A stretch of 64,000 nucleotides of DNA from Variovorax paradoxus (GTDB lineage Bacteria > Pseudomonadota > Gammaproteobacteria > Burkholderiales > Burkholderiaceae_C): positions 4,839,001 to 4,903,000 of the forward strand of contig NZ_CP045644.1 in assembly GCF_009498455.1 (NCBI RefSeq), written 5' to 3'. Below are positions 1 through 64,000 of the stretch, piece by piece. The notes below the pieces were generated by a model. The model did not search any database, had not been told where the DNA came from, and saw only the letters and a program-made list of their open reading frames with translations. A program made the translations under genes and the position numbers. The stretch's first letter is position 1; each line of letters opens with the position of its first letter.

Positions 1-1
1 T

Positions 2-46
2 GCCGTCAACTTCTCGGCCAACGAGAACGACGACGCCGCCGCCTGA
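2..46 (+). CDS. hfq: Hfq RNA chaperone, C-terminal end (partial)
   Basis: Only the last 14 codons are in the window. They read AVNFSANENDDAAA and stop at a TGA. Burkholderiales Hfq proteins end in a GRAVNF-type segment followed by a short acidic tail, and hfq normally lies directly before hflX, so both sequence and context agree. Hfq is the hexameric RNA chaperone that pairs small RNAs with mRNAs. The call rests on a very short stretch plus gene order; the family-defining Sm core is outside the window. Confidence 0.78.
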   Translation, partial: AVNFSANENDDAAA

Positions 47-55
47 TCGCGCGGA

Positions 56-83
56 GCGCGGCGGCAACCCCGCCGCGCTTTTT
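56..83 (+). terminator. Rho-independent terminator between hfq and hflX
   Basis: A perfect 9-bp GC stem (56-64 pairing with 70-78) with a 5-nt loop is followed at once by five T (79-83). It lies 10 bp after the hfq stop and 17 bp before the hflX start. It should end or attenuate the hfq transcript, so hflX is either read through at a lower level or uses its own promoter. Confidence 0.82.
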
Positions 84-100
84 CCTTATTCTGATTCCGC

Positions 101-1270
101 TTGTCTGATTCGATCCCCCGCCAGGAAGGCGCCGCCGTTCTCGTCGGCGTCGATTTCGGGCTGCCCCATTTCGACAGCGAGCTCGAAGAACTCGGCCTGC
201 TCGCACAAACCGCGGGCCTCACGCCTGTCGCCCGCCTGGCCTGCAAGCGCAAGGCGCCCGATGCGGCGCTTTTCGTCGGCAGCGGCAAGGCCGAAGAGAT
301 CAAGGAGCTTGCCGCCATGCACCGGGCGAGCGAGGTCATCTTCGACCAGTCGCTGAGCCCTGCGCAGCAGCGCAACCTCGAACGCCAGCTCGATGTCGCG
401 GTCTACGACCGCACCTTCCTCATCCTCGAAATCTTCGCCCAGCGCGCCCGTTCGCACGAAGGCAAGCTTCAGGTCGAGCTGGCTCGTCTGCAGTACCTGA
501 GCACGCGGCTGGTCCGTCGCTGGTCCCACCTGGAGCGCCAGACCGGCGGTGCAGGTGTGCGCGGCGGCCCCGGCGAAAAGCAGATCGAGCTCGACCGTCG
601 CATGATCAACGAGTCGATCAAGCGCACGCGCGAGCGCCTTGCCAAGGTGCAGAAGCAGCGCAGCACGCAGCGCCGCCAGCGCGAGCGCCGCGAGACCTTC
701 AACATCTCGCTCGTCGGCTACACCAACGCGGGCAAGTCGTCGATCTTCAATGCGATGGTCAAGGCCCGCGCCTATGCGGCCGACCAGCTGTTCGCCACGC
801 TCGACACCACCACCCGCAATCTCTATCTGGGCGATGCACGCCGGCAGGTGTCGATCTCCGACACGGTGGGCTTCATCCGCGACCTGCCGCACGGCCTGGT
901 CGATGCGTTCAAGGCCACCTTGCAGGAGGCGGTCGATGCCGACCTGCTGCTGCACGTGATCGACGCCTCCAACCCGCACTATCCCGAGCAGATGGCCGAG
1001 GTGCAATCGGTGCTGCAGGACATCGGCGCGGGCGACGTGCCGCAATTGCTGGTGTTCAACAAGCTCGACGCCCTTGAAAGCGCGCAACATCCGCTGCATC
1101 TGCAGGACGAGATGGAAATCGACGGCGTGCAGGTTCCCCGTATCTTCCTCAGCGCCAAGACTGGTGAAGGCCTGCCGCTGCTGCGGGTCGAGCTGGCCCG
1201 GCAGTCGGGTTCCGTCGCCGATACGATGACCCCTGAGGCGGACGCTGAATTGCACGATGCGGCCCCTTGA
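101..1270 (+). CDS. hflX: GTPase HflX
   Basis: Ribosome-associated GTPase of the Obg-HflX family (389 aa), thought to split or rescue stalled 70S ribosomes. The G domain is clear: P-loop GYTNAGKSS at about residue 206, G3 DTVGF at about 254 and G4 NKLD at about 320. The HflX N-terminal domain and the linker with the GGPGEKQ motif precede it. A TGA at 92-94 is the last in-frame stop upstream, so the TTG at 101 is the first possible start. No strong Shine-Dalgarno is visible, which fits modest translation. It is followed closely by hflK and hflC, the usual order. Confidence 0.95.
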   Translation: MSDSIPRQEGAAVLVGVDFGLPHFDSELEELGLLAQTAGLTPVARLACKRKAPDAALFVGSGKAEEIKELAAMHRASEVIFDQSLSPAQQRNLERQLDVAVYDRTFLILEIFAQRARSHEGKLQVELARLQYLSTRLVRRWSHLERQTGGAGVRGGPGEKQIELDRRMINESIKRTRERLAKVQKQRSTQRRQRERRETFNISLVGYTNAGKSSIFNAMVKARAYAADQLFATLDTTTRNLYLGDARRQVSISDTVGFIRDLPHGLVDAFKATLQEAVDADLLLHVIDASNPHYPEQMAEVQSVLQDIGAGDVPQLLVFNKLDALESAQHPLHLQDEMEIDGVQVPRIFLSAKTGEGLPLLRVELARQSGSVADTMTPEADAELHDAAP

Positions 1271-1308
1271 TTGGGCACAATCCCGCCACTGACACGAGAA
1301 CGAAGCGA

Positions 1309-2721
1309 ATGAATGCAAAGCCAGCGCGGAGAGGGTTTCTGGGCATGTTCAACCTGAACGATGGCCGATGGGGTCGCGGCGACGAGCCGTCCTCCAACGG
1401 CGACCGCCCGGCCGGCAACCGGCCACCCGATGCCGATCCCCCCGGCGCCCCGATCCCGCCGCCTTCGAGCGGCAACCAGAACAACAACGGCAACGGCAAT
1501 CGCCCGCGCGGCCAGGGCCCCAACCAGGGCCCGCCCGACCTCGACGAACTCTGGCGCGACCTCAATCGCAAGCTCGGTGGTTTCTTCGGCGGCGGCAAGG
1601 GTGGCGGCAACCGCCCCAATGGCACCGGCGGCGGTGGCGGCAATGGCTACAAGCCCGACATGAAGAATGCCGGCTTCGGCATCGGCCTCGTGGCCGCCGT
1701 GGCGGTCCTGATCTGGCTCGGCACCGGCTTCTTCATCGTGAACGAAGGCCAGCAGGCCGTGGTCACGCAGTTCGGTCGCTACAAGTCGACGGTGAATGCC
1801 GGCTTCAACTGGCGCCTGCCATACCCCATTCAACGCCACGAAGTGGTGGTGACCACGCAGATCCGTTCCACCGACGTGGGCCGCGACGCCATCGTGCGTT
1901 CCACGGGCCTGCGCGAATCGGCCATGCTGACCGAAGACGAGAACATCGTCGAAATCAAGTTCGCCGTGCAGTACCGCCTGAGCGACGCGCGCGCCTGGCT
2001 CTACGAGAGCAAGTCGCCCGCTGAAACCATCGTGCAGGTGGCTGAAAGCTCCGTGCGCGAAGTGGTCGGCAAGATGAAGATGGATGCAGCGCTCGCCGAA
2101 GAACGCGACCAGATCGCACCCCGCGTGCGCGCACTGATGCAGACCATCCTCGACCGCTACAAGGTCGGTGTCGAAGTTGTCGGCATCAACCTGCAGCAGG
2201 GCGGCGTGCGTCCGCCCGAGCAGGTGCAGGCCGCCTTCGACGACGTGCTCAAGGCCGGCCAGGAGCGCGAACGCGCCAAGAACGACGCCGAGGCTTACGC
2301 TAACAACGTCGTGCCGCTGGCCACCGGTACCTCGTCGCGCCTGAAGGAAGAATCCGAGGCCTACAAGGCGCGGATCGTCGCGCAGGCACAGGGTGACGCG
2401 GGTCGCTTCAGCTCGGTGCTGACCGAGTACCAGAAGGCACCGCAGGTGACGCGCGACCGCATGTACACCGACGCCATGCAGCAGATCTACGCCAGCACGA
2501 CCAAGGTGCTGGTCGACAGCAAGCAGGGCTCCAACCTGCTGTACCTGCCGCTCGACAAGCTGATGCAGCAAGGCGGTGGCAACGCGGCCACGCCTGTGGA
2601 CGCCGCCAGCCCCAGCGTGGCCGGCACCGCACCGGCCCAGTCGTCGGTGATCCCGGTGGCTCCCGCCACCACCGACGTGCGCGCCCGTGACGGCCGCTCG
2701 CGTGACCGCGACGTGCGCTGA
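1309..2721 (+). CDS. hflK: FtsH protease modulator HflK
   Basis: Membrane-bound SPFH/band-7 protein that assembles with HflC into a large cage around the FtsH protease and tunes its activity. This reading gives 470 aa. A Gly/Pro/Asn-rich N-terminal region is followed by one transmembrane helix at about residues 121-144 and then by the SPFH domain and coiled coil facing the periplasm. The frame is open back to a TTG at 1267, but the ATG at 1309 is preferred. A further ATG at 1345 has a better Shine-Dalgarno (GAGAGG about 10 nt upstream) and is a real alternative. hflC starts 17 bp downstream. Confidence 0.93.
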   Translation: MNAKPARRGFLGMFNLNDGRWGRGDEPSSNGDRPAGNRPPDADPPGAPIPPPSSGNQNNNGNGNRPRGQGPNQGPPDLDELWRDLNRKLGGFFGGGKGGGNRPNGTGGGGGNGYKPDMKNAGFGIGLVAAVAVLIWLGTGFFIVNEGQQAVVTQFGRYKSTVNAGFNWRLPYPIQRHEVVVTTQIRSTDVGRDAIVRSTGLRESAMLTEDENIVEIKFAVQYRLSDARAWLYESKSPAETIVQVAESSVREVVGKMKMDAALAEERDQIAPRVRALMQTILDRYKVGVEVVGINLQQGGVRPPEQVQAAFDDVLKAGQERERAKNDAEAYANNVVPLATGTSSRLKEESEAYKARIVAQAQGDAGRFSSVLTEYQKAPQVTRDRMYTDAMQQIYASTTKVLVDSKQGSNLLYLPLDKLMQQGGGNAATPVDAASPSVAGTAPAQSSVIPVAPATTDVRARDGRSRDRDVR

Positions 2722-2738
2722 GAAAGGCCCGGAACAAC

Positions 2739-3635
2739 ATGAACAGAATCGGTTTCATCGCCACCTCGGTCCTCGTCCTGCTCGTGCTGCTGAGCTCGAC
2801 CCTCTTCGTGGTCGACCAGCGCCAGTTCGGCGTGGTCTATGCCCTCGGCCAGATCAAGCAGGTCATCACCGAGCCCGGCCTCAACTTCAAGCTGCCGCCG
2901 CCGTTCCAGAACGTGTCGTACATCGACAAGCGCCTGCTGACGCTCTCGAGCCTCGACACCGAGCCCATGCTCACCGCTGAAAAGCAACGCGTGGTGATCG
3001 ACTGGTACGTGCGCTGGCGCATTTCCGACCCGCAGGCCTACATCCGCAACGTCGGTCTCGACGAGAACGCGGGTGCCATGCAGCTGAACCGCGTGGTGCG
3101 CAACGCCTTCCAGGAAAACATCAACAAGCGCACCGTGCGCGACCTGATCTCCGTGCGCCGCGAGGCCCTGATGGCCGACGTGCAGCGCGAAGTGCTGGCC
3201 GTCGTGAAGGGCGCCAAGCCCTGGGGCGTCGACGTGGTCGACGTGCGCATCACCCGCGTCGATTACGTGGAAGCCATCACCGAATCGGTCTACCGCCGCA
3301 TGGAAGCCGAGCGCAAGCGCGTGGCCAACGAGCTGCGTTCCACCGGCACGGCCGAAGGCGAAAAGATCCGCGCCGACGCCGACCGCCAGCGCGAAGTGAT
3401 CGTGGCCAATGCCTACCGCGACGCCCAGAAGATCAAGGGCGAGGGCGATGCCCAGGCTGCCGCGACCTACAGCGAGGCCTTCGGCCGCGATCCGCAGTTC
3501 GCCCAGTTCTATCGCAGCCTCGAGGCCTACAAGCAGAGCTTCAACAAGAAGAGCGACGTGATGGTGCTCGACCCGTCCTCGGACTTCTTCCGCGCCATGC
3601 AGAGCTCCGGCTCGGGCGGCGCGGCGCGCAAGTAA
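2739..3635 (+). CDS. hflC: FtsH protease modulator HflC
   Basis: Partner of HflK in the HflKC complex that surrounds FtsH in the inner membrane. The protein is 298 aa, normal for the family. It has an N-terminal signal-anchor helix (about residues 3-23) followed by FVVDQRQFGVVYALG, the classic opening of the HflC SPFH domain, then an Ala/Glu-rich coiled coil. It sits immediately after hflK with a short spacer and is almost certainly cotranscribed with it. Confidence 0.95.
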   Translation: MNRIGFIATSVLVLLVLLSSTLFVVDQRQFGVVYALGQIKQVITEPGLNFKLPPPFQNVSYIDKRLLTLSSLDTEPMLTAEKQRVVIDWYVRWRISDPQAYIRNVGLDENAGAMQLNRVVRNAFQENINKRTVRDLISVRREALMADVQREVLAVVKGAKPWGVDVVDVRITRVDYVEAITESVYRRMEAERKRVANELRSTGTAEGEKIRADADRQREVIVANAYRDAQKIKGEGDAQAAATYSEAFGRDPQFAQFYRSLEAYKQSFNKKSDVMVLDPSSDFFRAMQSSGSGGAARK

Positions 3636-3673
3636 CACAGCGAGCCGTTTCTTCCGTTTTCCTGTCTGGAGCC

Positions 3674-3862
3674 GTGAGCGCCGACACCTTCTGGAGCGCG
3701 TTGGCGCTGGTCCTGGTGATCGAAGGCATCCTGCCTTTCGTCTCGCCGGGCGGATGGCGGCGCGGCTTCAGCCAACTGCTGCAGCTGCGCGACGGCCAGC
3801 TGCGTTTCTTCGGTCTTTGCAGCATCCTGCTGGGTTTGGTACTGCTCTGGGTTCTGGGGTAG
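3674..3862 (+). CDS. DUF2065 (YjeT-like) small membrane protein
   Basis: A 62-aa protein with two predicted membrane helices (about residues 6-25 and 44-61) around a short basic loop containing GGWRRG. This matches the DUF2065/YjeT family, found between hflC and hisZ or purA in many proteobacteria. The function is unknown. The start is a GTG with GGAG in its upstream region. Its fixed position in the hfl operon suggests a link to HflKC-FtsH, but that is inference. Confidence 0.85.
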   Translation: MSADTFWSALALVLVIEGILPFVSPGGWRRGFSQLLQLRDGQLRFFGLCSILLGLVLLWVLG

Positions 3863-3906
3863 CGCGGGCCCGGTAGAATCCCGGTTTAACCACGCCCCCG
3901 ATCCCC

Positions 3907-5076
3907 ATGTCCGCCTGGGTCCTCCCGGATCACATTGCCGATGTGCTGCCCTCCGAGGCGCGCCACATCGAAGAACTTCGACGCCAGCTGCTCGATACCG
4001 CCCGTGGCTATGGCTACGAGCTGGTGATGCCGCCGCTGCTCGAGCACCTGGAGTCGCTGCTTTCGGGCACCGGCGAGGCGCTCGACCTCCAAACCTTCAA
4101 GCTTGTCGACCAACTCTCCGGTCGCAGCATGGGCCTGCGTGCCGACACCACCCCCCAGGTGGCGCGCATCGACGCCCATCTGCTGAACCGTGATGGCGTG
4201 GCCCGGCTGTGCTACTGCGGCCCGGTGGTTCACACCCGGCCCGACCGCCCGCATGCCACCCGCGAGCCGCTGCAGTTCGGCGCCGAAATCTACGGCCACG
4301 CCGGCCTGGAAGCCGACACCGAAACCCTGCTGCTGGCGCTCGATTGCCTCGACGCCGCCGGCCTGCGCGATGGCGTGATCGTCGACCTGGCCGACGCCCG
4401 CATCGTGCGCGCGCTGTTCGCCGGCGTGCCGGTCGATGCGGCCGCGATCGCCCGCGTGCACGCCGCGCTGGCCGCCAAGGACGCGAGCGAGCTGCAGGCG
4501 CTCACCCAGGATTTCCCCGCGGCCTCACGCGACGGCCTGCGCGCCCTCGTGGGCCTGTACGGTGACGTCGCCGTGCTCGACGAGGCCGCCAAGGCCCTGA
4601 AGGACACGCCCGCCGTGACCACAGCGCTGGCCGATCTGAAGCAGCTCGCCGCCGGGCTGAATGGCCTGAACGGCACGGCAGGGCGCCAGATCAGCTTCGA
4701 CCTGGCCGACCTGCGCGGCTACGCCTACTACAGCGGCATGCGTTTCGGCATCTACGTGCCGGGCGCGGCCGATTCGCTGGTGCGCGGTGGCCGCTACGAC
4801 GAGGTAGGCGCCGTGTTCGGCCGCAACCGTCCGGCCGTCGGCTTCAGCCTCGATGTGCGTGAACTCGTCGGCGTGCTGCCGGCGCGTCCGTTGCGCGCCG
4901 CCATCCGTGCGCCCTGGAGCGACGCGGCCGGCCTGCGTCAGGCAATTGCCCAATTGCGCAAGGCCGGCGAAACGGTAGTCTGCGTGCTGCCTGGCCACGG
5001 CAGCGAAATCGATGAATTCCATTGCGACCGTGAGCTCGTCGAGCAGGCCGGCCAATGGAATGTCCGAGCGATCTGA
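3907..5076 (+). CDS. hisZ: ATP phosphoribosyltransferase regulatory subunit HisZ
   Basis: HisZ is a histidyl-tRNA synthetase paralogue without aminoacylation activity. It binds the short form of HisG and makes the first step of histidine synthesis feedback-sensitive. The 389-aa length is normal. The class II synthetase-like fold shows in a motif-2-type segment around [10 protein letters not shown] and in the RGGRYDE motif near the C-terminus, where true HisRS would continue into an anticodon domain that is absent here. hisG is not in the window; placement next to purA is usual in Burkholderiales. Confidence 0.93.
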
Positions 5077-5084
5077 ATTTTTGA

Positions 5085-6431
<1,347 letters not shown>

Positions 6432-6449
6432 ACAGGAACGAACCAGACC

Positions 6450-6974
6450 ATGTTGACCGAAGACGGCAAGCATCTCTACGTCAGCTACGACGAGTACCAC
6501 AACCTGATCGAGAAGCTCGCGATCAAGGTGCACCAGTCGGGCTGGGAGTTCGACACCATCCTGTGCCTGGCGCGCGGCGGCATGCGTCCGGGCGATGTGC
6601 TCTCGCGCATCTTCGACAAGCCGCTGGCGATCATGTCGACCAGCTCCTACCGCGCCGACGCCGGCACGGTTCAGGGCCATCTCGACATCGCCCGCTTCAT
6701 CACGACCCCCAAGGGCGAGATCGCCGGCAAGGTGCTGCTGGTGGACGACCTGGCCGATTCGGGCCACACGCTGCACGCCGTGATGGACATGCTGCGCAAC
6801 AACTACCAGCCGATCACCGAGCTGCGCAGTGCGGTCATCTGGACCAAGGCGTTGTCGACCTTCACGCCCGACTACTCGGTCGAGTTCCTGGCCACCAACC
6901 CGTGGATCCACCAGCCCTTCGAGGGCTACGACTCGCTCGGCGCCGAGAAGCTGATCGAGAAGTGGTCGGTCTGA
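6450..6974 (+). CDS. Phosphoribosyltransferase (purine salvage type)
   Basis: A 174-aa type I phosphoribosyltransferase. The PRPP-binding motif VLLVDDLADSGHTL lies at about residues 95-108 and is preceded by a hydrophobic strand. CLARGG near residue 38 fits the PPi loop region of hypoxanthine/xanthine-guanine enzymes. It most probably salvages hypoxanthine or (xanthine)guanine, but the exact base cannot be read from the sequence. Close spacing behind purA supports a purine role. Confidence 0.85.
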   Translation: MLTEDGKHLYVSYDEYHNLIEKLAIKVHQSGWEFDTILCLARGGMRPGDVLSRIFDKPLAIMSTSSYRADAGTVQGHLDIARFITTPKGEIAGKVLLVDDLADSGHTLHAVMDMLRNNYQPITELRSAVIWTKALSTFTPDYSVEFLATNPWIHQPFEGYDSLGAEKLIEKWSV

Positions 6975-7005
6975 CGACCGGCCCTGGCACCACCGGCCGG
7001 CGCGC

Positions 7006-7470
7006 TCAGTTGCAGCTGCCGCCGCCGGGGGTGTCGAACATCGCGGTGTAGCGCCGCTGCATTTCCTCCGGCGTCACCTTCTCGATGCTGTGACCCACGT
7101 TCCACCGGTGACCGAACGGGTCGCGGAAGACGCCGGAACGCTCCCCATAAAACTGATCCTGCGGTGCCATGTCCAGCGTGGCCCCCGCGGCGACCGCGCG
7201 CGCGACCAGCGCGTCGGCGTCGTCCACGTGCAGGTGCAGCGTCACGGCGCTGCCGCCCAGCGCCTTGGGCGAGCGGATGTTGAACTCGGCGAACTCGTCC
7301 GAGATCATCAGGATCGCGCCGTTGTGAAAGTCGAGTTCGACGTGCCCGATGCGGCCGCTGGGCTCGGTCAGCCGAAAGATCTCCTTCACTTCAAACACGT
7401 GGCGATAGAAGTCGACAGCGGCGGCCGCGTTGTCGACGCAGAGGTACGGAAACAGCTCGTGGATGGCCAT
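7006..7470 (-). CDS. VOC family protein (PhnB/glyoxalase-like)
   Basis: A 154-aa vicinal oxygen chelate fold protein. It opens with a beta strand and helix (PYLCVDNAAAAVDFY), has VTLHLHVDDADALV in the middle, and ends with RDPFGHRWNVGHS, the typical C-terminal motif of PhnB-like proteins. Such proteins include glyoxalases, dioxygenases and resistance proteins; the substrate here is unknown. An AraC-family regulator lies just upstream on the same strand with a 75-bp gap and may be linked to it. Confidence 0.85.
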   Translation of the reverse strand: MAIHELFPYLCVDNAAAAVDFYRHVFEVKEIFRLTEPSGRIGHVELDFHNGAILMISDEFAEFNIRSPKALGGSAVTLHLHVDDADALVARAVAAGATLDMAPQDQFYGERSGVFRDPFGHRWNVGHSIEKVTPEEMQRRYTAMFDTPGGGSCN

Positions 7471-7545
7471 GGAAGGACCTGCCTTTCTTTCTTGAGTCGG
7501 GTGATGAAACGGGGGCCGTGGCGCCGATTCTGCGCAGCCCCGGCG

Positions 7546-8427
7546 CTAGCGTCTTGAAGGAATTTGACCTGCCGCACGGAGGGCCGGCACATGACGTGGC
7601 GAAGTCGCGCCTGTCTGCCGCCAAGCCTGCGGCGACAGGCCGGCCAGCGTGGAGAACTCGCGGCTCAGGTGCGCCTGGTCGCTGTAGCCTGCGGCGAACG
7701 CGATGTCGGCCCAGGCGCGCGCGGGATCGTCGGCGGCCAGCGCCAGCACACGGTCGAAGCGCATCACGCGGGCGTATTCCTTGGGCGCGAGCCCGATCGA
7801 CGCACGGAACAGCGCAATGAAGCGCCGGTGGCTGTAGCCGCTGTGTGCCACGAGCGTGGCGATCGACGCGGGTGTGTCATGGGTCATCTGCCCGAGCGAG
7901 GCGGCCACGGCCGGGTGCAGGCCGCGCGGGCTGGTGCGGGGCAGGGCGACAGCGGCCAGGTGCTGTGTCAGCAAGGCTTCGAATACGTCCAATTGCCGGG
8001 CTGGGTCGTCACACGATGCATGCAACTGTTCAAGCGCATCGGCGGTCTGGCGCTCGCCCCACAGCGCGTCGAGCGGCGTGTGGCGGCCACTCAGCGCGTC
8101 TTCGGGCGCGCCCAGCAGCAGGCGGGCGGCACCGGGGTGCAATTGCGCGCCGACCGAGCGTGTCGCCACCGACACATCGCGCAGGTAGAAAGCGGCACGC
8201 GCGCCGCCGACGATCGCGTAGCCGACCGTGTGGCCGCGCAGGTCGCGGGTGTCGTCGAAGAGCCGCAGCGGCGGCCCTGAAAGCCGGAAGACGAGGTGCA
8301 TGCCACCCGTGGGCAGCATGTGTTCGCGCGCGCCGGTGCGTGTTGGGGGTTCGCCCTCGGGCGCCGAGGCCCACAGCAGCCGCAGGAAGGGCCGCAAATG
8401 AGGGGACGGGGGCCGCGTCAGCTGCAT
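7546..8427 (-). CDS. AraC family transcriptional regulator
   Basis: A 293-aa regulator. The N-terminal half is a sensor-like domain, and the C-terminal ~100 residues form the double helix-turn-helix DNA-binding domain. The second HTH is recognisable in DIAFAAGYSDQAHLSREF, with a GLSPQAWR ending. The VOC gene directly downstream on the same strand is a plausible target or partner. The ligand is unknown and no operator was identified. Confidence 0.88.
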   Translation of the reverse strand: MQLTRPPSPHLRPFLRLLWASAPEGEPPTRTGAREHMLPTGGMHLVFRLSGPPLRLFDDTRDLRGHTVGYAIVGGARAAFYLRDVSVATRSVGAQLHPGAARLLLGAPEDALSGRHTPLDALWGERQTADALEQLHASCDDPARQLDVFEALLTQHLAAVALPRTSPRGLHPAVAASLGQMTHDTPASIATLVAHSGYSHRRFIALFRASIGLAPKEYARVMRFDRVLALAADDPARAWADIAFAAGYSDQAHLSREFSTLAGLSPQAWRQTGATSPRHVPALRAAGQIPSRR

Positions 8428-8505
8428 GGCGCGACGGGCCCCGGAAAGGGCGGGCGGGTGACCATCGGCGCATTGTGCGCCGAGGCCCCGCTTCGCCCGG
8501 GCTGC

Positions 8506-9261
8506 TTACTTGCTCGTTGCGAGGCGCTTCTGGATGTTGGCTGCGCGGTCGCCGGAGGCCGGGTGCGAGCTGAGCATCGAGCTCTTGCCGCCGTCGAGCT
8601 TGGCCAGCTTCTGGAACGCGGTGACGAGGCCTTCGCGCTTGAGCTTCTGCGTGGTCAGCAGGTCGAAGGCGTAGTTGTCGGAGTCGGTTTCCTGCGATTG
8701 CGAGAACTGCGCGTTGACCAGCTTCTCGGCGAAGTCGCCGATCTGCGAGGACGACAGCTGCGTGATCGCCGCATTGCCGGTGGCGCCGGCGATGCCGCGC
8801 GCGGCCGACACGGCGTAGGCGGTCTGCATGGCCTTCTTGCTGTGGCCCAGGGCGACGTGGCCGATCTCGTGGCCGATGATGCCGCGCAGTTCGTCGTCGT
8901 TCATGAGGTCCATGAGGCCGCTGTAGACGCGGATGCAGCCGTTGCCCATGGCCCAGGCATTCACGTCCGTCGTGAGGTAGACCTTGTAGCTGGCGGGCTG
9001 GCCGCCGATGGTGGTCGGCAGGCCCTGGCGCACGCGCTCCAGGCGCTTGCTGTAGGCATCGGTCGCGGGGGCGACCTTGGAGCTCTTGTCGAGCTCGGCG
9101 CACGACTGGTTGGCCAGTGCCTGCACGTCGCCGTCGGTGAGCGACATGGCCTTGAAGGCGCTGCCGCCGGCGCCCGCGAGCGCGTTCGAATCCAGGTTCT
9201 TCATGCCGCCGCAGGCGGACAAGGCCGCAGCGGCCGTGAGGGTGATGAGCAGATGACGCAT
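8506..9261 (-). CDS. M48 family metallopeptidase, lipoprotein
   Basis: A 251-aa secreted zinc protease of the M48 family. A lipoprotein signal ends in LSAC (Cys17), so it should be anchored to a membrane facing the periplasm. The zinc site is HEIGH (His131, Glu132, His135), with the likely third ligand Glu191 in ETDSDNYAFD. This is the compact form related to YcaL/LoiP-type outer-membrane quality-control proteases, without the C-terminal TPR domain of BepA. Substrates are unknown. Confidence 0.9.
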   Translation of the reverse strand: MRHLLITLTAAAALSACGGMKNLDSNALAGAGGSAFKAMSLTDGDVQALANQSCAELDKSSKVAPATDAYSKRLERVRQGLPTTIGGQPASYKVYLTTDVNAWAMGNGCIRVYSGLMDLMNDDELRGIIGHEIGHVALGHSKKAMQTAYAVSAARGIAGATGNAAITQLSSSQIGDFAEKLVNAQFSQSQETDSDNYAFDLLTTQKLKREGLVTAFQKLAKLDGGKSSMLSSHPASGDRAANIQKRLATSK

Positions 9262-9395
9262 CGAGAAAATCCTCCCTTTATTTTCGGAGCCCGAACTCTA
9301 TCCGCAATGCGCGGGTGATCCGGCCAAGGCCGTCGATATCGCACGGAGAATGTCACGACCGTTAAGGGTTCCTCGCGGGGCGCTAGCATCTGCAC

Positions 9396-10589
9396 ATGAG
9401 CAAGCCTTCCACGACCCTGATCCACCATCCCTACACGCCGCCGGCCACTTTCGCCGCGCCGCAGCCCGGCGTGTTCAAGGCCTCGACCGTGTTCTTCGCC
9501 GACGTCGCCGCCATGCGCGCGCGCGACTGGAAGACCAAGGCCGGCTACACCTACGGCCTGCACGGCACGCCCACCACCTTCACGCTCGAAGAACGCCTGG
9601 CCACGCTCGAAGGCGGCACCGAATGCCTGCTCGTGCCGAGCGGACTGGCCGCGATCTCGCTGGTCTCGTTCGCGTTCCTGAAAACCGGCGACGAGGTGCT
9701 GATTCCCGACAACGCCTACGGCCCCACCAAGGCGCTGGCCACCGGCGAGCTTGCGAACTTCGGCATCACGCACCGCCTGTACGACGCGATGAATCCGTCC
9801 GACCTGGAAGCCAAGCTCTCGCACCGCACGCGGCTGGTGTGGCTCGAGGCCGCCGGCTCGGTGACGATGGAGTTCCCCAATCTGCCGGCGCTCGCCGAGG
9901 TCTGCCGCGAGCGCGGCGTGATGACCGCGCTCGACAACACCTGGGGCGCAGGCCTGGCCTTCGCGCCCTTCGATTTCAACGGCACGGGGCAGGGCGTCGA
10001 CGTGTCGGTGCATGCGCTCACCAAGTACCCGAGCGGTGGCGGCGACGTGCTCATGGGCAGTGTCGTCACGCGCGACGAGCGGCTGCATCGCGCGCTCAAG
10101 CTCACCCACATGCGCATGGGCTTCGGCATCGGCGTGGGCGACGTCGAAACGCTGCTGCGTTCGCTGCCGAGCATGGCGCTGCGCTACGGCGCACACGACC
10201 GCGCGGCGCGCGAGCTGGCCGGCTGGCTCAACGGCTGTGAAGAGATCGCGCAGGTGCTGCATCCTGCGCTCGAGGATTCGCCGGGCCATGCCAACTGGCG
10301 CGCGCTGTGCGGCGCCACCGACCTCGCCGCGGGCCTGTTCTCGGTGGTGTTCGACGAGCGCTTCAGCACCGAGCAGGTCGACCGCTTCTGCGACAGCCTC
10401 AAGCTCTTCCGCCTCGGCTATTCGTGGGGCGGCCCGATCAGCCTCGTCGTGCCCTACGACATCGGTTTGATGCGCGACGCCAGCGTCGCCCGCTGGCCGT
10501 ACAAGGGCACCCTGGTGCGTTTCTCGGTCGGCCTGGAAGACGTGGACGACCTGCGTGCCGACCTGCAACAGGCATTGCTGCAGATGTAA
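9396..10589 (+). CDS. metC: Cystathionine beta-lyase
   Basis: PLP enzyme of the Cys/Met metabolism family (397 aa). It cleaves cystathionine to homocysteine in methionine synthesis. The PLP lysine lies in SVHALTKYPSGGGD (about Lys210), and the aromatic TYGLHGTPT segment near residue 50 is typical of beta-lyases. The ATG at 9396 follows a short leader; no SAM riboswitch or other leader structure was recognised. Cystathionine gamma-lyase/synthase members of the same fold are a less likely alternative. Confidence 0.9.
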   Translation: MSKPSTTLIHHPYTPPATFAAPQPGVFKASTVFFADVAAMRARDWKTKAGYTYGLHGTPTTFTLEERLATLEGGTECLLVPSGLAAISLVSFAFLKTGDEVLIPDNAYGPTKALATGELANFGITHRLYDAMNPSDLEAKLSHRTRLVWLEAAGSVTMEFPNLPALAEVCRERGVMTALDNTWGAGLAFAPFDFNGTGQGVDVSVHALTKYPSGGGDVLMGSVVTRDERLHRALKLTHMRMGFGIGVGDVETLLRSLPSMALRYGAHDRAARELAGWLNGCEEIAQVLHPALEDSPGHANWRALCGATDLAAGLFSVVFDERFSTEQVDRFCDSLKLFRLGYSWGGPISLVVPYDIGLMRDASVARWPYKGTLVRFSVGLEDVDDLRADLQQALLQM

Positions 10590-10693
10590 GCAAAGCGCCG
10601 GGCCCGGGCCGTCGCCGGGCTGGGGGTGCACCGTTATCGCTTACAGTAGGCCGAATCGCAGTCACCCTGACTGCCTCGCCTGAAGGAAAAGCA

Positions 10694-10897
10694 GTGGCAA
10701 CACCCAATTACGGCTACGAGAAGCGTCAGAAAGAGCTGGCCAAGAAGAAGAAGAAGGAAGAAAAGCTTCGAGAGAAGGCGAACCGCAAGCTCAGCCCGAG
10801 CAGCGACGGACTGGCGCCCGGAGATCCGGAGACCGACGTGGCATCGCTCGAGCGCGATCCCCCCACGGTGCCCGAGCTGCCGACCAAGAACGGGTGA
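10694..10897 (+). CDS. Small lysine-rich protein, function unknown
   Basis: A 67-aa highly charged protein starting at a GTG with a good Shine-Dalgarno (GAAGG). It opens ATPNYGYEKRQKEL, followed by a run of five Lys and mixed Lys/Glu, then an acidic Pro-rich tail. The frame is open far upstream, but the GTG with its ribosome site is the obvious start. It is followed by a strong bidirectional terminator. It has no cysteine pairs or membrane segment. Nucleic-acid or ribosome binding is possible from its charge only; I do not recognise a characterised family. Confidence 0.72.
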   Translation: MATPNYGYEKRQKELAKKKKKEEKLREKANRKLSPSSDGLAPGDPETDVASLERDPPTVPELPTKNG

Positions 10898-10926
10898 TTG
10901 CCCGTTTCCCGCACCCCCGGACATAG

Positions 10927-10964
10927 AAAAGCCGCAGCAGGCGAAGGCCTGCTGCGGCTTTTTC
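10927..10964. terminator. Bidirectional Rho-independent terminator
   Basis: A perfect 12-bp stem (10931-10942 with 10947-10958) with a 4-nt loop is flanked by AAAA on the left and a T-run on the right. It therefore works on both strands, ending the small lysine-rich gene on the plus strand and the tesA-like gene on the minus strand. Confidence 0.92.
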
Positions 10965-10993
10965 TTTGATCGCGCCAGACGCGATCAGGGCGG

Positions 10994-11650
10994 CTACTTG
11001 GGCAGCAGCTTGCGCAGCTCCGGCCAGACGTTGTCCAGGATCTGCGGCTGCGCCGCGGCGGTCGGGTGGATGCGATCGGCCTGGAACAGCGTCATGGCGT
11101 CGGGCGCATCGGCCACGCCCTTGAGCAGGAACGGCACCAGCGCCGACTTCGTCGTGCCCGCCACCTTCGCGAACACAGCCTCGAAGCGCCGCGTGTAGTC
11201 GCCGCCGTAGTTCGGGGGCACCTGAATGCCGACGATCAGCACCCGCGCGCCCGCGGCCTGCGCGGCCTTGGTGATCTGCAGCAGGTTGTCTTCGGTGTTC
11301 GAGAGCGGCAGGCCGCGCAGGGCGTCGTTGGCGCCGAGCTCCAGCACCACGTGGCTGGGCTTGTGCTGCGCCAGCAGGGCGGGGAAGCGGGCGCGCCCGC
11401 CGGAGCTGGTGTCGCCGCTGATGCTGGCGTTGACCACCGAGGCTGCGATCTTCTGCTGCGCAAGCCTTTTTTCCAGCAAGGGTACCCAGCCTTCGCCGCG
11501 CTTGAGGCCGTACTCTGCGCTCAGCGAATCTCCGAGCACGAGGATCACCGGCTTGCCGGTCGATGCCGCCTGCGCCTGGGCCGCAGCACCCGTCCATGCC
11601 CCCGCGCTGCCGAGCGCGGCGGTGGTCAAGATAAAGTCACGTCGATTCAA
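10994..11650 (-). CDS. tesA: GDSL arylesterase/thioesterase, TesA-like
   Basis: SGNH/GDSL hydrolase of the TesA (thioesterase I / lysophospholipase L1) family, 218 aa from a TTG start. Catalytic Ser42 lies in GDSLS, GANDALRG is block III, and Asp192/His195 lie in DRIHPTAAAQ. The N-terminus carries a twin-arginine-like NRRDFI followed by a hydrophobic stretch ending AQA, so periplasmic export, possibly by Tat, is likely. No ATG exists in frame near here; the TTG has AAAGG nine nt upstream. It is divergent from a YbbA-like ATPase with only 15 bp between start codons, the same arrangement as E. coli tesA/ybbA. Confidence 0.87.
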   Translation of the reverse strand: MNRRDFILTTAALGSAGAWTGAAAQAQAASTGKPVILVLGDSLSAEYGLKRGEGWVPLLEKRLAQQKIAASVVNASISGDTSSGGRARFPALLAQHKPSHVVLELGANDALRGLPLSNTEDNLLQITKAAQAAGARVLIVGIQVPPNYGGDYTRRFEAVFAKVAGTTKSALVPFLLKGVADAPDAMTLFQADRIHPTAAAQPQILDNVWPELRKLLPK

Positions 11651-11665
11651 AACGAAAAGCCTTTC

Positions 11666-12388
11666 ATGTCCCAACCTCCGTCTGATGCCATTGTCGCCGT
11701 CGAGCATGTCTTCAAGTCCGTCACCGACTCGGCCGGCACGCTGGACATTCTGCAGGACATCCATTTCACCCTGGGCGCGCGGGAAACCGCCGCCATCGTC
11801 GGCGCCTCGGGCTCCGGCAAGAGCACCTTGCTGTCGATCATTGCCGGACTCGACACGCCCACGCGCGGCACCGTGAAGCTTGCGGGCGACGACATCTTCG
11901 CCATCGACGAGGACGAGCGCGCCGCGCTGCGCGCCCAGCGTGTGGGCTTCGTGTTCCAGAGCTTCCAGTTGCTGGGCAACCTGAGCGCCCTCGAAAACGT
12001 CATGCTGCCGCTGGAACTGGCCAACCGCAAGGACGCGCGCAAGGCCGCCACCGAGATGCTGGGCCGCGTCGGCCTGGGCCAGCGCCTGGGCCACTACCCC
12101 AAGGTGCTGTCGGGCGGCGAGCAGCAGCGCGTGGCGCTGGCGCGGGCCTTCGTGGTCCAGCCGGCCCTGCTGCTGGCCGACGAGCCCACCGGCAGCCTCG
12201 ACTTCGCGACCGGCGAGCAGGTCATGAAGCTGATGTTCGACCTGAACCGCGAACTGGGAACCACGCTGGTGCTGGTCACGCACGACCGCAGCATCGCCTC
12301 GCAGTGCGAGCGGCGCATCACCATCGAGGCCGGGCGCGTGGCGCTCAACGAAAAGACACCGGAATCGACCGTCGCCCAGGCCGCCTGA
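11666..12388 (+). CDS. ABC transporter ATP-binding protein, YbbA/LolD type
   Basis: A 240-aa ATPase with Walker A GASGSGKST (residues 46-54), signature LSGGEQQ (about 148) and Walker B LLLADEPTGS. This is the MacB/LolD/YbbA subgroup that powers FtsX-type permeases. In E. coli the equivalent ybbA is followed by the large permease gene ybbP; here no permease follows and the next gene encodes an L7/L12-like protein. It must use a permease encoded elsewhere. It is divergent from the tesA-like gene. Confidence 0.87.
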   Translation: MSQPPSDAIVAVEHVFKSVTDSAGTLDILQDIHFTLGARETAAIVGASGSGKSTLLSIIAGLDTPTRGTVKLAGDDIFAIDEDERAALRAQRVGFVFQSFQLLGNLSALENVMLPLELANRKDARKAATEMLGRVGLGQRLGHYPKVLSGGEQQRVALARAFVVQPALLLADEPTGSLDFATGEQVMKLMFDLNRELGTTLVLVTHDRSIASQCERRITIEAGRVALNEKTPESTVAQAA

Positions 12389-12446
12389 GTCCGTAGAAAG
12401 ACAGCGCCCGGCTCCCGCGGCGCTCCCCTGAACACGAGGAGAGTTC

Positions 12447-12968
12447 ATGACCCAGCTTCCCCCCGAAGCCATTGCCGCGCTGGAGCGCGGCAACCTGATC
12501 GAGGCCATCAAGATCGTGCGCGATCGCACCGGCATGGACCTCAAGTCGTCCAAGGAAGCCGTCGAGCGCTATGCCAACAGTGGCGCGCTCATCACCGGCG
12601 CGCCGGCCGATTGGCAGGAAGGCGACTGGGGCCGGGGCGAGGCGGCCGCCGAGACGGGCAACGGCATGCAGGGCAACGGCCCCGCCGCGGTGCCGGCGGC
12701 CGCACTCGCAGCCCTGGCGCGGGGCCAGAAGGTCGAGGCCGTGCGCCTCACGCGCGAGGCCACCGGCCTGGGCTTGGCCGAGGCCAAGCAACTCGTCGAG
12801 GCGCACCAGAACCCTGCCGTGGGCGACTTCGGGCACCTGCCGTCGAGCGCGGCGGTGAACCCGATGGCCGAGCCGGGCCGGGTGACGGGCGGCGGCTTCA
12901 AGTGGCTGCCGGTCATCGTCGTGCTGCTGATCGCGGCCGCGGCGTGGTCGTATTTCAAGGGCGCCTGA
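12447..12968 (+). CDS. Membrane-anchored protein with two ribosomal L7/L12 C-terminal-like repeats
   Basis: A 173-aa protein with two copies of a helical motif like the L7/L12 C-terminal domain: AIKIVRDRTGMDLKSSKEAVE in the first ~45 residues and AVRLTREATGLGLAEAKQLVE at about 94-115. A Gly/Ala linker separates them, and a single membrane helix lies near the C-terminus (about 150-170), so it is probably tail-anchored. It lacks the L7/L12 N-terminal dimerisation domain and is not the ribosomal protein. The start ATG has GAGGAGAG upstream. The function is unknown; it is followed 4 bp later by another membrane protein gene. Confidence 0.82.
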   Translation: MTQLPPEAIAALERGNLIEAIKIVRDRTGMDLKSSKEAVERYANSGALITGAPADWQEGDWGRGEAAAETGNGMQGNGPAAVPAAALAALARGQKVEAVRLTREATGLGLAEAKQLVEAHQNPAVGDFGHLPSSAAVNPMAEPGRVTGGGFKWLPVIVVLLIAAAAWSYFKGA

Positions 12969-12972
12969 GCGC

Positions 12973-13962
12973 ATGATCGTTCCCCAGTTCTGGGCCGAAG
13001 GCCGCATCCAGGAGCGTGTGGGCAGCCAGCAGTTCACCGTGCGCCGTTTCGGTTGGTCCGACGACAGCCCGTTGGCCGCACAGGCCCATGCCGACCAGCG
13101 CACCCGCGAGGCGTTCGACCGCATCGTGGTGGGCGGCGAAAAACTGGAGCGCCGCGAGCGCAAGCTGGCCTACAACGGCGCCAACGGCATGCCGATCCGC
13201 GAGGAGATCGTCGAACGCCAGGGCGACACCGTCGTCACCCGCAACGGCTACGGCGCGCGCTGCCTCAACACGCCCGACGTGCTGTTCGTCGATGTCGACT
13301 TCGAGGGCCCAGGCTCACGCGGCAGCGCACGCGGGTTGACGGTGATCGGCGCGGCATTCATCGGTGCGCTGGTCGCGGGCTACGCCACGCGCTCGGCGAT
13401 GGCCGGCGTGGCCGCCTTCATGCTGGTGGCGGCCTTCGGCTTCTGGCGCGCCCACAAAGAGGGTCTGCCCGCGGTCGAGGACAAGAGCGATCCGCTGGCG
13501 GGTGCCCGTGCGCGTGTCGAGCGCTTCATCCACCAGCATCCCGACTGGCACCTGCGCCTGTACCGCACGCCGGCCGGCCTGCGCGTGCTGGCGATGCACG
13601 ATGTCTTCGCACCGTCCGACGCCGCCGTGACCGACGCGTTCCAGACGCTGGGCGCCGACAAGGTCTACGCGCGCATGTGCCGCAACCAGAACTGCTTTCG
13701 CGCCCGCCTGAGCGCCAAGCCCTGGCGTGTGGGCATCGGCGAGCACCTGAAGCCTCAGCCGGGCGTCTGGCCGGTGTCGCCCGACCGGCTGCCCGCCCGC
13801 GATGCCTGGGTGGCGCGCTACGAAAAGGCCGCCGAGGGGTATGCCGCCTGCCAGTACCTGGGGAGCGTGGGCAACACGCTGAAGGTGCACATGAACGCCC
13901 TGGTGGTGCAGGAACTGCACGACGAACGCACCCGCGCGAACAGCGGATTGCCGCTGGCGTGA
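12973..13962 (+). CDS. Hypothetical membrane protein
   Basis: A 329-aa protein I do not recognise. The N-terminal ~110 residues are polar. Two adjacent membrane helices follow at about residues 115-155, and then a C-terminal ~170-residue cytoplasmic-type domain with a Cys pair in ARMCRNQNCFRARL. It starts 4 bp after the L7/L12-like gene, so the two are very likely cotranscribed. Nothing indicates an enzymatic function. Confidence 0.8.
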   Translation: MIVPQFWAEGRIQERVGSQQFTVRRFGWSDDSPLAAQAHADQRTREAFDRIVVGGEKLERRERKLAYNGANGMPIREEIVERQGDTVVTRNGYGARCLNTPDVLFVDVDFEGPGSRGSARGLTVIGAAFIGALVAGYATRSAMAGVAAFMLVAAFGFWRAHKEGLPAVEDKSDPLAGARARVERFIHQHPDWHLRLYRTPAGLRVLAMHDVFAPSDAAVTDAFQTLGADKVYARMCRNQNCFRARLSAKPWRVGIGEHLKPQPGVWPVSPDRLPARDAWVARYEKAAEGYAACQYLGSVGNTLKVHMNALVVQELHDERTRANSGLPLA

Positions 13963-13995
13963 GGGTGAAGGCGTCGCGCCCTTGATAATCGGGGG

Positions 13996-14742
13996 ATGTC
14001 TTCCCCTAAAGTGATCTTCGGCTTCCATGCCGTGGGCGTGCGCATCAAGACCGCGCCGAAATCGGTGCTCGAGGTTCTGTTCGATGCCAGCCGGCGCGAT
14101 GCGCGCATGAAACAGTTCATCGCGCGCGCGCAAGAAGCCGGCGTGCGGCTGGTCGAGGCCGACAGCCTGCGCATTGCCAAGCTGGCCGGCAGCCACGGCC
14201 ACCAAGGCGTGGCGGCGCGGGTCGAACCCACCGCGCAAATCCATTCGCTCGACGAACTGCTCGAAGGCCTCGAAGAGGCCGGCACCGTGCCGCTGCTGCT
14301 GGTGCTCGACGGCGTGACCGACCCGCACAACCTCGGTGCCTGCCTGCGCGTGGCCGACGGTGCCGGGGCCCATGCGGTGATCGCGCCCAAGGACCATGCG
14401 GCCGGCATCAACGCCACCGTCGCCAAGGTGGCGAGCGGCGCGGCCGAGACCGTGCCGTACTTCATGGTGACCAACCTCGCGCGCACGCTCAACGAGCTCA
14501 AGGAACGCAGCATCTGGTGCGTGGGCACCAGCGACGACGCACCGGGCACCATCTACCAGAGCGACTTCAAGCGCCCGCTGGCGCTGGTGCTGGGCGCCGA
14601 GGGCGAGGGCATGCGCCAGCTCACGCGCAAGACCTGCGACGAACTCGTCAGCATCCCGATGGCCGGCGCGGTCGAGAGCCTGAACGTGTCGGTGGCCAGC
14701 GGCGTGTGCCTCTACGAGGCCATGCGCCAGCGCGGCCTCTGA
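13996..14742 (+). CDS. rlmB: 23S rRNA (guanosine-2251-2'-O)-methyltransferase RlmB
   Basis: SpoU/TrmD-fold (SPOUT) methyltransferase of 248 aa that modifies G2251 in the 23S rRNA P loop. An N-terminal L30e-like substrate-binding domain opens SSPKVIFGFHAVGVRI. The three knotted-domain motifs are DPHNLGACLRVADG, LVLGAEGEGM and IPMAGAVESLNVSVASG. The length and motif spacing fit RlmB rather than TrmH. It converges on the next gene with a 14-bp gap. Confidence 0.93.
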   Translation: MSSPKVIFGFHAVGVRIKTAPKSVLEVLFDASRRDARMKQFIARAQEAGVRLVEADSLRIAKLAGSHGHQGVAARVEPTAQIHSLDELLEGLEEAGTVPLLLVLDGVTDPHNLGACLRVADGAGAHAVIAPKDHAAGINATVAKVASGAAETVPYFMVTNLARTLNELKERSIWCVGTSDDAPGTIYQSDFKRPLALVLGAEGEGMRQLTRKTCDELVSIPMAGAVESLNVSVASGVCLYEAMRQRGL

Positions 14743-14756
14743 GCCTCACCTGAGGG

Positions 14757-15971
14757 CTAGCGGGCCAGCGCCCCGCGGCCCTTGCGGTGGAAGTACACCA
14801 GCTCCGCCGCACGCCGCATCGGCGCCGTGCCGAGCAGGCGATTGAACATCCAGTCGCTCTGGAAGTGGTCGAAGGCCCAGCGCAACGTGCGCTTCATCAG
14901 GAAACGCGGGTAGCCGCGCACGAACCACGTGGCGGGGTCGTCCACCTCGCCGCGCACGAAGCGCGCCACGGCCTCGCCGGCACGCTCTCCGTGCTGCAGC
15001 GCCGTGTGGATGCCGCCGGCCGTCACGGGCGACACCATGCCCGCCGCATCGCCCACCAGCAACGCCCGTTCGCGGGCCACCACCGGCAGCACGCCGCCGC
15101 AGGGAATCATTCCGGCGCGCACGGCGACCGGTGGCGCGTCGCCGGGCGACACCACGGGGGCGATCTTGCGCAAGAGCGGGTCGAGCCGCAGCGCGCCCGT
15201 GTCGTGGTGCCCCATGCGGCGCGCCAGGCCGATCTGGCTCACGCCGACGCCGTCGAGCGCCCAGCCGATGTAGCCCGGTGCCAGTTGTTTGTCGATGAAG
15301 CAGTGCAGCAGGTCGGGCGCCATGCGCGCGCCCTGGTACTCGTGCTCCACGCCGTACAGGAAGCGCGTGTTGCGCGACAGGCCCAGCGCCTTGGCGACGC
15401 GCGAATGCGGGCCGTCGGCGCCGACGAGGTAGGTCGCGCGGATGCACGGGCCCTGCGCCACCGGAACCTCCCAGCGGCCGTTCACCCAGAGCGCCTGCTC
15501 GAACAGCGTGCCCAGGCGCACCTCGACGCCGCAGGCCCGGGTGGAGTCCACCATCCAGTCGAGCAGCGCGGGCGCGTCGGTGGCCCAGAACCAGTAGCCG
15601 GGCGCGTGCAGGTCGACGTGGTGCATGTCGGGTGCGTACAGCCGCACGCCTTCGATGCGGCGCACCAGCGCGGGCGGCACTTCGGCCAGCCATGGCACGC
15701 TGTCGACCGCATCCTTGACGATGATGCCGGTGGTGTGCAGCTTGGCGCCGGCGGCGGCTTTCTTCTCGAGCACCATCACGCTGAGGCCGGCCTTGGCAGC
15801 GGCGCGTGCGCAGGCCAGCCCGGCAAAGCTCGCGCCGATGACGAGCAGGTCGACCTGGGTGCAGGCCAGACCGGGGTCGGTCACGAAAGCCGGAGCGGGG
15901 CAGGGCGCGGCCGACGAGGAAGAAGAGGCTGGGGTGAGTGGGGAAAGGAGACAGGAAGAAGCGGCGTGCAT
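14757..15971 (-). CDS. FAD-dependent oxidoreductase, geranylgeranyl-reductase-like
   Basis: A flavoprotein of 404 aa from the ATG at 15971; an ATG at 15998 is also possible. After an unusually long Ser/Ala/Pro-rich leader comes the FAD dinucleotide site VIGASFAGLACA, with EKK at the end of beta 2. A second FAD motif, LLVGDAAGMVSPVTAGGI, lies in the C-terminal half. This is the geranylgeranyl reductase/FixC/halogenase-like group of PHBH-fold enzymes. The substrate is unknown, and no isoprenoid or quinone genes lie nearby. Confidence 0.82.
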   Translation of the reverse strand: MHAASSCLLSPLTPASSSSSAAPCPAPAFVTDPGLACTQVDLLVIGASFAGLACARAAAKAGLSVMVLEKKAAAGAKLHTTGIIVKDAVDSVPWLAEVPPALVRRIEGVRLYAPDMHHVDLHAPGYWFWATDAPALLDWMVDSTRACGVEVRLGTLFEQALWVNGRWEVPVAQGPCIRATYLVGADGPHSRVAKALGLSRNTRFLYGVEHEYQGARMAPDLLHCFIDKQLAPGYIGWALDGVGVSQIGLARRMGHHDTGALRLDPLLRKIAPVVSPGDAPPVAVRAGMIPCGGVLPVVARERALLVGDAAGMVSPVTAGGIHTALQHGERAGEAVARFVRGEVDDPATWFVRGYPRFLMKRTLRWAFDHFQSDWMFNRLLGTAPMRRAAELVYFHRKGRGALAR

Positions 15972-16086
15972 GGGAAGCTGACTTGCAAAGCGCACCACGG
16001 GGTGTGGTGCGCCTGCGAAGTTAGCGACGCCATGTGCGTCGGGCGTGAAGCCTGTGTGAACTGATCTGTGAAGCCGGCGGGCTCGT

Positions 16087-16257
16087 TCAGGACGGGTCTT
16101 TGCTGCGCGTGCGGGCCACGGCGCTGAAGACGCCGATGCCCAGCAGGATCAGCGCACCGATGCCGATGTAGAGCGTAGGCACGCCGGCCACCGAGGCGCC
16201 CCAGGCGACCCCGGCCAGGAAGATCAGAAAGCCGATCATGTAAAGCGCAAAGGACAT
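16087..16257 (-). CDS. Small two-helix membrane protein
   Basis: A 56-aa ORF with a GGAG Shine-Dalgarno about nine nt before the ATG. It starts MSFALYMIGFLIFLAG and has two hydrophobic segments separated by a short loop, ending ARTRSKDPS with a positive-inside tail. It is compact and lies in an otherwise empty 300-bp gap. It resembles small inner-membrane proteins of unknown function common in proteobacteria. The hydrophobic pattern and ribosome site make it a credible gene. Confidence 0.75.
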   Translation of the reverse strand: MSFALYMIGFLIFLAGVAWGASVAGVPTLYIGIGALILLGIGVFSAVARTRSKDPS

Positions 16258-16366
16258 CGTGTGGCTCCGTTAGCTGAGATGCCTTGCAGTATCCCGACGC
16301 GCCCTGCTGTCCCAACCGGCCTGCACCGTCTCTGCGTGTGGGAGCTTGCCTACCGCGCGGGTACGG

Positions 16367-16966
16367 TCAATCGGGCACGGCGACCAGCAGGTAGCGGCAG
16401 GCGGCGCGCCTGAGCGCCTTGAAGACCAGCGGCCGGTCGACGCCGAAGTCGAGGCAGTCGCCCGGGGCCAGTTCGAAGCGCTCTTCGCCGTAGTCGACCT
16501 GCAGCGCGCCTTCGAGCATCCACAGGCTCTGCCGGTACGGCGTGCCGCTCCACCGCGGATAGCCGACCTGCGCACCGCGCGGCAGCTCGACCTCGACCAG
16601 CTCCACGCCGCTGCCCGCGCTGCGCTCGGCGACCTGCCGGCGCAAATAACCTGCCTCGGGGTCGCGCCAGACCTCTTGCATGGCCCGCGTGCGCAGCCGC
16701 TGCGGCTGCGCCTTGTCCTCGGTCAGAAGCTGCGCCAGCGAAACCCCGAGGCCGGCGGCGAGCTTTCCCAGCAGCACGGCCGTCGGGCTGCTCTGCGCGC
16801 GCTCGACCTTGGAGATCATCGCCTTGCTCACGCCCGACAACCCGGCCAGGTCCGCGAGGCTGAGCCCCTGGGCCTGGCGCAGCGCCAGCAGCCGGGTGGC
16901 GATGAGCGCGTCGATGTGGCCATCGGCCGGCGCTGTCGACGGGGTGGAAGGTGAAGTGTTTCCCAT
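16367..16966 (-). CDS. XRE-family regulator with C-terminal cupin domain
   Basis: A 199-aa repressor-type protein. The N-terminal helix-turn-helix (about residues 20-75) includes LSLADLAGLSGVSKAMISKVE. The C-terminal ~75 residues form a cupin barrel with SLWMLEGALQVDY and FELAPGDCLDFG. Such proteins regulate adjacent metabolic or resistance genes in response to small molecules. It is divergent from a GNAT acetyltransferase gene, and an A/T-rich imperfect palindrome covers its start codon, suggesting control of both genes. Confidence 0.9.
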   Translation of the reverse strand: MGNTSPSTPSTAPADGHIDALIATRLLALRQAQGLSLADLAGLSGVSKAMISKVERAQSSPTAVLLGKLAAGLGVSLAQLLTEDKAQPQRLRTRAMQEVWRDPEAGYLRRQVAERSAGSGVELVEVELPRGAQVGYPRWSGTPYRQSLWMLEGALQVDYGEERFELAPGDCLDFGVDRPLVFKALRRAACRYLLVAVPD

Positions 16967-16989
16967 ATGAGATTATTATTCTCTTATAT
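16965..16989. promoter_or_regulatory. A/T-rich imperfect palindrome between XRE regulator and GNAT genes
   Basis: A 25-bp imperfect inverted repeat (arms ATATGAGA and TCTCTTATAT around a TTATTAT centre) sits at the start codon of the XRE-cupin gene and about 20 bp before the acetyltransferase gene. It stands out as A/T-rich in GC-rich DNA. Location and symmetry fit an operator for the XRE protein. This is inference. Confidence 0.45.
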
Positions 16990-17008
16990 TGAACGACAGA
17001 GAAACACC

Positions 17009-17530
17009 ATGCGTCTCATCGCCTGCACCGAAGAAGCCCATTCAGGCGCCATCCTGGCGATCCTGAACGAGGCCATCGTCAATTCCACCGCGCTGTACGA
17101 CTACAAGCCGCGCACGCCCGAGAACATGGTGACGTGGTTCGCCACCAAGCGCGCCAACGGGTTCCCGGTGATCGGCGCGGAAGACGAGCACGGCAAGCTG
17201 CTGGGCTTTGCCAGCTACGGCACGTTCCGCGCCTTCCCGGCCTACAAGTACACGGTCGAGCACTCGGTGTACGTCGATGCCGCGCACCGCGGCGAGGGAC
17301 TGGGCCGCACCTTGATGGAGGCGATCGTGGCCGAGGCGATTGCGCGCGAGGTGCACGTGATGGTCGGCGCCATCGACGCATCGAACGCCGGCAGCATCGC
17401 GCTGCACGAGCGCCTGGGCTTCACGCATTCGGGCACCGTGCAGCAGGCCGGCTTCAAGTTCGGCCGCTGGCTCGACGTGGCGTTCTACCAGCGCATCCTG
17501 GCGACGCCGCTGAACCCGGTCGACGGCTAG
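17009..17530 (+). CDS. GNAT family N-acetyltransferase (phosphinothricin acetyltransferase-like)
   Basis: A 173-aa acetyltransferase. The acetyl-CoA binding motif A is YVDAAHRGEGLGRTLM, followed by ALHERLGFTHSGT typical of the Pat/Bar/MnaT group that acetylates amino-acid analogues. The frame is open to 16967, but the ATG at 17009 has a purine-rich AGAG stretch upstream and matches the family N-terminus (MRLIACTEE). It is divergent from the XRE-cupin gene, which probably regulates it. The substrate is unknown. Confidence 0.87.
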   Translation: MRLIACTEEAHSGAILAILNEAIVNSTALYDYKPRTPENMVTWFATKRANGFPVIGAEDEHGKLLGFASYGTFRAFPAYKYTVEHSVYVDAAHRGEGLGRTLMEAIVAEAIAREVHVMVGAIDASNAGSIALHERLGFTHSGTVQQAGFKFGRWLDVAFYQRILATPLNPVDG

Positions 17531-17537
17531 CCGAGGC

Positions 17538-18503
17538 TCAGGCCGGCGTCTCGGCGCTGGCGCGGTCGAGCATGTCGATGGTGCCCGCGTCCAGCTTGAG
17601 CTGCGTGGCCACCACCAGCTCTTCGAGCTGCGCCAGCGAGGTCGCGCTGGCGATGGGCGCCGTCACGCCGGGCCGTGCGATCTGCCACGCAATGGCGACC
17701 TGGCCCGGCTTGGCGTTGTACTGCTGAGCCACCTTGTCGAGTGCGTCGAGGATGCGCAGGCCGCGCGGGTTCAGGTATTTCTTGGTGGTGTTGGCGCCGC
17801 GCGCGCTCTTGGCCGCATCGGCCTCGGTGCGGTACTTGCCGGTGAGAAAGCCCGCCGCCAGCGCGTAGAAATTGATCACGCCCACTTCGCGCTTGATGCA
17901 CAGCGGCTCGAGTTCGTCTTCGAACACCGCGCGGTCGTACAGGTTGTACAGCGGCTGCAGGCTTTCGTAGCGCGCGATGCCCAGGCGTTCCGACACGTCG
18001 AGCGCCTCGGCCAGCCGCGGTGCCGTGTAGTTCGAGGCGCCGATGGCGCGCACCTTGCCCTCCTTGATGAGCGCGTCGAAGGTGCCCAGCGTGTCTTCGA
18101 GCGGCGTGTTCGCGTCGTCGTCGTGCGACTGGTACAGGTCGATGTAGTCGGTCTGCAGGCGCTTGAGCGAGGCGTCGACGGCCTCGCGGATGTACGCGGG
18201 CGACAGGCCCACCTTGCCTTCGCCCATTGGCTTGCCGACCTTGGTGGCCAGCACCACGCGGTTGCGTTTGCCGCTCTGCTTGAGCCACTTGCCGATGATC
18301 GTCTCCGATTCGCCGCCCACATGGCCCGGCACCCAGGCCGAGTAGACGTCGGCGGTGTCGACGAAGTTGAAACCGGCGTCGAGCCAGGCATCGAGCAGCT
18401 TGAACGAGGCCGCCTCGTCGACGGTCCAGCCGAACACGTTGCCACCGAAAGCGAGGGGAGACACCCGAAGGCTGGAACGGCCGAGCGGACGAAGTTGCGA
18501 CAT
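17538..18503 (-). CDS. Aldo/keto reductase
   Basis: A 321-aa NADPH-dependent AKR with the full catalytic tetrad: Asp52 and Tyr54 in TADVYS, Lys88 in ATKVG and His127 in YQSHDDD. The segment GIARYESLQPLYNLYDR and the C-terminal helix place it in the AKR11/YajO-like group. It reduces aldehydes or ketones; the physiological substrate is unknown. It is downstream of, and on the same strand as, the split chromate transporter with a 46-bp gap, so it may share that transcript. Confidence 0.9.
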   Translation of the reverse strand: MSQLRPLGRSSLRVSPLAFGGNVFGWTVDEAASFKLLDAWLDAGFNFVDTADVYSAWVPGHVGGESETIIGKWLKQSGKRNRVVLATKVGKPMGEGKVGLSPAYIREAVDASLKRLQTDYIDLYQSHDDDANTPLEDTLGTFDALIKEGKVRAIGASNYTAPRLAEALDVSERLGIARYESLQPLYNLYDRAVFEDELEPLCIKREVGVINFYALAAGFLTGKYRTEADAAKSARGANTTKKYLNPRGLRILDALDKVAQQYNAKPGQVAIAWQIARPGVTAPIASATSLAQLEELVVATQLKLDAGTIDMLDRASAETPA

Positions 18504-18549
18504 GGCAGAGGGCTCCTGAAAGAAAAAAGTGTGCAGAAGGGAAAGGTGT

Positions 18550-19149
18550 TCAGACGAAGCCTACCGCGCCCAGCGCCGCGCCGCAGCCCAGCAGCCACAG
18601 CAGGTGGATGCGCGTGCGCCACACCACCAGCGCGGCCACGCCGCTGAGCAGCCACAGGTGCCAGGCCGGCACGCCGGGCGACTGGTTGCCGCCGGCCAGC
18701 ACCCAGCCGGTGGCGATGAGCAGACCGACCACCACGGGCGCCATGCCCTGCTTGAAGGCGCGCACCTCGCGGCGCGTGCGGTTGCGGTGGCCCCAGCGCG
18801 TGGCGAAATAGGTGAGGGTGGTGCTCGGCAGCATGATGCCGACCATCGTGACCATCAGGCCGAAAAAGCCGAGCAGCCAGGCCACGGGCCCGGCGCCGAT
18901 GCCGCCGCCCGCGTTGAGTCCGACATTCCAGCCCATCAATGCGACGAACAGCACGTTGGGCCCCGGCGCGGCCTGGGCGATGGCGACCGACGAGGTGAAC
19001 TGCGCCTCGGTGAGCCAGCCGTGCTGCGCCACGAGGTAGCGGTGCATGTCGGGCACCGTGGTGATCGCGCCGCTGATCGACAGCAGCGACAGCAGCAGGT
19101 ACTGGCCGAAGAGGGCCAGCCAGTCGTGCCATTGCATCGCGATGGTCAT
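18550..19149 (-). CDS. Chromate transporter, short-chain CHR subunit B
   Basis: A 199-aa membrane protein of the CHR superfamily, half the size of full-length ChrA. It carries the CHR signature around AQAAPGPNVLFVALMGWNVG and several hydrophobic helices. Its ATG overlaps the TGA of the upstream half (ATGA, 19146-19149), so the two are translationally coupled. Paired short CHR proteins are thought to form a heterodimer equivalent to one ChrA. Whether the substrate is chromate or sulfate cannot be read from the sequence. Confidence 0.88.
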   Translation of the reverse strand: MTIAMQWHDWLALFGQYLLLSLLSISGAITTVPDMHRYLVAQHGWLTEAQFTSSVAIAQAAPGPNVLFVALMGWNVGLNAGGGIGAGPVAWLLGFFGLMVTMVGIMLPSTTLTYFATRWGHRNRTRREVRAFKQGMAPVVVGLLIATGWVLAGGNQSPGVPAWHLWLLSGVAALVVWRTRIHLLWLLGCGAALGAVGFV

Positions 19150-19742
19150 GGGGAGATCTTCTTCCAGGTCCACACGCAGGCCACACCGCCCACGGCCAAC
19201 AGCACCCACCCCAGCGGAATCTTCAACAGCGCGATGGCCGCGAACACCAGCGCCACGAACCCCAGGCAGGTCGCAAAGCCCAGCGGGTGCTTGCGCAGCT
19301 GCGGAATCAGCTTGATGCCCGTGGCCGCAATCAGCCCGCCCGACACCGCGCCCATGCCGCGCAGCGCGGCCGCCACCTGCGGGTTGGCGGCGTAGTGCGC
19401 GTAGAGCACGGCCAGCGCAAGGATCACAAACAGCGGCACCGTGAGCATGCCCGCCACCGCGGCGATGGCGCCGCGCAGGCCGAAGTAGCGGTCGCCGATC
19501 ATCAGCGCGAGGTTGATCACGTTCGGCCCCGGCATCACCTGGGCCACGGCCCAGTCTTCGAGAAACTGGTCGGGCGTGAGCCACTTCTTCTTCTCGACCA
19601 TCTCGCGCTGGACGATGGCGAGAACGCCGCCGAAGCCCTGCAGCGCGAGCCAGGTGAATGAAACAAAAAGGTCGCGTGGCGACGCGGGCTGCGGGTGCGG
19701 GTGGTCTGGCGGCGGGGCCGCGGCGGGTGCGGACGGGTGCAT
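19146..19742 (-). CDS. Chromate transporter, short-chain CHR subunit A
   Basis: A 198-aa CHR protein, the first of a tandem pair. A Pro/Ala/His-rich N-terminal tail is followed by the hallmark GFGGVLAIVQREMVEKKKWL and by AQVMPGPNVINLALMIG, then hydrophobic helices. It corresponds to the N-terminal half of long ChrA. It overlaps the next gene by 4 nt. The tail is cytoplasmic in type and shows no targeting signal. Confidence 0.88.
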   Translation of the reverse strand: MHPSAPAAAPPPDHPHPQPASPRDLFVSFTWLALQGFGGVLAIVQREMVEKKKWLTPDQFLEDWAVAQVMPGPNVINLALMIGDRYFGLRGAIAAVAGMLTVPLFVILALAVLYAHYAANPQVAAALRGMGAVSGGLIAATGIKLIPQLRKHPLGFATCLGFVALVFAAIALLKIPLGWVLLAVGGVACVWTWKKISP

Positions 19743-19823
19743 GTGCGAGCGATTATCGTAGGCAGCCTGTCAACATGCCGGGCGCCGCGCTGACAGACGC
19801 GGGGCCCACCCGAGGAACACTTC

Positions 19824-20753
19824 ATGCTCATGCAACTACGCGCACTCTTCGATCTCTGCCGGCGCGCCTTCGCCTCCTGGTCGAACGACTACGCCCCGAG
19901 CATGGGCGCGGCGCTGGCCTACTACACCGTGTTCTCGATTGCACCGCTGCTGCTGATCGTGATCGCGGTGGCCGGCCTCGTCTTCGGTCAGGAGGCCGCG
20001 CGCGGCGAGATCTTCGCGCAGCTCTCGGGCCTCATGGGCGCGCAGGGCGCGGCGGCGGTGCAGGGCATGCTGCAGGCAGTCAACAAGCCGACCGAGGGCA
20101 TCGTGGCCACGGTGGTCGGCATCGGCCTCCTGGTAGTGGGCGCGACCACCGTCTTCGGCGAACTGCAGGACGCGCTCGACCGCATCTGGCGCGCGCCCGC
20201 GCGCACGCAGAGCAAGGGCCTCTTCAATCTGCTGCGCGTGCGGCTGCTGTCGTTCAGCATGATCATGGGCATCGGCTTTTTGCTGATGGTGTCGCTGGTG
20301 GCGAGCGCCGCACTGGCCGCGCTGGGCAAGTGGTGGTCGCCGATGTTCGGTGCCTGGGCCACGCTGGCGCAGGTGGTGAACTTCGCCTTCAGCTTCGCGA
20401 TGGTCACGGTGATCTTCGCGATGATCTACAAGATCATGCCGCGCGCCAGGGTGCAGTGGCGCGACGTGTGGGTGGGCGCGGCGGTGACGGCGCTGCTGTT
20501 CACCGTGGGCAAGCACCTCATCGGCCTGTACATCGGCAAGAGCAGCGTGGCTTCGGGCTACGGCGCGGCCGGCTCGCTGGTGGTGGTGCTGGTGTGGGTG
20601 TACTACTCGGCGCAGATCTTCCTGCTGGGCGCCGAGTTCACCTGGGTCTATGCGCGCACCTACGGCTCGATGAAGGACGCTGCGGCTGAGCCGGCAGGCC
20701 ACGCGTCGCCGACGCGCGACGTGCCGCTGCCGGCGCATGCCGACACGCCCTAA
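19824..20753 (+). CDS. YihY/BrkB family inner-membrane protein
   Basis: A 309-aa polytopic protein of the YihY/BrkB family, with about six membrane helices and the conserved N-terminal MGAALAYYTVFSIAPLLLI. GAEFTWVYARTYGS follows the last helix. The function is unsettled: despite the old label it is not an RNase BN, and transport or membrane stress roles have been proposed. An ATG six nt downstream (19830) is an alternative start. The stop codon overlaps that of the convergent DUF924 gene. Confidence 0.9.
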   Translation: MLMQLRALFDLCRRAFASWSNDYAPSMGAALAYYTVFSIAPLLLIVIAVAGLVFGQEAARGEIFAQLSGLMGAQGAAAVQGMLQAVNKPTEGIVATVVGIGLLVVGATTVFGELQDALDRIWRAPARTQSKGLFNLLRVRLLSFSMIMGIGFLLMVSLVASAALAALGKWWSPMFGAWATLAQVVNFAFSFAMVTVIFAMIYKIMPRARVQWRDVWVGAAVTALLFTVGKHLIGLYIGKSSVASGYGAAGSLVVVLVWVYYSAQIFLLGAEFTWVYARTYGSMKDAAAEPAGHASPTRDVPLPAHADTP

Positions 20754-21304
20754 CCGGCGAAGCCGCCTTCGTCGAGAAACTTCTGCTCTTCCGGCGTGGA
20801 CGTGCGCCCGAGCATCCGGTTGCGGTGCGGAAAGCGCCCGAAGCGCGCCACGATGTCGCGGTGCAGCACGGCAAAGCGCTGCGTGTTGGCGTCCTGCGTG
20901 GCGTTGAGCGCGACCGAGCGTTCCTGCTCGGCCAGCACCTCCGAGTGCATGAAAGGCAGGTAGAAGAAGCGCTGCATCAGGGCGTCGGCCTGCGTGTCGA
21001 AGCCGGCTTCGACGGCGCGGCGCGCCACGGCCAGCGCGAGGCCGTCGGTGGCGAGCATGTGCGGGTTCTGGCGCCAGGCGTTGCGCGGGAACTGGTCGAG
21101 CAGCACCAGCAAGGCCAAGGCGCCTTCGCCGGTGTCGGCCCAGTGGTCGAGCCGGCCGCTGGCCGCAGCCTGGTGGGCGGCGGCCAGGCGGTCGATGCAG
21201 GCGGCATCGAAGGCATCGCTTTTCGCGAACCAGCGCTCGGGTCCGGCATCGCGCCAGAAGGCGACCACGTCGTGTGCACAAGGGAGGGTGTCGTCGGAAA
21301 TCAT
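20750..21304 (-). CDS. DUF924 family protein
   Basis: A 184-aa alpha-helical protein with the family hallmark LVLLDQFPRNAWRQNP in the middle and FFYLPFMHSE later. DUF924 proteins adopt a TPR-like fold and have no established function. The frame extends far upstream, but the ATG at 21304 begins the conserved region. Its TAG stop and the TAA of the BrkB gene overlap (20750-20753), so the two convergent genes share bases. Confidence 0.85.
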   Translation of the reverse strand: MISDDTLPCAHDVVAFWRDAGPERWFAKSDAFDAACIDRLAAAHQAAASGRLDHWADTGEGALALLVLLDQFPRNAWRQNPHMLATDGLALAVARRAVEAGFDTQADALMQRFFYLPFMHSEVLAEQERSVALNATQDANTQRFAVLHRDIVARFGRFPHRNRMLGRTSTPEEQKFLDEGGFAG

Positions 21305-21409
21305 CGTTGCATTCTCTTGCACAGGCGTGCGAAGAAGGGGCGCTGACCGACAAGGCCGCAGGCCGCGTCTGCCTATGCTGAGTGCTTTCATCCTCAGGAG
21401 ACCCCGACC

Positions 21410-21862
21410 ATGAACAACAGCACTCGCACACTCTGGCGCACCACCCTCGTCGCGGGCCTGGCCGCCGTCGCGCTGGCCGGCTGCGGAATGATGTCGAAGT
21501 CGAACGTCGCGAGTTTCAGCGGCGCGATGAATGCGGCGAGCGAAGTGCCGCCCAACATGACGCGTGGCAGCGGCATGGCCGAGGCCTGGCTCAACCGCGA
21601 CACCAACGTGCTCAAGTACAAGATCACCTACAACGGCCTGAGCGGCCCGGCCACGGCGGCCCACTTCCACGGGCCTGCCGCCGCGGGCGCGAATGCCGGC
21701 GTGGTGCTGCCCTTCGCGAATGCGGCCAGCCCGATCGAGGGCCAGGCCACGCTCACGCCGGCGCAGGCGGCAGATCTCGTGGCGGGCAAGTGGTACGCCA
21801 ACATCCACACGGCGGCCAACCCGGCCGGCGAGATCCGCGGGCAGATGCTGCCGAAGATGTGA
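21410..21862 (+). CDS. CHRD domain lipoprotein
   Basis: A 150-aa exported protein. The signal peptide ends in LAGC (Cys25), giving a lipoprotein. The rest is a single CHRD domain with NAASEVPPNMT, AHFHGPA and NIHTAANPAGEIRGQM, all characteristic. CHRD domains occur in chordin and in many bacterial secreted proteins and may bind metal or copper through the His residues; a specific function is not known. Confidence 0.9.
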   Translation: MNNSTRTLWRTTLVAGLAAVALAGCGMMSKSNVASFSGAMNAASEVPPNMTRGSGMAEAWLNRDTNVLKYKITYNGLSGPATAAHFHGPAAAGANAGVVLPFANAASPIEGQATLTPAQAADLVAGKWYANIHTAANPAGEIRGQMLPKM

Positions 21863-21940
21863 GATTCGCCCGGGGCTGAATGACGCAGCGAAAAGGCCCC
21901 TGGTCAGGTAGCTGTCGCGGGGCTGGTGTCCAATGACCGC

Positions 21941-23179
21941 ATGACGACGACACCCAAGAAAAAGCCTCGCGCCGCCACCGCAGCTTCCTCTTCTTCTCCC
22001 GCTTCCTCCGCCGCACCACCCCATCCGTTCATCGCCCGCCGCGAAGGCATGCGCGCCGCCCGCAAGGCGCTGGTGCTGCAGGGCGGCGGTGCGCTCGGTG
22101 CGTACCAGGCGGGCGTGTATGCCGCGCTCAGCGAGACCGACCTGCAGCCGCACTGGATCGCGGGCGTGTCGATCGGCGCCATCAACGCCGCACTCATCGC
22201 CGGCAATGCGCCGGCGCAGCGGGTCGACCGGCTGCGCGAGTTCTGGCACCTCGTGTCTTCGGGGCCGGCGCAGCGCCTGCCGTCGTGGCTGGGCGACCGC
22301 GCCACGCAGAACCAGTGGAGCGCCACCATGGCCTCGCTGGTCGGCATTCCGGGCTTCTTCGAGCCGCGCTATTCGCCGGCCTTGCTGATGGGCGGTGCTG
22401 CGCCGCTGCTGAGCTACTACGACACCTCGCCGCTGAAGGCCACGCTGGAGCGGCTCATCGACTTCGACCGCATCAACGCCTGCGAGGCGCGCTTCAGCGT
22501 GGGCGCGGTCAACGTGCGCACGGGCAACTCGGTGTACTTCGACAACACGCGCCAGCGCATCGGCCCCGAGCACATCATGGCCAGCGGCGCATTGCCACCG
22601 GGCTTTGCGCCCGTGCACATCGACGGCGACGATTACTGGGACGGCGGCATCGTGTCGAACACGCCCCTGCAGTACGTGCTCGACACGCACCCGCGTTCCG
22701 AGGCGCTGGTGGTGCTGCAGGTCGACCTGTTCAACGCGCGCGGCGAAATGCCGCACACGCTGGCGGGCGTGATGGAGCGGCAGAAGGACATCACCTACTC
22801 GAGCCGCACGCGCATGAACACCGATGCGCTCGCGGCCAACATGAACCTGCAGCAGGCCATTGCCGACCTCATCGCCAAGCTGCCGCCGGGCCTGCGCAAC
22901 GACCCGAGCGTGGTCGAGGTGCAGGCGCAGCTCACGCACGAGCCGATCGACATCTTTCACCTGATCTACCGCGACAAGTCGTACGAGCTGGAGTCGAAGG
23001 ACTACGAGTTCTCGCGCGCCGCGGTGGAAGAGCACTGGGAATCGGGCGTGCGCGACATGGGCAAGACGCTCGCCCACCCCGAGACGCTGCGCGCCGACGC
23101 CACGGTGAACGGCGTGACCACCTTCGACCTCGGCGAGCCGGGCACCGGGCGTATCAAGCGGCCGGGGCTGTCGCGCTGA
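21941..23179 (+). CDS. Patatin-like phospholipase with DUF3734
   Basis: A serine hydrolase of 412 aa from the ATG at 21941; a GTG at 21926 is possible. After a basic, Ser/Ala-rich tail come the oxyanion motif GGGALGAYQ, the nucleophile GVSIGA and the catalytic Asp in DGGIVSNTP. The C-terminal ~120 residues match DUF3734, common in patatins next to or fused with 3-hydroxybutyrate dehydrogenase. A 3-hydroxybutyrate dehydrogenase follows 73 bp downstream, suggesting a link to polyhydroxybutyrate or lipid turnover. Confidence 0.88.
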
Positions 23180-23188
23180 GGGAAGTCG

Positions 23189-23222
23189 ACCGGGCGCTTG
23201 CCCGGTTCTTGCTCGCTTTTTT
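23189..23222 (+). terminator. Possible terminator after the patatin gene
   Basis: A 7-bp perfect stem (23189-23195 with 23200-23206, loop GCTT) is followed by a mixed TCTTGCTCG tract and then six T. The T-run is not directly attached, so termination may be partial before the 3-hydroxybutyrate dehydrogenase gene. Confidence 0.4.
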
Positions 23223-23252
23223 CCTATCCACCACTTCCAAGGACGCTTCACC

Positions 23253-24035
23253 ATGCAACTCAAGGACAAGGTCGCCTACATCACCGGCTCGGCCAGCGGC
23301 ATCGGCAAGGAAATCGCCGTGCTGTTCGCGCAGGAAGGCGCAAAGATCATCATTGCCGACCTCAACAAGGAAGCCGCCGACGCCACCGCCGCCGAACTGA
23401 AGGCGACGGGCGCGCAGGCCATCGGCGTGGGCGTCGACGTGACGAACGAGGACCAGGTCAATGCCTCGGTGGAAGAGGGCGCGAAAGCCTTCGGCGGCAT
23501 CGACATTCTCATCAGCAATGCCGGCATCCAGATCGTGCATCCGGTCGAAGAGTTCAGTTTTGCCGACTGGAAGAAGATGCTCGCGATTCACCTCGACGGG
23601 GCGTTCCTCACCACCAAGGCCTGCCTCAAGCACATGTACGCGCAAGGCCGCGGCGGCAGCGTGATCTACATGGGCTCGGTGCACTCGAAGGAAGCCTCGC
23701 TGCTGAAGGCGCCCTACGTGACGGCCAAGCACGGCCTCATCGGGCTGTCCAAGACGGTCGCGAAAGAGGGCGCCAAGCACGGCGTGCGCGCCAACGTGAT
23801 CTGCCCGGGCTTCGTGCGCACGCCGCTGGTCGAGAAGCAGATTCCCGAGCAGGCGAAAACGCTGGGCATCACCGAGGAGCAGGTCATCAAGAACGTGATG
23901 CTCAAGGAAACGGTCGATGGCGAATTCACCACGACGGACGACGTGGCGCGCGTCGCGCTGATGTTCGCGGCCTTCCCGACGAATGCGCTGACGGGCCAGT
24001 CGCTCGTGGTGAGCCACGGCTGGTTCATGCAATGA
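23253..24035 (+). CDS. bdhA: 3-hydroxybutyrate dehydrogenase
   Basis: A 260-aa short-chain dehydrogenase that interconverts 3-hydroxybutyrate and acetoacetate with NAD. It has the cofactor motif [10 protein letters not shown], and SNAG instead of the usual NNAG. The catalytic residues are Ser142, Tyr155 and Lys159, the numbering known for bacterial 3-hydroxybutyrate dehydrogenases. The ending [13 protein letters not shown] is diagnostic of the family. It lies after a DUF3734 patatin, a recurrent pairing. Confidence 0.93.
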
Positions 24036-24039
24036 GTTT

Positions 24040-24146
24040 CTCCCTCCTCTGGGGAGGGCGGGGTGGGGCACGGCGGCGCTTGTTCAGGCGCGGCACTTGA
24101 TCGAAGGCCTGCCCCCATCCCAACCTTCCCCCAGAGGGGGAAGGAG
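24040..24146. repeat. Intergenic imperfect inverted repeat
   Basis: The gap between two convergent genes carries long complementary arms. The left arm (24040-24068) reads CTCCCTCCTCTGGGGAGGG and continues GCGGGGTGGGG. The right arm (24113-24146) runs CCCCATCCCAACC and then CTTCCCCCAGAGGGGGAAGG. Each arm also contains its own small palindrome. It looks like a dispersed intergenic element of the REP/mosaic type seen in Comamonadaceae; only one copy is in the window. It may also act as a transcription end for both genes. Confidence 0.6.
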
Positions 24147-24158
24147 TAAGACCTCCGG

Positions 24159-25115
24159 CTACAGCTTCAACTCCCAGGTCTCTCCGACCAGCGGCTGCCC
24201 GTAGCCTTCGTGCGGTTCCGAATGCGTAAGCTGGAACCCGCGCTTGGCGTAGATGCTGCGCGCGGCCGTGAGGCAACTGTTGGTCCACAGCGTCATTTTC
24301 TTGTAGCCCTTGCGGCGCGCGAAGGCGATGCACTCGTCGACGAGGCGACCGCCCAGGCCCAGCCCGCGCGCGGCCGGCGTGAGGAGCAGCATGCGCAGCT
24401 GCGCCACGGTGGCCGACTTGCGCACCACGAAGATCGCGCCGACGCGCTCGCCGTTGAGCTCGGCGATCCAGCAGCGCTCCCACTCGGGCTGGAACTTGAG
24501 CAGGAACTCGCCCGCGATGCCCGCCACAAGCGCCTCGAAGCGCTGGTCCCAACCGTATTCGCGCGCATACAGTTCGCCATGCTGCTGCACCACCCAGCCG
24601 ATGTCGCCGGGCGCCGGATCGCGCAGCACGGCGGCCTGGGTGCGGGCCGGCGGCGTGGCCGGATCGAGCAGCGACTGCACGGTGCCCATCGCCTGCACCA
24701 GCTGGTTTTGCTGCGCCGGCGGCAGCGCGGCGAGCAGGGCGGCGGCTTCGTCGCGCGATTTCTGTTGCAACGGCGCAAATGCCGCGTGGCCGGCCTCGGT
24801 CAGGCGCAGCACGCTCTGGCGCGCGTCGCGGGCGTGCGGCTCGCGCGTGAGCCAGCCCTGGGTTTCGAAGCGGCGCAGGATGCGGCTGAGGTAGCCGGCG
24901 TCGAAGCCCAGGTCGCGCCCGATCTCGCTGGCGACCGGGGTTTCGCGGTGCGCCAGCTCGTAGAGCACGCGCACGTCGGTCAGTGACATCTCGCTGCCGA
25001 GGTAGGGGTCGAGGGCGCCGATTCGACGCGTGTAGAAGCGGTTGAACTGGCGGATCGCCTTGACGGCGAGCGGATCGACGGGGCTGGCAGAAGCGGTCAT
25101 GGTTGCCATTGTCAT
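24159..25115 (-). CDS. MarR-type regulator fused to GNAT acetyltransferase
   Basis: A two-domain protein (318 aa from the ATG at 25115). The N-terminal half is a MarR winged helix (VRVLYELAHRETPVASEIG, LSRILRRFETQGWLTRE). The C-terminal half is a GNAT domain with TPAARGLGLGGRLVDECIAFA and ARSIYAKRGFQL. Such fusions are annotated as bifunctional regulators/acetyltransferases. Possible starts are at 25136, 25115, 25109 and 25100; the first lies inside a palindrome and is unlikely. The palindrome directly upstream suggests autoregulation. Confidence 0.88.
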   Translation of the reverse strand: MTMATMTASASPVDPLAVKAIRQFNRFYTRRIGALDPYLGSEMSLTDVRVLYELAHRETPVASEIGRDLGFDAGYLSRILRRFETQGWLTREPHARDARQSVLRLTEAGHAAFAPLQQKSRDEAAALLAALPPAQQNQLVQAMGTVQSLLDPATPPARTQAAVLRDPAPGDIGWVVQQHGELYAREYGWDQRFEALVAGIAGEFLLKFQPEWERCWIAELNGERVGAIFVVRKSATVAQLRMLLLTPAARGLGLGGRLVDECIAFARRKGYKKMTLWTNSCLTAARSIYAKRGFQLTHSEPHEGYGQPLVGETWELKL

Positions 25116-25119
25116 TTGG

Positions 25120-25140
25120 TTGATTGACTTTGGCAATCAA
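25120..25140. promoter_or_regulatory. Perfect palindrome, probable MarR operator
   Basis: TTGATTG-N7-CAATCAA is a perfect 7-bp inverted repeat located 5 bp upstream of the chosen MarR-GNAT start and about 115 bp before the divergent ygiQ gene. The size, symmetry and A/T content match MarR-family operators, so repression of its own gene is likely. Confidence 0.6.
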
Positions 25141-25256
25141 ATGCCGACCTTGCCGATCGCGGGGCACTGCCTGCCGGAGGCGACAGGGATGATGGAAAAC
25201 CCTAAAATCAAGGGTTGCCCTTCACGGCGCCACCGAAGCGCTGTTAACTCCCACCG

Positions 25257-27647
<2,391 letters not shown>

Positions 27648-27666
27648 TGCGTTGAAGAAGGCGCGG

Positions 27667-28305
27667 TCAGGCAAAGACCGCGTGCTTCGACAGCCAGAAC
27701 ACCCACGCCCCCAGCGCCGCGCCATGCAGCGCGACCGTGACGTAGAACCTCCACAGGAAACTCGCCTTGCTCGACTTGTGCCGCAGCAGTCGCTGCGCGC
27801 ACCACGCGCCCGGCCAGCCGCCCGCGAGCGCGAGCAGGTGCAGCGTGCTTTCCTGCGTGCGCCAGCGCCCGGCCTGCGCCGCGCTCTTGTCGAAGGCATA
27901 GGCCGCGAAGGTGAGCAGGCTCAGCCCCGCGACGACCGCCAGCGCGAGCAGCGGCAGTCGACCGAGCCACACGGCGGCGCTCAGACCGGCGGCGTAGACC
28001 ACGATCAGCCACGCGCCCCACGGCGTGCCGGCCGCTCGGCGACTCGAAGGCTGGCGCGGCTGCGCGCGTGATGCTACGCGGGGCATGGCAGCCGCCGTGG
28101 TCGCAGCCTCCACAGCCACCGCCCGCGGCCCTTTGCCGCCGACATGGATTTCGTCGAAGCGCACCGCCATGCCGACCTGCGGCTTCAGCTGTCGATCGCG
28201 AAAGTCGCGCAGGTGCACGAACACGTCGGCCGACACCTCCGGACTGCGGATGAAACCGAAGCCGCGCTCGGCCTCCCAACGAACGAGTCGACCTTGGCGC
28301 TTCAT
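27667..28305 (-). CDS. Cold-shock domain fused to DUF1294 membrane domain
   Basis: A 212-aa fusion. Residues 1-66 form a cold-shock fold with the RNA-binding motifs RGFGFI and DVFVHL. A basic Ser/Arg/Pro linker (about 75-93) leads to several membrane helices, and the DUF1294 motif YAFDKSAAQAGRWRTQE is followed by LALAGGWPGAWCAQ. It therefore tethers a nucleic-acid-binding domain to the inner membrane. The combination is known in proteobacteria; its role is not. Confidence 0.88.
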   Translation of the reverse strand: MKRQGRLVRWEAERGFGFIRSPEVSADVFVHLRDFRDRQLKPQVGMAVRFDEIHVGGKGPRAVAVEAATTAAAMPRVASRAQPRQPSSRRAAGTPWGAWLIVVYAAGLSAAVWLGRLPLLALAVVAGLSLLTFAAYAFDKSAAQAGRWRTQESTLHLLALAGGWPGAWCAQRLLRHKSSKASFLWRFYVTVALHGAALGAWVFWLSKHAVFA

Positions 28306-28591
28306 GAAATCCGGTGAAAAAGGGCAGGGTACATGCGGGCGATTCTCTCTTGTGGGCCTGCGATCGCGCTCCTATCATCGGCCGCTCATGCACCTGCATC
28401 ACTCCCCCCCTCCGTCGACCCGCCGCTGACGTTCGCGCGCTTCGTGCCGCGCCCGTCAGACCCGCAAGTGGTCGCTGCCGTCCGCCTTCTTCGCTGAATG
28501 AAGAACGCCGGGCGGTGGCCGGATGGTCATGCCCGCCCCCGCAATGCGTCGACACAACGCCGCGGCGGTGGGCTTCACGGAGAGTTTCAAC

Positions 28592-29512
28592 ATGAATGCA
28601 AGAACAACGGCCGCCCTGGCCTGGGGCGGCGTGCTGCTGGCCGGCGTGCTCTGGGGCGGCGGCGCGCTGGTGGCGCAATTCCTGATCGACGGCGGCATCG
28701 CGCCGCACAGCCTGTCGCTCGCGCGCTTCGCGCTCGGCATGCCGCTGCTGTGGTGGCTGCACTGGCGGGCGACGCGGCGTTCACCGGCGGCCAATGCCGG
28801 ATGGCGCCACCTGACGCGGCGCGAGCAAGGCCACGTCGTCGGCACCGGCGCCGCGATGGCGCTGAACGTGAGCTGCTGGTTCGCGGGCATCGCGCACCTG
28901 GGCGCGGCATTGCCGACGGTGATCTCGATCTGCTGCGCGCCATTGATCGTGGCCTGCGTGTCGGTGCTGCGCGGCTATGAGCCCTTCGGCGTACGTCTGC
29001 TCAGTGGCCTCGTCCTCGCGCTGGCGGGCGTGCTGCTGCTGGTGATGCCGACCGGTGGCTGGGGCGCCTTGCCGATGGGGTACGGCGCGGGGCTGGCGTG
29101 GTCCTTCGGCTCGGCCGTCTGCTATGCGCTGGTGGTGCTGGGCAACGCGCGCATGCCGGCGCGGGTGCCGGCCGTGACCGCGTCCGCCTGGGGCATGAGC
29201 GCCGCGGCGCTGTGCATGCTCGGCGTCGCCGGTGCGAACGGCATCACCTGGCCCGCGGGCGCGGCGCAATGGACAGGCGCGGCCTACACCGGCGTGGCGA
29301 CCACCTCGGTGGCGTACCTGGCCTTCGCCTGGGGCGCGCGCCGGCTGTCGCCGACGGCGGCGGTGGTCGGCACGCTGATCGAGCCCTTGGTGGCGGCCTG
29401 GCTCGCGGCGCTGTGGCTGGCCCAGCCGATGGCGCCGCGGCAATGGCTGGGCGCGGCGTTGCTGGCGGGCGCGATGCTGCTGCTGGTGCGGCGGAACCGG
29501 GGTATCGTGTAG
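28592..29512 (+). CDS. DMT superfamily (EamA) transporter
   Basis: A 306-aa inner-membrane exporter with about ten helices in two EamA repeats (GVLWGGGALVAQFLI near the start of the first; GAAYTGVATTSVAYLAFAWG in the second). It probably exports amino acids or metabolites. The frame is open from 28523, but the ATG at 28592 follows a GGAGAG ribosome site. The next gene starts 4 bp after its stop. Confidence 0.88.
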   Translation: MNARTTAALAWGGVLLAGVLWGGGALVAQFLIDGGIAPHSLSLARFALGMPLLWWLHWRATRRSPAANAGWRHLTRREQGHVVGTGAAMALNVSCWFAGIAHLGAALPTVISICCAPLIVACVSVLRGYEPFGVRLLSGLVLALAGVLLLVMPTGGWGALPMGYGAGLAWSFGSAVCYALVVLGNARMPARVPAVTASAWGMSAAALCMLGVAGANGITWPAGAAQWTGAAYTGVATTSVAYLAFAWGARRLSPTAAVVGTLIEPLVAAWLAALWLAQPMAPRQWLGAALLAGAMLLLVRRNRGIV

Positions 29513-29516
29513 CCCC

Positions 29517-30425
29517 ATGATGAGCAGTTCGCCCCCCGTGCCGGTTTCGTGGAATCGCATCCTCGCGACGGCCGCGTGCTGCGGCGTGTCGCTGCTGGCG
29601 CAGGCGGCGGCCCCCGAAGCCTCTGCGCCCACGGGCCCCCAGGCCCTGCGCGCTGAGCACCAGAAGCTCGGCGACAAGCTCGACCAGAGCCGCTTCGGGC
29701 GCCCCGTGCAGCTCAACTCCACCGAGACGCCCGGCGGCCTCGAGGGCGACATCTATGCCGTGGTCGAGCATCCGCTGTCGAAGGTCAGCGCGGCGCTCAA
29801 GGGTTCGGACCACTGGTGCGAACTGCTCACGCTGCACATCAACAACCGGCGCTGCCGCGTCAGCACCTCGCCGCAGGGCAAGGAGACGCTCACGCTGTTC
29901 GTGGTGCGCCGCTACGACAAGCCGGTCGACCAGGCTTTCGAACTGCCTTTCGTCTACCGCGTGGCCAGTGCCACGCCCGAGCACCTGCAGGTCGAGATGT
30001 CGGCCGACACCGGCCCGTTCGGCACCAGCAACTACCGCGTGCGGCTCGAGGCGGTGGCGCTCGACGAGCGCAAGACCTTCCTGCACTTCAGCTACGGCTA
30101 CGACCACAACACGATGGTGCGGCTCGCCACGCAGGCCTACCTGGCCACCTTCGGGAGCAGCAAGGTCGGGTTCACCGTGGTGGGCAAGGGCGCCGACGGC
30201 CAGCCCGAGTACATCCGGGGCCTGCGCGGGCTCGTGGAGCGCAATGCGATGCGCTACTTCCTCACGCTCGACGCGTACCTCGCCACCGGCAGCAACGAGC
30301 CGGCCGAGCGCCGTCAGCGCTATTGGTTCGCGGCGGCCGAGCGCTATCCGCGCCAACTGCACGAGGTCGATCTCGACACCTACCTCGCGGTGAAGCGCGA
30401 AGACCGCCAGCGCGACGGTCGCTGA
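29517..30425 (+). CDS. Hypothetical exported protein
   Basis: A 302-aa protein with an N-terminal signal peptide ending near LAQAAAPEA, so periplasmic. The body is mixed alpha/beta with GLEGDIYAVVEHPLSKVSAAL, LHINNRRCRVS and LHFSYGYDHNTMVRLA. The SRPBCC-like feel is suggestive, but I do not recognise a family. It begins 4 bp after the DMT transporter stop, so the two may be cotranscribed. Confidence 0.75.
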   Translation: MMSSSPPVPVSWNRILATAACCGVSLLAQAAAPEASAPTGPQALRAEHQKLGDKLDQSRFGRPVQLNSTETPGGLEGDIYAVVEHPLSKVSAALKGSDHWCELLTLHINNRRCRVSTSPQGKETLTLFVVRRYDKPVDQAFELPFVYRVASATPEHLQVEMSADTGPFGTSNYRVRLEAVALDERKTFLHFSYGYDHNTMVRLATQAYLATFGSSKVGFTVVGKGADGQPEYIRGLRGLVERNAMRYFLTLDAYLATGSNEPAERRQRYWFAAAERYPRQLHEVDLDTYLAVKREDRQRDGR

Positions 30426-30542
30426 AAACACGGCGCCCACCACGCAACCTTTCGGTTGCAGTTTCACGGGCTTGTCATCTGCCTCGGCATTAATCGCCGG
30501 GGCTTGCGCCTTTGCGCGGGCGCATCACAAGGACAACAAGCA

Positions 30543-32657
30543 ATGCGCAAGACAACAAGAGGATCGAGGATGGGATGGCTGGCACTCGTGGGTGCTGGCG
30601 CGGTGCTGACCGCTTGCGGCGGCGGCAGCGGCGGCGGGGGCGGCTGGTCGTTCCCCGTGGGCGGCGGTGGCGGCACGACCAACCCGCCCGCTGCGCAATC
30701 GAAGACCGGCACCTTCCTCGATGCCGCCGTGGAAGGGCTCGACTACGTGGCCGGCAGCGCCGCCAAGGCCGCCACCAACGCCAAGGGCGAATTCAGCTGC
30801 GCCGACGGCGAGACCGTCACTTTCAGCGCCGGCGCACTGGCGCTGGGCAGCGCCGCATGCGGCGAGACGATCACCCCGCTGACCCTGGCCGGCGGCAGCG
30901 ACGTGAAGGCCGATGCGGTGGTCAACCGCCTGCTCGCGCTGCAGAGCTTCGACGACGACCGCGACCCCGCCAACGGCATCCGCCTGACGCCCGCGCTCAA
31001 GGCCGCGCTGACGGCCGGCGCGCTCGACTTCAATGCCACGCCCGACGCCTTCCATACCGCGCTCAACGCGGTGCTGGCCGCGCTGCCCGCTCCCTACAAT
31101 GCCCGCATGGTCGACTCGAACCGCCGCATGCTGGCCCGCGAACACTTCGAGGACACGCTGGCCTCGCGCCTGGCCGCACCGGTCACCGAAGCGTCGACGC
31201 AAACCAACCAGCTCGGCGCCATCGGCATTGCCGTCACGCGCTACCAGCTGCAGGCCGAGGCCCGCTTCCACGTGCCCTACGAGGGCGACAACCCGAGCAT
31301 CAAGGCCGACTTTCCGCAAGGCTTCCTGCCGGCCTACGGCTCGGGCCTGGCGTTCAAAGGCAAGGCCGAAGACGGCGCGCTCGAGTTCTACGCCATCACC
31401 GACCGCGGCCCGAACGGCGACGGACCGACCGCCCCCGTGCCCGGCGCCGGCGATGGTGTCACCAGCACCAGCAAGGTGTTCCCGGCGCCGTCGTTCGCGC
31501 CGAGCTTCGGCATCGTGCGCATCGGCAAGACCGGCGCGGTGCTCAGCACCAGCGTGCCGCTCAAGCGCGACGCCAACACGAAGATCACCGGCCTGCCGCC
31601 GCGCTCGGGCGTGGGCTCGACCGGCGAGACCCCGCTGAACGACCAATACAAGTTCGACGAGGCCAAGGCCGGCTACGACGCCCACGGCCTCGATCCCGAG
31701 ACGCTGGTGCTCGACAAGGCGCGCAACGTGCTGTGGACCAGCGACGAGTACGGCCCTTTCATCGCGCGCCTGAACATCGCCACCGGCCTGGTCGAGAAGA
31801 AGTACGCGCCCGGCCCCGGTGCCACCGACCTGCCGGCGGTGCTGGCCCAGCGCCGCCCCAACCGCGGCATGGAAGGCCTGACGCTCGATGCGGCCAGCGG
31901 CGTGCTGCACGGCTTCCTGCAGAGCCCGATCGATCCGCGCGATGCCAACGGCAAGTCGATCAAGGCCAAGCCGCCGGGCGGCACCAACACCGACGTGCGC
32001 CACATCGCGAAGTTCACGCGCTGGCTCGCGTTCGATCCGGCCACCGAGACCTCGAAGCTCTACGCCTACCCGATCGATGGCAGCCAGTACGACAAGGACC
32101 GCACGGGCAACGCCAAGCTCGGCGACGTGGTGAGCCTGGGCAACGGCCGCTTCATCGTCATCGAGCAGGGCGCGCGCAAGAGCGACGGCAAGGTGTTCAA
32201 CAAGCTGATGCTGGTGGAGCTGCCGGCCAACGCGACGAACATCGCCGCCCCCGAGTTCGATCACAACCTCGAGATCAGCAGCATCACGCAGGCACCGTCG
32301 AACGGCATGGACTATTCGACCGTGGTGACGATGCGCAAGACCGAGCTGCTAGACCTCAACGTGCTGGGCTGGCTGGCCGAGAAGGCCGAGGGCCTGACGG
32401 TCGTCGACGACCAGACCCTGGCGCTGGTGAACGACAACGACTTCGGCCTGGGCACGGTGCTGCTCGGCGCCGATGGCAAGACCGTGGCCGGCAGCGTCGA
32501 AGACTGCACGGTCGATGTCAAGGGCGAGCTCAGCAAGTGCCCCGCGGGCACCGTCAGCGCGCGCATCACACGCGGCTCCGACCTGGAGCGGCCGACGCGC
32601 ATCTGGCTCATCAAGCTCGATCGCAAGCTCAGCGAGCTGCGCCTGCCGGCGCTCTGA
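30543..32657 (+). CDS. Esterase-like activity of phytase family lipoprotein
   Basis: A 704-aa exported protein. The signal peptide ends LTAC (Cys25) before a Gly-rich linker, making it a lipoprotein. The central and C-terminal region fits the phytase-like beta-propeller family, with YAITDRGPNGDGP, ARLNIATGLVEKKYAPG, RGMEGLTLDAASG and LVNDNDFG. The N-terminal ~220 residues form a separate, unrecognised module. The name comes from homology to phytase propellers; substrate and phosphatase activity are not established. The ATG at 30543 has AAGGA upstream. Confidence 0.83.
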   Translation: MRKTTRGSRMGWLALVGAGAVLTACGGGSGGGGGWSFPVGGGGGTTNPPAAQSKTGTFLDAAVEGLDYVAGSAAKAATNAKGEFSCADGETVTFSAGALALGSAACGETITPLTLAGGSDVKADAVVNRLLALQSFDDDRDPANGIRLTPALKAALTAGALDFNATPDAFHTALNAVLAALPAPYNARMVDSNRRMLAREHFEDTLASRLAAPVTEASTQTNQLGAIGIAVTRYQLQAEARFHVPYEGDNPSIKADFPQGFLPAYGSGLAFKGKAEDGALEFYAITDRGPNGDGPTAPVPGAGDGVTSTSKVFPAPSFAPSFGIVRIGKTGAVLSTSVPLKRDANTKITGLPPRSGVGSTGETPLNDQYKFDEAKAGYDAHGLDPETLVLDKARNVLWTSDEYGPFIARLNIATGLVEKKYAPGPGATDLPAVLAQRRPNRGMEGLTLDAASGVLHGFLQSPIDPRDANGKSIKAKPPGGTNTDVRHIAKFTRWLAFDPATETSKLYAYPIDGSQYDKDRTGNAKLGDVVSLGNGRFIVIEQGARKSDGKVFNKLMLVELPANATNIAAPEFDHNLEISSITQAPSNGMDYSTVVTMRKTELLDLNVLGWLAEKAEGLTVVDDQTLALVNDNDFGLGTVLLGADGKTVAGSVEDCTVDVKGELSKCPAGTVSARITRGSDLERPTRIWLIKLDRKLSELRLPAL

Positions 32658-32663
32658 GCGCCG

Positions 32664-33536
32664 TCAGTCGGCCAGCGTGAGCAGCGGCACGTCGCGCTCG
32701 CGGCCCATGGCTTCCAGCTCGGCGCGCGTGCGCGTCGCGAGCCAGGCGGCCAGCGCTGTGTGCGTGGCCGGCGCCATCATGTCCGGCGGCGCCACGCCGG
32801 CCACGTCGCACAGGCGCGCCGCGAAATGCGGCTCCAACGCCGCCACCGCCACGCGGCCGTCGGCGCAGGGATAGACGCGGTAGCCCGCGTGCGCACCGCC
32901 CACCGCGCCTTCGGGCTTCGTCAGGCCCCAGGTGCGGGGCAGGGCGAGCCAGTCGGCCGAGGCGTTCAGCGCCACCTCGAGGTACACGCCGCCGCGCTGA
33001 CGGGTCTGTTGCAGCATGGCTTTGAGCACCGCCTCGCTCGCGAGCAGCGCGCCGCCCATGTCGGCGTACAGCGTGGGCGGCAACTCGGTGCCGGTGACGA
33101 GGCCGCTTTCGGCGAGGTAGGTAAGGTCGTGCCCCGGCTCCTCGGCGCGATCGCCCGGTGCGCCGACGATGGCGACCTGCGACAGCGCCGGGTGGCGCGC
33201 CTGCAGCGTGGCCCAATCGAGCTTCAGCTTCTGCAGCGCCGAGGGGCGGAACGAGGTCAGCAGCACGGCGGTGCTGGCGAGCTCGGCGTGCAGCAGCTCC
33301 TGCCCAGCCTCGCTCTTCAGGTCGACCGTGCGGACCTCGACGCCCTCGTGCAGCGCGGTGTAGGCGGGCCGGTTGTACAGCCCCATCGGATCGCCACCGG
33401 GCGGCTCCAGCTTGAGGCAGGTCGCGCCCATCGCGCGGCAGCGCAGCAGCGCGGCGGGGCCCGGCAGGTTGAGCGCGAGGCTCAGCACGCGCACGCCGTC
33501 GAGCGGCAGGAAGGAAGCATCGGCGGAACGGGGCAT
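32664..33536 (-). CDS. CaiB/BaiF family (class III) CoA-transferase, short form
   Basis: A 290-aa CoA transferase or alpha-methylacyl-CoA racemase relative. It opens PLDGVRVLSLALNLPGPAALLRCRAMGAT and has KLEPPGGDPM and VVLLTSFRPSALQKLKLDW-type segments. It is about 70-100 residues shorter than typical members (360-400 aa), with a compressed C-terminal domain, though the core is intact. It is divergent from a dienoyl-CoA reductase-like SDR, and a crotonase lies 4 kb further right, suggesting acyl-CoA metabolism. Confidence 0.85.
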   Translation of the reverse strand: MPRSADASFLPLDGVRVLSLALNLPGPAALLRCRAMGATCLKLEPPGGDPMGLYNRPAYTALHEGVEVRTVDLKSEAGQELLHAELASTAVLLTSFRPSALQKLKLDWATLQARHPALSQVAIVGAPGDRAEEPGHDLTYLAESGLVTGTELPPTLYADMGGALLASEAVLKAMLQQTRQRGGVYLEVALNASADWLALPRTWGLTKPEGAVGGAHAGYRVYPCADGRVAVAALEPHFAARLCDVAGVAPPDMMAPATHTALAAWLATRTRAELEAMGRERDVPLLTLAD

Positions 33537-33692
33537 GGGTGGTGTGTCCGGAAGGTGCAGGGAAAAGGGGGCGCGGCCATTTTCACCCGCCGGCAAAGCC
33601 AGATTCCGCAAGCCACGGCGCCTTGGCGGTCGTAGCATGCGGCGATGGCAGCACGCGCTCCTGCCGCTGCCGCAACGCCAAGGAGACCCCTC

Positions 33693-34595
33693 ATGTTCGA
33701 AGCATCCCTGATGCGCGGCCAGCGCATCCTCGTCACCGGCGGCGGCACCGGCCTCGGCCGTGCCATGGCCGAGCGATTCCTGAGCCTGGGCGCCGACGTC
33801 GCCATCTGCGGCCGGCGCCAGGCGGTCTGCGAGGAAACCGCCGCTGCCTGGCGCCAGCAGTTTCCCGATCGGCGCATCGATGCCTTCGGCGTCGACATCC
33901 GCATCGCGCAGCAGGTCGACGACATGGTCGAGAGCCTGTTCCAGAGCGGCGGGCTCACGGGCCTCGTGAACAACGCGGCGGGCAACTTCGTCTCGCCGAC
34001 CGAGAGCCTGTCGCCGCGCGCCTTCGACGCCGTGGCCGACATCGTGTTCCACGGCAGCTTCTACGTGACGCAGGCCGTGGGCAAGCGCTGGGTGGCGCAG
34101 GCCAAGTCGGGCCAATGGAAGCCGGGCGACGCCTATCGCAGCGTGATGAGCATCATCGTCACCTGGGTCGACAACGGCAGCCCCTACGTCGTGCCTTCGG
34201 CGATGAGCAAGGCCGGCATCGAGGTCATGACCAAGTCGCTCGCGGTGGAGTGGGCGCGCCACGGCATCCGCCTGAACGCCGTGGGCCCCGGCGAGATTCC
34301 GACCGAAGGCATGAGCAAGCGCCTGAACCCCGGCGAGGAGCCCGGCGCACGCAGCATCAAGACCAACCCGATGGCGCGCGTGGGCCGCATGAGCGAGCTG
34401 CAGAACCTTGCGTCGTTCCTGATGGCGCCGGGCCAGTGCGACTGGCTCACGGGCCAGAGCATCATGATGGACGGCGGCAACGCACTGGCCACCGGCGGCA
34501 ACTTCTACGAGCTGCGCGAGTGGAGCGACGCCGACTGGCTGGCCGCGCGCGAACGCATCGAGGCGCAGAACCAGAAGGACAAGGCGCAGCGCTGA
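33693..34595 (+). CDS. SDR oxidoreductase, 2,4-dienoyl-CoA reductase-like
   Basis: A 300-aa short-chain dehydrogenase with TGGGTGLGRAMA at the cofactor site and LVNNAAGNFVSP. At the usual YxxxK site the sequence is PSAMSKAG, so the Tyr is replaced while the Lys is kept. This is a feature of 2,4-dienoyl-CoA reductases (DECR group), which the VEWARHGIRLNAVGPGEIPTEGM segment also matches. It probably acts on unsaturated fatty acyl-CoA. The ATG at 33693 follows AAGGAG; a GST gene follows 39 bp downstream. Confidence 0.85.
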   Translation: MFEASLMRGQRILVTGGGTGLGRAMAERFLSLGADVAICGRRQAVCEETAAAWRQQFPDRRIDAFGVDIRIAQQVDDMVESLFQSGGLTGLVNNAAGNFVSPTESLSPRAFDAVADIVFHGSFYVTQAVGKRWVAQAKSGQWKPGDAYRSVMSIIVTWVDNGSPYVVPSAMSKAGIEVMTKSLAVEWARHGIRLNAVGPGEIPTEGMSKRLNPGEEPGARSIKTNPMARVGRMSELQNLASFLMAPGQCDWLTGQSIMMDGGNALATGGNFYELREWSDADWLAARERIEAQNQKDKAQR

Positions 34596-34634
34596 AGGCC
34601 GCGTTATCGTGGCGTTCTTTTGTCAGGAGAACCC

Positions 34635-35246
34635 ATGCAACTCGTCGGCATGCTCGACTCGCCTTTTGTCCGCCGCGCCGCCATCTCGCTGCGGTTGCTC
34701 GGCCTTGATTTCGAGCACCGCTCGATCTCGGTCTTCAGCACCTTCGAACAGTTCCGCGCGATCAACCCGGTGGTCAAGGCCCCGACGCTGGTGTGCGACG
34801 ACGGCACGGTGCTGATGGACTCGACACTCATCATCGACCATGCGCAGGCGGTCGCTGGCCGCAGCTTGTTTCCCTCTGATTCGGTGGGCCGGTTGCGTGA
34901 CCTGCGCCTCACAGGGCTCGCGCTCGCGGCCTGCGAGAAGACGGTGCAGATCGTCTACGAGCGCAACCTGCGGCCTGCCGAGAAGCTGCACCAGCCATGG
35001 GTCGATCGCGTGCAGGGTCAGCTGAACACGGCGTATGCGGAGCTGGAGCGCGAACTGGTCGCAGAGCCGCTGGCAGCACCTGCAGAACGCACGATCACGC
35101 AGGGCGGCATTTCGGCGGCGGTGGCCTGGACCTTCACGCAATTCATCCTGCCCGACGCGGTGCGCCCGTCGGGCTTTCCGCTGCTCGCCGCCTACACGGC
35201 GCAGGCCGAGCAACTGCCGGTGTTCGTCGGCGCGCCGCTGGTCTGA
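34635..35246 (+). CDS. Glutathione S-transferase family protein
   Basis: A 203-aa GST. The N-terminal thioredoxin fold starts MQLVGMLDSPFVRRAAISL, with Ser at the catalytic position. KAPTLV holds the cis-Pro and MDSTLIIDH is the glutathione-binding loop. The C-terminal all-helical domain is complete. The ATG at 34635 has an AGGAG ribosome site. It probably belongs to a transcript with the preceding SDR. The substrate is unknown. Confidence 0.88.
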   Translation: MQLVGMLDSPFVRRAAISLRLLGLDFEHRSISVFSTFEQFRAINPVVKAPTLVCDDGTVLMDSTLIIDHAQAVAGRSLFPSDSVGRLRDLRLTGLALAACEKTVQIVYERNLRPAEKLHQPWVDRVQGQLNTAYAELERELVAEPLAAPAERTITQGGISAAVAWTFTQFILPDAVRPSGFPLLAAYTAQAEQLPVFVGAPLV

Positions 35247-35256
35247 GCGACCGCGC

Positions 35257-35646
35257 TCAGGTTGCGATGTCCGCCCCGCGCTCGGCCAGCAGGCTGCGCA
35301 GCAGCGAGCGGTGGCAGCGCGACTCGTCCTCGCAGTAGCAGCCGACCGCCAGCGCGGCCGTGTGCGAGAGCGCCGCGAGCAGGTCGAGGCTGCGGCTCGC
35401 GTCGGCCTCGGCCATCTCGGTCTTGTACTTGCGCATGAAGGCGTTCCATTGCGCGGGAGTCTCCGCCTCTTGACCCAGCTTCATCGTCTCGGCGGACGGT
35501 GCGAGGTTGGGGTACCACACGTCGTACCAGTTCTGCGAGGCGAACTCGGTCTTCGGCACACCGCGCGGCGGACGGCGCACGGTGCCGATACGCAGGCCCT
35601 CGCCGGGTGCGCGCGGGGTGCCGAGACGGACGATGCGGATGCTCAT
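35257..35646 (-). CDS. DUF488 family protein
   Basis: A 129-aa protein of the DUF488 family. The conserved motif CYCEDESRCHRSLL lies near the C-terminus (Cys103, Cys105, Cys111, His112), and NWYDVWYPNLAPS in the middle is typical. The Cys/His cluster could bind metal or act catalytically; no function is established. It lies 41 bp downstream of the PhoX-type gene on the same strand and may be on its transcript. Confidence 0.85.
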   Translation of the reverse strand: MSIRIVRLGTPRAPGEGLRIGTVRRPPRGVPKTEFASQNWYDVWYPNLAPSAETMKLGQEAETPAQWNAFMRKYKTEMAEADASRSLDLLAALSHTAALAVGCYCEDESRCHRSLLRSLLAERGADIAT

Positions 35647-35687
35647 GGCGTCAACCTCCTGGGGCTGTTGTGGTGCGGGTGTTTTTG

Positions 35688-37565
35688 TCAGGTGCCTACG
35701 ATACCGCCGTCGCGCCGGCGGATCGCCAGCGTGGCCGAGCGCGGGCGTGCGCTGCCAAGCTGCGTGCCATCGGGCCAGGCGCTGTTGTGCTTCGCGTCGC
35801 CGTCGTCGCGCGATTCGCCCGGGTGCTGGATGTTGACGAACAGCGTGCGCCGGTCGGGCGTGACCACGCAGCCCGTGATCTCGCAGCCGTTGGGCCCGGT
35901 CAGAAAACGCTGGATGCGGCCCGTGGCCGGGTCGGCGCACAGCATCTGGTTGTTGCCGAGCGCGGCATAGGGCGGCTTGCCGATGGCCTGGCCGCTCATG
36001 TCGGTCTGGATCCAGAGCAGCCCGCCGCTGTCGAAGTGCAGGCCGTCGGGGCAGCCGAACGCGTCGGCGCTGTCGCTGGGGTAGCGCGTGCCGGCGCCGG
36101 GCTGCGCGGGGTCGCCCGCGAGCGCGTAGTGGTCCCACGCGAAGGCGGTGCTCGCCGCGTCGCCGCCGTCTTCACGCCAGCGCAGGATGCCGCCGAAGAA
36201 GTTGGGCGCGCGCGGGTTGGCGGCGTCGGCGCCGGGCTTGCCGAGGTCGCCGCGCTGCGCGTTGTTGGTGAGCGTGACGTACACCTCGCCGCTGTGCGGA
36301 TGCACGGCGATCCATTCGGGCCGGTCCATCTTCGTGCCGCCGACGATGTCGCCTGCGAGCCGCGCGTGGACCAGCACTTCGGCTTGGTCCGCGAAGCCGC
36401 TGGCTGCGTCGATGCCGTGGCGGCCGTGCACGAGTTCGAGCCAGCGCCCGCGACCGTCGGCGTCGAAGCGCGCGACATGCAGCGTGCCCTCGTCGAGCAG
36501 GTGCCGGTTGGCCGCGCGTGCGGCGGCATCGGTGCCGGGGCGCACGGTGTCGCGGCTCACGAACTTGTAGATGTATTCGAAGCGCGCGTCGTCGCCCATG
36601 TAGACCACCGCGCGGCCGTCCTTGGCCACGGTGCAACTCGCGCTTTCCTGTCGCTTGCGGCCGAGCGCGGTGCGCTTGACGGGCACCGATTCGGGGTCGA
36701 AGGGATCGATCTCGACCACCCAGCCGAAGCGGTGCGGCTCGTTCGGATGACGGCTCAGGTCGAAGCGCTCGTCGAAGCGCCAGTACTCGACCCACTGCGC
36801 GCCTGGCACCGTGCCGTAGCGACGCTGCGCGGGTGTCGCGTTCTTGGCTGCTTCTTTCGGGCCGCCGAAATAGCCATGAAAGTTCTCCTCGCAGGTCAGG
36901 TAGGTGCCCCAGGGCGTGACGCCCATCGCGCAGTTGGCGAAGGTGCCGAAGACGCGCGTGCCTGTGGGGTCTGCGGCGGTGCGCATCAGCGGCGTGCCCG
37001 CGGCGGGGCCGGCGATGCGCATCGGCGTGCGGCCGTGCACGCGGCGCGCGTAGGGCGAGGGCAGCACCTGGCGCCAGCCTTCGGGTGTGCGGCGGACCTC
37101 GATGATCGACACGCCCATCGCATGCAGCGACTTGCGAACCTTGTCGGCGTTCCAGACCTTCACGCCGTCGGTGTGCAGCAGTTGCTCGTCGGTGTACTCG
37201 TGGTTCATCACGAGCAGGCCGCGCTCGCCGCGCGCATCGAGCGCAAAGAAGTGCATGCCGTCGTGGTGCATGCCTGCCTGCAGGGCCTGCTCGTCGGCGC
37301 TGTTGGCGGCATCGGGTGCGAAGGCCGGCATGCGGCCCGCCAGGCCCGTGGGCGCACCCCAGGGGTAGAGCATCTGCCACTCGTATTCGGGCGGTACCAC
37401 CACCGCGTCGCGTTGCGAGATGGGCACGCTGGTGAAGAAGCGCGAAGGCGGCGTCGTGCCCGTGGAAGGCGGCAACTGCGAACGCGCGCAGCCTTGTCCG
37501 AACAGCGCGACCACGGCGGCGGTCGCGCCCGATTGCAGGAGAAAGTGACGGCGGTCCAGAGACAT
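35688..37565 (-). CDS. PhoX family phosphatase, Tat-exported
   Basis: A 625-aa PhoX-type protein. The N-terminus has a twin-arginine signal (DRRHFLLQSGATAA), so it is exported folded, as expected for a Fe/Ca-dependent alkaline phosphatase. Recognisable blocks are LVMNHEYTDEQLL, TCEENFHGYF, GWVVEIDPFDP and YMGDDARFEYIYKF. PhoX enzymes release phosphate from esters outside the cell. No Pho box was found in the upstream gap, unlike the cluster at 46-59 kb, so its regulation may differ. Confidence 0.88.
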   Translation of the reverse strand: MSLDRRHFLLQSGATAAVVALFGQGCARSQLPPSTGTTPPSRFFTSVPISQRDAVVVPPEYEWQMLYPWGAPTGLAGRMPAFAPDAANSADEQALQAGMHHDGMHFFALDARGERGLLVMNHEYTDEQLLHTDGVKVWNADKVRKSLHAMGVSIIEVRRTPEGWRQVLPSPYARRVHGRTPMRIAGPAAGTPLMRTAADPTGTRVFGTFANCAMGVTPWGTYLTCEENFHGYFGGPKEAAKNATPAQRRYGTVPGAQWVEYWRFDERFDLSRHPNEPHRFGWVVEIDPFDPESVPVKRTALGRKRQESASCTVAKDGRAVVYMGDDARFEYIYKFVSRDTVRPGTDAAARAANRHLLDEGTLHVARFDADGRGRWLELVHGRHGIDAASGFADQAEVLVHARLAGDIVGGTKMDRPEWIAVHPHSGEVYVTLTNNAQRGDLGKPGADAANPRAPNFFGGILRWREDGGDAASTAFAWDHYALAGDPAQPGAGTRYPSDSADAFGCPDGLHFDSGGLLWIQTDMSGQAIGKPPYAALGNNQMLCADPATGRIQRFLTGPNGCEITGCVVTPDRRTLFVNIQHPGESRDDGDAKHNSAWPDGTQLGSARPRSATLAIRRRDGGIVGT

Positions 37566-37680
37566 GGCGAAGGGGCAGAGGTGTTGGGTCGGCGACAGTG
37601 CGCATCATCGCCCAGCGGCCCACCCGCGCGATACTGGACCGATACCCCCTAGCGACATAGAGACCGACAGGAGACATGCA

Positions 37681-38508
37681 ATGAGCGACCGTATCGAATG
37701 GACCCGCCACGCCGACGGCGTGGTGGAACTGCAGCTGGCGCGCGCCGACAAGATGAACGCGCTCGACCCCGCGATGTTCGACGCGCTGGTCGAAGCCGGC
37801 GAAGCTTTGCGCGACGACAGGAGCGTGCGCGCCGTGGTCATCGCCGGCCGTGGCAAGGCCTTCTGCGCGGGGCTCGACATGGCCTCGTTCGAACGCATGG
37901 GGCAGGGCGCCGCCAGCGACGTGCTGGGCGCGGCGGCCGGCGGCACCGACCTCATTGCGCGCACGCATGGCATCGCGAATGCCGCGCAGCAGGTGGCGAT
38001 GGTGTGGCGCGACGTGCCGGTGCCGGTCATTGCGGCCGTGCACGGCGTGGCCTTCGGCGGCGGGCTTCAGGTGGCGCTGGGCGCCGACATCCGGCTCGTG
38101 GCGGCCGACGCCAAGCTGTCGGTGATGGAGATCAAGTGGGGCCTCGTGCCCGACATGGCGGGCATGGTGCTGATGCGCGAGCTGGCGCGCACCGACGTCG
38201 TGCGCGAACTCACGTTCACCGGCCGCATCTTCTCGGGCGAAGAGGCAGTGCGCCTGGGCCTGGCCACGCGCGTGGCCGCCGACCCGTTGGCCGAGGCGCT
38301 GCAGATGGCGCACGAGATTGCGGCCAGGAGCCCCGACGCGATCCGCGCCGGCAAGCGGCTGCTGAACGCCTCGCTCGCGCACAGCGCCGCCGAGTTGCTG
38401 ATCGCCGAGTCGGTCGAGCAGCAGGCGCTCATCGGCAGCCCGAACCAGCTCGAAGCCGTGAAGGCCAACATCGAGCGGCGCGCGCCGCAGTTCAGCGCGC
38501 CGGCCTGA
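37681..38508 (+). CDS. Enoyl-CoA hydratase/isomerase (crotonase) family protein
   Basis: A 275-aa crotonase. The oxyanion-hole motifs are GRGKAFCAGLDM and HGVAFGGGLQVALGADIRL. The catalytic region reads MEIKWGLVPDMAG, with Asp rather than the second Glu of classic enoyl-CoA hydratase, so isomerase or other crotonase chemistry is possible. The ATG at 37681 follows ACAGGAGA. It is divergent from the PhoX gene. A strong hairpin lies 25 bp after the stop. Confidence 0.88.
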   Translation: MSDRIEWTRHADGVVELQLARADKMNALDPAMFDALVEAGEALRDDRSVRAVVIAGRGKAFCAGLDMASFERMGQGAASDVLGAAAGGTDLIARTHGIANAAQQVAMVWRDVPVPVIAAVHGVAFGGGLQVALGADIRLVAADAKLSVMEIKWGLVPDMAGMVLMRELARTDVVRELTFTGRIFSGEEAVRLGLATRVAADPLAEALQMAHEIAARSPDAIRAGKRLLNASLAHSAAELLIAESVEQQALIGSPNQLEAVKANIERRAPQFSAPA

Positions 38509-38532
38509 GCATCTCTCGCTCGTTGTCTTCAA

Positions 38533-38572
38533 GCGCCTCGCGTTGCAAAAACAACGCGAGGCGCGCTGTTTT
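38533..38572 (+). terminator. Strong hairpin, probable terminator after the crotonase gene
   Basis: A perfect 13-bp stem (38533-38545 with 38552-38564), loop CAAAAA, is followed by GCTGTTTT. The stem is very stable, but the T-run is short and offset by four bases. It marks the end of the crotonase transcript. Confidence 0.7.
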
Positions 38573-38825
38573 GCGCGCCCAATTCGGGCCGCAAAAGGTG
38601 CCATGACAACATTTCGTATGCCAAAAATCGTACACAAAGTGCGCCCTCCGTGTCTTTGTGTAAGAATTAAGTAGTTGTTTTCCCGAGCAATTCGACGGAA
38701 TTGGCGGCACTTTGTGTGCAGAAGGTCACGTCTTGCCGTATGCCCGCGGTCGGGAAAATGGGTATCGGAGTCACACTCGAAAACAATTAATCAACTTTTT
38801 GCTTTGGCTGGCGACGGCGTTCCGC
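38573..38825. other. Gene-free, relatively A/T-rich region with operator-like repeats
   Basis: About 250 bp without a convincing gene between the crotonase terminator and the orphan gene at 38826. It is clearly richer in A/T than its surroundings and holds three copies of an ACACAAAG/CTTTGTGT element (separate entry). A frame is open from 38712 into the next gene, but this part has neither a ribosome site nor normal codon use. Confidence 0.5.
38632..38717. repeat. Inverted repeats of ACACAAAG, operator-like
   Basis: ACACAAAGTGC at 38632-38642 is repeated as its exact complement GCACTTTGTGT at 38707-38717. Between them CTTTGTGT (38654-38661) pairs with the first copy as a perfect 8-bp inverted repeat around 14 nt. 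Three half-sites in 86 bp of intergenic DNA upstream of an orphan gene look like a multi-site operator. Confidence 0.6.
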
Positions 38826-39140
38826 ATGTCGACGAATACGTTTTTCTGCAATCTCAGCGTGCCCATCCTCGTCGGCGAGGACCGCTACAAGTACGTCCCG
38901 ATCGTGGGGGTGTTTCGCAGCATCCCCATCGAGCAGGTCGATGAGTGGGTGATGCACCCCGACGGCCGTCCGCGCAGCGATCGCGAACTCGCCGCCGAAG
39001 TGCTGATCGAAATCCGCAAGCCGCTCGGCACCAGCGGCCACACGGCGCCGAACGCCTTCGACGTGGCCGACATCCTGCAGCTCGATCGCGCAGCGGCCAT
39101 CGTGGTGTCGACCTTTCTCGCGGCGCTGCCGCGGGTCTGA
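38826..39140 (+). CDS. Hypothetical protein, orphan
   Basis: A 104-aa protein starting MSTNTFFCNLSVPILVGED. The body has FRSIPIEQVDEWVMHPDGR and acidic/basic alternation typical of a folded cytoplasmic protein, ending in a hydrophobic helix-like segment (AAIVVSTFLAAL). Codon use is normal for this genome, although the upstream DNA is A/T-rich. I do not recognise a family. The unusual repeats in front suggest specific regulation. No clear Shine-Dalgarno is visible. Confidence 0.6.
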   Translation: MSTNTFFCNLSVPILVGEDRYKYVPIVGVFRSIPIEQVDEWVMHPDGRPRSDRELAAEVLIEIRKPLGTSGHTAPNAFDVADILQLDRAAAIVVSTFLAALPRV

Positions 39141-39161
39141 ACACCTTCCTCGCCGCGCGTC

Positions 39162-40448
39162 TCAGCTCGCGATGGCTCCCACGGCCCAGTAGAAGGTTGG
39201 TCGCGCGCCATTGAGCAGGTGGTCGCCCACCACGCGCCCCTTGTAGATCGTCGGGTTGTGCGACGCCAGCGTGCGCGCATTGCGCCAGTGCCGGTCGAGC
39301 CGACGGTCTTCCTGCAGCGCCGAAGCGCTCCCGATGTCGAACAGCCGCGTGCCGGCCTGCAGCACCGCATCGACAATGCCCGCCTGCGCCTTGGCCGTGT
39401 TCAGCTCCACCTCGAACAGCAGCTGCTCGGGCACGGCCTCGCCGCGCTGCAGGTGGCGGTCGACTTCGCCCAGGCCGCGCGCCACCGCCTGCACGGTTGA
39501 CGCGGCCACGAAGGCCGTGCTCGCGAGCTGGCCGATCACCTGCTGCACCAATGGGTCTTCGCGCGGCGTGGCGCCGCTGCCGTGGCTGTAGACGCGCTTG
39601 CGCGGCTGCACGAAGGCCACCGCGTCGCGCACGATGGCGCGGGCGATGCCGGCCAGCGTGGCGAGGTGCGTGAGCTGGAAGTGCGCGGTGAGCGGTGTCG
39701 GCTGATCGCGCACGTACAGCAGCACATGCTCTGGCTTCACGCGCACCTGCCGGAAGCGCGTCGTGCCCGAGGCGCTCAGGCGCTGTCCGAAGCCGCGCCA
39801 GTCGTCGACACGCTCGACACCTGCTGCCTCCGCAGGCACGAGGGCGATCACGCGGTCGCTGCTGCCGTCGTCGTTCAGGCGTTGCGCCGCGACCGAGATC
39901 CAGTCGGCGTAGAGCGTGCCGGTGCTGTAGAACTTGTCGCCGTCGAGCCGCCATGCATCGGCGCTGTCCTGCTTGTCGCGCGTCAGCGTGGTCTGCAGGG
40001 CGCCGAGTGCGCCTTCGCCGAGTTCGGTGGTGGCGTTGCCGAAGATCACGCCGTCGGCCGCGAGACGCATCCAGGGGCCGTGCAAGGCCGGATCGATCTC
40101 GGCGAACAGGCGCTCGATGAAGCCGAAGTGGGCGCGAAGAATCTGCGGCAGGTTGGAGTCGGCCTCGCCGAGTTCGATGAGCAGGTCGTACAGCTGCTCG
40201 ACCGATGCACCGAGGCCACCGTGTGAGAGCGGCACGCGCAGCGCACCGAAGCGGGCGGCCTTGAGCCAGGCCACCGGCGCGTAGGCCAGCTCGCGGTCGT
40301 GCTCGCGCTGCGCCGCGTGCTCGGCGATGCGGTCGAAGACGGGGCGAAAGCGCTCGGCCAGTTGCTGCGAAGAGGGCGCGAGCGGGGAAGGGCGGGCGGA
40401 AGCCGTGGGCGCGACAGGGCGCGTCGGCGTGTCGTGGATGGATGACAT
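39162..40448 (-). CDS. Acyl-CoA dehydrogenase-fold flavin monooxygenase, DszC/SfnB-like
   Basis: A 428-aa protein of the acyl-CoA dehydrogenase superfamily, subgroup DszC/SfnB: FMN-dependent monooxygenases that attack sulfur or nitrogen compounds. The N-terminal helical domain has GALRVPLSHGGLGASVEQL, the beta domain has GDKFYSTGTLYADWISV, and the C-terminal domain has ASHNPTIYKGRVVGDHLL. It lacks the Glu base expected of true acyl-CoA dehydrogenases at a recognisable site. The ATG at 40448 is preferred over 40526. No flavin reductase or sulfur transporter lies nearby. Confidence 0.82.
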   Translation of the reverse strand: MSSIHDTPTRPVAPTASARPSPLAPSSQQLAERFRPVFDRIAEHAAQREHDRELAYAPVAWLKAARFGALRVPLSHGGLGASVEQLYDLLIELGEADSNLPQILRAHFGFIERLFAEIDPALHGPWMRLAADGVIFGNATTELGEGALGALQTTLTRDKQDSADAWRLDGDKFYSTGTLYADWISVAAQRLNDDGSSDRVIALVPAEAAGVERVDDWRGFGQRLSASGTTRFRQVRVKPEHVLLYVRDQPTPLTAHFQLTHLATLAGIARAIVRDAVAFVQPRKRVYSHGSGATPREDPLVQQVIGQLASTAFVAASTVQAVARGLGEVDRHLQRGEAVPEQLLFEVELNTAKAQAGIVDAVLQAGTRLFDIGSASALQEDRRLDRHWRNARTLASHNPTIYKGRVVGDHLLNGARPTFYWAVGAIAS

Positions 40449-40587
40449 GGCGAGCCAGGCGGCCCCGAGGGCGCGCCGGGAAAAGAGCGATACAGGCGTG
40501 GGACTGTGCCCGCGCCATGCCTTCACTGGGAAATACGCTTTTCGTGTTTTCTTATGCGCTGCGAATGAACGCGCACGGTGCCGCAGC

Positions 40588-40989
40588 TCAGATCGCCTTG
40601 ACCTCGAAGTACGCCTCGTCCGTATCGCCCAGGTCGCGAAAGCCCGCCTTGCGCGCGGCGTCGTAGGCCTTGATCCAGCGCGCGGCCAGGGCGATCTCGG
40701 TCTTGGTGAGGTCGGTGTCGCTCGATTCGCTGGCGTTCTGGAAGGCGCGCATCACCGGCAGCACGTCGGCGCCCAGTTGCTTCTCGAGTTCGCGCCGGAA
40801 GCGTTGTTCTGCGATCCTGACCGCGTCGGCCGACGAATGGGGGTAGTCGATCAGCTTGGCGGAGAAGGCTTCGCGCAGCTCGTCTTTTTCGGATGCCTCA
40901 GGCAGGACCATGGGGGCGGGCTCGTGAAAGTGGAAGACGGTCGAGGGCGGCGGTGCCGGCCGGGGGAAGAAGAGTTCAGCTTGGGTCAT
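40588..40989 (-). CDS. Unknown protein behind a LexA box (candidate SOS gene)
   Basis: A 133-aa protein I do not recognise. It opens MTQAELFFPRPAPPPSTVFHF, a Pro-rich segment, followed by predicted helices rich in charged residues (AEQRFRRELEKQLGADVL, AARWIKAYDAARKAGF). No membrane segment, Cys motif or nuclease motif is visible, and it does not resemble SulA, ImuA or RecX. A perfect LexA-type box lies 54-78 bp upstream, and a 17-codon ORF with a strong ribosome site overlaps its start by 14 nt. It is therefore a likely DNA-damage-induced gene. Confidence 0.72.
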   Translation of the reverse strand: MTQAELFFPRPAPPPSTVFHFHEPAPMVLPEASEKDELREAFSAKLIDYPHSSADAVRIAEQRFRRELEKQLGADVLPVMRAFQNASESSDTDLTKTEIALAARWIKAYDAARKAGFRDLGDTDEAYFEVKAI

Positions 40990-41029
40990 GGCTCACCCAC
41001 GCGTTGGACTGGGATGCGTTCTTCTGCAT
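40976..41029 (-). CDS. Possible 17-residue leader ORF
   Basis: ATG at 41029 with AAGGA six nt upstream, reading MQKNASQSNAWVSHDPS and stopping at a TGA that lies inside the next gene (40976-40978). It is the first ORF after the LexA box and has a much better ribosome site than the 133-aa gene, whose ATG it overlaps by 14 nt. It probably serves translational coupling; a functional peptide is possible but unproven. Confidence 0.5.
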   Translation of the reverse strand: MQKNASQSNAWVSHDPS

Positions 41030-41043
41030 GTGGATTCCTTGAG

Positions 41044-41067
41044 AATACTGTTTAAATGTACAGTATT
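41044..41067. promoter_or_regulatory. LexA (SOS) box
   Basis: AATACTGT-N8-ACAGTATT is a perfect 8-bp inverted repeat containing the beta/gammaproteobacterial LexA core CTGT-N8-ACAG. On the minus strand it overlaps a plausible promoter (TTGATT, 18-nt spacer, CAGTAT) and sits just before a Shine-Dalgarno. The minus-strand unknown gene is thus the likely target; the plus-strand gene at 41174 is a second candidate. Confidence 0.85.
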
Positions 41068-41173
41068 GAATCAACAATTCAAATGGCAAACAGCAGGCAT
41101 GTGTGCTGCAAGCCCTCTGCTCTAATGGCGCCTCGCCGGGGAGGCCCAGGCTTGTTTCGCAGAGGAAGGCGAC

Positions 41174-41671
41174 GTGCAGATGGATTGGATAACCGTCCTT
41201 GGGACCGTCGGAGTGATCGTCTTTCAGGGGCTGTCGTTCTGGTTCCTCTACTGGCTCTGGAAGAAGCTTCGCACGCCCAAGGCGCCGCGGGCGGGTGCTG
41301 CGCCCGTCGTTATCAAGGGCGGGGCGGTGCCCGTCGTGGCCACGTTCACTGGCCTGCGCGGACTGCCGTGGGTGGCGCTGGCGACCAACAGCCTGAACCC
41401 TGTCTTGCGCATCGAAAGCGGGCAGCTCGTGTACCGCGTCCTGCGCCAGCGCCAGCGTCCGTTCGCGGACATCCGCGAGGTCGATGTGCGCGAGGCCTAC
41501 GGCACCTTCAACCTGATCTTCGAGTTCCACGACGCGCGGCGGACCTTCGTGGCCAATGTGGGCTCCGCGGCGCGTGGCGCACAGGCGTTGTCGTTGTTGC
41601 CCGAGAGCGTGCCGCTCTCCGGTCGTGTGCGGGAGGCGTTGCTGCCGGCGGGTGCCAAGTCCGGGGCGTGA
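41174..41671 (+). CDS. Hypothetical protein with N-terminal membrane anchor
   Basis: A 165-aa protein. A single membrane helix at about residues 6-29 (VGVIVFQGLSFWFLYWLW) is followed by a basic stop-transfer stretch and a ~110-residue soluble domain with LRIESGQLVYRVLRQRQRPFADI. The GTG at 41174 or the ATG at 41180 could be the start; AGGAAGG lies just upstream. No family is recognised. It is transcribed away from the LexA box, 107 bp from it. Confidence 0.72.
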   Translation: MQMDWITVLGTVGVIVFQGLSFWFLYWLWKKLRTPKAPRAGAAPVVIKGGAVPVVATFTGLRGLPWVALATNSLNPVLRIESGQLVYRVLRQRQRPFADIREVDVREAYGTFNLIFEFHDARRTFVANVGSAARGAQALSLLPESVPLSGRVREALLPAGAKSGA

Positions 41672-41743
41672 CTCTGAGGGCATCGGCAGCCGGTGTCGAT
41701 GATCTGTGAGCTGCGATGCATGCATCGCTACTACCATCGCGCC

Positions 41744-42283
41744 ATGCGCCTCACCTTCCTCGCCAGCCTTCTTCTGATCGCCAGCGGCATGGCCCATGCC
41801 CAGCAGGTCTACCGATGCGGCAACCAGTACAGCGGCGAGCCGTGTGGCGGTGGTGGAGGCCGCGTGGTCGATGTGTCGCCGCCGGTGCGCAACCTCGAGG
41901 CGGCAGGCGCGTCCCAGGTGTTTCTCTGCGTGAGCAACAGCGGCGGGCGGTTCTGGTCGGCGAACCACTGCCGCGAGCGGGGTGCGCTGGTCGAGCGCAT
42001 CGAGCCCGTTCCGGGCGGGCTGCCGTGGGAGCAGCAGGTGGAGATTGCCGACCAGCAGACCCGGCGCGGCCATGCGGTCCAGCAGCAGGCCGCGCAGCAA
42101 CGCGGTGCGATGTCGCCGGGCGTGACGGGGAGCAATGGCGGCACCTCGCGTTGCGCACACTTCAATGAGCGGGTGGCGTACTACGACCGCTTGGCGCGAC
42201 AGCCGCAGAGCGGCGCGACCCAATCGTGGATCGCCGAGCAGCGCAAGGAGGCGCGCGATCAGCAGTTCAGGGCGCGGTGCTGA
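41744..42283 (+). CDS. Secreted DUF4124-like protein
   Basis: A 179-aa exported protein. The signal peptide ends MAHAQ, followed by QVYRCGNQYSGEPC, which resembles the DUF4124 opening (V-Y-R/K-C-G-x-x-Y). The remainder is Gln/Arg-rich with paired Cys (FLCVSNSGG, ANHCRERG, RCAHF), suggesting periplasmic disulfides. The ATG at 41744 matches the signal-peptide start; a GTG at 41693 is less likely. The function is unknown. Confidence 0.75.
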   Translation: MRLTFLASLLLIASGMAHAQQVYRCGNQYSGEPCGGGGGRVVDVSPPVRNLEAAGASQVFLCVSNSGGRFWSANHCRERGALVERIEPVPGGLPWEQQVEIADQQTRRGHAVQQQAAQQRGAMSPGVTGSNGGTSRCAHFNERVAYYDRLARQPQSGATQSWIAEQRKEARDQQFRARC

Positions 42284-42430
42284 GCGTCAGGCACTGCATT
42301 CGCGCGACACCGAGGCTGTGCATTCCGTTCGCGTCGTTGGCAGTGATGCAAGAGGCGCTTGGGGTCCCGCAGATGGGGAAGCGGCATCGCAAGTTAGAGA
42401 AACCTGCTGCGGCCAGGGGAGGGGCGCAAT

Positions 42431-42507
42431 TGGCCTGCCCGGAGGGGATCGAACCCCCGACAACCTGCTTAGAAGGCAGGTGCTCTATCCAACTGAGCTA
42501 CGGGCAG
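42431..42507 (-). tRNA. tRNA-Arg (anticodon UCU)
   Basis: On the minus strand the 77 nt fold as a cloverleaf: acceptor CTGCCCG with CGGGCAG, discriminator G, and an encoded CCA (42431-42433). The anticodon loop CTTCTAA carries TCT, and the T loop GGTTCGATCC is standard. It reads AGA/AGG arginine codons, rare in this GC-rich genome. Confidence 0.95.
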
Positions 42508-42624
42508 ATTCCGGTTGAGATGCGAGGGCCGGAGCCTTCAATTCTCGGGCCGCAAGAAATGCGGGAACAGACCGAAAAATCAACGGCCTGAACGCTTCTG
42601 CCTCTGACCGGGGAAGCGCGGATT

Positions 42625-42870
42625 CTACCTACATCCCTCCATGCACGACGCCTCCGCCGAGGGGCGCTGCTGGAGGAGGGAATGCGCCTGGATGGCTCGG
42701 GAGGAGACCCTGGCCGTCTCGACTGCCTGCTTCGACACGAGCTGCTTCTTGCAGCAGGCACGGCACCGATACAACCTGAGGGTCGGCAGCACCCTCATCC
42801 ATGCTCGCCGCTCAATGCGACGAAGGCCTGCCAAGCCGCAGGAACATCGGAGAAACAGATTCAGCAGCAT
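42625..42870 (-). CDS. Zinc-ribbon-like microprotein, copy A
   Basis: An 81-aa ORF starting MLLNLFLRCSCGLAGL, closely similar to the ORF at 43069-43254. Shared features are RCSCG, RIERR.WMR and Y.C.AC.KKQL.S..AV, so two Cys pairs could bind zinc. Copy A has Cys where copy B has Gly (CRACCKKQ), and it has a longer, unrelated C-terminal tail that may be readthrough into non-conserved sequence. No good ribosome site is visible. It could be a decaying duplicate. Confidence 0.5.
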   Translation of the reverse strand: MLLNLFLRCSCGLAGLRRIERRAWMRVLPTLRLYRCRACCKKQLVSKQAVETARVSSRAIQAHSLLQQRPSAEASCMEGCR

Positions 42871-43068
42871 CACAGAAGAGTTCAAACCGGGAAGGTGTCG
42901 ACACTCTTTCCCCGACGCTGCTTCGCGGTTTGCGCAACCGTGAAGCACCCGCGTTCGATTCTGTGGGTGCGAAGGGCCTGCAGCGAAAGGGCTGCACGCG
43001 CAACAGATTGCTAAGGACGGCCGTTTGGGCCGTCAGATGTCCTGCCGGGTCGCTGCGGTGGAGGGCTG

Positions 43069-43254
43069 TCAGGGGTTTTGCGAACGGTATTTCCACACGG
43101 CGTCGTTCACCGCGCGTTCGGATGCCAGTTGCTTTTTTCCGCAGGCGCCGCATTGGTAGAAGCGCTGGCTCGAGAAGAGACGCATCCATGGCCGGCGCTC
43201 GATGCGAACGAGATGCCTGAGGCCGCAAGAACAGCGGGAAAAGTAATTCAGCAT
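43069..43254 (-). CDS. Zinc-ribbon-like microprotein, copy B
   Basis: A 61-aa ORF with CSCG near the N-terminus and YQCGACGKKQL about 25 residues later, forming a four-Cys zinc ribbon separated by a basic RIERRPWMRLF helix. The protein-level similarity to copy A, 200 bp away, supports real coding. The function is unknown; small ribbons of this kind often bind nucleic acid or ribosomes. The Shine-Dalgarno is weak. Confidence 0.58.
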   Translation of the reverse strand: MLNYFSRCSCGLRHLVRIERRPWMRLFSSQRFYQCGACGKKQLASERAVNDAVWKYRSQNP

Positions 43255-43303
43255 CGGAAAGGGGTCCAGGGGTGATGAGGGTTTGCTGCGACGTCCATCC
43301 CTG

Positions 43304-43350
43304 ACTCAGCTCTTCGGCTTTGTAAACGCAACTCAGCTTACTTTGTAAAC
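43304..43350 (+). repeat. Short direct repeats
   Basis: ACTCAGC followed by CTTTGTAAAC occurs twice: 43304-43310 with 43318-43327, and 43331-43337 with 43341-43350. The spacing of the two parts differs (7 versus 3 nt), so it is a diverged tandem duplication or a pair of binding sites. It lies in the gap between copy B and tRNA-Pro. Confidence 0.5.
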
Positions 43351-43373
43351 AAGATCACGATTGGGTCGATTCT

Positions 43374-43395
43374 GCGTGACCGCCGAGTGTCACGC
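43374..43395. promoter_or_regulatory. Perfect 22-bp palindrome
   Basis: GCGTGAC-N8-GTCACGC is a perfect 7-bp inverted repeat in the gene-free stretch 43255-43531. It has the size of a dimeric regulator site, but no adjacent gene start points to a target; the nearest minus-strand gene is microprotein copy B, 120 bp away. Confidence 0.4.
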
Positions 43396-43531
43396 GGGTA
43401 GTCCCGTAAGAAAAAAGTTGCAGTCACCGTGTAACAGCAAGGCAGTGGCGTTGCCTGATGTACGGAAACCAGTGGTTCGTGCTACGAAACGTCTAAAGGG
43501 CGCTTGAAACTCGCTGTGATGGCGACCGGCC

Positions 43532-43576
43532 CGGAAAAGAAAAAAGCCTGCAACGACTTTCATCGTTGCAGGCTTT
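43532..43576 (-). terminator. Rho-independent terminator of tRNA-Pro
   Basis: A perfect 14-bp stem (43543-43556 with 43563-43576) with a 6-nt loop is followed on the minus strand by TTTTTTCTTTT. It lies 11 bp past the CCA end of tRNA-Pro, as expected for its terminator. Confidence 0.92.
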
Positions 43577-43587
43577 CACTTTTCTTT

Positions 43588-43664
<77 letters not shown>

Positions 43665-43699
43665 CCAAGCCTTCGATTCTAGCCCGAATAAAGGCCCGC

Positions 43700-44404
43700 T
43701 CAGCGCTTCTCGTACTGGGTCTTGCCAAAAAGGATCTCGCGCGCCTTGTCGTCGGTGATGGGACGACGCAGATCGGCCAGCACTTTCACGCCGCGTTGCA
43801 CGGCCGGGCGCGCGGCGATGCCGTCGAACCAAGCCTTCAGGTGCGGGTAGTCGGTGAGGGTGATGCCCTGGTTTTCCCAGCTGCGCAGCCACGGGAAGAT
43901 GGCGATGTCGGCAATCGAATAGCTTTGGCCGGCGATGAACTTGTGCTTGGCCAACTGCCGGTCGATCACGCCGTACAGGCGCTTGGCCTCGTTGGTGTAG
44001 CGGTCGACGGCATAAGCGATCTTCTCGGGGGCGTAGATGCGGAAGTGATGCGCCTGGCCGAGCATCGGGCCGACGCCGCCCATCTGGAACATGAGCCACT
44101 GCAGCACGTCGTAGCGCTCGCGGTCGCCCGTGGGCAGGAACTTGCCGGTCTTGCCCGCGAGGTACACCAGGATGGCGCCCGATTCGAACAGCGAGATCGG
44201 CTGGCGGTCCGGTCCGTCGGGGTCGGTGATGGCGGGGATCTTGTTGTTCGGGCTGATCTTCAGGAACTCGGGTGCGAACTGGTCGCCGGTGCCGATGTTC
44301 ACCGGGTGCGCGTGGTACGGCAGGCCGCACTCCTCGAGCATGATGTGAATCTTGTGGCCGTTCGGCGTGGGCCAGGAATAGACCTCGATGGGCGATGCGG
44401 GCAT
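43700..44404 (-). CDS. Glutathione S-transferase, YfcG/YghU (nu-class) type
   Basis: A 234-aa GST-fold protein. It opens [21 protein letters not shown], the signature of the YfcG/YghU disulfide-bond oxidoreductases, where a Thr/Asn pair replaces the usual catalytic Cys/Ser/Tyr. [15 protein letters not shown] and [13 protein letters not shown] build the glutathione site. It probably works as a glutathione-dependent disulfide reductase or peroxidase. The ATG at 44404 has GGAG upstream; the longer frame is not needed. Confidence 0.9.
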
Positions 44405-44517
44405 GTCGCGGAGCTCCAGATTGAGAGGGTTGTGACGGGAGAACGGCAGCATATACACGCGCATCCGGACGCGTGCGGGTGCGGGCATTGGCCGTTTGCC
44501 AGCTCGCCCTGGCTTGG

Positions 44518-44781
44518 TCACCCCACCTGTCGTTCGTGCGCGTTGCACCACATCCAGTGTTCGCCGGGCTCGATCGACTGGATCACGGGATGTTCTTCGG
44601 CACGCGCGTGCTTCGTGGCGTGGCGGTTCTTCGACGAATCGCAGCAGCCCACATGGCCGCAGTGCACGCACAGGCGCAGATGGACCCAGGTGTCGCCGGT
44701 CTTCAGGCAGTCTTCGCAGCCGCGGGGCGTGTGCGGCTTCGCGAGGTCGGCGGGAACGTGTTCGCAGGCTTGGATGGGCAT
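44518..44781 (-). CDS. UBP-type zinc-finger protein
   Basis: An 87-aa protein consisting of a single UBP-type zinc finger: Cys pairs in CEDCLKTG and CVHCGHVGC, then HATKHARAEEHPV with the His ligands, and EHWMWC. In eukaryotes this fold binds the ubiquitin C-terminus; in bacteria its ligand is unknown. It lies 20 bp downstream of, and on the same strand as, the cNMP/TrxR-like gene, a recurrent pairing that suggests the two act together. Confidence 0.87.
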   Translation of the reverse strand: MPIQACEHVPADLAKPHTPRGCEDCLKTGDTWVHLRLCVHCGHVGCCDSSKNRHATKHARAEEHPVIQSIEPGEHWMWCNAHERQVG

Positions 44782-44801
44782 AAGGTATTTCTGGAAAAAG
44801 T

Positions 44802-46478
44802 TCAGGCCACGGCCGAGCTCGACGACAGGTGCTGGTGAATCAGCGCCACCACCGCGGCGCCTTCGCCGATCGCACCGCCCACGCGCTTGACCGAGCCCGA
44901 GCGCACATCGCCCACCGCGAACACGCCGGACACGCTCGATTCGAGCGCCGAAGCGGGGCGCGCCGGAAAGCCGCTGCTCGCGGCCGGGCCCGTCAGCACG
45001 AAACCGTGGCGGTCGACCGACACGCCGCAGCCGTCGAGCCATGACGTTTCGGGCTCCGCGCCGACGAACAGGAAGATGTTGCGCGCCGGGCAGTCGTGCT
45101 CCTGGCCCGAGGTGTGGCAGCGCCACGTGGCGCCGGTCAGGCCTTCTTCGGGCGCGCCATGCAGCCGCACGAGTTCGGTGTGCGGTTGCAGCGAGATGTT
45201 GGGCGTAGCCTCGATGCGGTCGATGAGGTAGCGCGACATGCTGGCCGCCAGCGACGGCCCGCGCACCAGCACGTTGACCTTGGCCGCATGGCGCGACAGG
45301 AACACCGCCGCCTGGCCGGCCGAGTTGCCGCCGCCCACCAGCGCGACCTCTTGCTGCGCGCAGATCTTGGCTTCGATGGCCGAGGCCCAGTACCAGATGC
45401 CGCGGCCTTCGAATTCGGCCAGACGCGGCACGCCGGGGCGACGGTAGCGCGCGCCGCTCGCAATGACCACCGTGCGCGCGCTGATCGTGCGGCCGTCGGT
45501 GAGCTTCAGTGCGAGGCTGCCCAGCGCGTTCTCGCGCGAGCAGTCGAGCGCTTCCACCTGCGCCGGGATCAGCATCTCGACGCCGAACTTCTGCGCCTGC
45601 ACGAACGCGCGGCCCGCCAGCGCTTGGCCCGAGATGCCGGTTGGAAAGCCCAGGTAGTTCTCGATGCGTGCGCTGGCGCCGGCCTGTCCGCCGAAGGCGC
45701 GGCAGTCGAGCACGATCACGCGCAGCCCTTCGGAGGCCGCGTACACCGCGGTCGCAAGGCCGGCGGGCCCGGCGCCGACCACGGCCACGTCGTACAGCGC
45801 GTCGCGTGCTGCGGTGTCGACCATGCCGAGGCAGCGCGCCAGGCCGTCGTCGCTCGGGTTGACCAGCACGGAACCATCGGGACACACGGCCAGCAGCTTG
45901 TCGGGGCCGTACTGGGCGAGCAGTGCGGCGGCATCGGCGTCTGCCGCCGCATCGACCAGGTGATAAGGATGGCCGTTGCGGCGCAGAAAGTTTTCCAGCC
46001 GCGCCATCTCGGGCGAGTCGGGCCGTCCGATCAGCACCGGCCCGGCCGCACCCGATTCGATGAGCGCCACGCGCCGCAGGATCAGCGCGCGCGTGATGCG
46101 CTCGCCCAGGTCGGCTTCGGCCACCAGCAGCGCGCGCAGGCGGTCGGGCGGCACGACCAGCGCCTCGACCTCTTCGTCGGCATGCCCGTCGACCAGGGCA
46201 GGGCGCCCGCTGAGCTGGCCGACCTCGGCGAGGAATTCGCCCGGCCCCTGGCGTGCGATCGGCACCACATGGCCCAGGCCGTCGCGCTGCGTGACGGCGA
46301 CCACGCCCTTGAGCAGCACGAACATGCCGGCGCCGGTCTCGCCGGCGGTGAACAGGCGCTCGCCGCGCGCAAAGCGCTGCACGCTGCCGAAGCTGGCGAT
46401 GCGTGCCATCTCGGCGTCACTGAGGACGGGGAAAGTCTGGTGCAGGCGGCTGTTGGCGCCTGCTGCATCGGTGGCCAT
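44802..46478 (-). CDS. Cyclic-nucleotide-binding, thioredoxin-reductase-like flavoprotein
   Basis: A 558-aa multidomain protein. Residues ~20-140 are a cNMP-binding domain (FTAGETGAGMFVLLKGVVAV, GEFLAEVGQLSGRPALVDG). About 150-225 is a thioredoxin-like module (PVLIGRPDSPEMARLENFL). From about 240 comes a thioredoxin reductase-type FAD/NAD(P) domain (VVGAGPAGLATAVYAA, LVGGGNSAGQAAVFLS, GVFAVGDVRSGSVKRV). The redox-active CxxC of true TrxR is missing in the NAD domain, so electrons must go elsewhere. The ATG at 46478 is preferred over 46586. It is paired with the UBP zinc-finger gene. Confidence 0.88.
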   Translation of the reverse strand: MATDAAGANSRLHQTFPVLSDAEMARIASFGSVQRFARGERLFTAGETGAGMFVLLKGVVAVTQRDGLGHVVPIARQGPGEFLAEVGQLSGRPALVDGHADEEVEALVVPPDRLRALLVAEADLGERITRALILRRVALIESGAAGPVLIGRPDSPEMARLENFLRRNGHPYHLVDAAADADAAALLAQYGPDKLLAVCPDGSVLVNPSDDGLARCLGMVDTAARDALYDVAVVGAGPAGLATAVYAASEGLRVIVLDCRAFGGQAGASARIENYLGFPTGISGQALAGRAFVQAQKFGVEMLIPAQVEALDCSRENALGSLALKLTDGRTISARTVVIASGARYRRPGVPRLAEFEGRGIWYWASAIEAKICAQQEVALVGGGNSAGQAAVFLSRHAAKVNVLVRGPSLAASMSRYLIDRIEATPNISLQPHTELVRLHGAPEEGLTGATWRCHTSGQEHDCPARNIFLFVGAEPETSWLDGCGVSVDRHGFVLTGPAASSGFPARPASALESSVSGVFAVGDVRSGSVKRVGGAIGEGAAVVALIHQHLSSSSAVA

Positions 46479-46557
46479 GGGATCGAACTCCGTGTCGCGA
46501 ATGCCCCGCATTAGACGCCGAAGCGGCGCCAAAGCGACGCTGACGCGCGCTGTAACA

Positions 46558-46597
46558 ACGTCATGTGGCTGCCACGCCGCTGACATGCCGCTTTCAT
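46558..46597 (+). promoter_or_regulatory. Tandem Pho-box-like array upstream of olsB
   Basis: Four 7-mers at exact 11-bp intervals (46558 ACGTCAT, 46569 CTGCCAC, 46580 CTGACAT, 46591 CTTTCAT) each differ from the PhoB half-site CTGTCAT/C by one or two bases. The array ends 40 bp before the olsB ATG. The regular period and the phosphate-gene context support PhoB control; the individual matches are imperfect. Confidence 0.6.
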
Positions 46598-46636
46598 TGC
46601 GCGTGTCCAGACTCGGTCAGCAGAAAGGGATTTCCC

Positions 46637-47560
46637 ATGAAAGAACTGCCGAACCCGACGTTTCCGCTCTCGCAGCTCGGACTGCGCGCAGCCCTGTGGC
46701 CCGCACCCGCAGCCGGAACCCCCGCCGTTGTGGCCGCTGCCGCCGCCGCAACCGTCGCCGCACTGGCCACCCGCACATCGGTCCCCGAGGCGCCGCTGGC
46801 CGTCATCGTGCCGCCCGCCGCCGAGGCGAGCAAGCCGGGCATCACGGTGAGCTGGGCGCGTCATCTGGATGACGTGCGCGCCGCGCAACGCCTGCGTCAC
46901 GACGTGTTCGTCGGCGAGATGGGCGCGCGCCTGAGCACGCCGCTGGCCGGCCACGACATCGACCTGTTCGACGACTTCTGCGAACACCTGCTGGTGCGCG
47001 ACGAACTCACGGGCCAGGTCATCGGCACCTACCGCGTGCTGACCCCCGCCCAGGCCCGCCGCGTCGGCAGCACCTACAGCGACACCGAGTTCGACCTGAC
47101 CCGCCTGCGCGACCTGCGCGAGCGCATGGTCGAACTGGGCCGCAGCTGCGTGCACGCCGAGCATCGCCAGGGCGGCGTGATCCTCGCGCTGTGGGGCGCG
47201 CTGGCCGGCTTCATGCACCGCAACAAGCTCGACACGATGATCGGCTGCGCGAGCATCCCGATGTCGCACAACGGCGTGACCAGCGGCGACGCGGCGGCCA
47301 GCATCTGGCGCCAGCTCTCGGCCAGCCACCTCGCGCCGATTCAATACCAGGTGCAGCCGCGCCTGCCGCTGCCGGTCGAACGGCTCGACAGCGCGCTCGA
47401 CGTGGAACCGCCCGCGCTCATCAAGGGTTACCTGCGGCTGGGCGCCAAGGTGCTCGGCGCGCCGGCCTGGGACCCTGACTTCAACACCGCCGACCTGCCG
47501 ATGCTGATGCGCATCGACGACCTGCCGGCGCGCTACCGCAAGCACTTTCTCGGCGCATGA
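46637..47560 (+). CDS. olsB: Ornithine-acyl-ACP N-acyltransferase OlsB
   Basis: A 307-aa acyltransferase of the OlsB/autoinducer-synthase-like GNAT fold. It makes 3-hydroxyacyl-ornithine, the first step of ornithine lipid synthesis. Conserved blocks are AAQRLRHDVFVGEMGA, DDFCEHLLVRDELTGQVIGTYRVL, FDLTRLRDL, ELGRSCVHAEHRQGG and IGCASIPMS. An extra Ala/Pro-rich N-terminal ~60 residues precede the domain. The ATG at 46637 has AAAGGGA upstream. Ornithine lipids replace phospholipids when phosphate is scarce, which fits the Pho-like array and ppk1 next door. olsA is not in the window. Confidence 0.87.
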   Translation: MKELPNPTFPLSQLGLRAALWPAPAAGTPAVVAAAAAATVAALATRTSVPEAPLAVIVPPAAEASKPGITVSWARHLDDVRAAQRLRHDVFVGEMGARLSTPLAGHDIDLFDDFCEHLLVRDELTGQVIGTYRVLTPAQARRVGSTYSDTEFDLTRLRDLRERMVELGRSCVHAEHRQGGVILALWGALAGFMHRNKLDTMIGCASIPMSHNGVTSGDAAASIWRQLSASHLAPIQYQVQPRLPLPVERLDSALDVEPPALIKGYLRLGAKVLGAPAWDPDFNTADLPMLMRIDDLPARYRKHFLGA

Positions 47561-47646
47561 AGCCGGCGGCCATCCGGCCCGACGCCGGGCCGCACGTTGC
47601 TTCGCTGCCGCCGAATGTGTCAGGTTCGCTCTCTGCGGGAGAGGGT

Positions 47647-47696
47647 GCGTCACGCGAATGTCATGGAACTGTCACGGATGACGTTGACACTGTCAT
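47647..47696 (+). promoter_or_regulatory. Pho box upstream of ppk1
   Basis: GCGTCAC (47647), ATGTCAT (47658) and CTGTCAC (47669) are spaced 11 bp apart, the PhoB arrangement; the last two form an almost consensus box. A further CTGTCAT at 47690 is out of phase by one base. The ppk1 ATG is about 50 bp further on. Confidence 0.75.
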
Positions 47697-47745
47697 ATTT
47701 CAGCCGTCGTGTTCTCCCGTGCCGCTTGCTCCAGAATCAGTGCCC

Positions 47746-49884
47746 ATGCCCTCCCTCTCCGCTGACCCTTCGCGCGTCGGTGAAGCGCCTCCGTTCGCGT
47801 TGCTGGACCGCGACCACAGCATCCTCTCGTTCAACGAGCGCGTGCTCGACTGGGCCCACCGGCCCGAAGTGCCGCTGATCGAACGGCTGCGCTATCTGTG
47901 CATCGTGTCGTCGAATCTCGACGAGTTCTTCGAAGTCCGTGCCGCGCCGCACCTGAGCGCGGGCAGCGCCGGCGACCGCAAGGGCACGTACACGGTCGAG
48001 TCGTTCGAGCGCCTGTCCGAAGCCGCCCATGCGCTCGTGGCGCGCCAGTACGCGCTGTACAACGACGAGCTGATGCCGACCTTTGCCACGCATGGCATCC
48101 ACATCGTGTCGCATGGCGAGCGCAATCCGGCCCAGCGCAAGTGGGTCAGCGAGTATTTCGAGCGCGAGGTGCGCCCGTTGCTGATTCCGGTGGGGCTCGA
48201 TCCGGCGCACCCGTTTCCGCAGGTGGCGAACAAGTCGCTGAACTTCATCGTGCGCCTGGGCGGCAAGGACGCCTTCGGCCGCGAGAACCCGATCCAGATC
48301 GTCAAGCTGCCGCGCGTGCTGCCGCGCCTCATCAAGATGCCGGCCAAGGTGTCCGACGGCAAGACGCTGTTCGTGGCGCTGTCGAGCGTGGTGCGCGCGC
48401 ACCTGTCGAGCATGTTCCCGGGCCGCGAGGTGGGCGACTTCTCGCAGTTCCGCGTGACGCGCCACTCCGACCTCGCGGTCGACGAGGAAGACGTCAAGAA
48501 CCTGCGCACCGCCCTGCGCCAGGGCCTGCAGCATCGCCACTACGGCCAGGCCGTGCGGCTCGAGGTGTCGGCCAGTTGCGCCGAATCGCTCGCGAGCTTT
48601 TTGCTCGCGCAGTTCAACCTGCCGCCGCAGGCGCTGTACCGCGTGCACGGGCCGGTGAACCTGGCGCGGCTCACGCAACTCATCGACCTGATCGGCGAGC
48701 CGCAGCTGCGCTTCCCGCCGTATGTGGCGTCGTTCCCCGTCACGCTGTCGCCCGCGCAGTCGTTCTTCGACCGGCTGCAACGTGGCGACGTGCTGATCCA
48801 CCAGCCCTTCGAGAGCTTCGACGGCGTGCTGGCTTTCCTGCGCGACGCCGTGCTCGATCCGCAGGTGCTGGCCATCAAGCAGACCATCTACCGCACCGGC
48901 CCCGATTCGGAGCTCATGGACCTGCTGCGCGAAGCCGTGCGCCGCGGCAAAGAAGTGACGGTGGTGGTCGAGCTGAAGGCGCGCTTCGACGAAGAGGCCA
49001 ACATCAACTGGGCCGAGATGCTCGAGTCGATCGGCGCGCAGGTGGTGTACGGCGTGGTGGGCCTGAAGACCCACGCCAAGATGCTCCTGGTCACGCGCCG
49101 CGAGGGCAAACAGCTGCGCCGCTATGGCCACCTGTCGACCGGCAACTACAACCCGCGCACGGCGCGGCTGTACACCGACATCAGCCACCTCACGGCCGAC
49201 CCGGCGCTCACGGCCGACATGGAGGCCGTGTTCGTCCACCTGGCCAGCCAGAGCCGCCTGCCCAAGCTCAACCGCATGTGGCTCGCGCCCTTCGACCTGC
49301 ACAAGAACCTGGTCGCGCGCATCGATGCGCTGGGGCAGGCTGCTGCGAACGGCGAGCCGACGCGCATCGTCGCCAAGATGAACGCGCTGACCGACGAGGA
49401 AATCATCGGCGCGCTCATTCGCGCGGGGCAGAAGGGCGTGAAGATCGACCTCATCGTGCGCGGCGCCTGCACGCTGCCGGCGCAGGTGCCGGGGCTCACC
49501 GACAACGTGCGCGTGCGCTCGGTGATCGGGCGCTTCCTCGAGCATTCGCGGGTGTTCTATTTCCGCCATGGCGAGGACGAGTCGCTTTACCTGTCGAGCG
49601 CCGACTGGATGAACCGCAACATGATGCGGCGCATCGAGCTGGCCTGGCCCGTGACCGATCCCACCCTGCGCCAGCGCCTCATCGACGAGTGCCTGGTGGC
49701 TTACCTGCACGATGGCCGCGACGCCTGGGACCTGGGCGGCGACGGCGTCTACCGGCGTGTCGACCACGACACGCACCCCGGCGAGGCGGGCGCGTCCCCC
49801 GCGATCGAAGCGCATGGCGCCCAGGCCGCCTTGATGGGCCGCTATGCATCACGAGGAAACCACCGTGATGCGTCCGCCAATTGA
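47746..49884 (+). CDS. ppk1: Polyphosphate kinase 1
   Basis: A 712-aa PPK1 that polymerises the gamma phosphate of ATP into polyphosphate. The N-terminal and head domains open LLDRDHSILSFNERVLDWA and SSNLDEFFEVRAA. The catalytic C1/C2 domains contain ANINWAEMLESIGAQVVYG and the autophosphorylated His (about 443) in GLKTHAKM. HLSTGNYNPRTARLYTD is also characteristic. The frame is open to 47557, but the ATG at 47746 is the natural start, with the Pho box upstream of it. sixA follows 25 bp later and ppx is nearby. Confidence 0.95.
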   Translation: MPSLSADPSRVGEAPPFALLDRDHSILSFNERVLDWAHRPEVPLIERLRYLCIVSSNLDEFFEVRAAPHLSAGSAGDRKGTYTVESFERLSEAAHALVARQYALYNDELMPTFATHGIHIVSHGERNPAQRKWVSEYFEREVRPLLIPVGLDPAHPFPQVANKSLNFIVRLGGKDAFGRENPIQIVKLPRVLPRLIKMPAKVSDGKTLFVALSSVVRAHLSSMFPGREVGDFSQFRVTRHSDLAVDEEDVKNLRTALRQGLQHRHYGQAVRLEVSASCAESLASFLLAQFNLPPQALYRVHGPVNLARLTQLIDLIGEPQLRFPPYVASFPVTLSPAQSFFDRLQRGDVLIHQPFESFDGVLAFLRDAVLDPQVLAIKQTIYRTGPDSELMDLLREAVRRGKEVTVVVELKARFDEEANINWAEMLESIGAQVVYGVVGLKTHAKMLLVTRREGKQLRRYGHLSTGNYNPRTARLYTDISHLTADPALTADMEAVFVHLASQSRLPKLNRMWLAPFDLHKNLVARIDALGQAAANGEPTRIVAKMNALTDEEIIGALIRAGQKGVKIDLIVRGACTLPAQVPGLTDNVRVRSVIGRFLEHSRVFYFRHGEDESLYLSSADWMNRNMMRRIELAWPVTDPTLRQRLIDECLVAYLHDGRDAWDLGGDGVYRRVDHDTHPGEAGASPAIEAHGAQAALMGRYASRGNHRDASAN

Positions 49885-49909
49885 AATTGAAGAAGAAGTT
49901 CGAAAGACG

Positions 49910-50377
49910 ATGAGCATGGACTTGATCTTCTGGCGTCACGCCGAAGCCGAGGACTGGACCGAAGGGTGTGACGACATGCAGCGCTCGCTCACGCCGCGCG
50001 GCGAAAAACAGGCCAAGCGCATGGCCTCCTGGCTCGACCGGCAGCTGCCCGACGGCACACGCATCGTGTGCAGCCCGGCGCGCCGTTGCGAGCAGACCGC
50101 GCTGGCACTGGGCCGCAAGTACAAGCTGCGCTCCGAGCTGTCGCCCGACACCACGCCCGACGAACTGCTGGCTGCCACCGGCTGGCCCAACGGCAAGTCG
50201 GTGGTGCTGGTGATTGGCCACCAGCCGTCGCTGGGGCAGGCGATCTCGTTGCTGCTCGGCCTGAAGCAGGACAGCTGCCCGGTGCGCAAGGGCTCGCTCT
50301 GGTGGATCCGCACCCGCGAGCGCGACGGCGATGTGCAGACCGTCGTCGTGACGGTGCAGGCGCCCGAGCTTCTCTAG
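49910..50377 (+). CDS. sixA: Phosphohistidine phosphatase SixA
   Basis: A 155-aa histidine phosphatase of the RHG family. The catalytic motif is WRHAEAED at the N-terminus, with the second His in VIGHQPSLGQ. SixA removes phosphate from histidine residues of phosphorelay proteins such as the PTS-Ntr. The frame is open upstream into ppk1; the ATG at 49910 (or 49916) begins the conserved domain and clears the ppk1 stop by 25 bp. It is probably cotranscribed with ppk1. Confidence 0.88.
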   Translation: MSMDLIFWRHAEAEDWTEGCDDMQRSLTPRGEKQAKRMASWLDRQLPDGTRIVCSPARRCEQTALALGRKYKLRSELSPDTTPDELLAATGWPNGKSVVLVIGHQPSLGQAISLLLGLKQDSCPVRKGSLWWIRTRERDGDVQTVVVTVQAPELL

Positions 50378-50603
50378 CTGCTACAGCGGTCCTTCGCCGC
50401 CAACACCCCCGCCTGACGCTTCCGGACGGGCGCTTTGTCACGGTCGCGGACCGAGGCGGCAGGGCGCTTGTCTCCCGGAAAAAGGGGCGGACGACTCATG
50501 CGCGCGTGCAGCGCAATTTCTACAGTGTGACTCCACGGCAACGTGCTTTTGCCCCGATGCGAGAAGAAGCGGTGCCGGTCGACCACCTCACTGGGGGACA
50601 CGC

Positions 50604-51455
50604 ATGAAACTGCTCCACACACTGCCAAGAAGCTTCAAGAACATGCCGCGTGAAGACGCGGACATGCCATTGAAGACGCTGACTTCCCTGCTTGTTGCTG
50701 CAGCCCTGCTGTCGGGATGCGCGGCGAACAGCGTCGCGCCTGCGCTGCAGACCCGCCACGATGCCACCCGGTCGATCGAAAAGGTCGAGGTCATCTACAA
50801 CGCGCAAGACCAGCTGATCGTCACGGATGGCGGCGGGTCGGGGCTGACGGGCTTCGCAGGGTTTTTTGGGCCCATCGCTGCGCTGTTGGCAATCTCCGCC
50901 GATACCGGCAGCCGAATGACGATGGCCGCCCGGACCGACCAGCGCAGCAAGGAGTTCACGGCCGCAGTGAAGAACAGCGGAGCGACCATGGCGCTCAACA
51001 GGCAGTTCGCCGAGCGACTGGCGGCGCGCCTGCGGGAGAGTGGCCGCGAGGTGAAGCTGACGCCTTTCATGCGCGCGACCGGAGAGCATGCGCAGATGCA
51101 GGTGCAGGAACTCCCGCCTACGCCCGGCTACAGCACATTGATCCTGCGGATCACGACGTCTTATGGCGCGGCCGATGCGACATCGAGCTTCAAGCCGTAC
51201 GTCTGGGTGGAACAGTTGCTGAGGGACGAGAAGCAGTCCGTCGTGGGCCAGACCTTGCAGGTCGCCGACGTGAGCGAGCCCACCTACCTCCTGTACGACG
51301 GCCTGCTCAAGGACACCGCAGGCGCTCGCGAAGGGTTGAAGCGCGGGCTTGACCAGATCGTGCAGCCGGCCTATGTCGAGATGTTCGGGGAAGAGGTGCT
51401 GCACAAGGCCGGCGCAGCGGCCGTCACGCAGACGGCCGGCATCGACACGAAGTGA
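50604..51455 (+). CDS. Lipoprotein of unknown function
   Basis: An exported lipoprotein of 283 aa from the ATG at 50604, which has GGGGGA upstream. A second ATG at 50664 would give a textbook lipoprotein signal (MPLKTLTSLLVAAALLSGC), so it may be the true start. The mature part has GFAGFFGPIAALLAIS, a hydrophobic stretch, then a charged domain with RQFAERLAARLRESGREVKL. No family is recognised. It stands between the polyphosphate synthesis and degradation genes, with ppx convergent 6 bp away, which suggests but does not prove a phosphate role. Confidence 0.75.
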   Translation: MKLLHTLPRSFKNMPREDADMPLKTLTSLLVAAALLSGCAANSVAPALQTRHDATRSIEKVEVIYNAQDQLIVTDGGGSGLTGFAGFFGPIAALLAISADTGSRMTMAARTDQRSKEFTAAVKNSGATMALNRQFAERLAARLRESGREVKLTPFMRATGEHAQMQVQELPPTPGYSTLILRITTSYGAADATSSFKPYVWVEQLLRDEKQSVVGQTLQVADVSEPTYLLYDGLLKDTAGAREGLKRGLDQIVQPAYVEMFGEEVLHKAGAAAVTQTAGIDTK

Positions 51456-51461
51456 AACGGC

Positions 51462-52982
51462 TCAGGCGCCGCTGAGCTCCACGCGCCAGTTGCTGGTTTT
51501 CTGCCAGGCCAGCACTTCCTCGCGCAGCAGGTGTGCCGACTGCGGATAGGCGTCGGCCCAATCGGGCGCGCAGGCGATCGTGAAGGCCCTGGCACCGAGT
51601 GCCGCGAGGTTCAGCGCCTTCGGGTCGGGGTCGCGGCGCGCATGGCACAGGATCACGGCCAGCCGCAGCGCAAGCAGCTGCGTCACGAAAGTCTCGTCGT
51701 CCAGCGAGGCTTCGAGCTTGCGCAGCTTGCCGCGCTGGCCCAGCACCAGCTGGCCGAGCGCGTGCAGCTCGTTCACCGCAAAGCCCGGCGCGTCGGCGTT
51801 GTCGAGGATGTAGGCACCGTGCTTGTGATAGTCGCTGTGAGAGACCAGCGCGCCGATCTCGTGCAGTTGCGCGGCCCAGCCGAGCTTGCGCAGCGCGCGG
51901 CCGGCGCGGCTCGAGGTGCTGCCGCCACGCGCGGCGGGGGCGAGCTGCACGAACAGCGCGGCGGCGGCCTCGCTCACGCGCTTGGCCTGGGCCGCATCGA
52001 CCGCGAAGCGGGTGGCGAGCCGGGTCACCGTGGCACTGCGCATGTCGGCCACGCTCTCGTCGCGCTCGAGCAACTCGTACAGCACGCCGTGGCGCAGGGC
52101 GCCCTGGGCGACCTTCATTTCCTGGATGTCGAGCAGGTCGAACACCGCACGCAGCACGCTCAGGCCGCCGCCGATCACGGCCTTGCGGTCTTCGCGCATG
52201 CCGTCGATGCGCAGCTTGTCGATGCTGCCGGCCTTGAGCAGGCGGTCGAGCAGCCAGTCGAGGCCGTCGCGGGTGACGAGGCCGGCTTCGCCGCCGGCCG
52301 CCGCGAGCACGTCGCCCACCGCGCCGATGGTGCCGGAGGCGCCGTAGGCCACGTCCCACTGGTCGCGGGTGTAGCTGGAGAGTGCGTCGTCCAGCACGGC
52401 CTTGGCCGCGACTTCGGCGGCGCGGAAGGCGGGGGCGGTGAACTGGCCTTCGCCGAAATGCTTCATCGACCAGGCGACGCTGCCCACGCGGTACGACTCC
52501 ATGCGCTCGGCCTCGAGCGCGTGGCCGATGATCATTTCGGTGGATCGCCCGCCGATGTCGATGACGAGCCGGCGTTCCTGGTCGGACGCGTCGGTGTGCG
52601 GCAGATGGTGCGCCACGCCCTGATAGATCAGGCGGGCTTCTTCGCGGCCCGGGATCACGTCGATGCCGAAGCCGAGGATGGTGCGCGCACGCAACAGAAA
52701 TTCTTCGCGGTTGCGCGCTTCGCGCAAGGTTTGCGTGGCCACGGCGCGCACCTGCGAGCGCTTGAAGCCGGCCAGCCGCTCGCCGAAGCGGGCGAGGGCG
52801 TCCCAGCCGCGCTGCATGGCTTCGGTCGTGAGGTTGCGTGCGCTGTCCAGGCCATTGCCTTGGCGCACGGTTTCCTTGAGGTACTCGGTGCGGTGGATCT
52901 GTCCGTGGTCGACCTGGCCGATTTCCAGCCTGAAGCTGTTGGAGCCGAGATCGACTGCTGCGAGGCGGGTGCCGTTTTGCAT
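51462..52982 (-). CDS. ppx: Exopolyphosphatase
   Basis: A 506-aa PPX/GppA family enzyme that releases phosphate from polyphosphate ends. It has the actin-like ATPase-fold motifs AAVDLGSNSFRLEIG and VIDIGGRSTEMIIG, and the HD-type C-terminal domain (LHEIGALVSHSDYHKHGAYIL). It is divergent from pstS. A minus-strand Pho box lies about 100 bp upstream of its ATG, so it should respond to phosphate limitation together with the pst operon. Confidence 0.93.
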   Translation of the reverse strand: MQNGTRLAAVDLGSNSFRLEIGQVDHGQIHRTEYLKETVRQGNGLDSARNLTTEAMQRGWDALARFGERLAGFKRSQVRAVATQTLREARNREEFLLRARTILGFGIDVIPGREEARLIYQGVAHHLPHTDASDQERRLVIDIGGRSTEMIIGHALEAERMESYRVGSVAWSMKHFGEGQFTAPAFRAAEVAAKAVLDDALSSYTRDQWDVAYGASGTIGAVGDVLAAAGGEAGLVTRDGLDWLLDRLLKAGSIDKLRIDGMREDRKAVIGGGLSVLRAVFDLLDIQEMKVAQGALRHGVLYELLERDESVADMRSATVTRLATRFAVDAAQAKRVSEAAAALFVQLAPAARGGSTSSRAGRALRKLGWAAQLHEIGALVSHSDYHKHGAYILDNADAPGFAVNELHALGQLVLGQRGKLRKLEASLDDETFVTQLLALRLAVILCHARRDPDPKALNLAALGARAFTIACAPDWADAYPQSAHLLREEVLAWQKTSNWRVELSGA

Positions 52983-53083
52983 TGTTCTAGTGAAGAGGGC
53001 GGTTCTCTGATCGTAGCGCCGTGACAGCAGGCGCCGCCTCCCCGAATCGCGTCACGGCGAGGGCTGGAGGTTAGGCGGGGCGA

Positions 53084-53101
53084 ATGACGGTTATGTGACA
53101 G
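53084..53101 (-). promoter_or_regulatory. Pho box for ppx (minus strand)
   Basis: Read on the minus strand, CTGTCAC-ATAA-CCGTCAT matches the PhoB box (two 7-bp half-sites, 11-bp period) with one mismatch. It points toward ppx, whose start is about 100 bp downstream. Its right part also forms the palindrome TGTGAC-AGC-GTCACA (53094-53108). Confidence 0.65.
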
Positions 53102-53151
53102 CGTCACACACAACCCGGCCGGTGCAGCGGCATTTTCCCTCGACAGAAGGG

Positions 53152-53169
53152 GTGTCACATCGATGTCAC
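53152..53169 (+). promoter_or_regulatory. Pho box for pstS
   Basis: GTGTCAC-ATCG-ATGTCAC has two half-sites 11 bp apart in the PhoB pattern, 63 bp before the pstS ATG. It is the expected activator site for the pst operon. Confidence 0.82.
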
Positions 53170-53232
53170 AAAAGCTTTTTAGAGTCCGTTCGAGCCCCAA
53201 AGGGACTACTTCTTACTTCTCAAGGAAGCTTT

Positions 53233-54267
53233 ATGAAAACGACGTTCAAATTTGCAACCGCCGGCCTCGTGACCGCGCTGTTCTCCCTTCCCGCCCTCGC
53301 CCAAGACGTGACCGGCGCCGGCGCCAGCTTCCCGGCACCGCTGTACGCCAAGTGGGCGTCCGATTTCAACAAGGCCACCGGCGTCAAGATCAACTACCAG
53401 TCGGTCGGTTCGGGCGCTGGCCTCAAGCAGATCGAAGCCAAGACCGTCGATTTCGGCGCCTCGGACGCTCCCCTGAAGGACGAAGAACTGCAAGCCAAGG
53501 GCCTGATGCAGTTCCCCACCGTCATCGGCGGCGTGATCCCCGTGGTGAACATCCCCGGCATCAAGCCGGGCGAACTGAAGCTCAACGGCCAGGTGCTGGG
53601 CGACATCTACCTGGGCAAGATCACCAAGTGGAACGACCCCGCCATCAAGGCACTGAACGGTTCGCTGGCCCTGCCTGACGCCGCCATCGCCCCGGTTCGC
53701 CGCGCCGACGGTTCGGGCACCAGCTTCCTGTTCACCAACTACCTGAGCAAGGTCAACGCCGAGTGGAAGTCGAAGGTCGGCGAAGGCACGGCCGTGAACT
53801 GGCCCACCGGCGCGGGTGGCAAGGGCAACGAAGGCGTCGCCGCTTTCGTGAACCGCCTGCCCAACTCGATCGGCTACGTCGAGTACGCCTACGTCAAGCA
53901 GAACAAGATGACCTACGCCCAACTGCAAAACGCAGCCGGCACGTTCGTCTCGCCCGACGACACGGCCTTCAAGGCTGCTGCCGCCGGTGCCGACTGGAAC
54001 AAGAGCTTCTACCAGGTGCTGACCAACCAGGCCGGCAAGGATTCGTGGCCCATCACCGGCGCCACCTTCATCCTGATGCACAAGGTGCAGGACAAGCCCG
54101 CCAGCGCCACCACCGTGCTCAAGTTCTTCGACTGGGCCTACAAGGGCGGCGACAAGACGGCCGACGAGCTCGACTACGTGCCGATGCCCGACGCCGTGAA
54201 GGCCACCATCGCCAAGGCATGGGGTGAAGTGAAGGACGCATCGGGCAAGCCGGTCGCGTTCAAGTAA
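53233..54267 (+). CDS. pstS: Phosphate ABC transporter substrate-binding protein PstS
   Basis: A 344-aa periplasmic phosphate-binding protein. The signal peptide ends ALA before [19 protein letters not shown]. Phosphate-binding segments include [10 protein letters not shown], the Ser/Asp region DFGASDAPL and [15 protein letters not shown]. The ATG at 53233 has AAGGA upstream. It heads the pstSCAB-phoU-phoBR cluster behind a good Pho box. Confidence 0.96.
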
Positions 54268-54310
54268 GCAAAGCAGCAACCCTTCATCCACAGTCCAGGA
54301 CGGCGCGCCC

Positions 54311-55396
54311 ATGAGCAACTCTTCGCTCCAGGACGCGCCGCTTTCGTCTTTGCCGGAGCGACCCGTGTCATCCACCTTTCCTGCTGCTGCCGCCTCCCTC
54401 GACCTTGCGGCCGAGCGCGCGCGCACCTCTGCCGCTCCTCCGCCGCCCGTGAAGGCGCCCCGTTCCGGCCCGATGGCCGACCGCATCTTCGGCTGGGCCG
54501 CCAAGGGCGCCGCGCTGCTGACGCTCGCGATGCTCATCGGCATCCTGCTGTCGCTGGTCGTCGGCGCCTGGCCCGCCATCGCGAAGTACGGCCTCGGCTT
54601 CCTCACGAGCAGCGTGTGGGACCCGGTGAAGGACGAGTACGGCGGCCTCGTGATGATCTACGGCACGCTGGCCACCTCGTTCATCGCACTGGTGATCGCC
54701 GTGCCGGTGAGCTTCGGCATCGCGCTGTTCCTGACCGAACTCTCGCCCAACTGGCTCAAGCGCCCGCTGGGCACCGCCATTGAACTGCTGGCTGCCGTGC
54801 CGTCCATCGTGTACGGCATGTGGGGCCTGCTGGTCTTCGGCCCCATTCTTTCGACCTGGGTGCAGCAGCCGCTGCAGAAGCTGCTGGCCGGCGTGCCGTA
54901 CCTCGGCGCCCTGGTGTCCGGCCCGCCCGTGGGCATCGGCATTCTGTCGGCCGGCATCATCCTGGCGATCATGATCATTCCGTTCATCGCCTCGGTGATG
55001 CGCGACGTGTTCGAAGTGACGCCCGCGCTGCTCAAGGAGTCGGCCTACGGCCTGGGCTCCACCACCTGGGAAGTCGTCTCGAAGGTCGTGCTGCCCTACA
55101 CCAAGGCCGGCGTGATCGGCGGCATCATGCTCGGCCTCGGCCGCGCACTGGGCGAGACCATGGCCGTCACCTTCGTGATCGGCAACATGAACCAGCTCAA
55201 CTCCCTGTCGGTGTTCGAGGCTGCCAACAGCATCACCTCGGCACTGGCCAATGAATTCGCCGAAGCCGGCGCGGGCCTGCACCAGGCTGCGCTGATGTAC
55301 CTCGGCCTCGTGCTGTTCTTCATCACCTTCGTCGTGCTGTCGCTGTCGAAGATGCTGCTGGCGCAAATGAAGAAGAGCGAAGGAACCAAGACGTGA
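54311..55396 (+). CDS. pstC: Phosphate ABC transporter permease PstC
   Basis: A 361-aa inner-membrane permease with six helices after a long polar N-terminal tail (about 60 residues, Ser/Pro/Ala-rich). The binding-protein-dependent transport motif is [18 protein letters not shown]. It pairs with PstA. Its stop overlaps the GTG of pstA (GTGA, 55393-55396), indicating translational coupling. Confidence 0.95.
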
Positions 55397-56280
55397 GCAC
55401 TACCGCGCAAAACCTGATCAACGCCAAGACCTTGGCCGAGACGCGCCAGGCGAGGTTCGCCGCGCGCAACCGCGTCAACAAGATCGCGCTCACGCTGTCG
55501 CTCGCCGCGATGGCGTTCGGCGTGTTCTGGCTGGTGTGGATCCTCTGGGAAACGCTGCGCCAGGGCATCGGCGGCCTGGCGCTCGCCACCTTCACCGAAA
55601 TGACGCCGCCGCCGAACGAGGCGGGCGGCATCGCCAACGCCATCTTCGGCTCGTTCGTGATGGTGATGCTGGCGACCTTCGTGGGCACGCCCATCGGCAT
55701 CATGGCCGGCATCTACCTGGCCGAATACAACCCCAAGGGCCTGCTGGCTTCGGTCACGCGCTTCGTCAACGACATCCTGCTGTCGGCGCCGTCGATCGTG
55801 ATCGGCCTTTTCGTCTACGCGGTGGTGGTGGCCTACTTCAAGACCTTCTCGGGCCTGGCCGGCGCACTGTCGCTGGCGCTCATCGTGATTCCGGTGGTGA
55901 TCCGCACCACCGAGAACATGCTGCAGCTGGTGCCGCCGGGCCTGCGTGAAGCGGCCTACGCATTGGGCACGCCCAAGTGGAAGGTCATTCTGAGCATCAC
56001 GCTGCGTGCCGCGCGCGCCGGTGTGGTCACGGGCATCCTGCTGGCCGTGGCGCGCATCGCGGGAGAGACCGCGCCGCTGCTCTTCACCGCGCTGAACAAC
56101 CAGTTCTGGACCGCCGACGTGAGCCAGCCCATGGCCAGCCTGCCGGTCACGATCTTCAAGTTCGCCATGAGCCCGTACGAGAACTGGCAACAACTGGCCT
56201 GGGCCGGCGTGTTCCTGATCACCGTCGCCGTGCTTGCCCTCAACATCCTGGCGCGCGTGCTGACGCGCAACAAACACTAA
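55393..56280 (+). CDS. pstA: Phosphate ABC transporter permease PstA
   Basis: The second permease subunit, 295 aa with six helices. The EAA-type loop is [16 protein letters not shown] and [15 protein letters not shown] follows. It starts at a GTG inside the end of pstC and ends 17 bp before pstB. Confidence 0.95.
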
Positions 56281-56297
56281 ATCAAGAAGGCGCCCAT

Positions 56298-57083
56298 ATG
56301 CCAAACACCGTCGCACAACAACAACCGTCGCGCTCGAAGATCTCGGTCAAGGACCTGAACTTCTACTACGGCAAGTTCCACGCGCTCAAGGGCATCAACC
56401 TCGAGATCCCCGAGAACAAGGTCACGGCCTTCATCGGCCCGTCGGGCTGCGGCAAGTCGACCCTGCTGCGCACCTTCAACCGCATGTTCGAGCTGTACCC
56501 CGAGCAGCGCGCCGAAGGCACCATTGCGCTGGACGGCGAGAACCTGCTCACGTCCAAGCAGGACGTGGCGCTGATCCGCGCCAAGGTCGGCATGGTGTTC
56601 CAGAAGCCCACGCCGTTCCCGATGTCGATCTACGACAACATCGCCTTCGGCGTGAAGCTGTTCGAGAACCTCTCGGCCAGCGAGATGGACGACCGCGTCG
56701 AATGGGCCCTGAAGAAGGCGGCCCTGTGGACCGAAGTGCGCGACAAGCTGCAGCAAAGCGGCTCGGGCCTGTCGGGTGGCCAGCAGCAACGCCTGTGCAT
56801 TGCACGCGGCATCGCGATCAAGCCCGAAGTGCTGCTGCTCGACGAACCCTGTTCCGCCCTGGACCCGATTTCGACCGCGAAGATCGAAGAGTTGATTGCC
56901 GAGCTGAAAAACGAGTACACCGTGGTCATCGTGACCCACAACATGCAGCAGGCCGCCCGCTGCAGCGACTACACCGCCTACATGTACCTCGGCGACCTGA
57001 TCGAGTTCGGCGCCACCGAACAGATGTTCTTCAAGCCGCAGCGCAAGGAGACCGAGGACTACATCACCGGCCGCTTCGGTTGA
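56298..57083 (+). CDS. pstB: Phosphate ABC transporter ATPase PstB
   Basis: A 261-aa ATPase of the phosphate importer: Walker [11 protein letters not shown]-loop [17 protein letters not shown], signature LSGGQQQR, Walker [13 protein letters not shown] and switch His in [13 protein letters not shown]. The PTPFPMS element is characteristic of PstB. The true start is the ATG at 56298. phoU follows 24 bp later. Confidence 0.97.
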
Positions 57084-57107
57084 GTTGAAGTCAAAGGAAA
57101 CAACACC

Positions 57108-57809
57108 ATGACCGAGAAACACCTTTCCAGCCAGTTCGACAGCGAACTCAACGGCGTCTCGTCGCGCGTGATGGAGCTCGGCGGCATGGTCGAGTCGCAG
57201 ATCCACCAGGCCGTGTACGCCCTGCTGCAGTTCGACGCCGAAGCCGCCGACCGCGTGATGGAGACCGAGCACCGCGTCAACGCGATGGAGATCGAGATCG
57301 ATCGCGAGCTGTCGTCGATCATCGCCCGTCGCCAGCCCACGGCACGCGACCTGCGCCTGCTGATCGCCATCAGCAAGACCACCGCCAACCTGGAGCGCGT
57401 GGGCGACGAGGCCAACAAGATCGCGCGCATGGTCAAGTCGATCATCGAAAGCGGATCGGCCCGCCAGCTGCCCACCACCGAGCTGCGCATTGCCGCCGAC
57501 CTGGCCTCGAACCTGCTGCGCACTGCCCTGGACGCCTTCGCGCGCCTGGACACGGCCGCCGCGCTGTCGATCCTGAAAGACGACGACCTCATCGACAAGG
57601 AGTTCGACGGCTTCGTGCGCAAGCTGGTCACCTACATGATGGAAGACCCGCGCACCATCTCCGCCAGCCTGGACCTGCTGTTCCTGGCCAAGGCCATCGA
57701 ACGCATCGGCGACCACGCCAAGAACATCGCCGAGTTCATCATCTACATCGTCAAGGGCGCCGATGTGCGGCACACTTCGATGGAGGAAATCGAGTCGGCA
57801 TTGCAGTGA
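57108..57809 (+). CDS. phoU: Phosphate signalling protein PhoU
   Basis: A 233-aa protein of two three-helix bundles with metal-binding Glu/Asp motifs (ETEHRVNAMEIEID, RVGDEANKIA, RIGDHAKNIAEF). It links PstSCAB to PhoR and holds the Pho response off when phosphate is plentiful. It opens KHLSSQFDSELNGVSSRVMELGG, as usual for the family. Confidence 0.96.
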   Translation: MTEKHLSSQFDSELNGVSSRVMELGGMVESQIHQAVYALLQFDAEAADRVMETEHRVNAMEIEIDRELSSIIARRQPTARDLRLLIAISKTTANLERVGDEANKIARMVKSIIESGSARQLPTTELRIAADLASNLLRTALDAFARLDTAAALSILKDDDLIDKEFDGFVRKLVTYMMEDPRTISASLDLLFLAKAIERIGDHAKNIAEFIIYIVKGADVRHTSMEEIESALQ

Positions 57810-57840
57810 CGACCGTCGCCGCAAAGACTCCCCAGAACGC

Positions 57841-58533
57841 ATGAAGAAACCAAGAGTCCTGATCGTCGAAGACGAATCCTCGATCGCCGAGCTGATCGCC
57901 GTCAACCTGCGCCACAACGGCTTCGAGCCGATCTGGTCCGAAGACGGTGCCGCCGCCCAGCGTGAAATCGACGCCTTCCTGCCGGACCTGATCCTGCTCG
58001 ACTGGATGCTGCCGGGCCAGAGCGGCCTGCAGCTTGCGCGCCAGTGGCGCAAAGACCCGCGCACCAAGGCCATCCCGATCCTGATGCTGACGGCGCGCGG
58101 CGACGAGCCCGACAAGGTCGCCGGCCTCGATGCCGGTGCCGACGACTACATCACCAAGCCGTTCTCCACCCAGGAAATGCTGGCGCGCATCCGCGCCGTG
58201 CTGCGCCGCCGCGCGCCCGAGGTGGTGACCGAGCGCGTCGAGATTGGCGAACTGGCCCTCGACACCTCCACCCACCGCGTCACGTGGCAGGGCGGGGCGC
58301 TGAAGGTCGGCCCGACCGAGTTCAAGCTGCTGGCCTACCTGATGCAGCACGCCGAGCGCGTGCACAGCCGGGCACAGCTGCTCGACAAGGTGTGGGGCGA
58401 CCACGTCTACATCGAGGAGCGCACGGTCGACGTGCACGTCAAGCGCCTGCGCGAGTCGCTGGGTGCGGCCGCGCCCATGGTGGAAACCGTGCGCGGCGCG
58501 GGTTACCGGCTGACGGCCCAAGTCACGGTGTGA
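57841..58533 (+). CDS. phoB: Phosphate response regulator PhoB
   Basis: A 230-aa OmpR-type regulator. The receiver domain has acidic pocket VEDE, phosphoacceptor Asp54 in LLDWMLPG, and TKPF Lys. The winged-helix DNA-binding domain has VYIEERTVDVHVKRLRESL. It should bind the Pho boxes found upstream of pstS, ppx, ppk1 and probably olsB. The ATG at 57841 begins the conserved MKKPRVLIVED. Confidence 0.96.
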   Translation: MKKPRVLIVEDESSIAELIAVNLRHNGFEPIWSEDGAAAQREIDAFLPDLILLDWMLPGQSGLQLARQWRKDPRTKAIPILMLTARGDEPDKVAGLDAGADDYITKPFSTQEMLARIRAVLRRRAPEVVTERVEIGELALDTSTHRVTWQGGALKVGPTEFKLLAYLMQHAERVHSRAQLLDKVWGDHVYIEERTVDVHVKRLRESLGAAAPMVETVRGAGYRLTAQVTV

Positions 58534-58577
58534 GCAGCGCCGTGAGCCTCGGCGGCGGGCGCGGATAATCGCCCGCC

Positions 58578-59915
58578 ATGCCTTTTCGTATTGCTACTTT
58601 TTTTATAGCGTCCCTCGCAATCGCGGCGGGCGCTGTCGGCCTTTTCGGCTGGAAGTACGGCTGGCTGGGCGCCTGGTTGGGCGCGGTGCTCTGGCTGGGC
58701 TTCGATGCCTGGCGCGCCGAGCGCCTGCTGCGCGTGCTGCGCAACGACGCGGCCGGGCTGCCGTCGCGCGGACCGGGCGTGTGGGGCGAGCTGTCGGAGC
58801 GCATCCGCAAGCTGCTGCGCGAGCGTGAACAACAGACCCGGCAGGCCGAAGACCGGCTGCAGGAGTTCCTGGCCGCGATCCAGGCTTCGCCCAACGGCGT
58901 GGTGCTGCTCGACGAGCAGGGCCGCATCGAATGGTGCAACCAGACGGCGGCGGGGCAGTTCGGCATCGATGCCGAGCGCGACCTGCTGCAGCACCTGGCG
59001 AATCTCGTGCGCGATCCGGCGTTCGTGGCCTACCTGGCCTCGTGGAATTACAGCCGCGATGTGGTCATCGATGCGCCCGGCCTCGTGCATGCGCAGCACC
59101 GCGGCCATCCGGTGCGGCTGTCGGTGCAGGTGCATCCGTACGCCGGCAACCGGCGCATGCTGCTCACGCGCGACATCACGGCGCTGGAACAGGCCGAGGC
59201 GATGCGGCGCGACTTCGTGGCCAACGTGTCGCACGAGATCCGCACGCCGCTCACGGTGCTGGCGGGTTTCGTCGAGACGCTGCAGAACCTGCCGCTCGAT
59301 GCCGACGAGCGCACGCGTTATCTGTCGCTGATGGGGCAGCAGTCGCACCGCATGGAAACGCTGGTGAACGACCTGCTGACGCTGTCGCGGCTCGAAGGCA
59401 GCGCGGCGCCGTCGGGCAACCAGTGGGTGCGCATGCGCGCGCTGCTGGCGCAGTGCGAAGACGAAGGGCGCGGGCTGTCAGGCCGGCTCACGCCGCAAGG
59501 GCACAAGCTCACGTTCACGTCGGAGGCCGAATCCGAACTGTCGGGCGCGCCGACCGAGCTGCAGAGCGCGATGTCGAACCTCGTGACCAACGCCATCCGC
59601 TACACGCCCGGCGGCGGCGAGGTGGCCGTGACGTGGCGGGTGCTGCCCGACGGGCGCGGCGAATATGCCGTGCGCGACACGGGCCCGGGCATTGCCGCCG
59701 AGCACATTCCGCGGCTCACCGAGCGCTTCTATCGCATCGACCGCAGCCGGTCGCGCGAGACCGGCGGCACCGGGCTCGGGTTGGCCATCGTGAAGCACAT
59801 CGCGCAACGCCACGGGGCGGAGTTGCGCATCGAGAGCACGGTGGGCAAGGGCAGCCGCTTCACGCTGCTGTTCCCGGCGACACGCGTGCGCGAAGCACGC
59901 GTGATGGTCAAGTAG
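58578..59915 (+). CDS. phoR: Phosphate sensor histidine kinase PhoR
   Basis: A 445-aa kinase: two N-terminal membrane helices (about residues 5-50) with a short loop and no large periplasmic domain, as in E. coli PhoR. A PAS domain (FLAAIQASPNGVVLLDEQGRIEW) follows, then a HisKA domain with His219 in NVSHEIRTPL and an ATPase domain (NLVTNAIRYTPGGGEVAV, GTGLGLAIVKHIA). It lies 44 bp after phoB. Confidence 0.95.
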   Translation: MPFRIATFFIASLAIAAGAVGLFGWKYGWLGAWLGAVLWLGFDAWRAERLLRVLRNDAAGLPSRGPGVWGELSERIRKLLREREQQTRQAEDRLQEFLAAIQASPNGVVLLDEQGRIEWCNQTAAGQFGIDAERDLLQHLANLVRDPAFVAYLASWNYSRDVVIDAPGLVHAQHRGHPVRLSVQVHPYAGNRRMLLTRDITALEQAEAMRRDFVANVSHEIRTPLTVLAGFVETLQNLPLDADERTRYLSLMGQQSHRMETLVNDLLTLSRLEGSAAPSGNQWVRMRALLAQCEDEGRGLSGRLTPQGHKLTFTSEAESELSGAPTELQSAMSNLVTNAIRYTPGGGEVAVTWRVLPDGRGEYAVRDTGPGIAAEHIPRLTERFYRIDRSRSRETGGTGLGLAIVKHIAQRHGAELRIESTVGKGSRFTLLFPATRVREARVMVK

Positions 59916-59934
59916 CGAGCAAGCCGCGCGGCCT

Positions 59935-61293
59935 TCAGCGGGCCCGCGCCTTCATCGTCCAGCGCAGCAGCGCGACGAACAGCAGCGCGGTGAGCGCCAG
60001 CGCCGCGGCGCTCATGAGCCAAAAGGCCAGTGGCGATTGCATGGCTTCCCACGGCCCCAGGCCGCGGTAGGCCAGCAGGTAGCTGCCGCCCAGGCCCATG
60101 CCCCAGAGCATCGCGCAGTAGATGACCAGCGGCGCCAGCGTCACGCGGTAGCAGCGCAGCACGAAGACGCACAGCGTCTGGAACGCATCAGCGACGTGAT
60201 ACAGCGCCACGGTGACCAGCAGCGCCGAGGCCATCGCGATCACGGCCGGGTTGTCGGAATACACATTGGCGAGCTGCGTGCGGAACGCGGCCATGGCGCC
60301 GGCATAGAGCAGCGCGAACAGCGCCGTGAGTTCGAAGCCCAGGCGGCAGGCATGGCGCGCCCGGGCGGTGTCGCCCGCACCGAGCCAGAAGCTCACGCGC
60401 GCACTGGTCGCGATGGCGAGCGACAGCGGCGTCATGTAGGCCACGGCCAGCAGGTTCGAGGCGATCTGGTGCGCAGCCGCCGCGGCGGTGCCCAGGCGCG
60501 CGATGAAGAGCGCCATCAGCGTGAAGGACGTCACTTCCACCAGCACCGCGAGGCCACCGGGCACGCCGAGCCGCGCGAACAGGCGGATCTGGCGCCAGTC
60601 GGGCGCCTCGATGCGCTCCCACAGCTGGTAGCCGCGGTAGAACGCGCCGTGGCGCAGCAGCCAGACGGCGCAGCCCAGCATGGCCCAGTTCACGCACAGC
60701 GTGGCCCAGGCGCAGCCCACCAGCCCCATCGCCGGCAGGCCGGCACCACCGAAAGTGAACCAGACCGACAGCGGCAGCTTCACGAGCAGCGAGGCCAGCT
60801 GCAGCCAGGTCACGAGCTTGGGCTTGCCCAGGCTCTGGTTCAGCGTGCTGAAGAGGCGAAAGAGCAGGGCGGGGGCTAGCGCAAAGGCCAGCACCGCGAG
60901 GTAGGCCTCGACCTCGCCGCGCATGTCGGCGGGCACCTGGGTCCAGCGCAGCGCCGCGCCGGGCAGCAGCAGCACGGTCATGCCGACCACGACGGCGATG
61001 GCTGCGAGGTAGAGCGACTGGCGCACCGAGCGGCCGATTTCGCCGCCCCGGTTGGCGCCGTGCAGTTCGGCCCACACCGGCAGCAGCGCCTGCAGCACGC
61101 CCATCAGTGAGACATACACGCTGACGAAGATCGCGGCGCCCACCGAGAGTGCAGCCAGCGCGCCTTCGGAGTAGCGGCCCGCGATGATGGTGTCGGCCAC
61201 GCCGAAGGCCATCACGGCCAGCTGGCCGATCAGCACCGTGCCGGCGTGCCGTGCGATGAGTCCGCGTTCGCTCCCGTGCGTGCTGCTGCTCAC
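59935..61293 (-). CDS. MATE family efflux transporter
   Basis: A 452-aa membrane protein with 12 predicted helices in two MatE repeats (MAFGVADTIIAGRYSEGALAALS in the first; ATSARVSFWLGAGDTARARHA in the second). It is a NorM-type Na+ or H+/drug antiporter. It is transcribed toward phoR and lies 3 bp downstream of the glycosyltransferase-like gene, suggesting one transcript. Confidence 0.92.
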   Translation of the reverse strand: MSSSTHGSERGLIARHAGTVLIGQLAVMAFGVADTIIAGRYSEGALAALSVGAAIFVSVYVSLMGVLQALLPVWAELHGANRGGEIGRSVRQSLYLAAIAVVVGMTVLLLPGAALRWTQVPADMRGEVEAYLAVLAFALAPALLFRLFSTLNQSLGKPKLVTWLQLASLLVKLPLSVWFTFGGAGLPAMGLVGCAWATLCVNWAMLGCAVWLLRHGAFYRGYQLWERIEAPDWRQIRLFARLGVPGGLAVLVEVTSFTLMALFIARLGTAAAAAHQIASNLLAVAYMTPLSLAIATSARVSFWLGAGDTARARHACRLGFELTALFALLYAGAMAAFRTQLANVYSDNPAVIAMASALLVTVALYHVADAFQTLCVFVLRCYRVTLAPLVIYCAMLWGMGLGGSYLLAYRGLGPWEAMQSPLAFWLMSAAALALTALLFVALLRWTMKARAR

Positions 61294-61296
61294 GGG

Positions 61297-63024
61297 TCAG
61301 CGCACGATCTTCTCGTAGAGCAGCAGGTCGTCCGCGGGGCTGCTGGGGCGGCGCAGGGTGCCGCTGAAGCGCCATTGGTCCATCGGGATGATGGTGTGCA
61401 GCCGCTCGATGGTGTCGGGGCTCACGAGCAGCCAGGGGCAGTCGTTGCCCAGCAGCAGCGGCTGCAGGTTGAGGTTGCCGTGGTGGCGCAGTGCCGCGAT
61501 GTGCGGCCGGCTCAGCGCCAGCTCGGCCACGCAGCGCGGATGGCCGATGCGTTCGGTCACGGCGCGCACCTGCGGGATGTAGCTGCGCGCGTAGTCGATG
61601 GGCGGCAGCCAGAGCGTCATCAGCAGCATCCAGCACAGGGCGGTGCCGCCGGCCGGCAGCACCAGCGTCTTCCAGAGCGCCGCGCGATGGCGGCCGGTGC
61701 GCCAGCGCACCAGCCAGCACCAGGCCAGCGTGGCGGCCAAGGCGAGCACGAAGGCGACCGGCGAGAACTCGGCCACGAAGCCCGGCACCAGCCGCGCGAC
61801 GCTGGCGGCGGCCTTGCGCGGCGCGCCGGTCAGCATGGCGATCCAGTACATCCAGCCGAGCACGGCCAGGCCGCTGAAGAACAGCACGTTGAACCAGTCG
61901 ATCAGCGCCGCCGCACTGCGACGGAAGGTCGGCAGCGCAAAGGCCGCCAGCGTGGCGAAGGCGGGCAGGGCCAGCAGCAGGGAGCGGTCGGAAAAATCGG
62001 TGGTCCAGGTGGCGGCCAGCGGCACCAGCGCAAACCACAGCGGCAGCGCGACGTGGCGCTCGAGCCATTGGCGGCGCCAGCGCCAGAGCGTCCAGAGCGC
62101 GAGCGGCCAGACCGGCCAGGTGAACCACAGCAGCAGCTTGGCCTGGCTGCGCACGTCGGACAGCAGCGAATTGCCCAGCGTGATCTTCCATTGCGCCAGG
62201 CCCAGGCCGAAGACCAGTGCGGCGGCCAGCACGGTGATGCCGACCATCGTCAGCAGGGCGGGCAGCGTGAAACCGGGGCTCTCGTCGTCGCTGCGGCCTT
62301 CTGCAACACGGTTGGCGCGCTGGTGGCGTTCGTAGGCGATGTACACCGCGCTGCCGATCGCCAGCGCGAGGCCGACCGTCGGGCCGCCGCTCAGCGTCAT
62401 GCCGAGGGTGCCGACCACGAGCGCGATCACCGGGCCGACGCGGCGGTAAGGCAGTGCGGCCACGCCGTAGAACAGGTGCGAGGCGAAGTACAGCTGCGCC
62501 AGCGCGGGCGTGGTTTCATGCCCGAGTTGGGCCAGGCCCAGCGAAGCGATCAGCGCCAGCAGGCCGCCGTCGGCGATGGCGCGGGCGTAGTCGGTGGGAC
62601 GCGCCTCGCCGCCGAAGGCAAAGGCCACGGGCTGGGCGCGCGGCGTGCGGGCCAGGTAGTAGACGGCGTACCAGGTCGCGGTGAAGGTGCCCCACAGCAT
62701 CAGCGCGAACACGAAGCGCACGGCCAGGTCGGGGTTGACCCACGACGGGGCGAGCTGGATCGCCCAGGCGCCGATCCAGTAGGGGATCAGCGCGGGTGTC
62801 TCGGGGCGCATGCCCAGCAGCAGCGGGTCGAACCAGCGGGCGAGGCCCTCGGTGCTGCGGGCCAGCTCGGCCATGTAGCCGAAGGCCGTGATGTCGGCGC
62901 TCTTCCAGGGGCCCCGGCCGAGCAGGCCCGGCAGCAGGTAGGCCGCGCACAGCAGCAGCAACGCGACGCGCGGCAGCCGGCGTACGGCATTCTGGGCAAC
63001 GATCGCGGGGGTCGGCTGGTTCAA
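61297..63024 (-). CDS. Polytopic membrane protein, ArnT/PMT-like glycosyltransferase candidate
   Basis: A 575-aa protein with about 12 membrane helices. Near the N-terminus LLGRGPWKSADITAFGYM resembles the first periplasmic loop of the ArnT/PMT (GT-C) family, where an Asp binds the acceptor. A ~100-residue soluble C-terminal domain (VTERIGHPRCVAELAL, LLVSPDTIERLHTI) follows. Sugar donor and acceptor are unknown. It is followed by the MATE gene with a 3-bp gap. The GT-C assignment is by overall shape. Confidence 0.7.
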   Translation of the reverse strand: MNQPTPAIVAQNAVRRLPRVALLLLCAAYLLPGLLGRGPWKSADITAFGYMAELARSTEGLARWFDPLLLGMRPETPALIPYWIGAWAIQLAPSWVNPDLAVRFVFALMLWGTFTATWYAVYYLARTPRAQPVAFAFGGEARPTDYARAIADGGLLALIASLGLAQLGHETTPALAQLYFASHLFYGVAALPYRRVGPVIALVVGTLGMTLSGGPTVGLALAIGSAVYIAYERHQRANRVAEGRSDDESPGFTLPALLTMVGITVLAAALVFGLGLAQWKITLGNSLLSDVRSQAKLLLWFTWPVWPLALWTLWRWRRQWLERHVALPLWFALVPLAATWTTDFSDRSLLLALPAFATLAAFALPTFRRSAAALIDWFNVLFFSGLAVLGWMYWIAMLTGAPRKAAASVARLVPGFVAEFSPVAFVLALAATLAWCWLVRWRTGRHRAALWKTLVLPAGGTALCWMLLMTLWLPPIDYARSYIPQVRAVTERIGHPRCVAELALSRPHIAALRHHGNLNLQPLLLGNDCPWLLVSPDTIERLHTIIPMDQWRFSGTLRRPSSPADDLLLYEKIVR

Positions 63025-63055
63025 GGGGCAGGTGGAAGAGGCGGACGGGTGATTG

Positions 63056-63090
63056 GAAAGAAAAAGGGCAGCGCGGTAAACCGGGCTGCC
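63056..63090 (-). terminator. Rho-independent terminator after rpmE2
   Basis: On the minus strand a 7-bp stem (63065-63071 with 63084-63090) plus an inner CGGT/ACCG pair (63073-63082) is followed by TTTTTC. It ends the rpmE2 transcript before the glycosyltransferase-like gene. Confidence 0.85.
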
Positions 63091-63114
63091 CTCGACGCCA
63101 GAGCGCGTGCCTGA

Positions 63115-63375
63115 TTACTTGGCAGCGGTCTTGCCGAAACGGTTGCGGAACTTCTCGACGCGACCGCCCATGTTGTCCACCGACTTTTGGGTGCCGGTGT
63201 AGAAGGGGTGCGATTCGCTGGTGGTGTCGAGCTTGTACAGGGGCAGCTCGCGGCCGTCGTCCGTCTTGCCCATTTCCTTGGTGTTCGCGCACGAACGGGT
63301 CACGAACTTGAAGCCGTTCGACATGTCGACGAACAGAACTTCGCGGTAATTCGGGTGGATGCCTTCTTTTGCCAT
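63115..63375 (-). CDS. rpmE2: 50S ribosomal protein L31, type B
   Basis: An 86-aa L31 of the zinc-free (type B, YkgM-like) form: [34 protein letters not shown] and [13 protein letters not shown]. It lacks the CxxC of the zinc-binding type; a single Cys remains in TRSCANT. The ATG at 63375 has AAAGGA upstream. A Rho-independent terminator follows the gene. Type B L31 often replaces the zinc form when zinc is scarce, but in many Burkholderiales it is the only copy. Confidence 0.95.
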
Positions 63376-63575
63376 GGTGTTTCCTTTTGCGCTGTTGGAA
63401 TCAATGCGCGGTCGATGCGAGAGCCACCAGCGTGCCAGCAATCTGGCGCGCCGCCCTGAGGCCTTTGACGTGAAGTGTGAGGGCCAAGGAAGCCGGGCGA
63501 CGTGCCCAGCCGCACTTTTCGCGGAGCCCATGATTATCGCATACTGCCCCAATTGCGAGCAAACCGGGTCCTCCC

Positions 63576-64000
63576 ATGACTTCTACACCCCTTCGCGCCG
63601 GTCTTGTCGGCTACGGTTTTGCCGGCCAGACCTTTCATGCGCCCGTGCTTTCGGCCGTTCCGGGGCTCGAACTGGCGGCCGTGGCGAGTTCGCAGCCGCA
63701 CAAGGTGCATGCCGACTGGCCGGATGTGGCGGTGGTGCCCGATGTGGCGGCGCTGGTCGCCCGGGCGGACATCGACCTCGTGGTGGTGGCAACGCCCAAC
63801 GCCCAGCACCATCCGGTCGCCAGGGCGGCCCTGGAGGCCGGCAAGCACGTGGTGGTTGACAAGCCGTTCACGCTCGATGTGGCCGAGGCGCGGGAGCTTG
63901 AACTGTTGTCGAGGCGCAACAATCGCGTGCTCTCGGTCTACCAGAACCGGCGCTTCGACGCCGACTTCCTGACGCTCCAGCAGGTGCTGGCGTCCGGCGA
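63576..64000 (+). CDS. Gfo/Idh/MocA family oxidoreductase (partial)
   Basis: The first 141 codons of a gene that continues beyond the window. The N-terminal Rossmann fold is [49 protein letters not shown] holds the conserved Lys-Pro (DKP in place of EKP), and [15 protein letters not shown] begins the C-terminal domain. The family uses NAD(P) to oxidise or reduce sugars, inositols or related compounds. No stop codon occurs before the edge. Confidence 0.9.

Follow-up and report, generated by a model that had tools for sequence, protein, structure and literature searches.

What does a 133-residue protein of no recognisable family do behind a perfect LexA-type box, and does the short reading frame that overlaps its start control its synthesis? 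Both questions are raised by a minus-strand unit in the 64,000-nt stretch of Variovorax paradoxus DNA analysed here (the window). Re-reading the sequence confirmed the layout that the earlier note had described, namely the palindromic box, read from 41067-41044 ahead of the unit, and a 17-codon first ORF with an AAGGA site and a 14-nt overlap with the second ORF, here called ORF C (Table 1). It also revealed a Shine-Dalgarno-like GGTGA of ORF C itself, 3 nt 5' of its ATG, which that note had missed.

Table 1. Positions of the box, the promoter-like element and the reading frames at the ORF C locus, in window coordinates.
Feature	Position	Strand	Remark
LexA-type box AATACTGT-ACATTTAA-ACAGTATT	41044..41067	(-)	Perfect palindrome
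Promoter-like element TTGCCA-16-AATACT	41062..41089	(-)	Consensus match only
AAGGA Shine-Dalgarno site of the leader	41036..41040	(-)	
17-codon leader ORF MQKNASQSNAWVSHDPS	40976..41029	(-)	ATG at 41029, stop ending at 40976
ORF C, 133 aa, SOS-linked family	40588..40989	(-)	Purifying selection
QAELF, C residues 3-7, beta-clamp pentapeptide-like	40969..40983	(-)	Conservation in aligned proteins
C core domain, residues 42-133, strand - long helix - helix - strand	40591..40866	(-)	Predicted

The promoter-like element occurs once in 801 nt, compared with 0.1 expected from shuffles, and its -10 hexamer falls within the LexA-type box, which would be the geometry expected of a repressor site. The window copy of ORF C is flanked by housekeeping-type genes with no adjoining phage genes, and dN/dS values of 0.21-0.35 (six pairs among four genomes) indicate purifying selection.

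Taken alone, the 8-base core CTGT-N8-ACAG is uninformative, with one site in 64 kb against 0.62 expected; genome-wide there are 27 such sites, against 16 for the reversed control. The extended form TACTGT-N8-ACAGTA is found at two places in the 7.29-Mb genome and its reversed control at none. The second of these places is the start of umuDC, between umuDC and a divergent ORF that we take to be SRAP-like from its start, MCYSAEV. UmuD at this site is matched by NF007621 (3.6e-46) and the Y-family polymerase by PF00817; the SRAP-like ORF has no NCBIfam match, and the genome contains one PF02586 match (E 7.1e-15), reported without its genomic position. AT-rich CTGT-N8-ACAG sites also precede genes for rSAM_link_UDG (TIGR03916, 3.9e-166) and rSAM_PA0069 (2.7e-137), and the box of C is of the same type as those of umuDC and rSAM_link_UDG in its own genome. 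The lexA gene, the single PF01726 gene, has two imperfect CTG-N10-CAG sites ahead of it. Two further sites are recorded as observations: at L056 (G000:C1:6503647) a LexA-type box separates a divergent ORF from the start of a PA0069-family radical SAM gene, and an AT-rich box at L054 (G000:C1:5962099), TACTGTACATAAATACAGTC, lies upstream of a small ORF and a second ORF, presumably 2'-5' RNA-ligase-like, with similar ORFs occurring near dnaE2 in L067 and L068.

The closest named relatives found for C, compared over the whole protein, are those of Variovorax sp. Root473 (89% identity) and V. boronicumulans (84%). A one-sequence search returned 192 proteins, and among the 120 listed the names were mostly Variovorax, with no Pfam domain; a profile search returned 379, of which the 120 listed include Acidovorax, Paracidovorax, Delftia, Comamonas, Rhodoferax and one labelled Rhodococcus. 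C is present in 53 of 100 genomes of the genus Variovorax (E<=1e-3), in at least 45 of 399 genomes of the wider family (profile A1, E<=1e-6; a lower bound, with at most ten candidates scored per genome) and in nine of 399 genomes of the order (profile A4). Two of these nine belong to another family, and in both a box lies 33-35 nt upstream of the match, one exact and one with a single mismatch. The family occurs in two forms that share a core of about 90 residues, a core-only form of about 94-106 aa and a Variovorax long form that is extended by an N-terminal M-x-Q-x-x-L-F and by a hypervariable linker, often rich in proline; because the core is the more widely spread, it would be the ancestral unit. 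A distant possible paralogue of C (E 1.6e-7) lies in the own genome at G000:C1:4289377-4289622 (L217) and also in G032 (L216); no box was found for L217.

C belongs to a new family, for which the databases offered no convincing match. Consistent with the earlier view that the protein does not resemble SulA, ImuA or RecX, no such profile matched it, and Pfam, NCBIfam, PHROGs and PADLOC profiles, as well as the sequences of solved structures, gave weak and scattered matches only. The best profile match of the family, found in one relative, was a PHROG of unknown function (0.0055), and PADLOC returned no family at a convincing score (best E 0.0087). The SRAP profile did not match C itself, SRAP being only a neighbour in some loci. 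AlphaFold2 models built from two alignments predicted the same core, consisting of a strand (42-47), a helix (54-88), a second helix (96-116 or 117) and a strand (127-132), with pLDDT blocks of 80-93 in the core and a low-confidence N-terminus. Comparison of this core with solved structures yielded no convincing fold match, and the best matches in a viral library were two phage proteins of unknown function (E 0.04). A search of open-licence papers returned no report of family C, and the available parts of PMC7739468, PMC6511836 and PMC4151985 make no mention of it. Two predicted LexA-regulated hypothetical proteins of beta-Proteobacteria, hypA and hypB, are described in excerpts of PMC3323433 with Variovorax paradoxus among the species covered, and hypB is said there to be exclusive to Burkholderia; C is like them in being hypothetical and predicted to be LexA-regulated, the comparison being made with their description in that source, without sequences.

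In alignment A1 (58 proteins), conservation reaches at least 90% at M1, Q3, E5, L6 and F7 and at none of residues 8-41. A script search specifically for M-x-Q-x-x-L-F found the motif in 38 of the 39 long forms, the 39th being the VAI-C copy, which reads MNNTELF. Since this QxxLF-type motif is restricted to the tail of the Variovorax long form and missing from core-only members, clamp tethering cannot be a mechanism of the whole family.

The earlier note had proposed looking for boxes ahead of homologues, and outside Variovorax they were found almost throughout: in the best-scoring 40 of 56 matches, read over 150 nt upstream, 39 loci carry a box, 29 of them exact and 10 with one mismatch, and one (L158) has none. 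Other ORFs of the same loci, picked mechanically as a control, gave 3 exact and 14 one-mismatch boxes in 293, and random windows gave 11 and 324, respectively, in 8923. Within Variovorax, 73 of 90 matches were read, comprising 39 long forms and 34 core-only copies. The long forms have 20 exact and 7 one-mismatch boxes within 150 nt (the one-mismatch box of L024 appears spurious) and 12 have none, nine of which carry an exact or one-mismatch box before the upstream gene, 486-917 nt away. In four of the nine an exact box lies ahead of the upstream gene, at -486 to -488; in the other five (L009, L015, L027, L078 and L081) the box heads a longer cassette and lies at -628 to -917. It is exact in three of these five and has one mismatch in two, a one-mismatch box over such distances being weaker evidence. 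Among the remaining three, L012 has only a one-mismatch box at -365, L028 has no box that we could find upstream and L033 lies at a contig end. The core-only Variovorax copies differ, with an exact box in one of 34 and none within 150 nt in 33, a pattern that argues against uniform LexA control.

The genes around C were also informative. In several Variovorax genomes the order is SRAP (on the opposite strand), LexA box, then A (or A1 and A2), B and C, with the SRAP identity in L190 given by Pfam PF02586 (4.7e-25). Of the 78 Variovorax copies covered (among 90 matches), at least 7 have SRAP within 3 kb of C, whereas SRAP numbers and genome sizes would predict 0.09. "B" denotes a position rather than a gene family, and because this position is filled by at least three gene kinds that BLAST did not join (queries from L191, L194 and L195), the cassette is a loose one. 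Genes umuD and umuC follow C on its 3' side in L163, L172 and the Polaromonas plasmid pH6NP1, where a gap of 33 to 278 nt separates C from umuD; in L165 C is followed by a fragment of umuD. A dnaE2 gene lies 2.5-4.8 kb from C in L062, L067, L068 and L180. At 34 of the 40 non-Variovorax loci no SRAP, UmuD, UmuC or DnaE2 was found within about 6 kb, some of these loci being cut by contig ends. Several smaller observations belong here. Two core-only Variovorax copies, L067 and L068, have no LexA box and lie 4.1 and 2.5 kb, respectively, from dnaE2. In L233, L234 and L237 an ORF beginning MFIAYLETA... or MFVAHLETT... (84-134 aa as called) lies directly 3' of C. Downstream of umuC at L053:15-233 (-), near 3963.4 kb of G000, a small ORF (MSQTEFLPFP...) starts MSQxxF; BLAST detected relatives of it near C in L069 and L191, with weaker matches in L157, L172 and L179, and neither this ORF nor A or B had a match above the cut-off in Pfam, NCBIfam or PHROGs.

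The cassette also occurs on mobile DNA. In Acidovorax phage Aval, gp48c is a C with an exact box at the genome end opposite the integrase, followed by gp47c and the A-like gp46c (1e-5); with its own promoter box apart from the main phage operons, it has the arrangement of prophage cargo (a moron), which was seen for this copy only. IMG/VR contigs carry C (L221) or B (L222 and L223) near their ends, and scans of viral contigs in which Aval gp48c and an Acidovorax copy served as queries returned no relatives. The idea that gp47c and all genes preceding C form one family B was dropped, as BLAST linked neither gp47c to the B genes nor the three B kinds to one another. Around the plasmid matches of gene A in Variovorax sp. 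SRS16 and WDL1, the annotated neighbours include one repair-relevant candidate, a replication-associated recombination protein.

Taken together, these comparisons strongly support the LexA control that had been suggested for the unplaced protein, with the box kept and some copies lying beside SRAP, umuDC or dnaE2, and on this comparative evidence C is very probably under SOS (LexA) control. Because many of its relatives keep the box and some adjoin damage-tolerance genes, C probably plays a hitherto unrecognised part in survival after DNA damage. In the mechanism that we favour, ORF C would be a LexA-repressed SOS gene; DNA damage would lead to cleavage of LexA, the promoter with its -10 in the box would fire and the small protein C would be made. 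In part of its range C would belong to a damage-tolerance cassette, arranged either as SRAP, LexA box and A-B-C or as C-umuD-umuC and carried on Comamonadaceae chromosomes, plasmids and the ends of phage genomes. At the stalled fork it would assist translesion synthesis or the tolerance of abasic sites, with SRAP, UmuDC or DnaE2-type polymerases as its partners, and the Variovorax long form would be tethered to the beta sliding clamp through its N-terminal QxxLF and flexible linker. This arrangement is like the SRAP/UmuDC neighbourhoods of PMC3765255, in excerpts of which SRAP forms SOS-linked clusters with umuDC, dinB or imuAB-dnaE2, prophages included; unlike the clusters as described in those excerpts, the present one has the small unnamed proteins A, B and C behind its LexA box. 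The sequence itself shows the box, the family, its neighbours, the conserved motif and purifying selection; LexA binding, induction, clamp binding and a tolerance role are what we infer for C, and the full picture of an SOS-induced damage-tolerance accessory acting with SRAP and error-prone polymerases, clamp-tethered in Variovorax, is put forward tentatively, at slightly less than even confidence. A bolder version appears doubtful as a whole, namely that C founds a new SOS effector family of Comamonadaceae, spread partly by phages and plasmids and set in a loose cassette with SRAP and UmuDC, in which the clamp tail gained in Variovorax makes it a small LexA-induced adaptor that recruits an error-prone polymerase, or abasic-site protection, to the sliding clamp.

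Several other functions would also account for parts of this pattern. A small size, a LexA box in front of the gene and a near-invariant QxxLF at the N-terminus would suit a protein that fills the beta-clamp cleft during SOS and slows the replicative polymerase in the manner of Caulobacter SocB, which inhibits elongation through its clamp-binding motif according to the available part of PMC9690074. C is like clamp binders of the QL(S/D)LF class, such as SocB, in carrying QxxLF on a low-confidence, presumably flexible tail; the same excerpts place the bacterial QL(S/D)LF motif at the C-terminus and describe it as possibly far more variable, whereas that of C is N-terminal and would be a putative binding motif. 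Such a brake is nevertheless quite unlikely, given that core-only members lack the motif and that linkage to SRAP and umuDC favours tolerance over arrest. The copy of C with its own box at the Aval end, the three IMG/VR contigs with C or B near their ends and the patchy spread within Variovorax could instead reflect a cassette that serves the mobile element itself, through phage DNA survival, induction control or exclusion, with the chromosomal copies as relics. We consider this explanation unlikely, as the window copy lies between housekeeping-type genes with its box intact and under purifying selection and as PADLOC contributed no convincing family. ImpC resembles DinI, and C might likewise tune RecA filaments or UmuD cleavage. 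In three loci C is indeed a small SOS gene directly ahead of umuD and umuC, a layout like that of impCAB on mobile DNA, a umuDC-like operon for which an additional accessory protein has been suggested in the accessible part of PMC7092418. Unlike impCAB, C is predicted to fold as strand-helix-helix-strand, most of its copies do not adjoin umuDC and the 20 Pfam families that any of 33 members matched at E<=1 do not include DinI (HMMER filters can drop weak matches), which makes a modulator of this kind the least probable of these alternatives. If the clamp tether of the favoured tolerance accessory is real, C would act at the replication fork as a small damage-induced adaptor, which would be relevant to how stalled forks recruit SRAP and translesion polymerases. 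The SOS response predicted for a group of environmental bacteria thereby gains a conserved, unnamed family, which over part of its range is linked on mobile DNA with SRAP and Pol V.

The overlapping leader has a narrower distribution than the box. Among the 39 long forms, an ORF running from the leader ATG and ending at or just before C occurs only in the four closest genomes, so that homologues do not generally carry the leader ORF that the earlier note had proposed to look for in them. The box holds the same position in the three closest relatives, identical in two and with one base different in L007, whose leader has a one-base deletion that leaves 11 codons and a stop just before the C ATG; other relatives have no such leader or carry C behind a longer upstream gene. 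The four leader genomes share a locus in which a 165-aa ORF adjoins C, and this ORF is also present in four other genomes of the 100, which, judged by match positions, lack C at this site. The 14-nt overlap is an out-of-frame reading of the C coding sequence, ATGACCCAAGCTGA, and because it is C's own coding sequence, any ORF entering in the leader frame stops there and the ORFs of other relatives end at the same stop.

Comparison with longer cassettes pointed to the origin of the leader, whose ATG corresponds to that of A1, a cassette gene that once came first and has been lost. The segment running from the box as far as the third codon of the leader aligns with the pre-A1 region and A1 relic (MPKRTVK...) of L084 at a score reached by 0 of 5000 shuffles; TTCTCAAGGAA also precedes the A1 relic in L084, where a different 22-codon relic begins at the same ATG, and the same kind of A1 start lies behind the boxes of L189, L190 and L193. 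The leader tail was compared with the end of B, which it resembles in L027 (12 of 5000 shuffles) but not clearly in four other copies (309 to 1275 of 5000), with 1083 to 2836 of 5000 for control tails (n=7); the shuffles preserve base composition only, and an origin of the tail from gene B is less certain than the A1 match of the leader start. The leader is thus probably a deletion relic, arising from loss of the cassette genes between promoter and C.

Whether such a relic has acquired a role bears on the earlier proposal that translation of C is coupled to the leader. Because the leader bases are conserved, with 0-2 changes in 39-40 sites compared with 29-54 in 307-309 sites at -400 to -90 (a region partly coding on the opposite strand), coupling is possible, but this is the weaker half of the proposal, the leader being confined to the four closest genomes and an apparent deletion relic. 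A leader peptide acting as a regulatory device, the translation of which is needed for or limits that of C, would be compatible with the favoured tolerance role, and the strong AAGGA site, the 14-nt overlap, the same 14-nt overlap of the upstream gene (B of the L191 kind) with C in L190, L191 and L192 and the stop of the shortened L007 leader just 5' of the C ATG all agree with it. We nonetheless regard this device as possible but on the unlikely side, since the leader takes this form in four genomes only and is frameshifted to 11 codons in one of them, the changes among the four are all non-synonymous or frameshift, C has its own GGTGA site and the leader RNA has no unusual fold (z -0.21 and 0.35), with no RNA structure or Rfam family detected. 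The locus also illustrates how a deleted operon can leave behind what looks like a leader peptide. Elsewhere in the window, the ORF at 41693-42283 (+) weakly matches (1.1e-5) a PHROG of unknown function.
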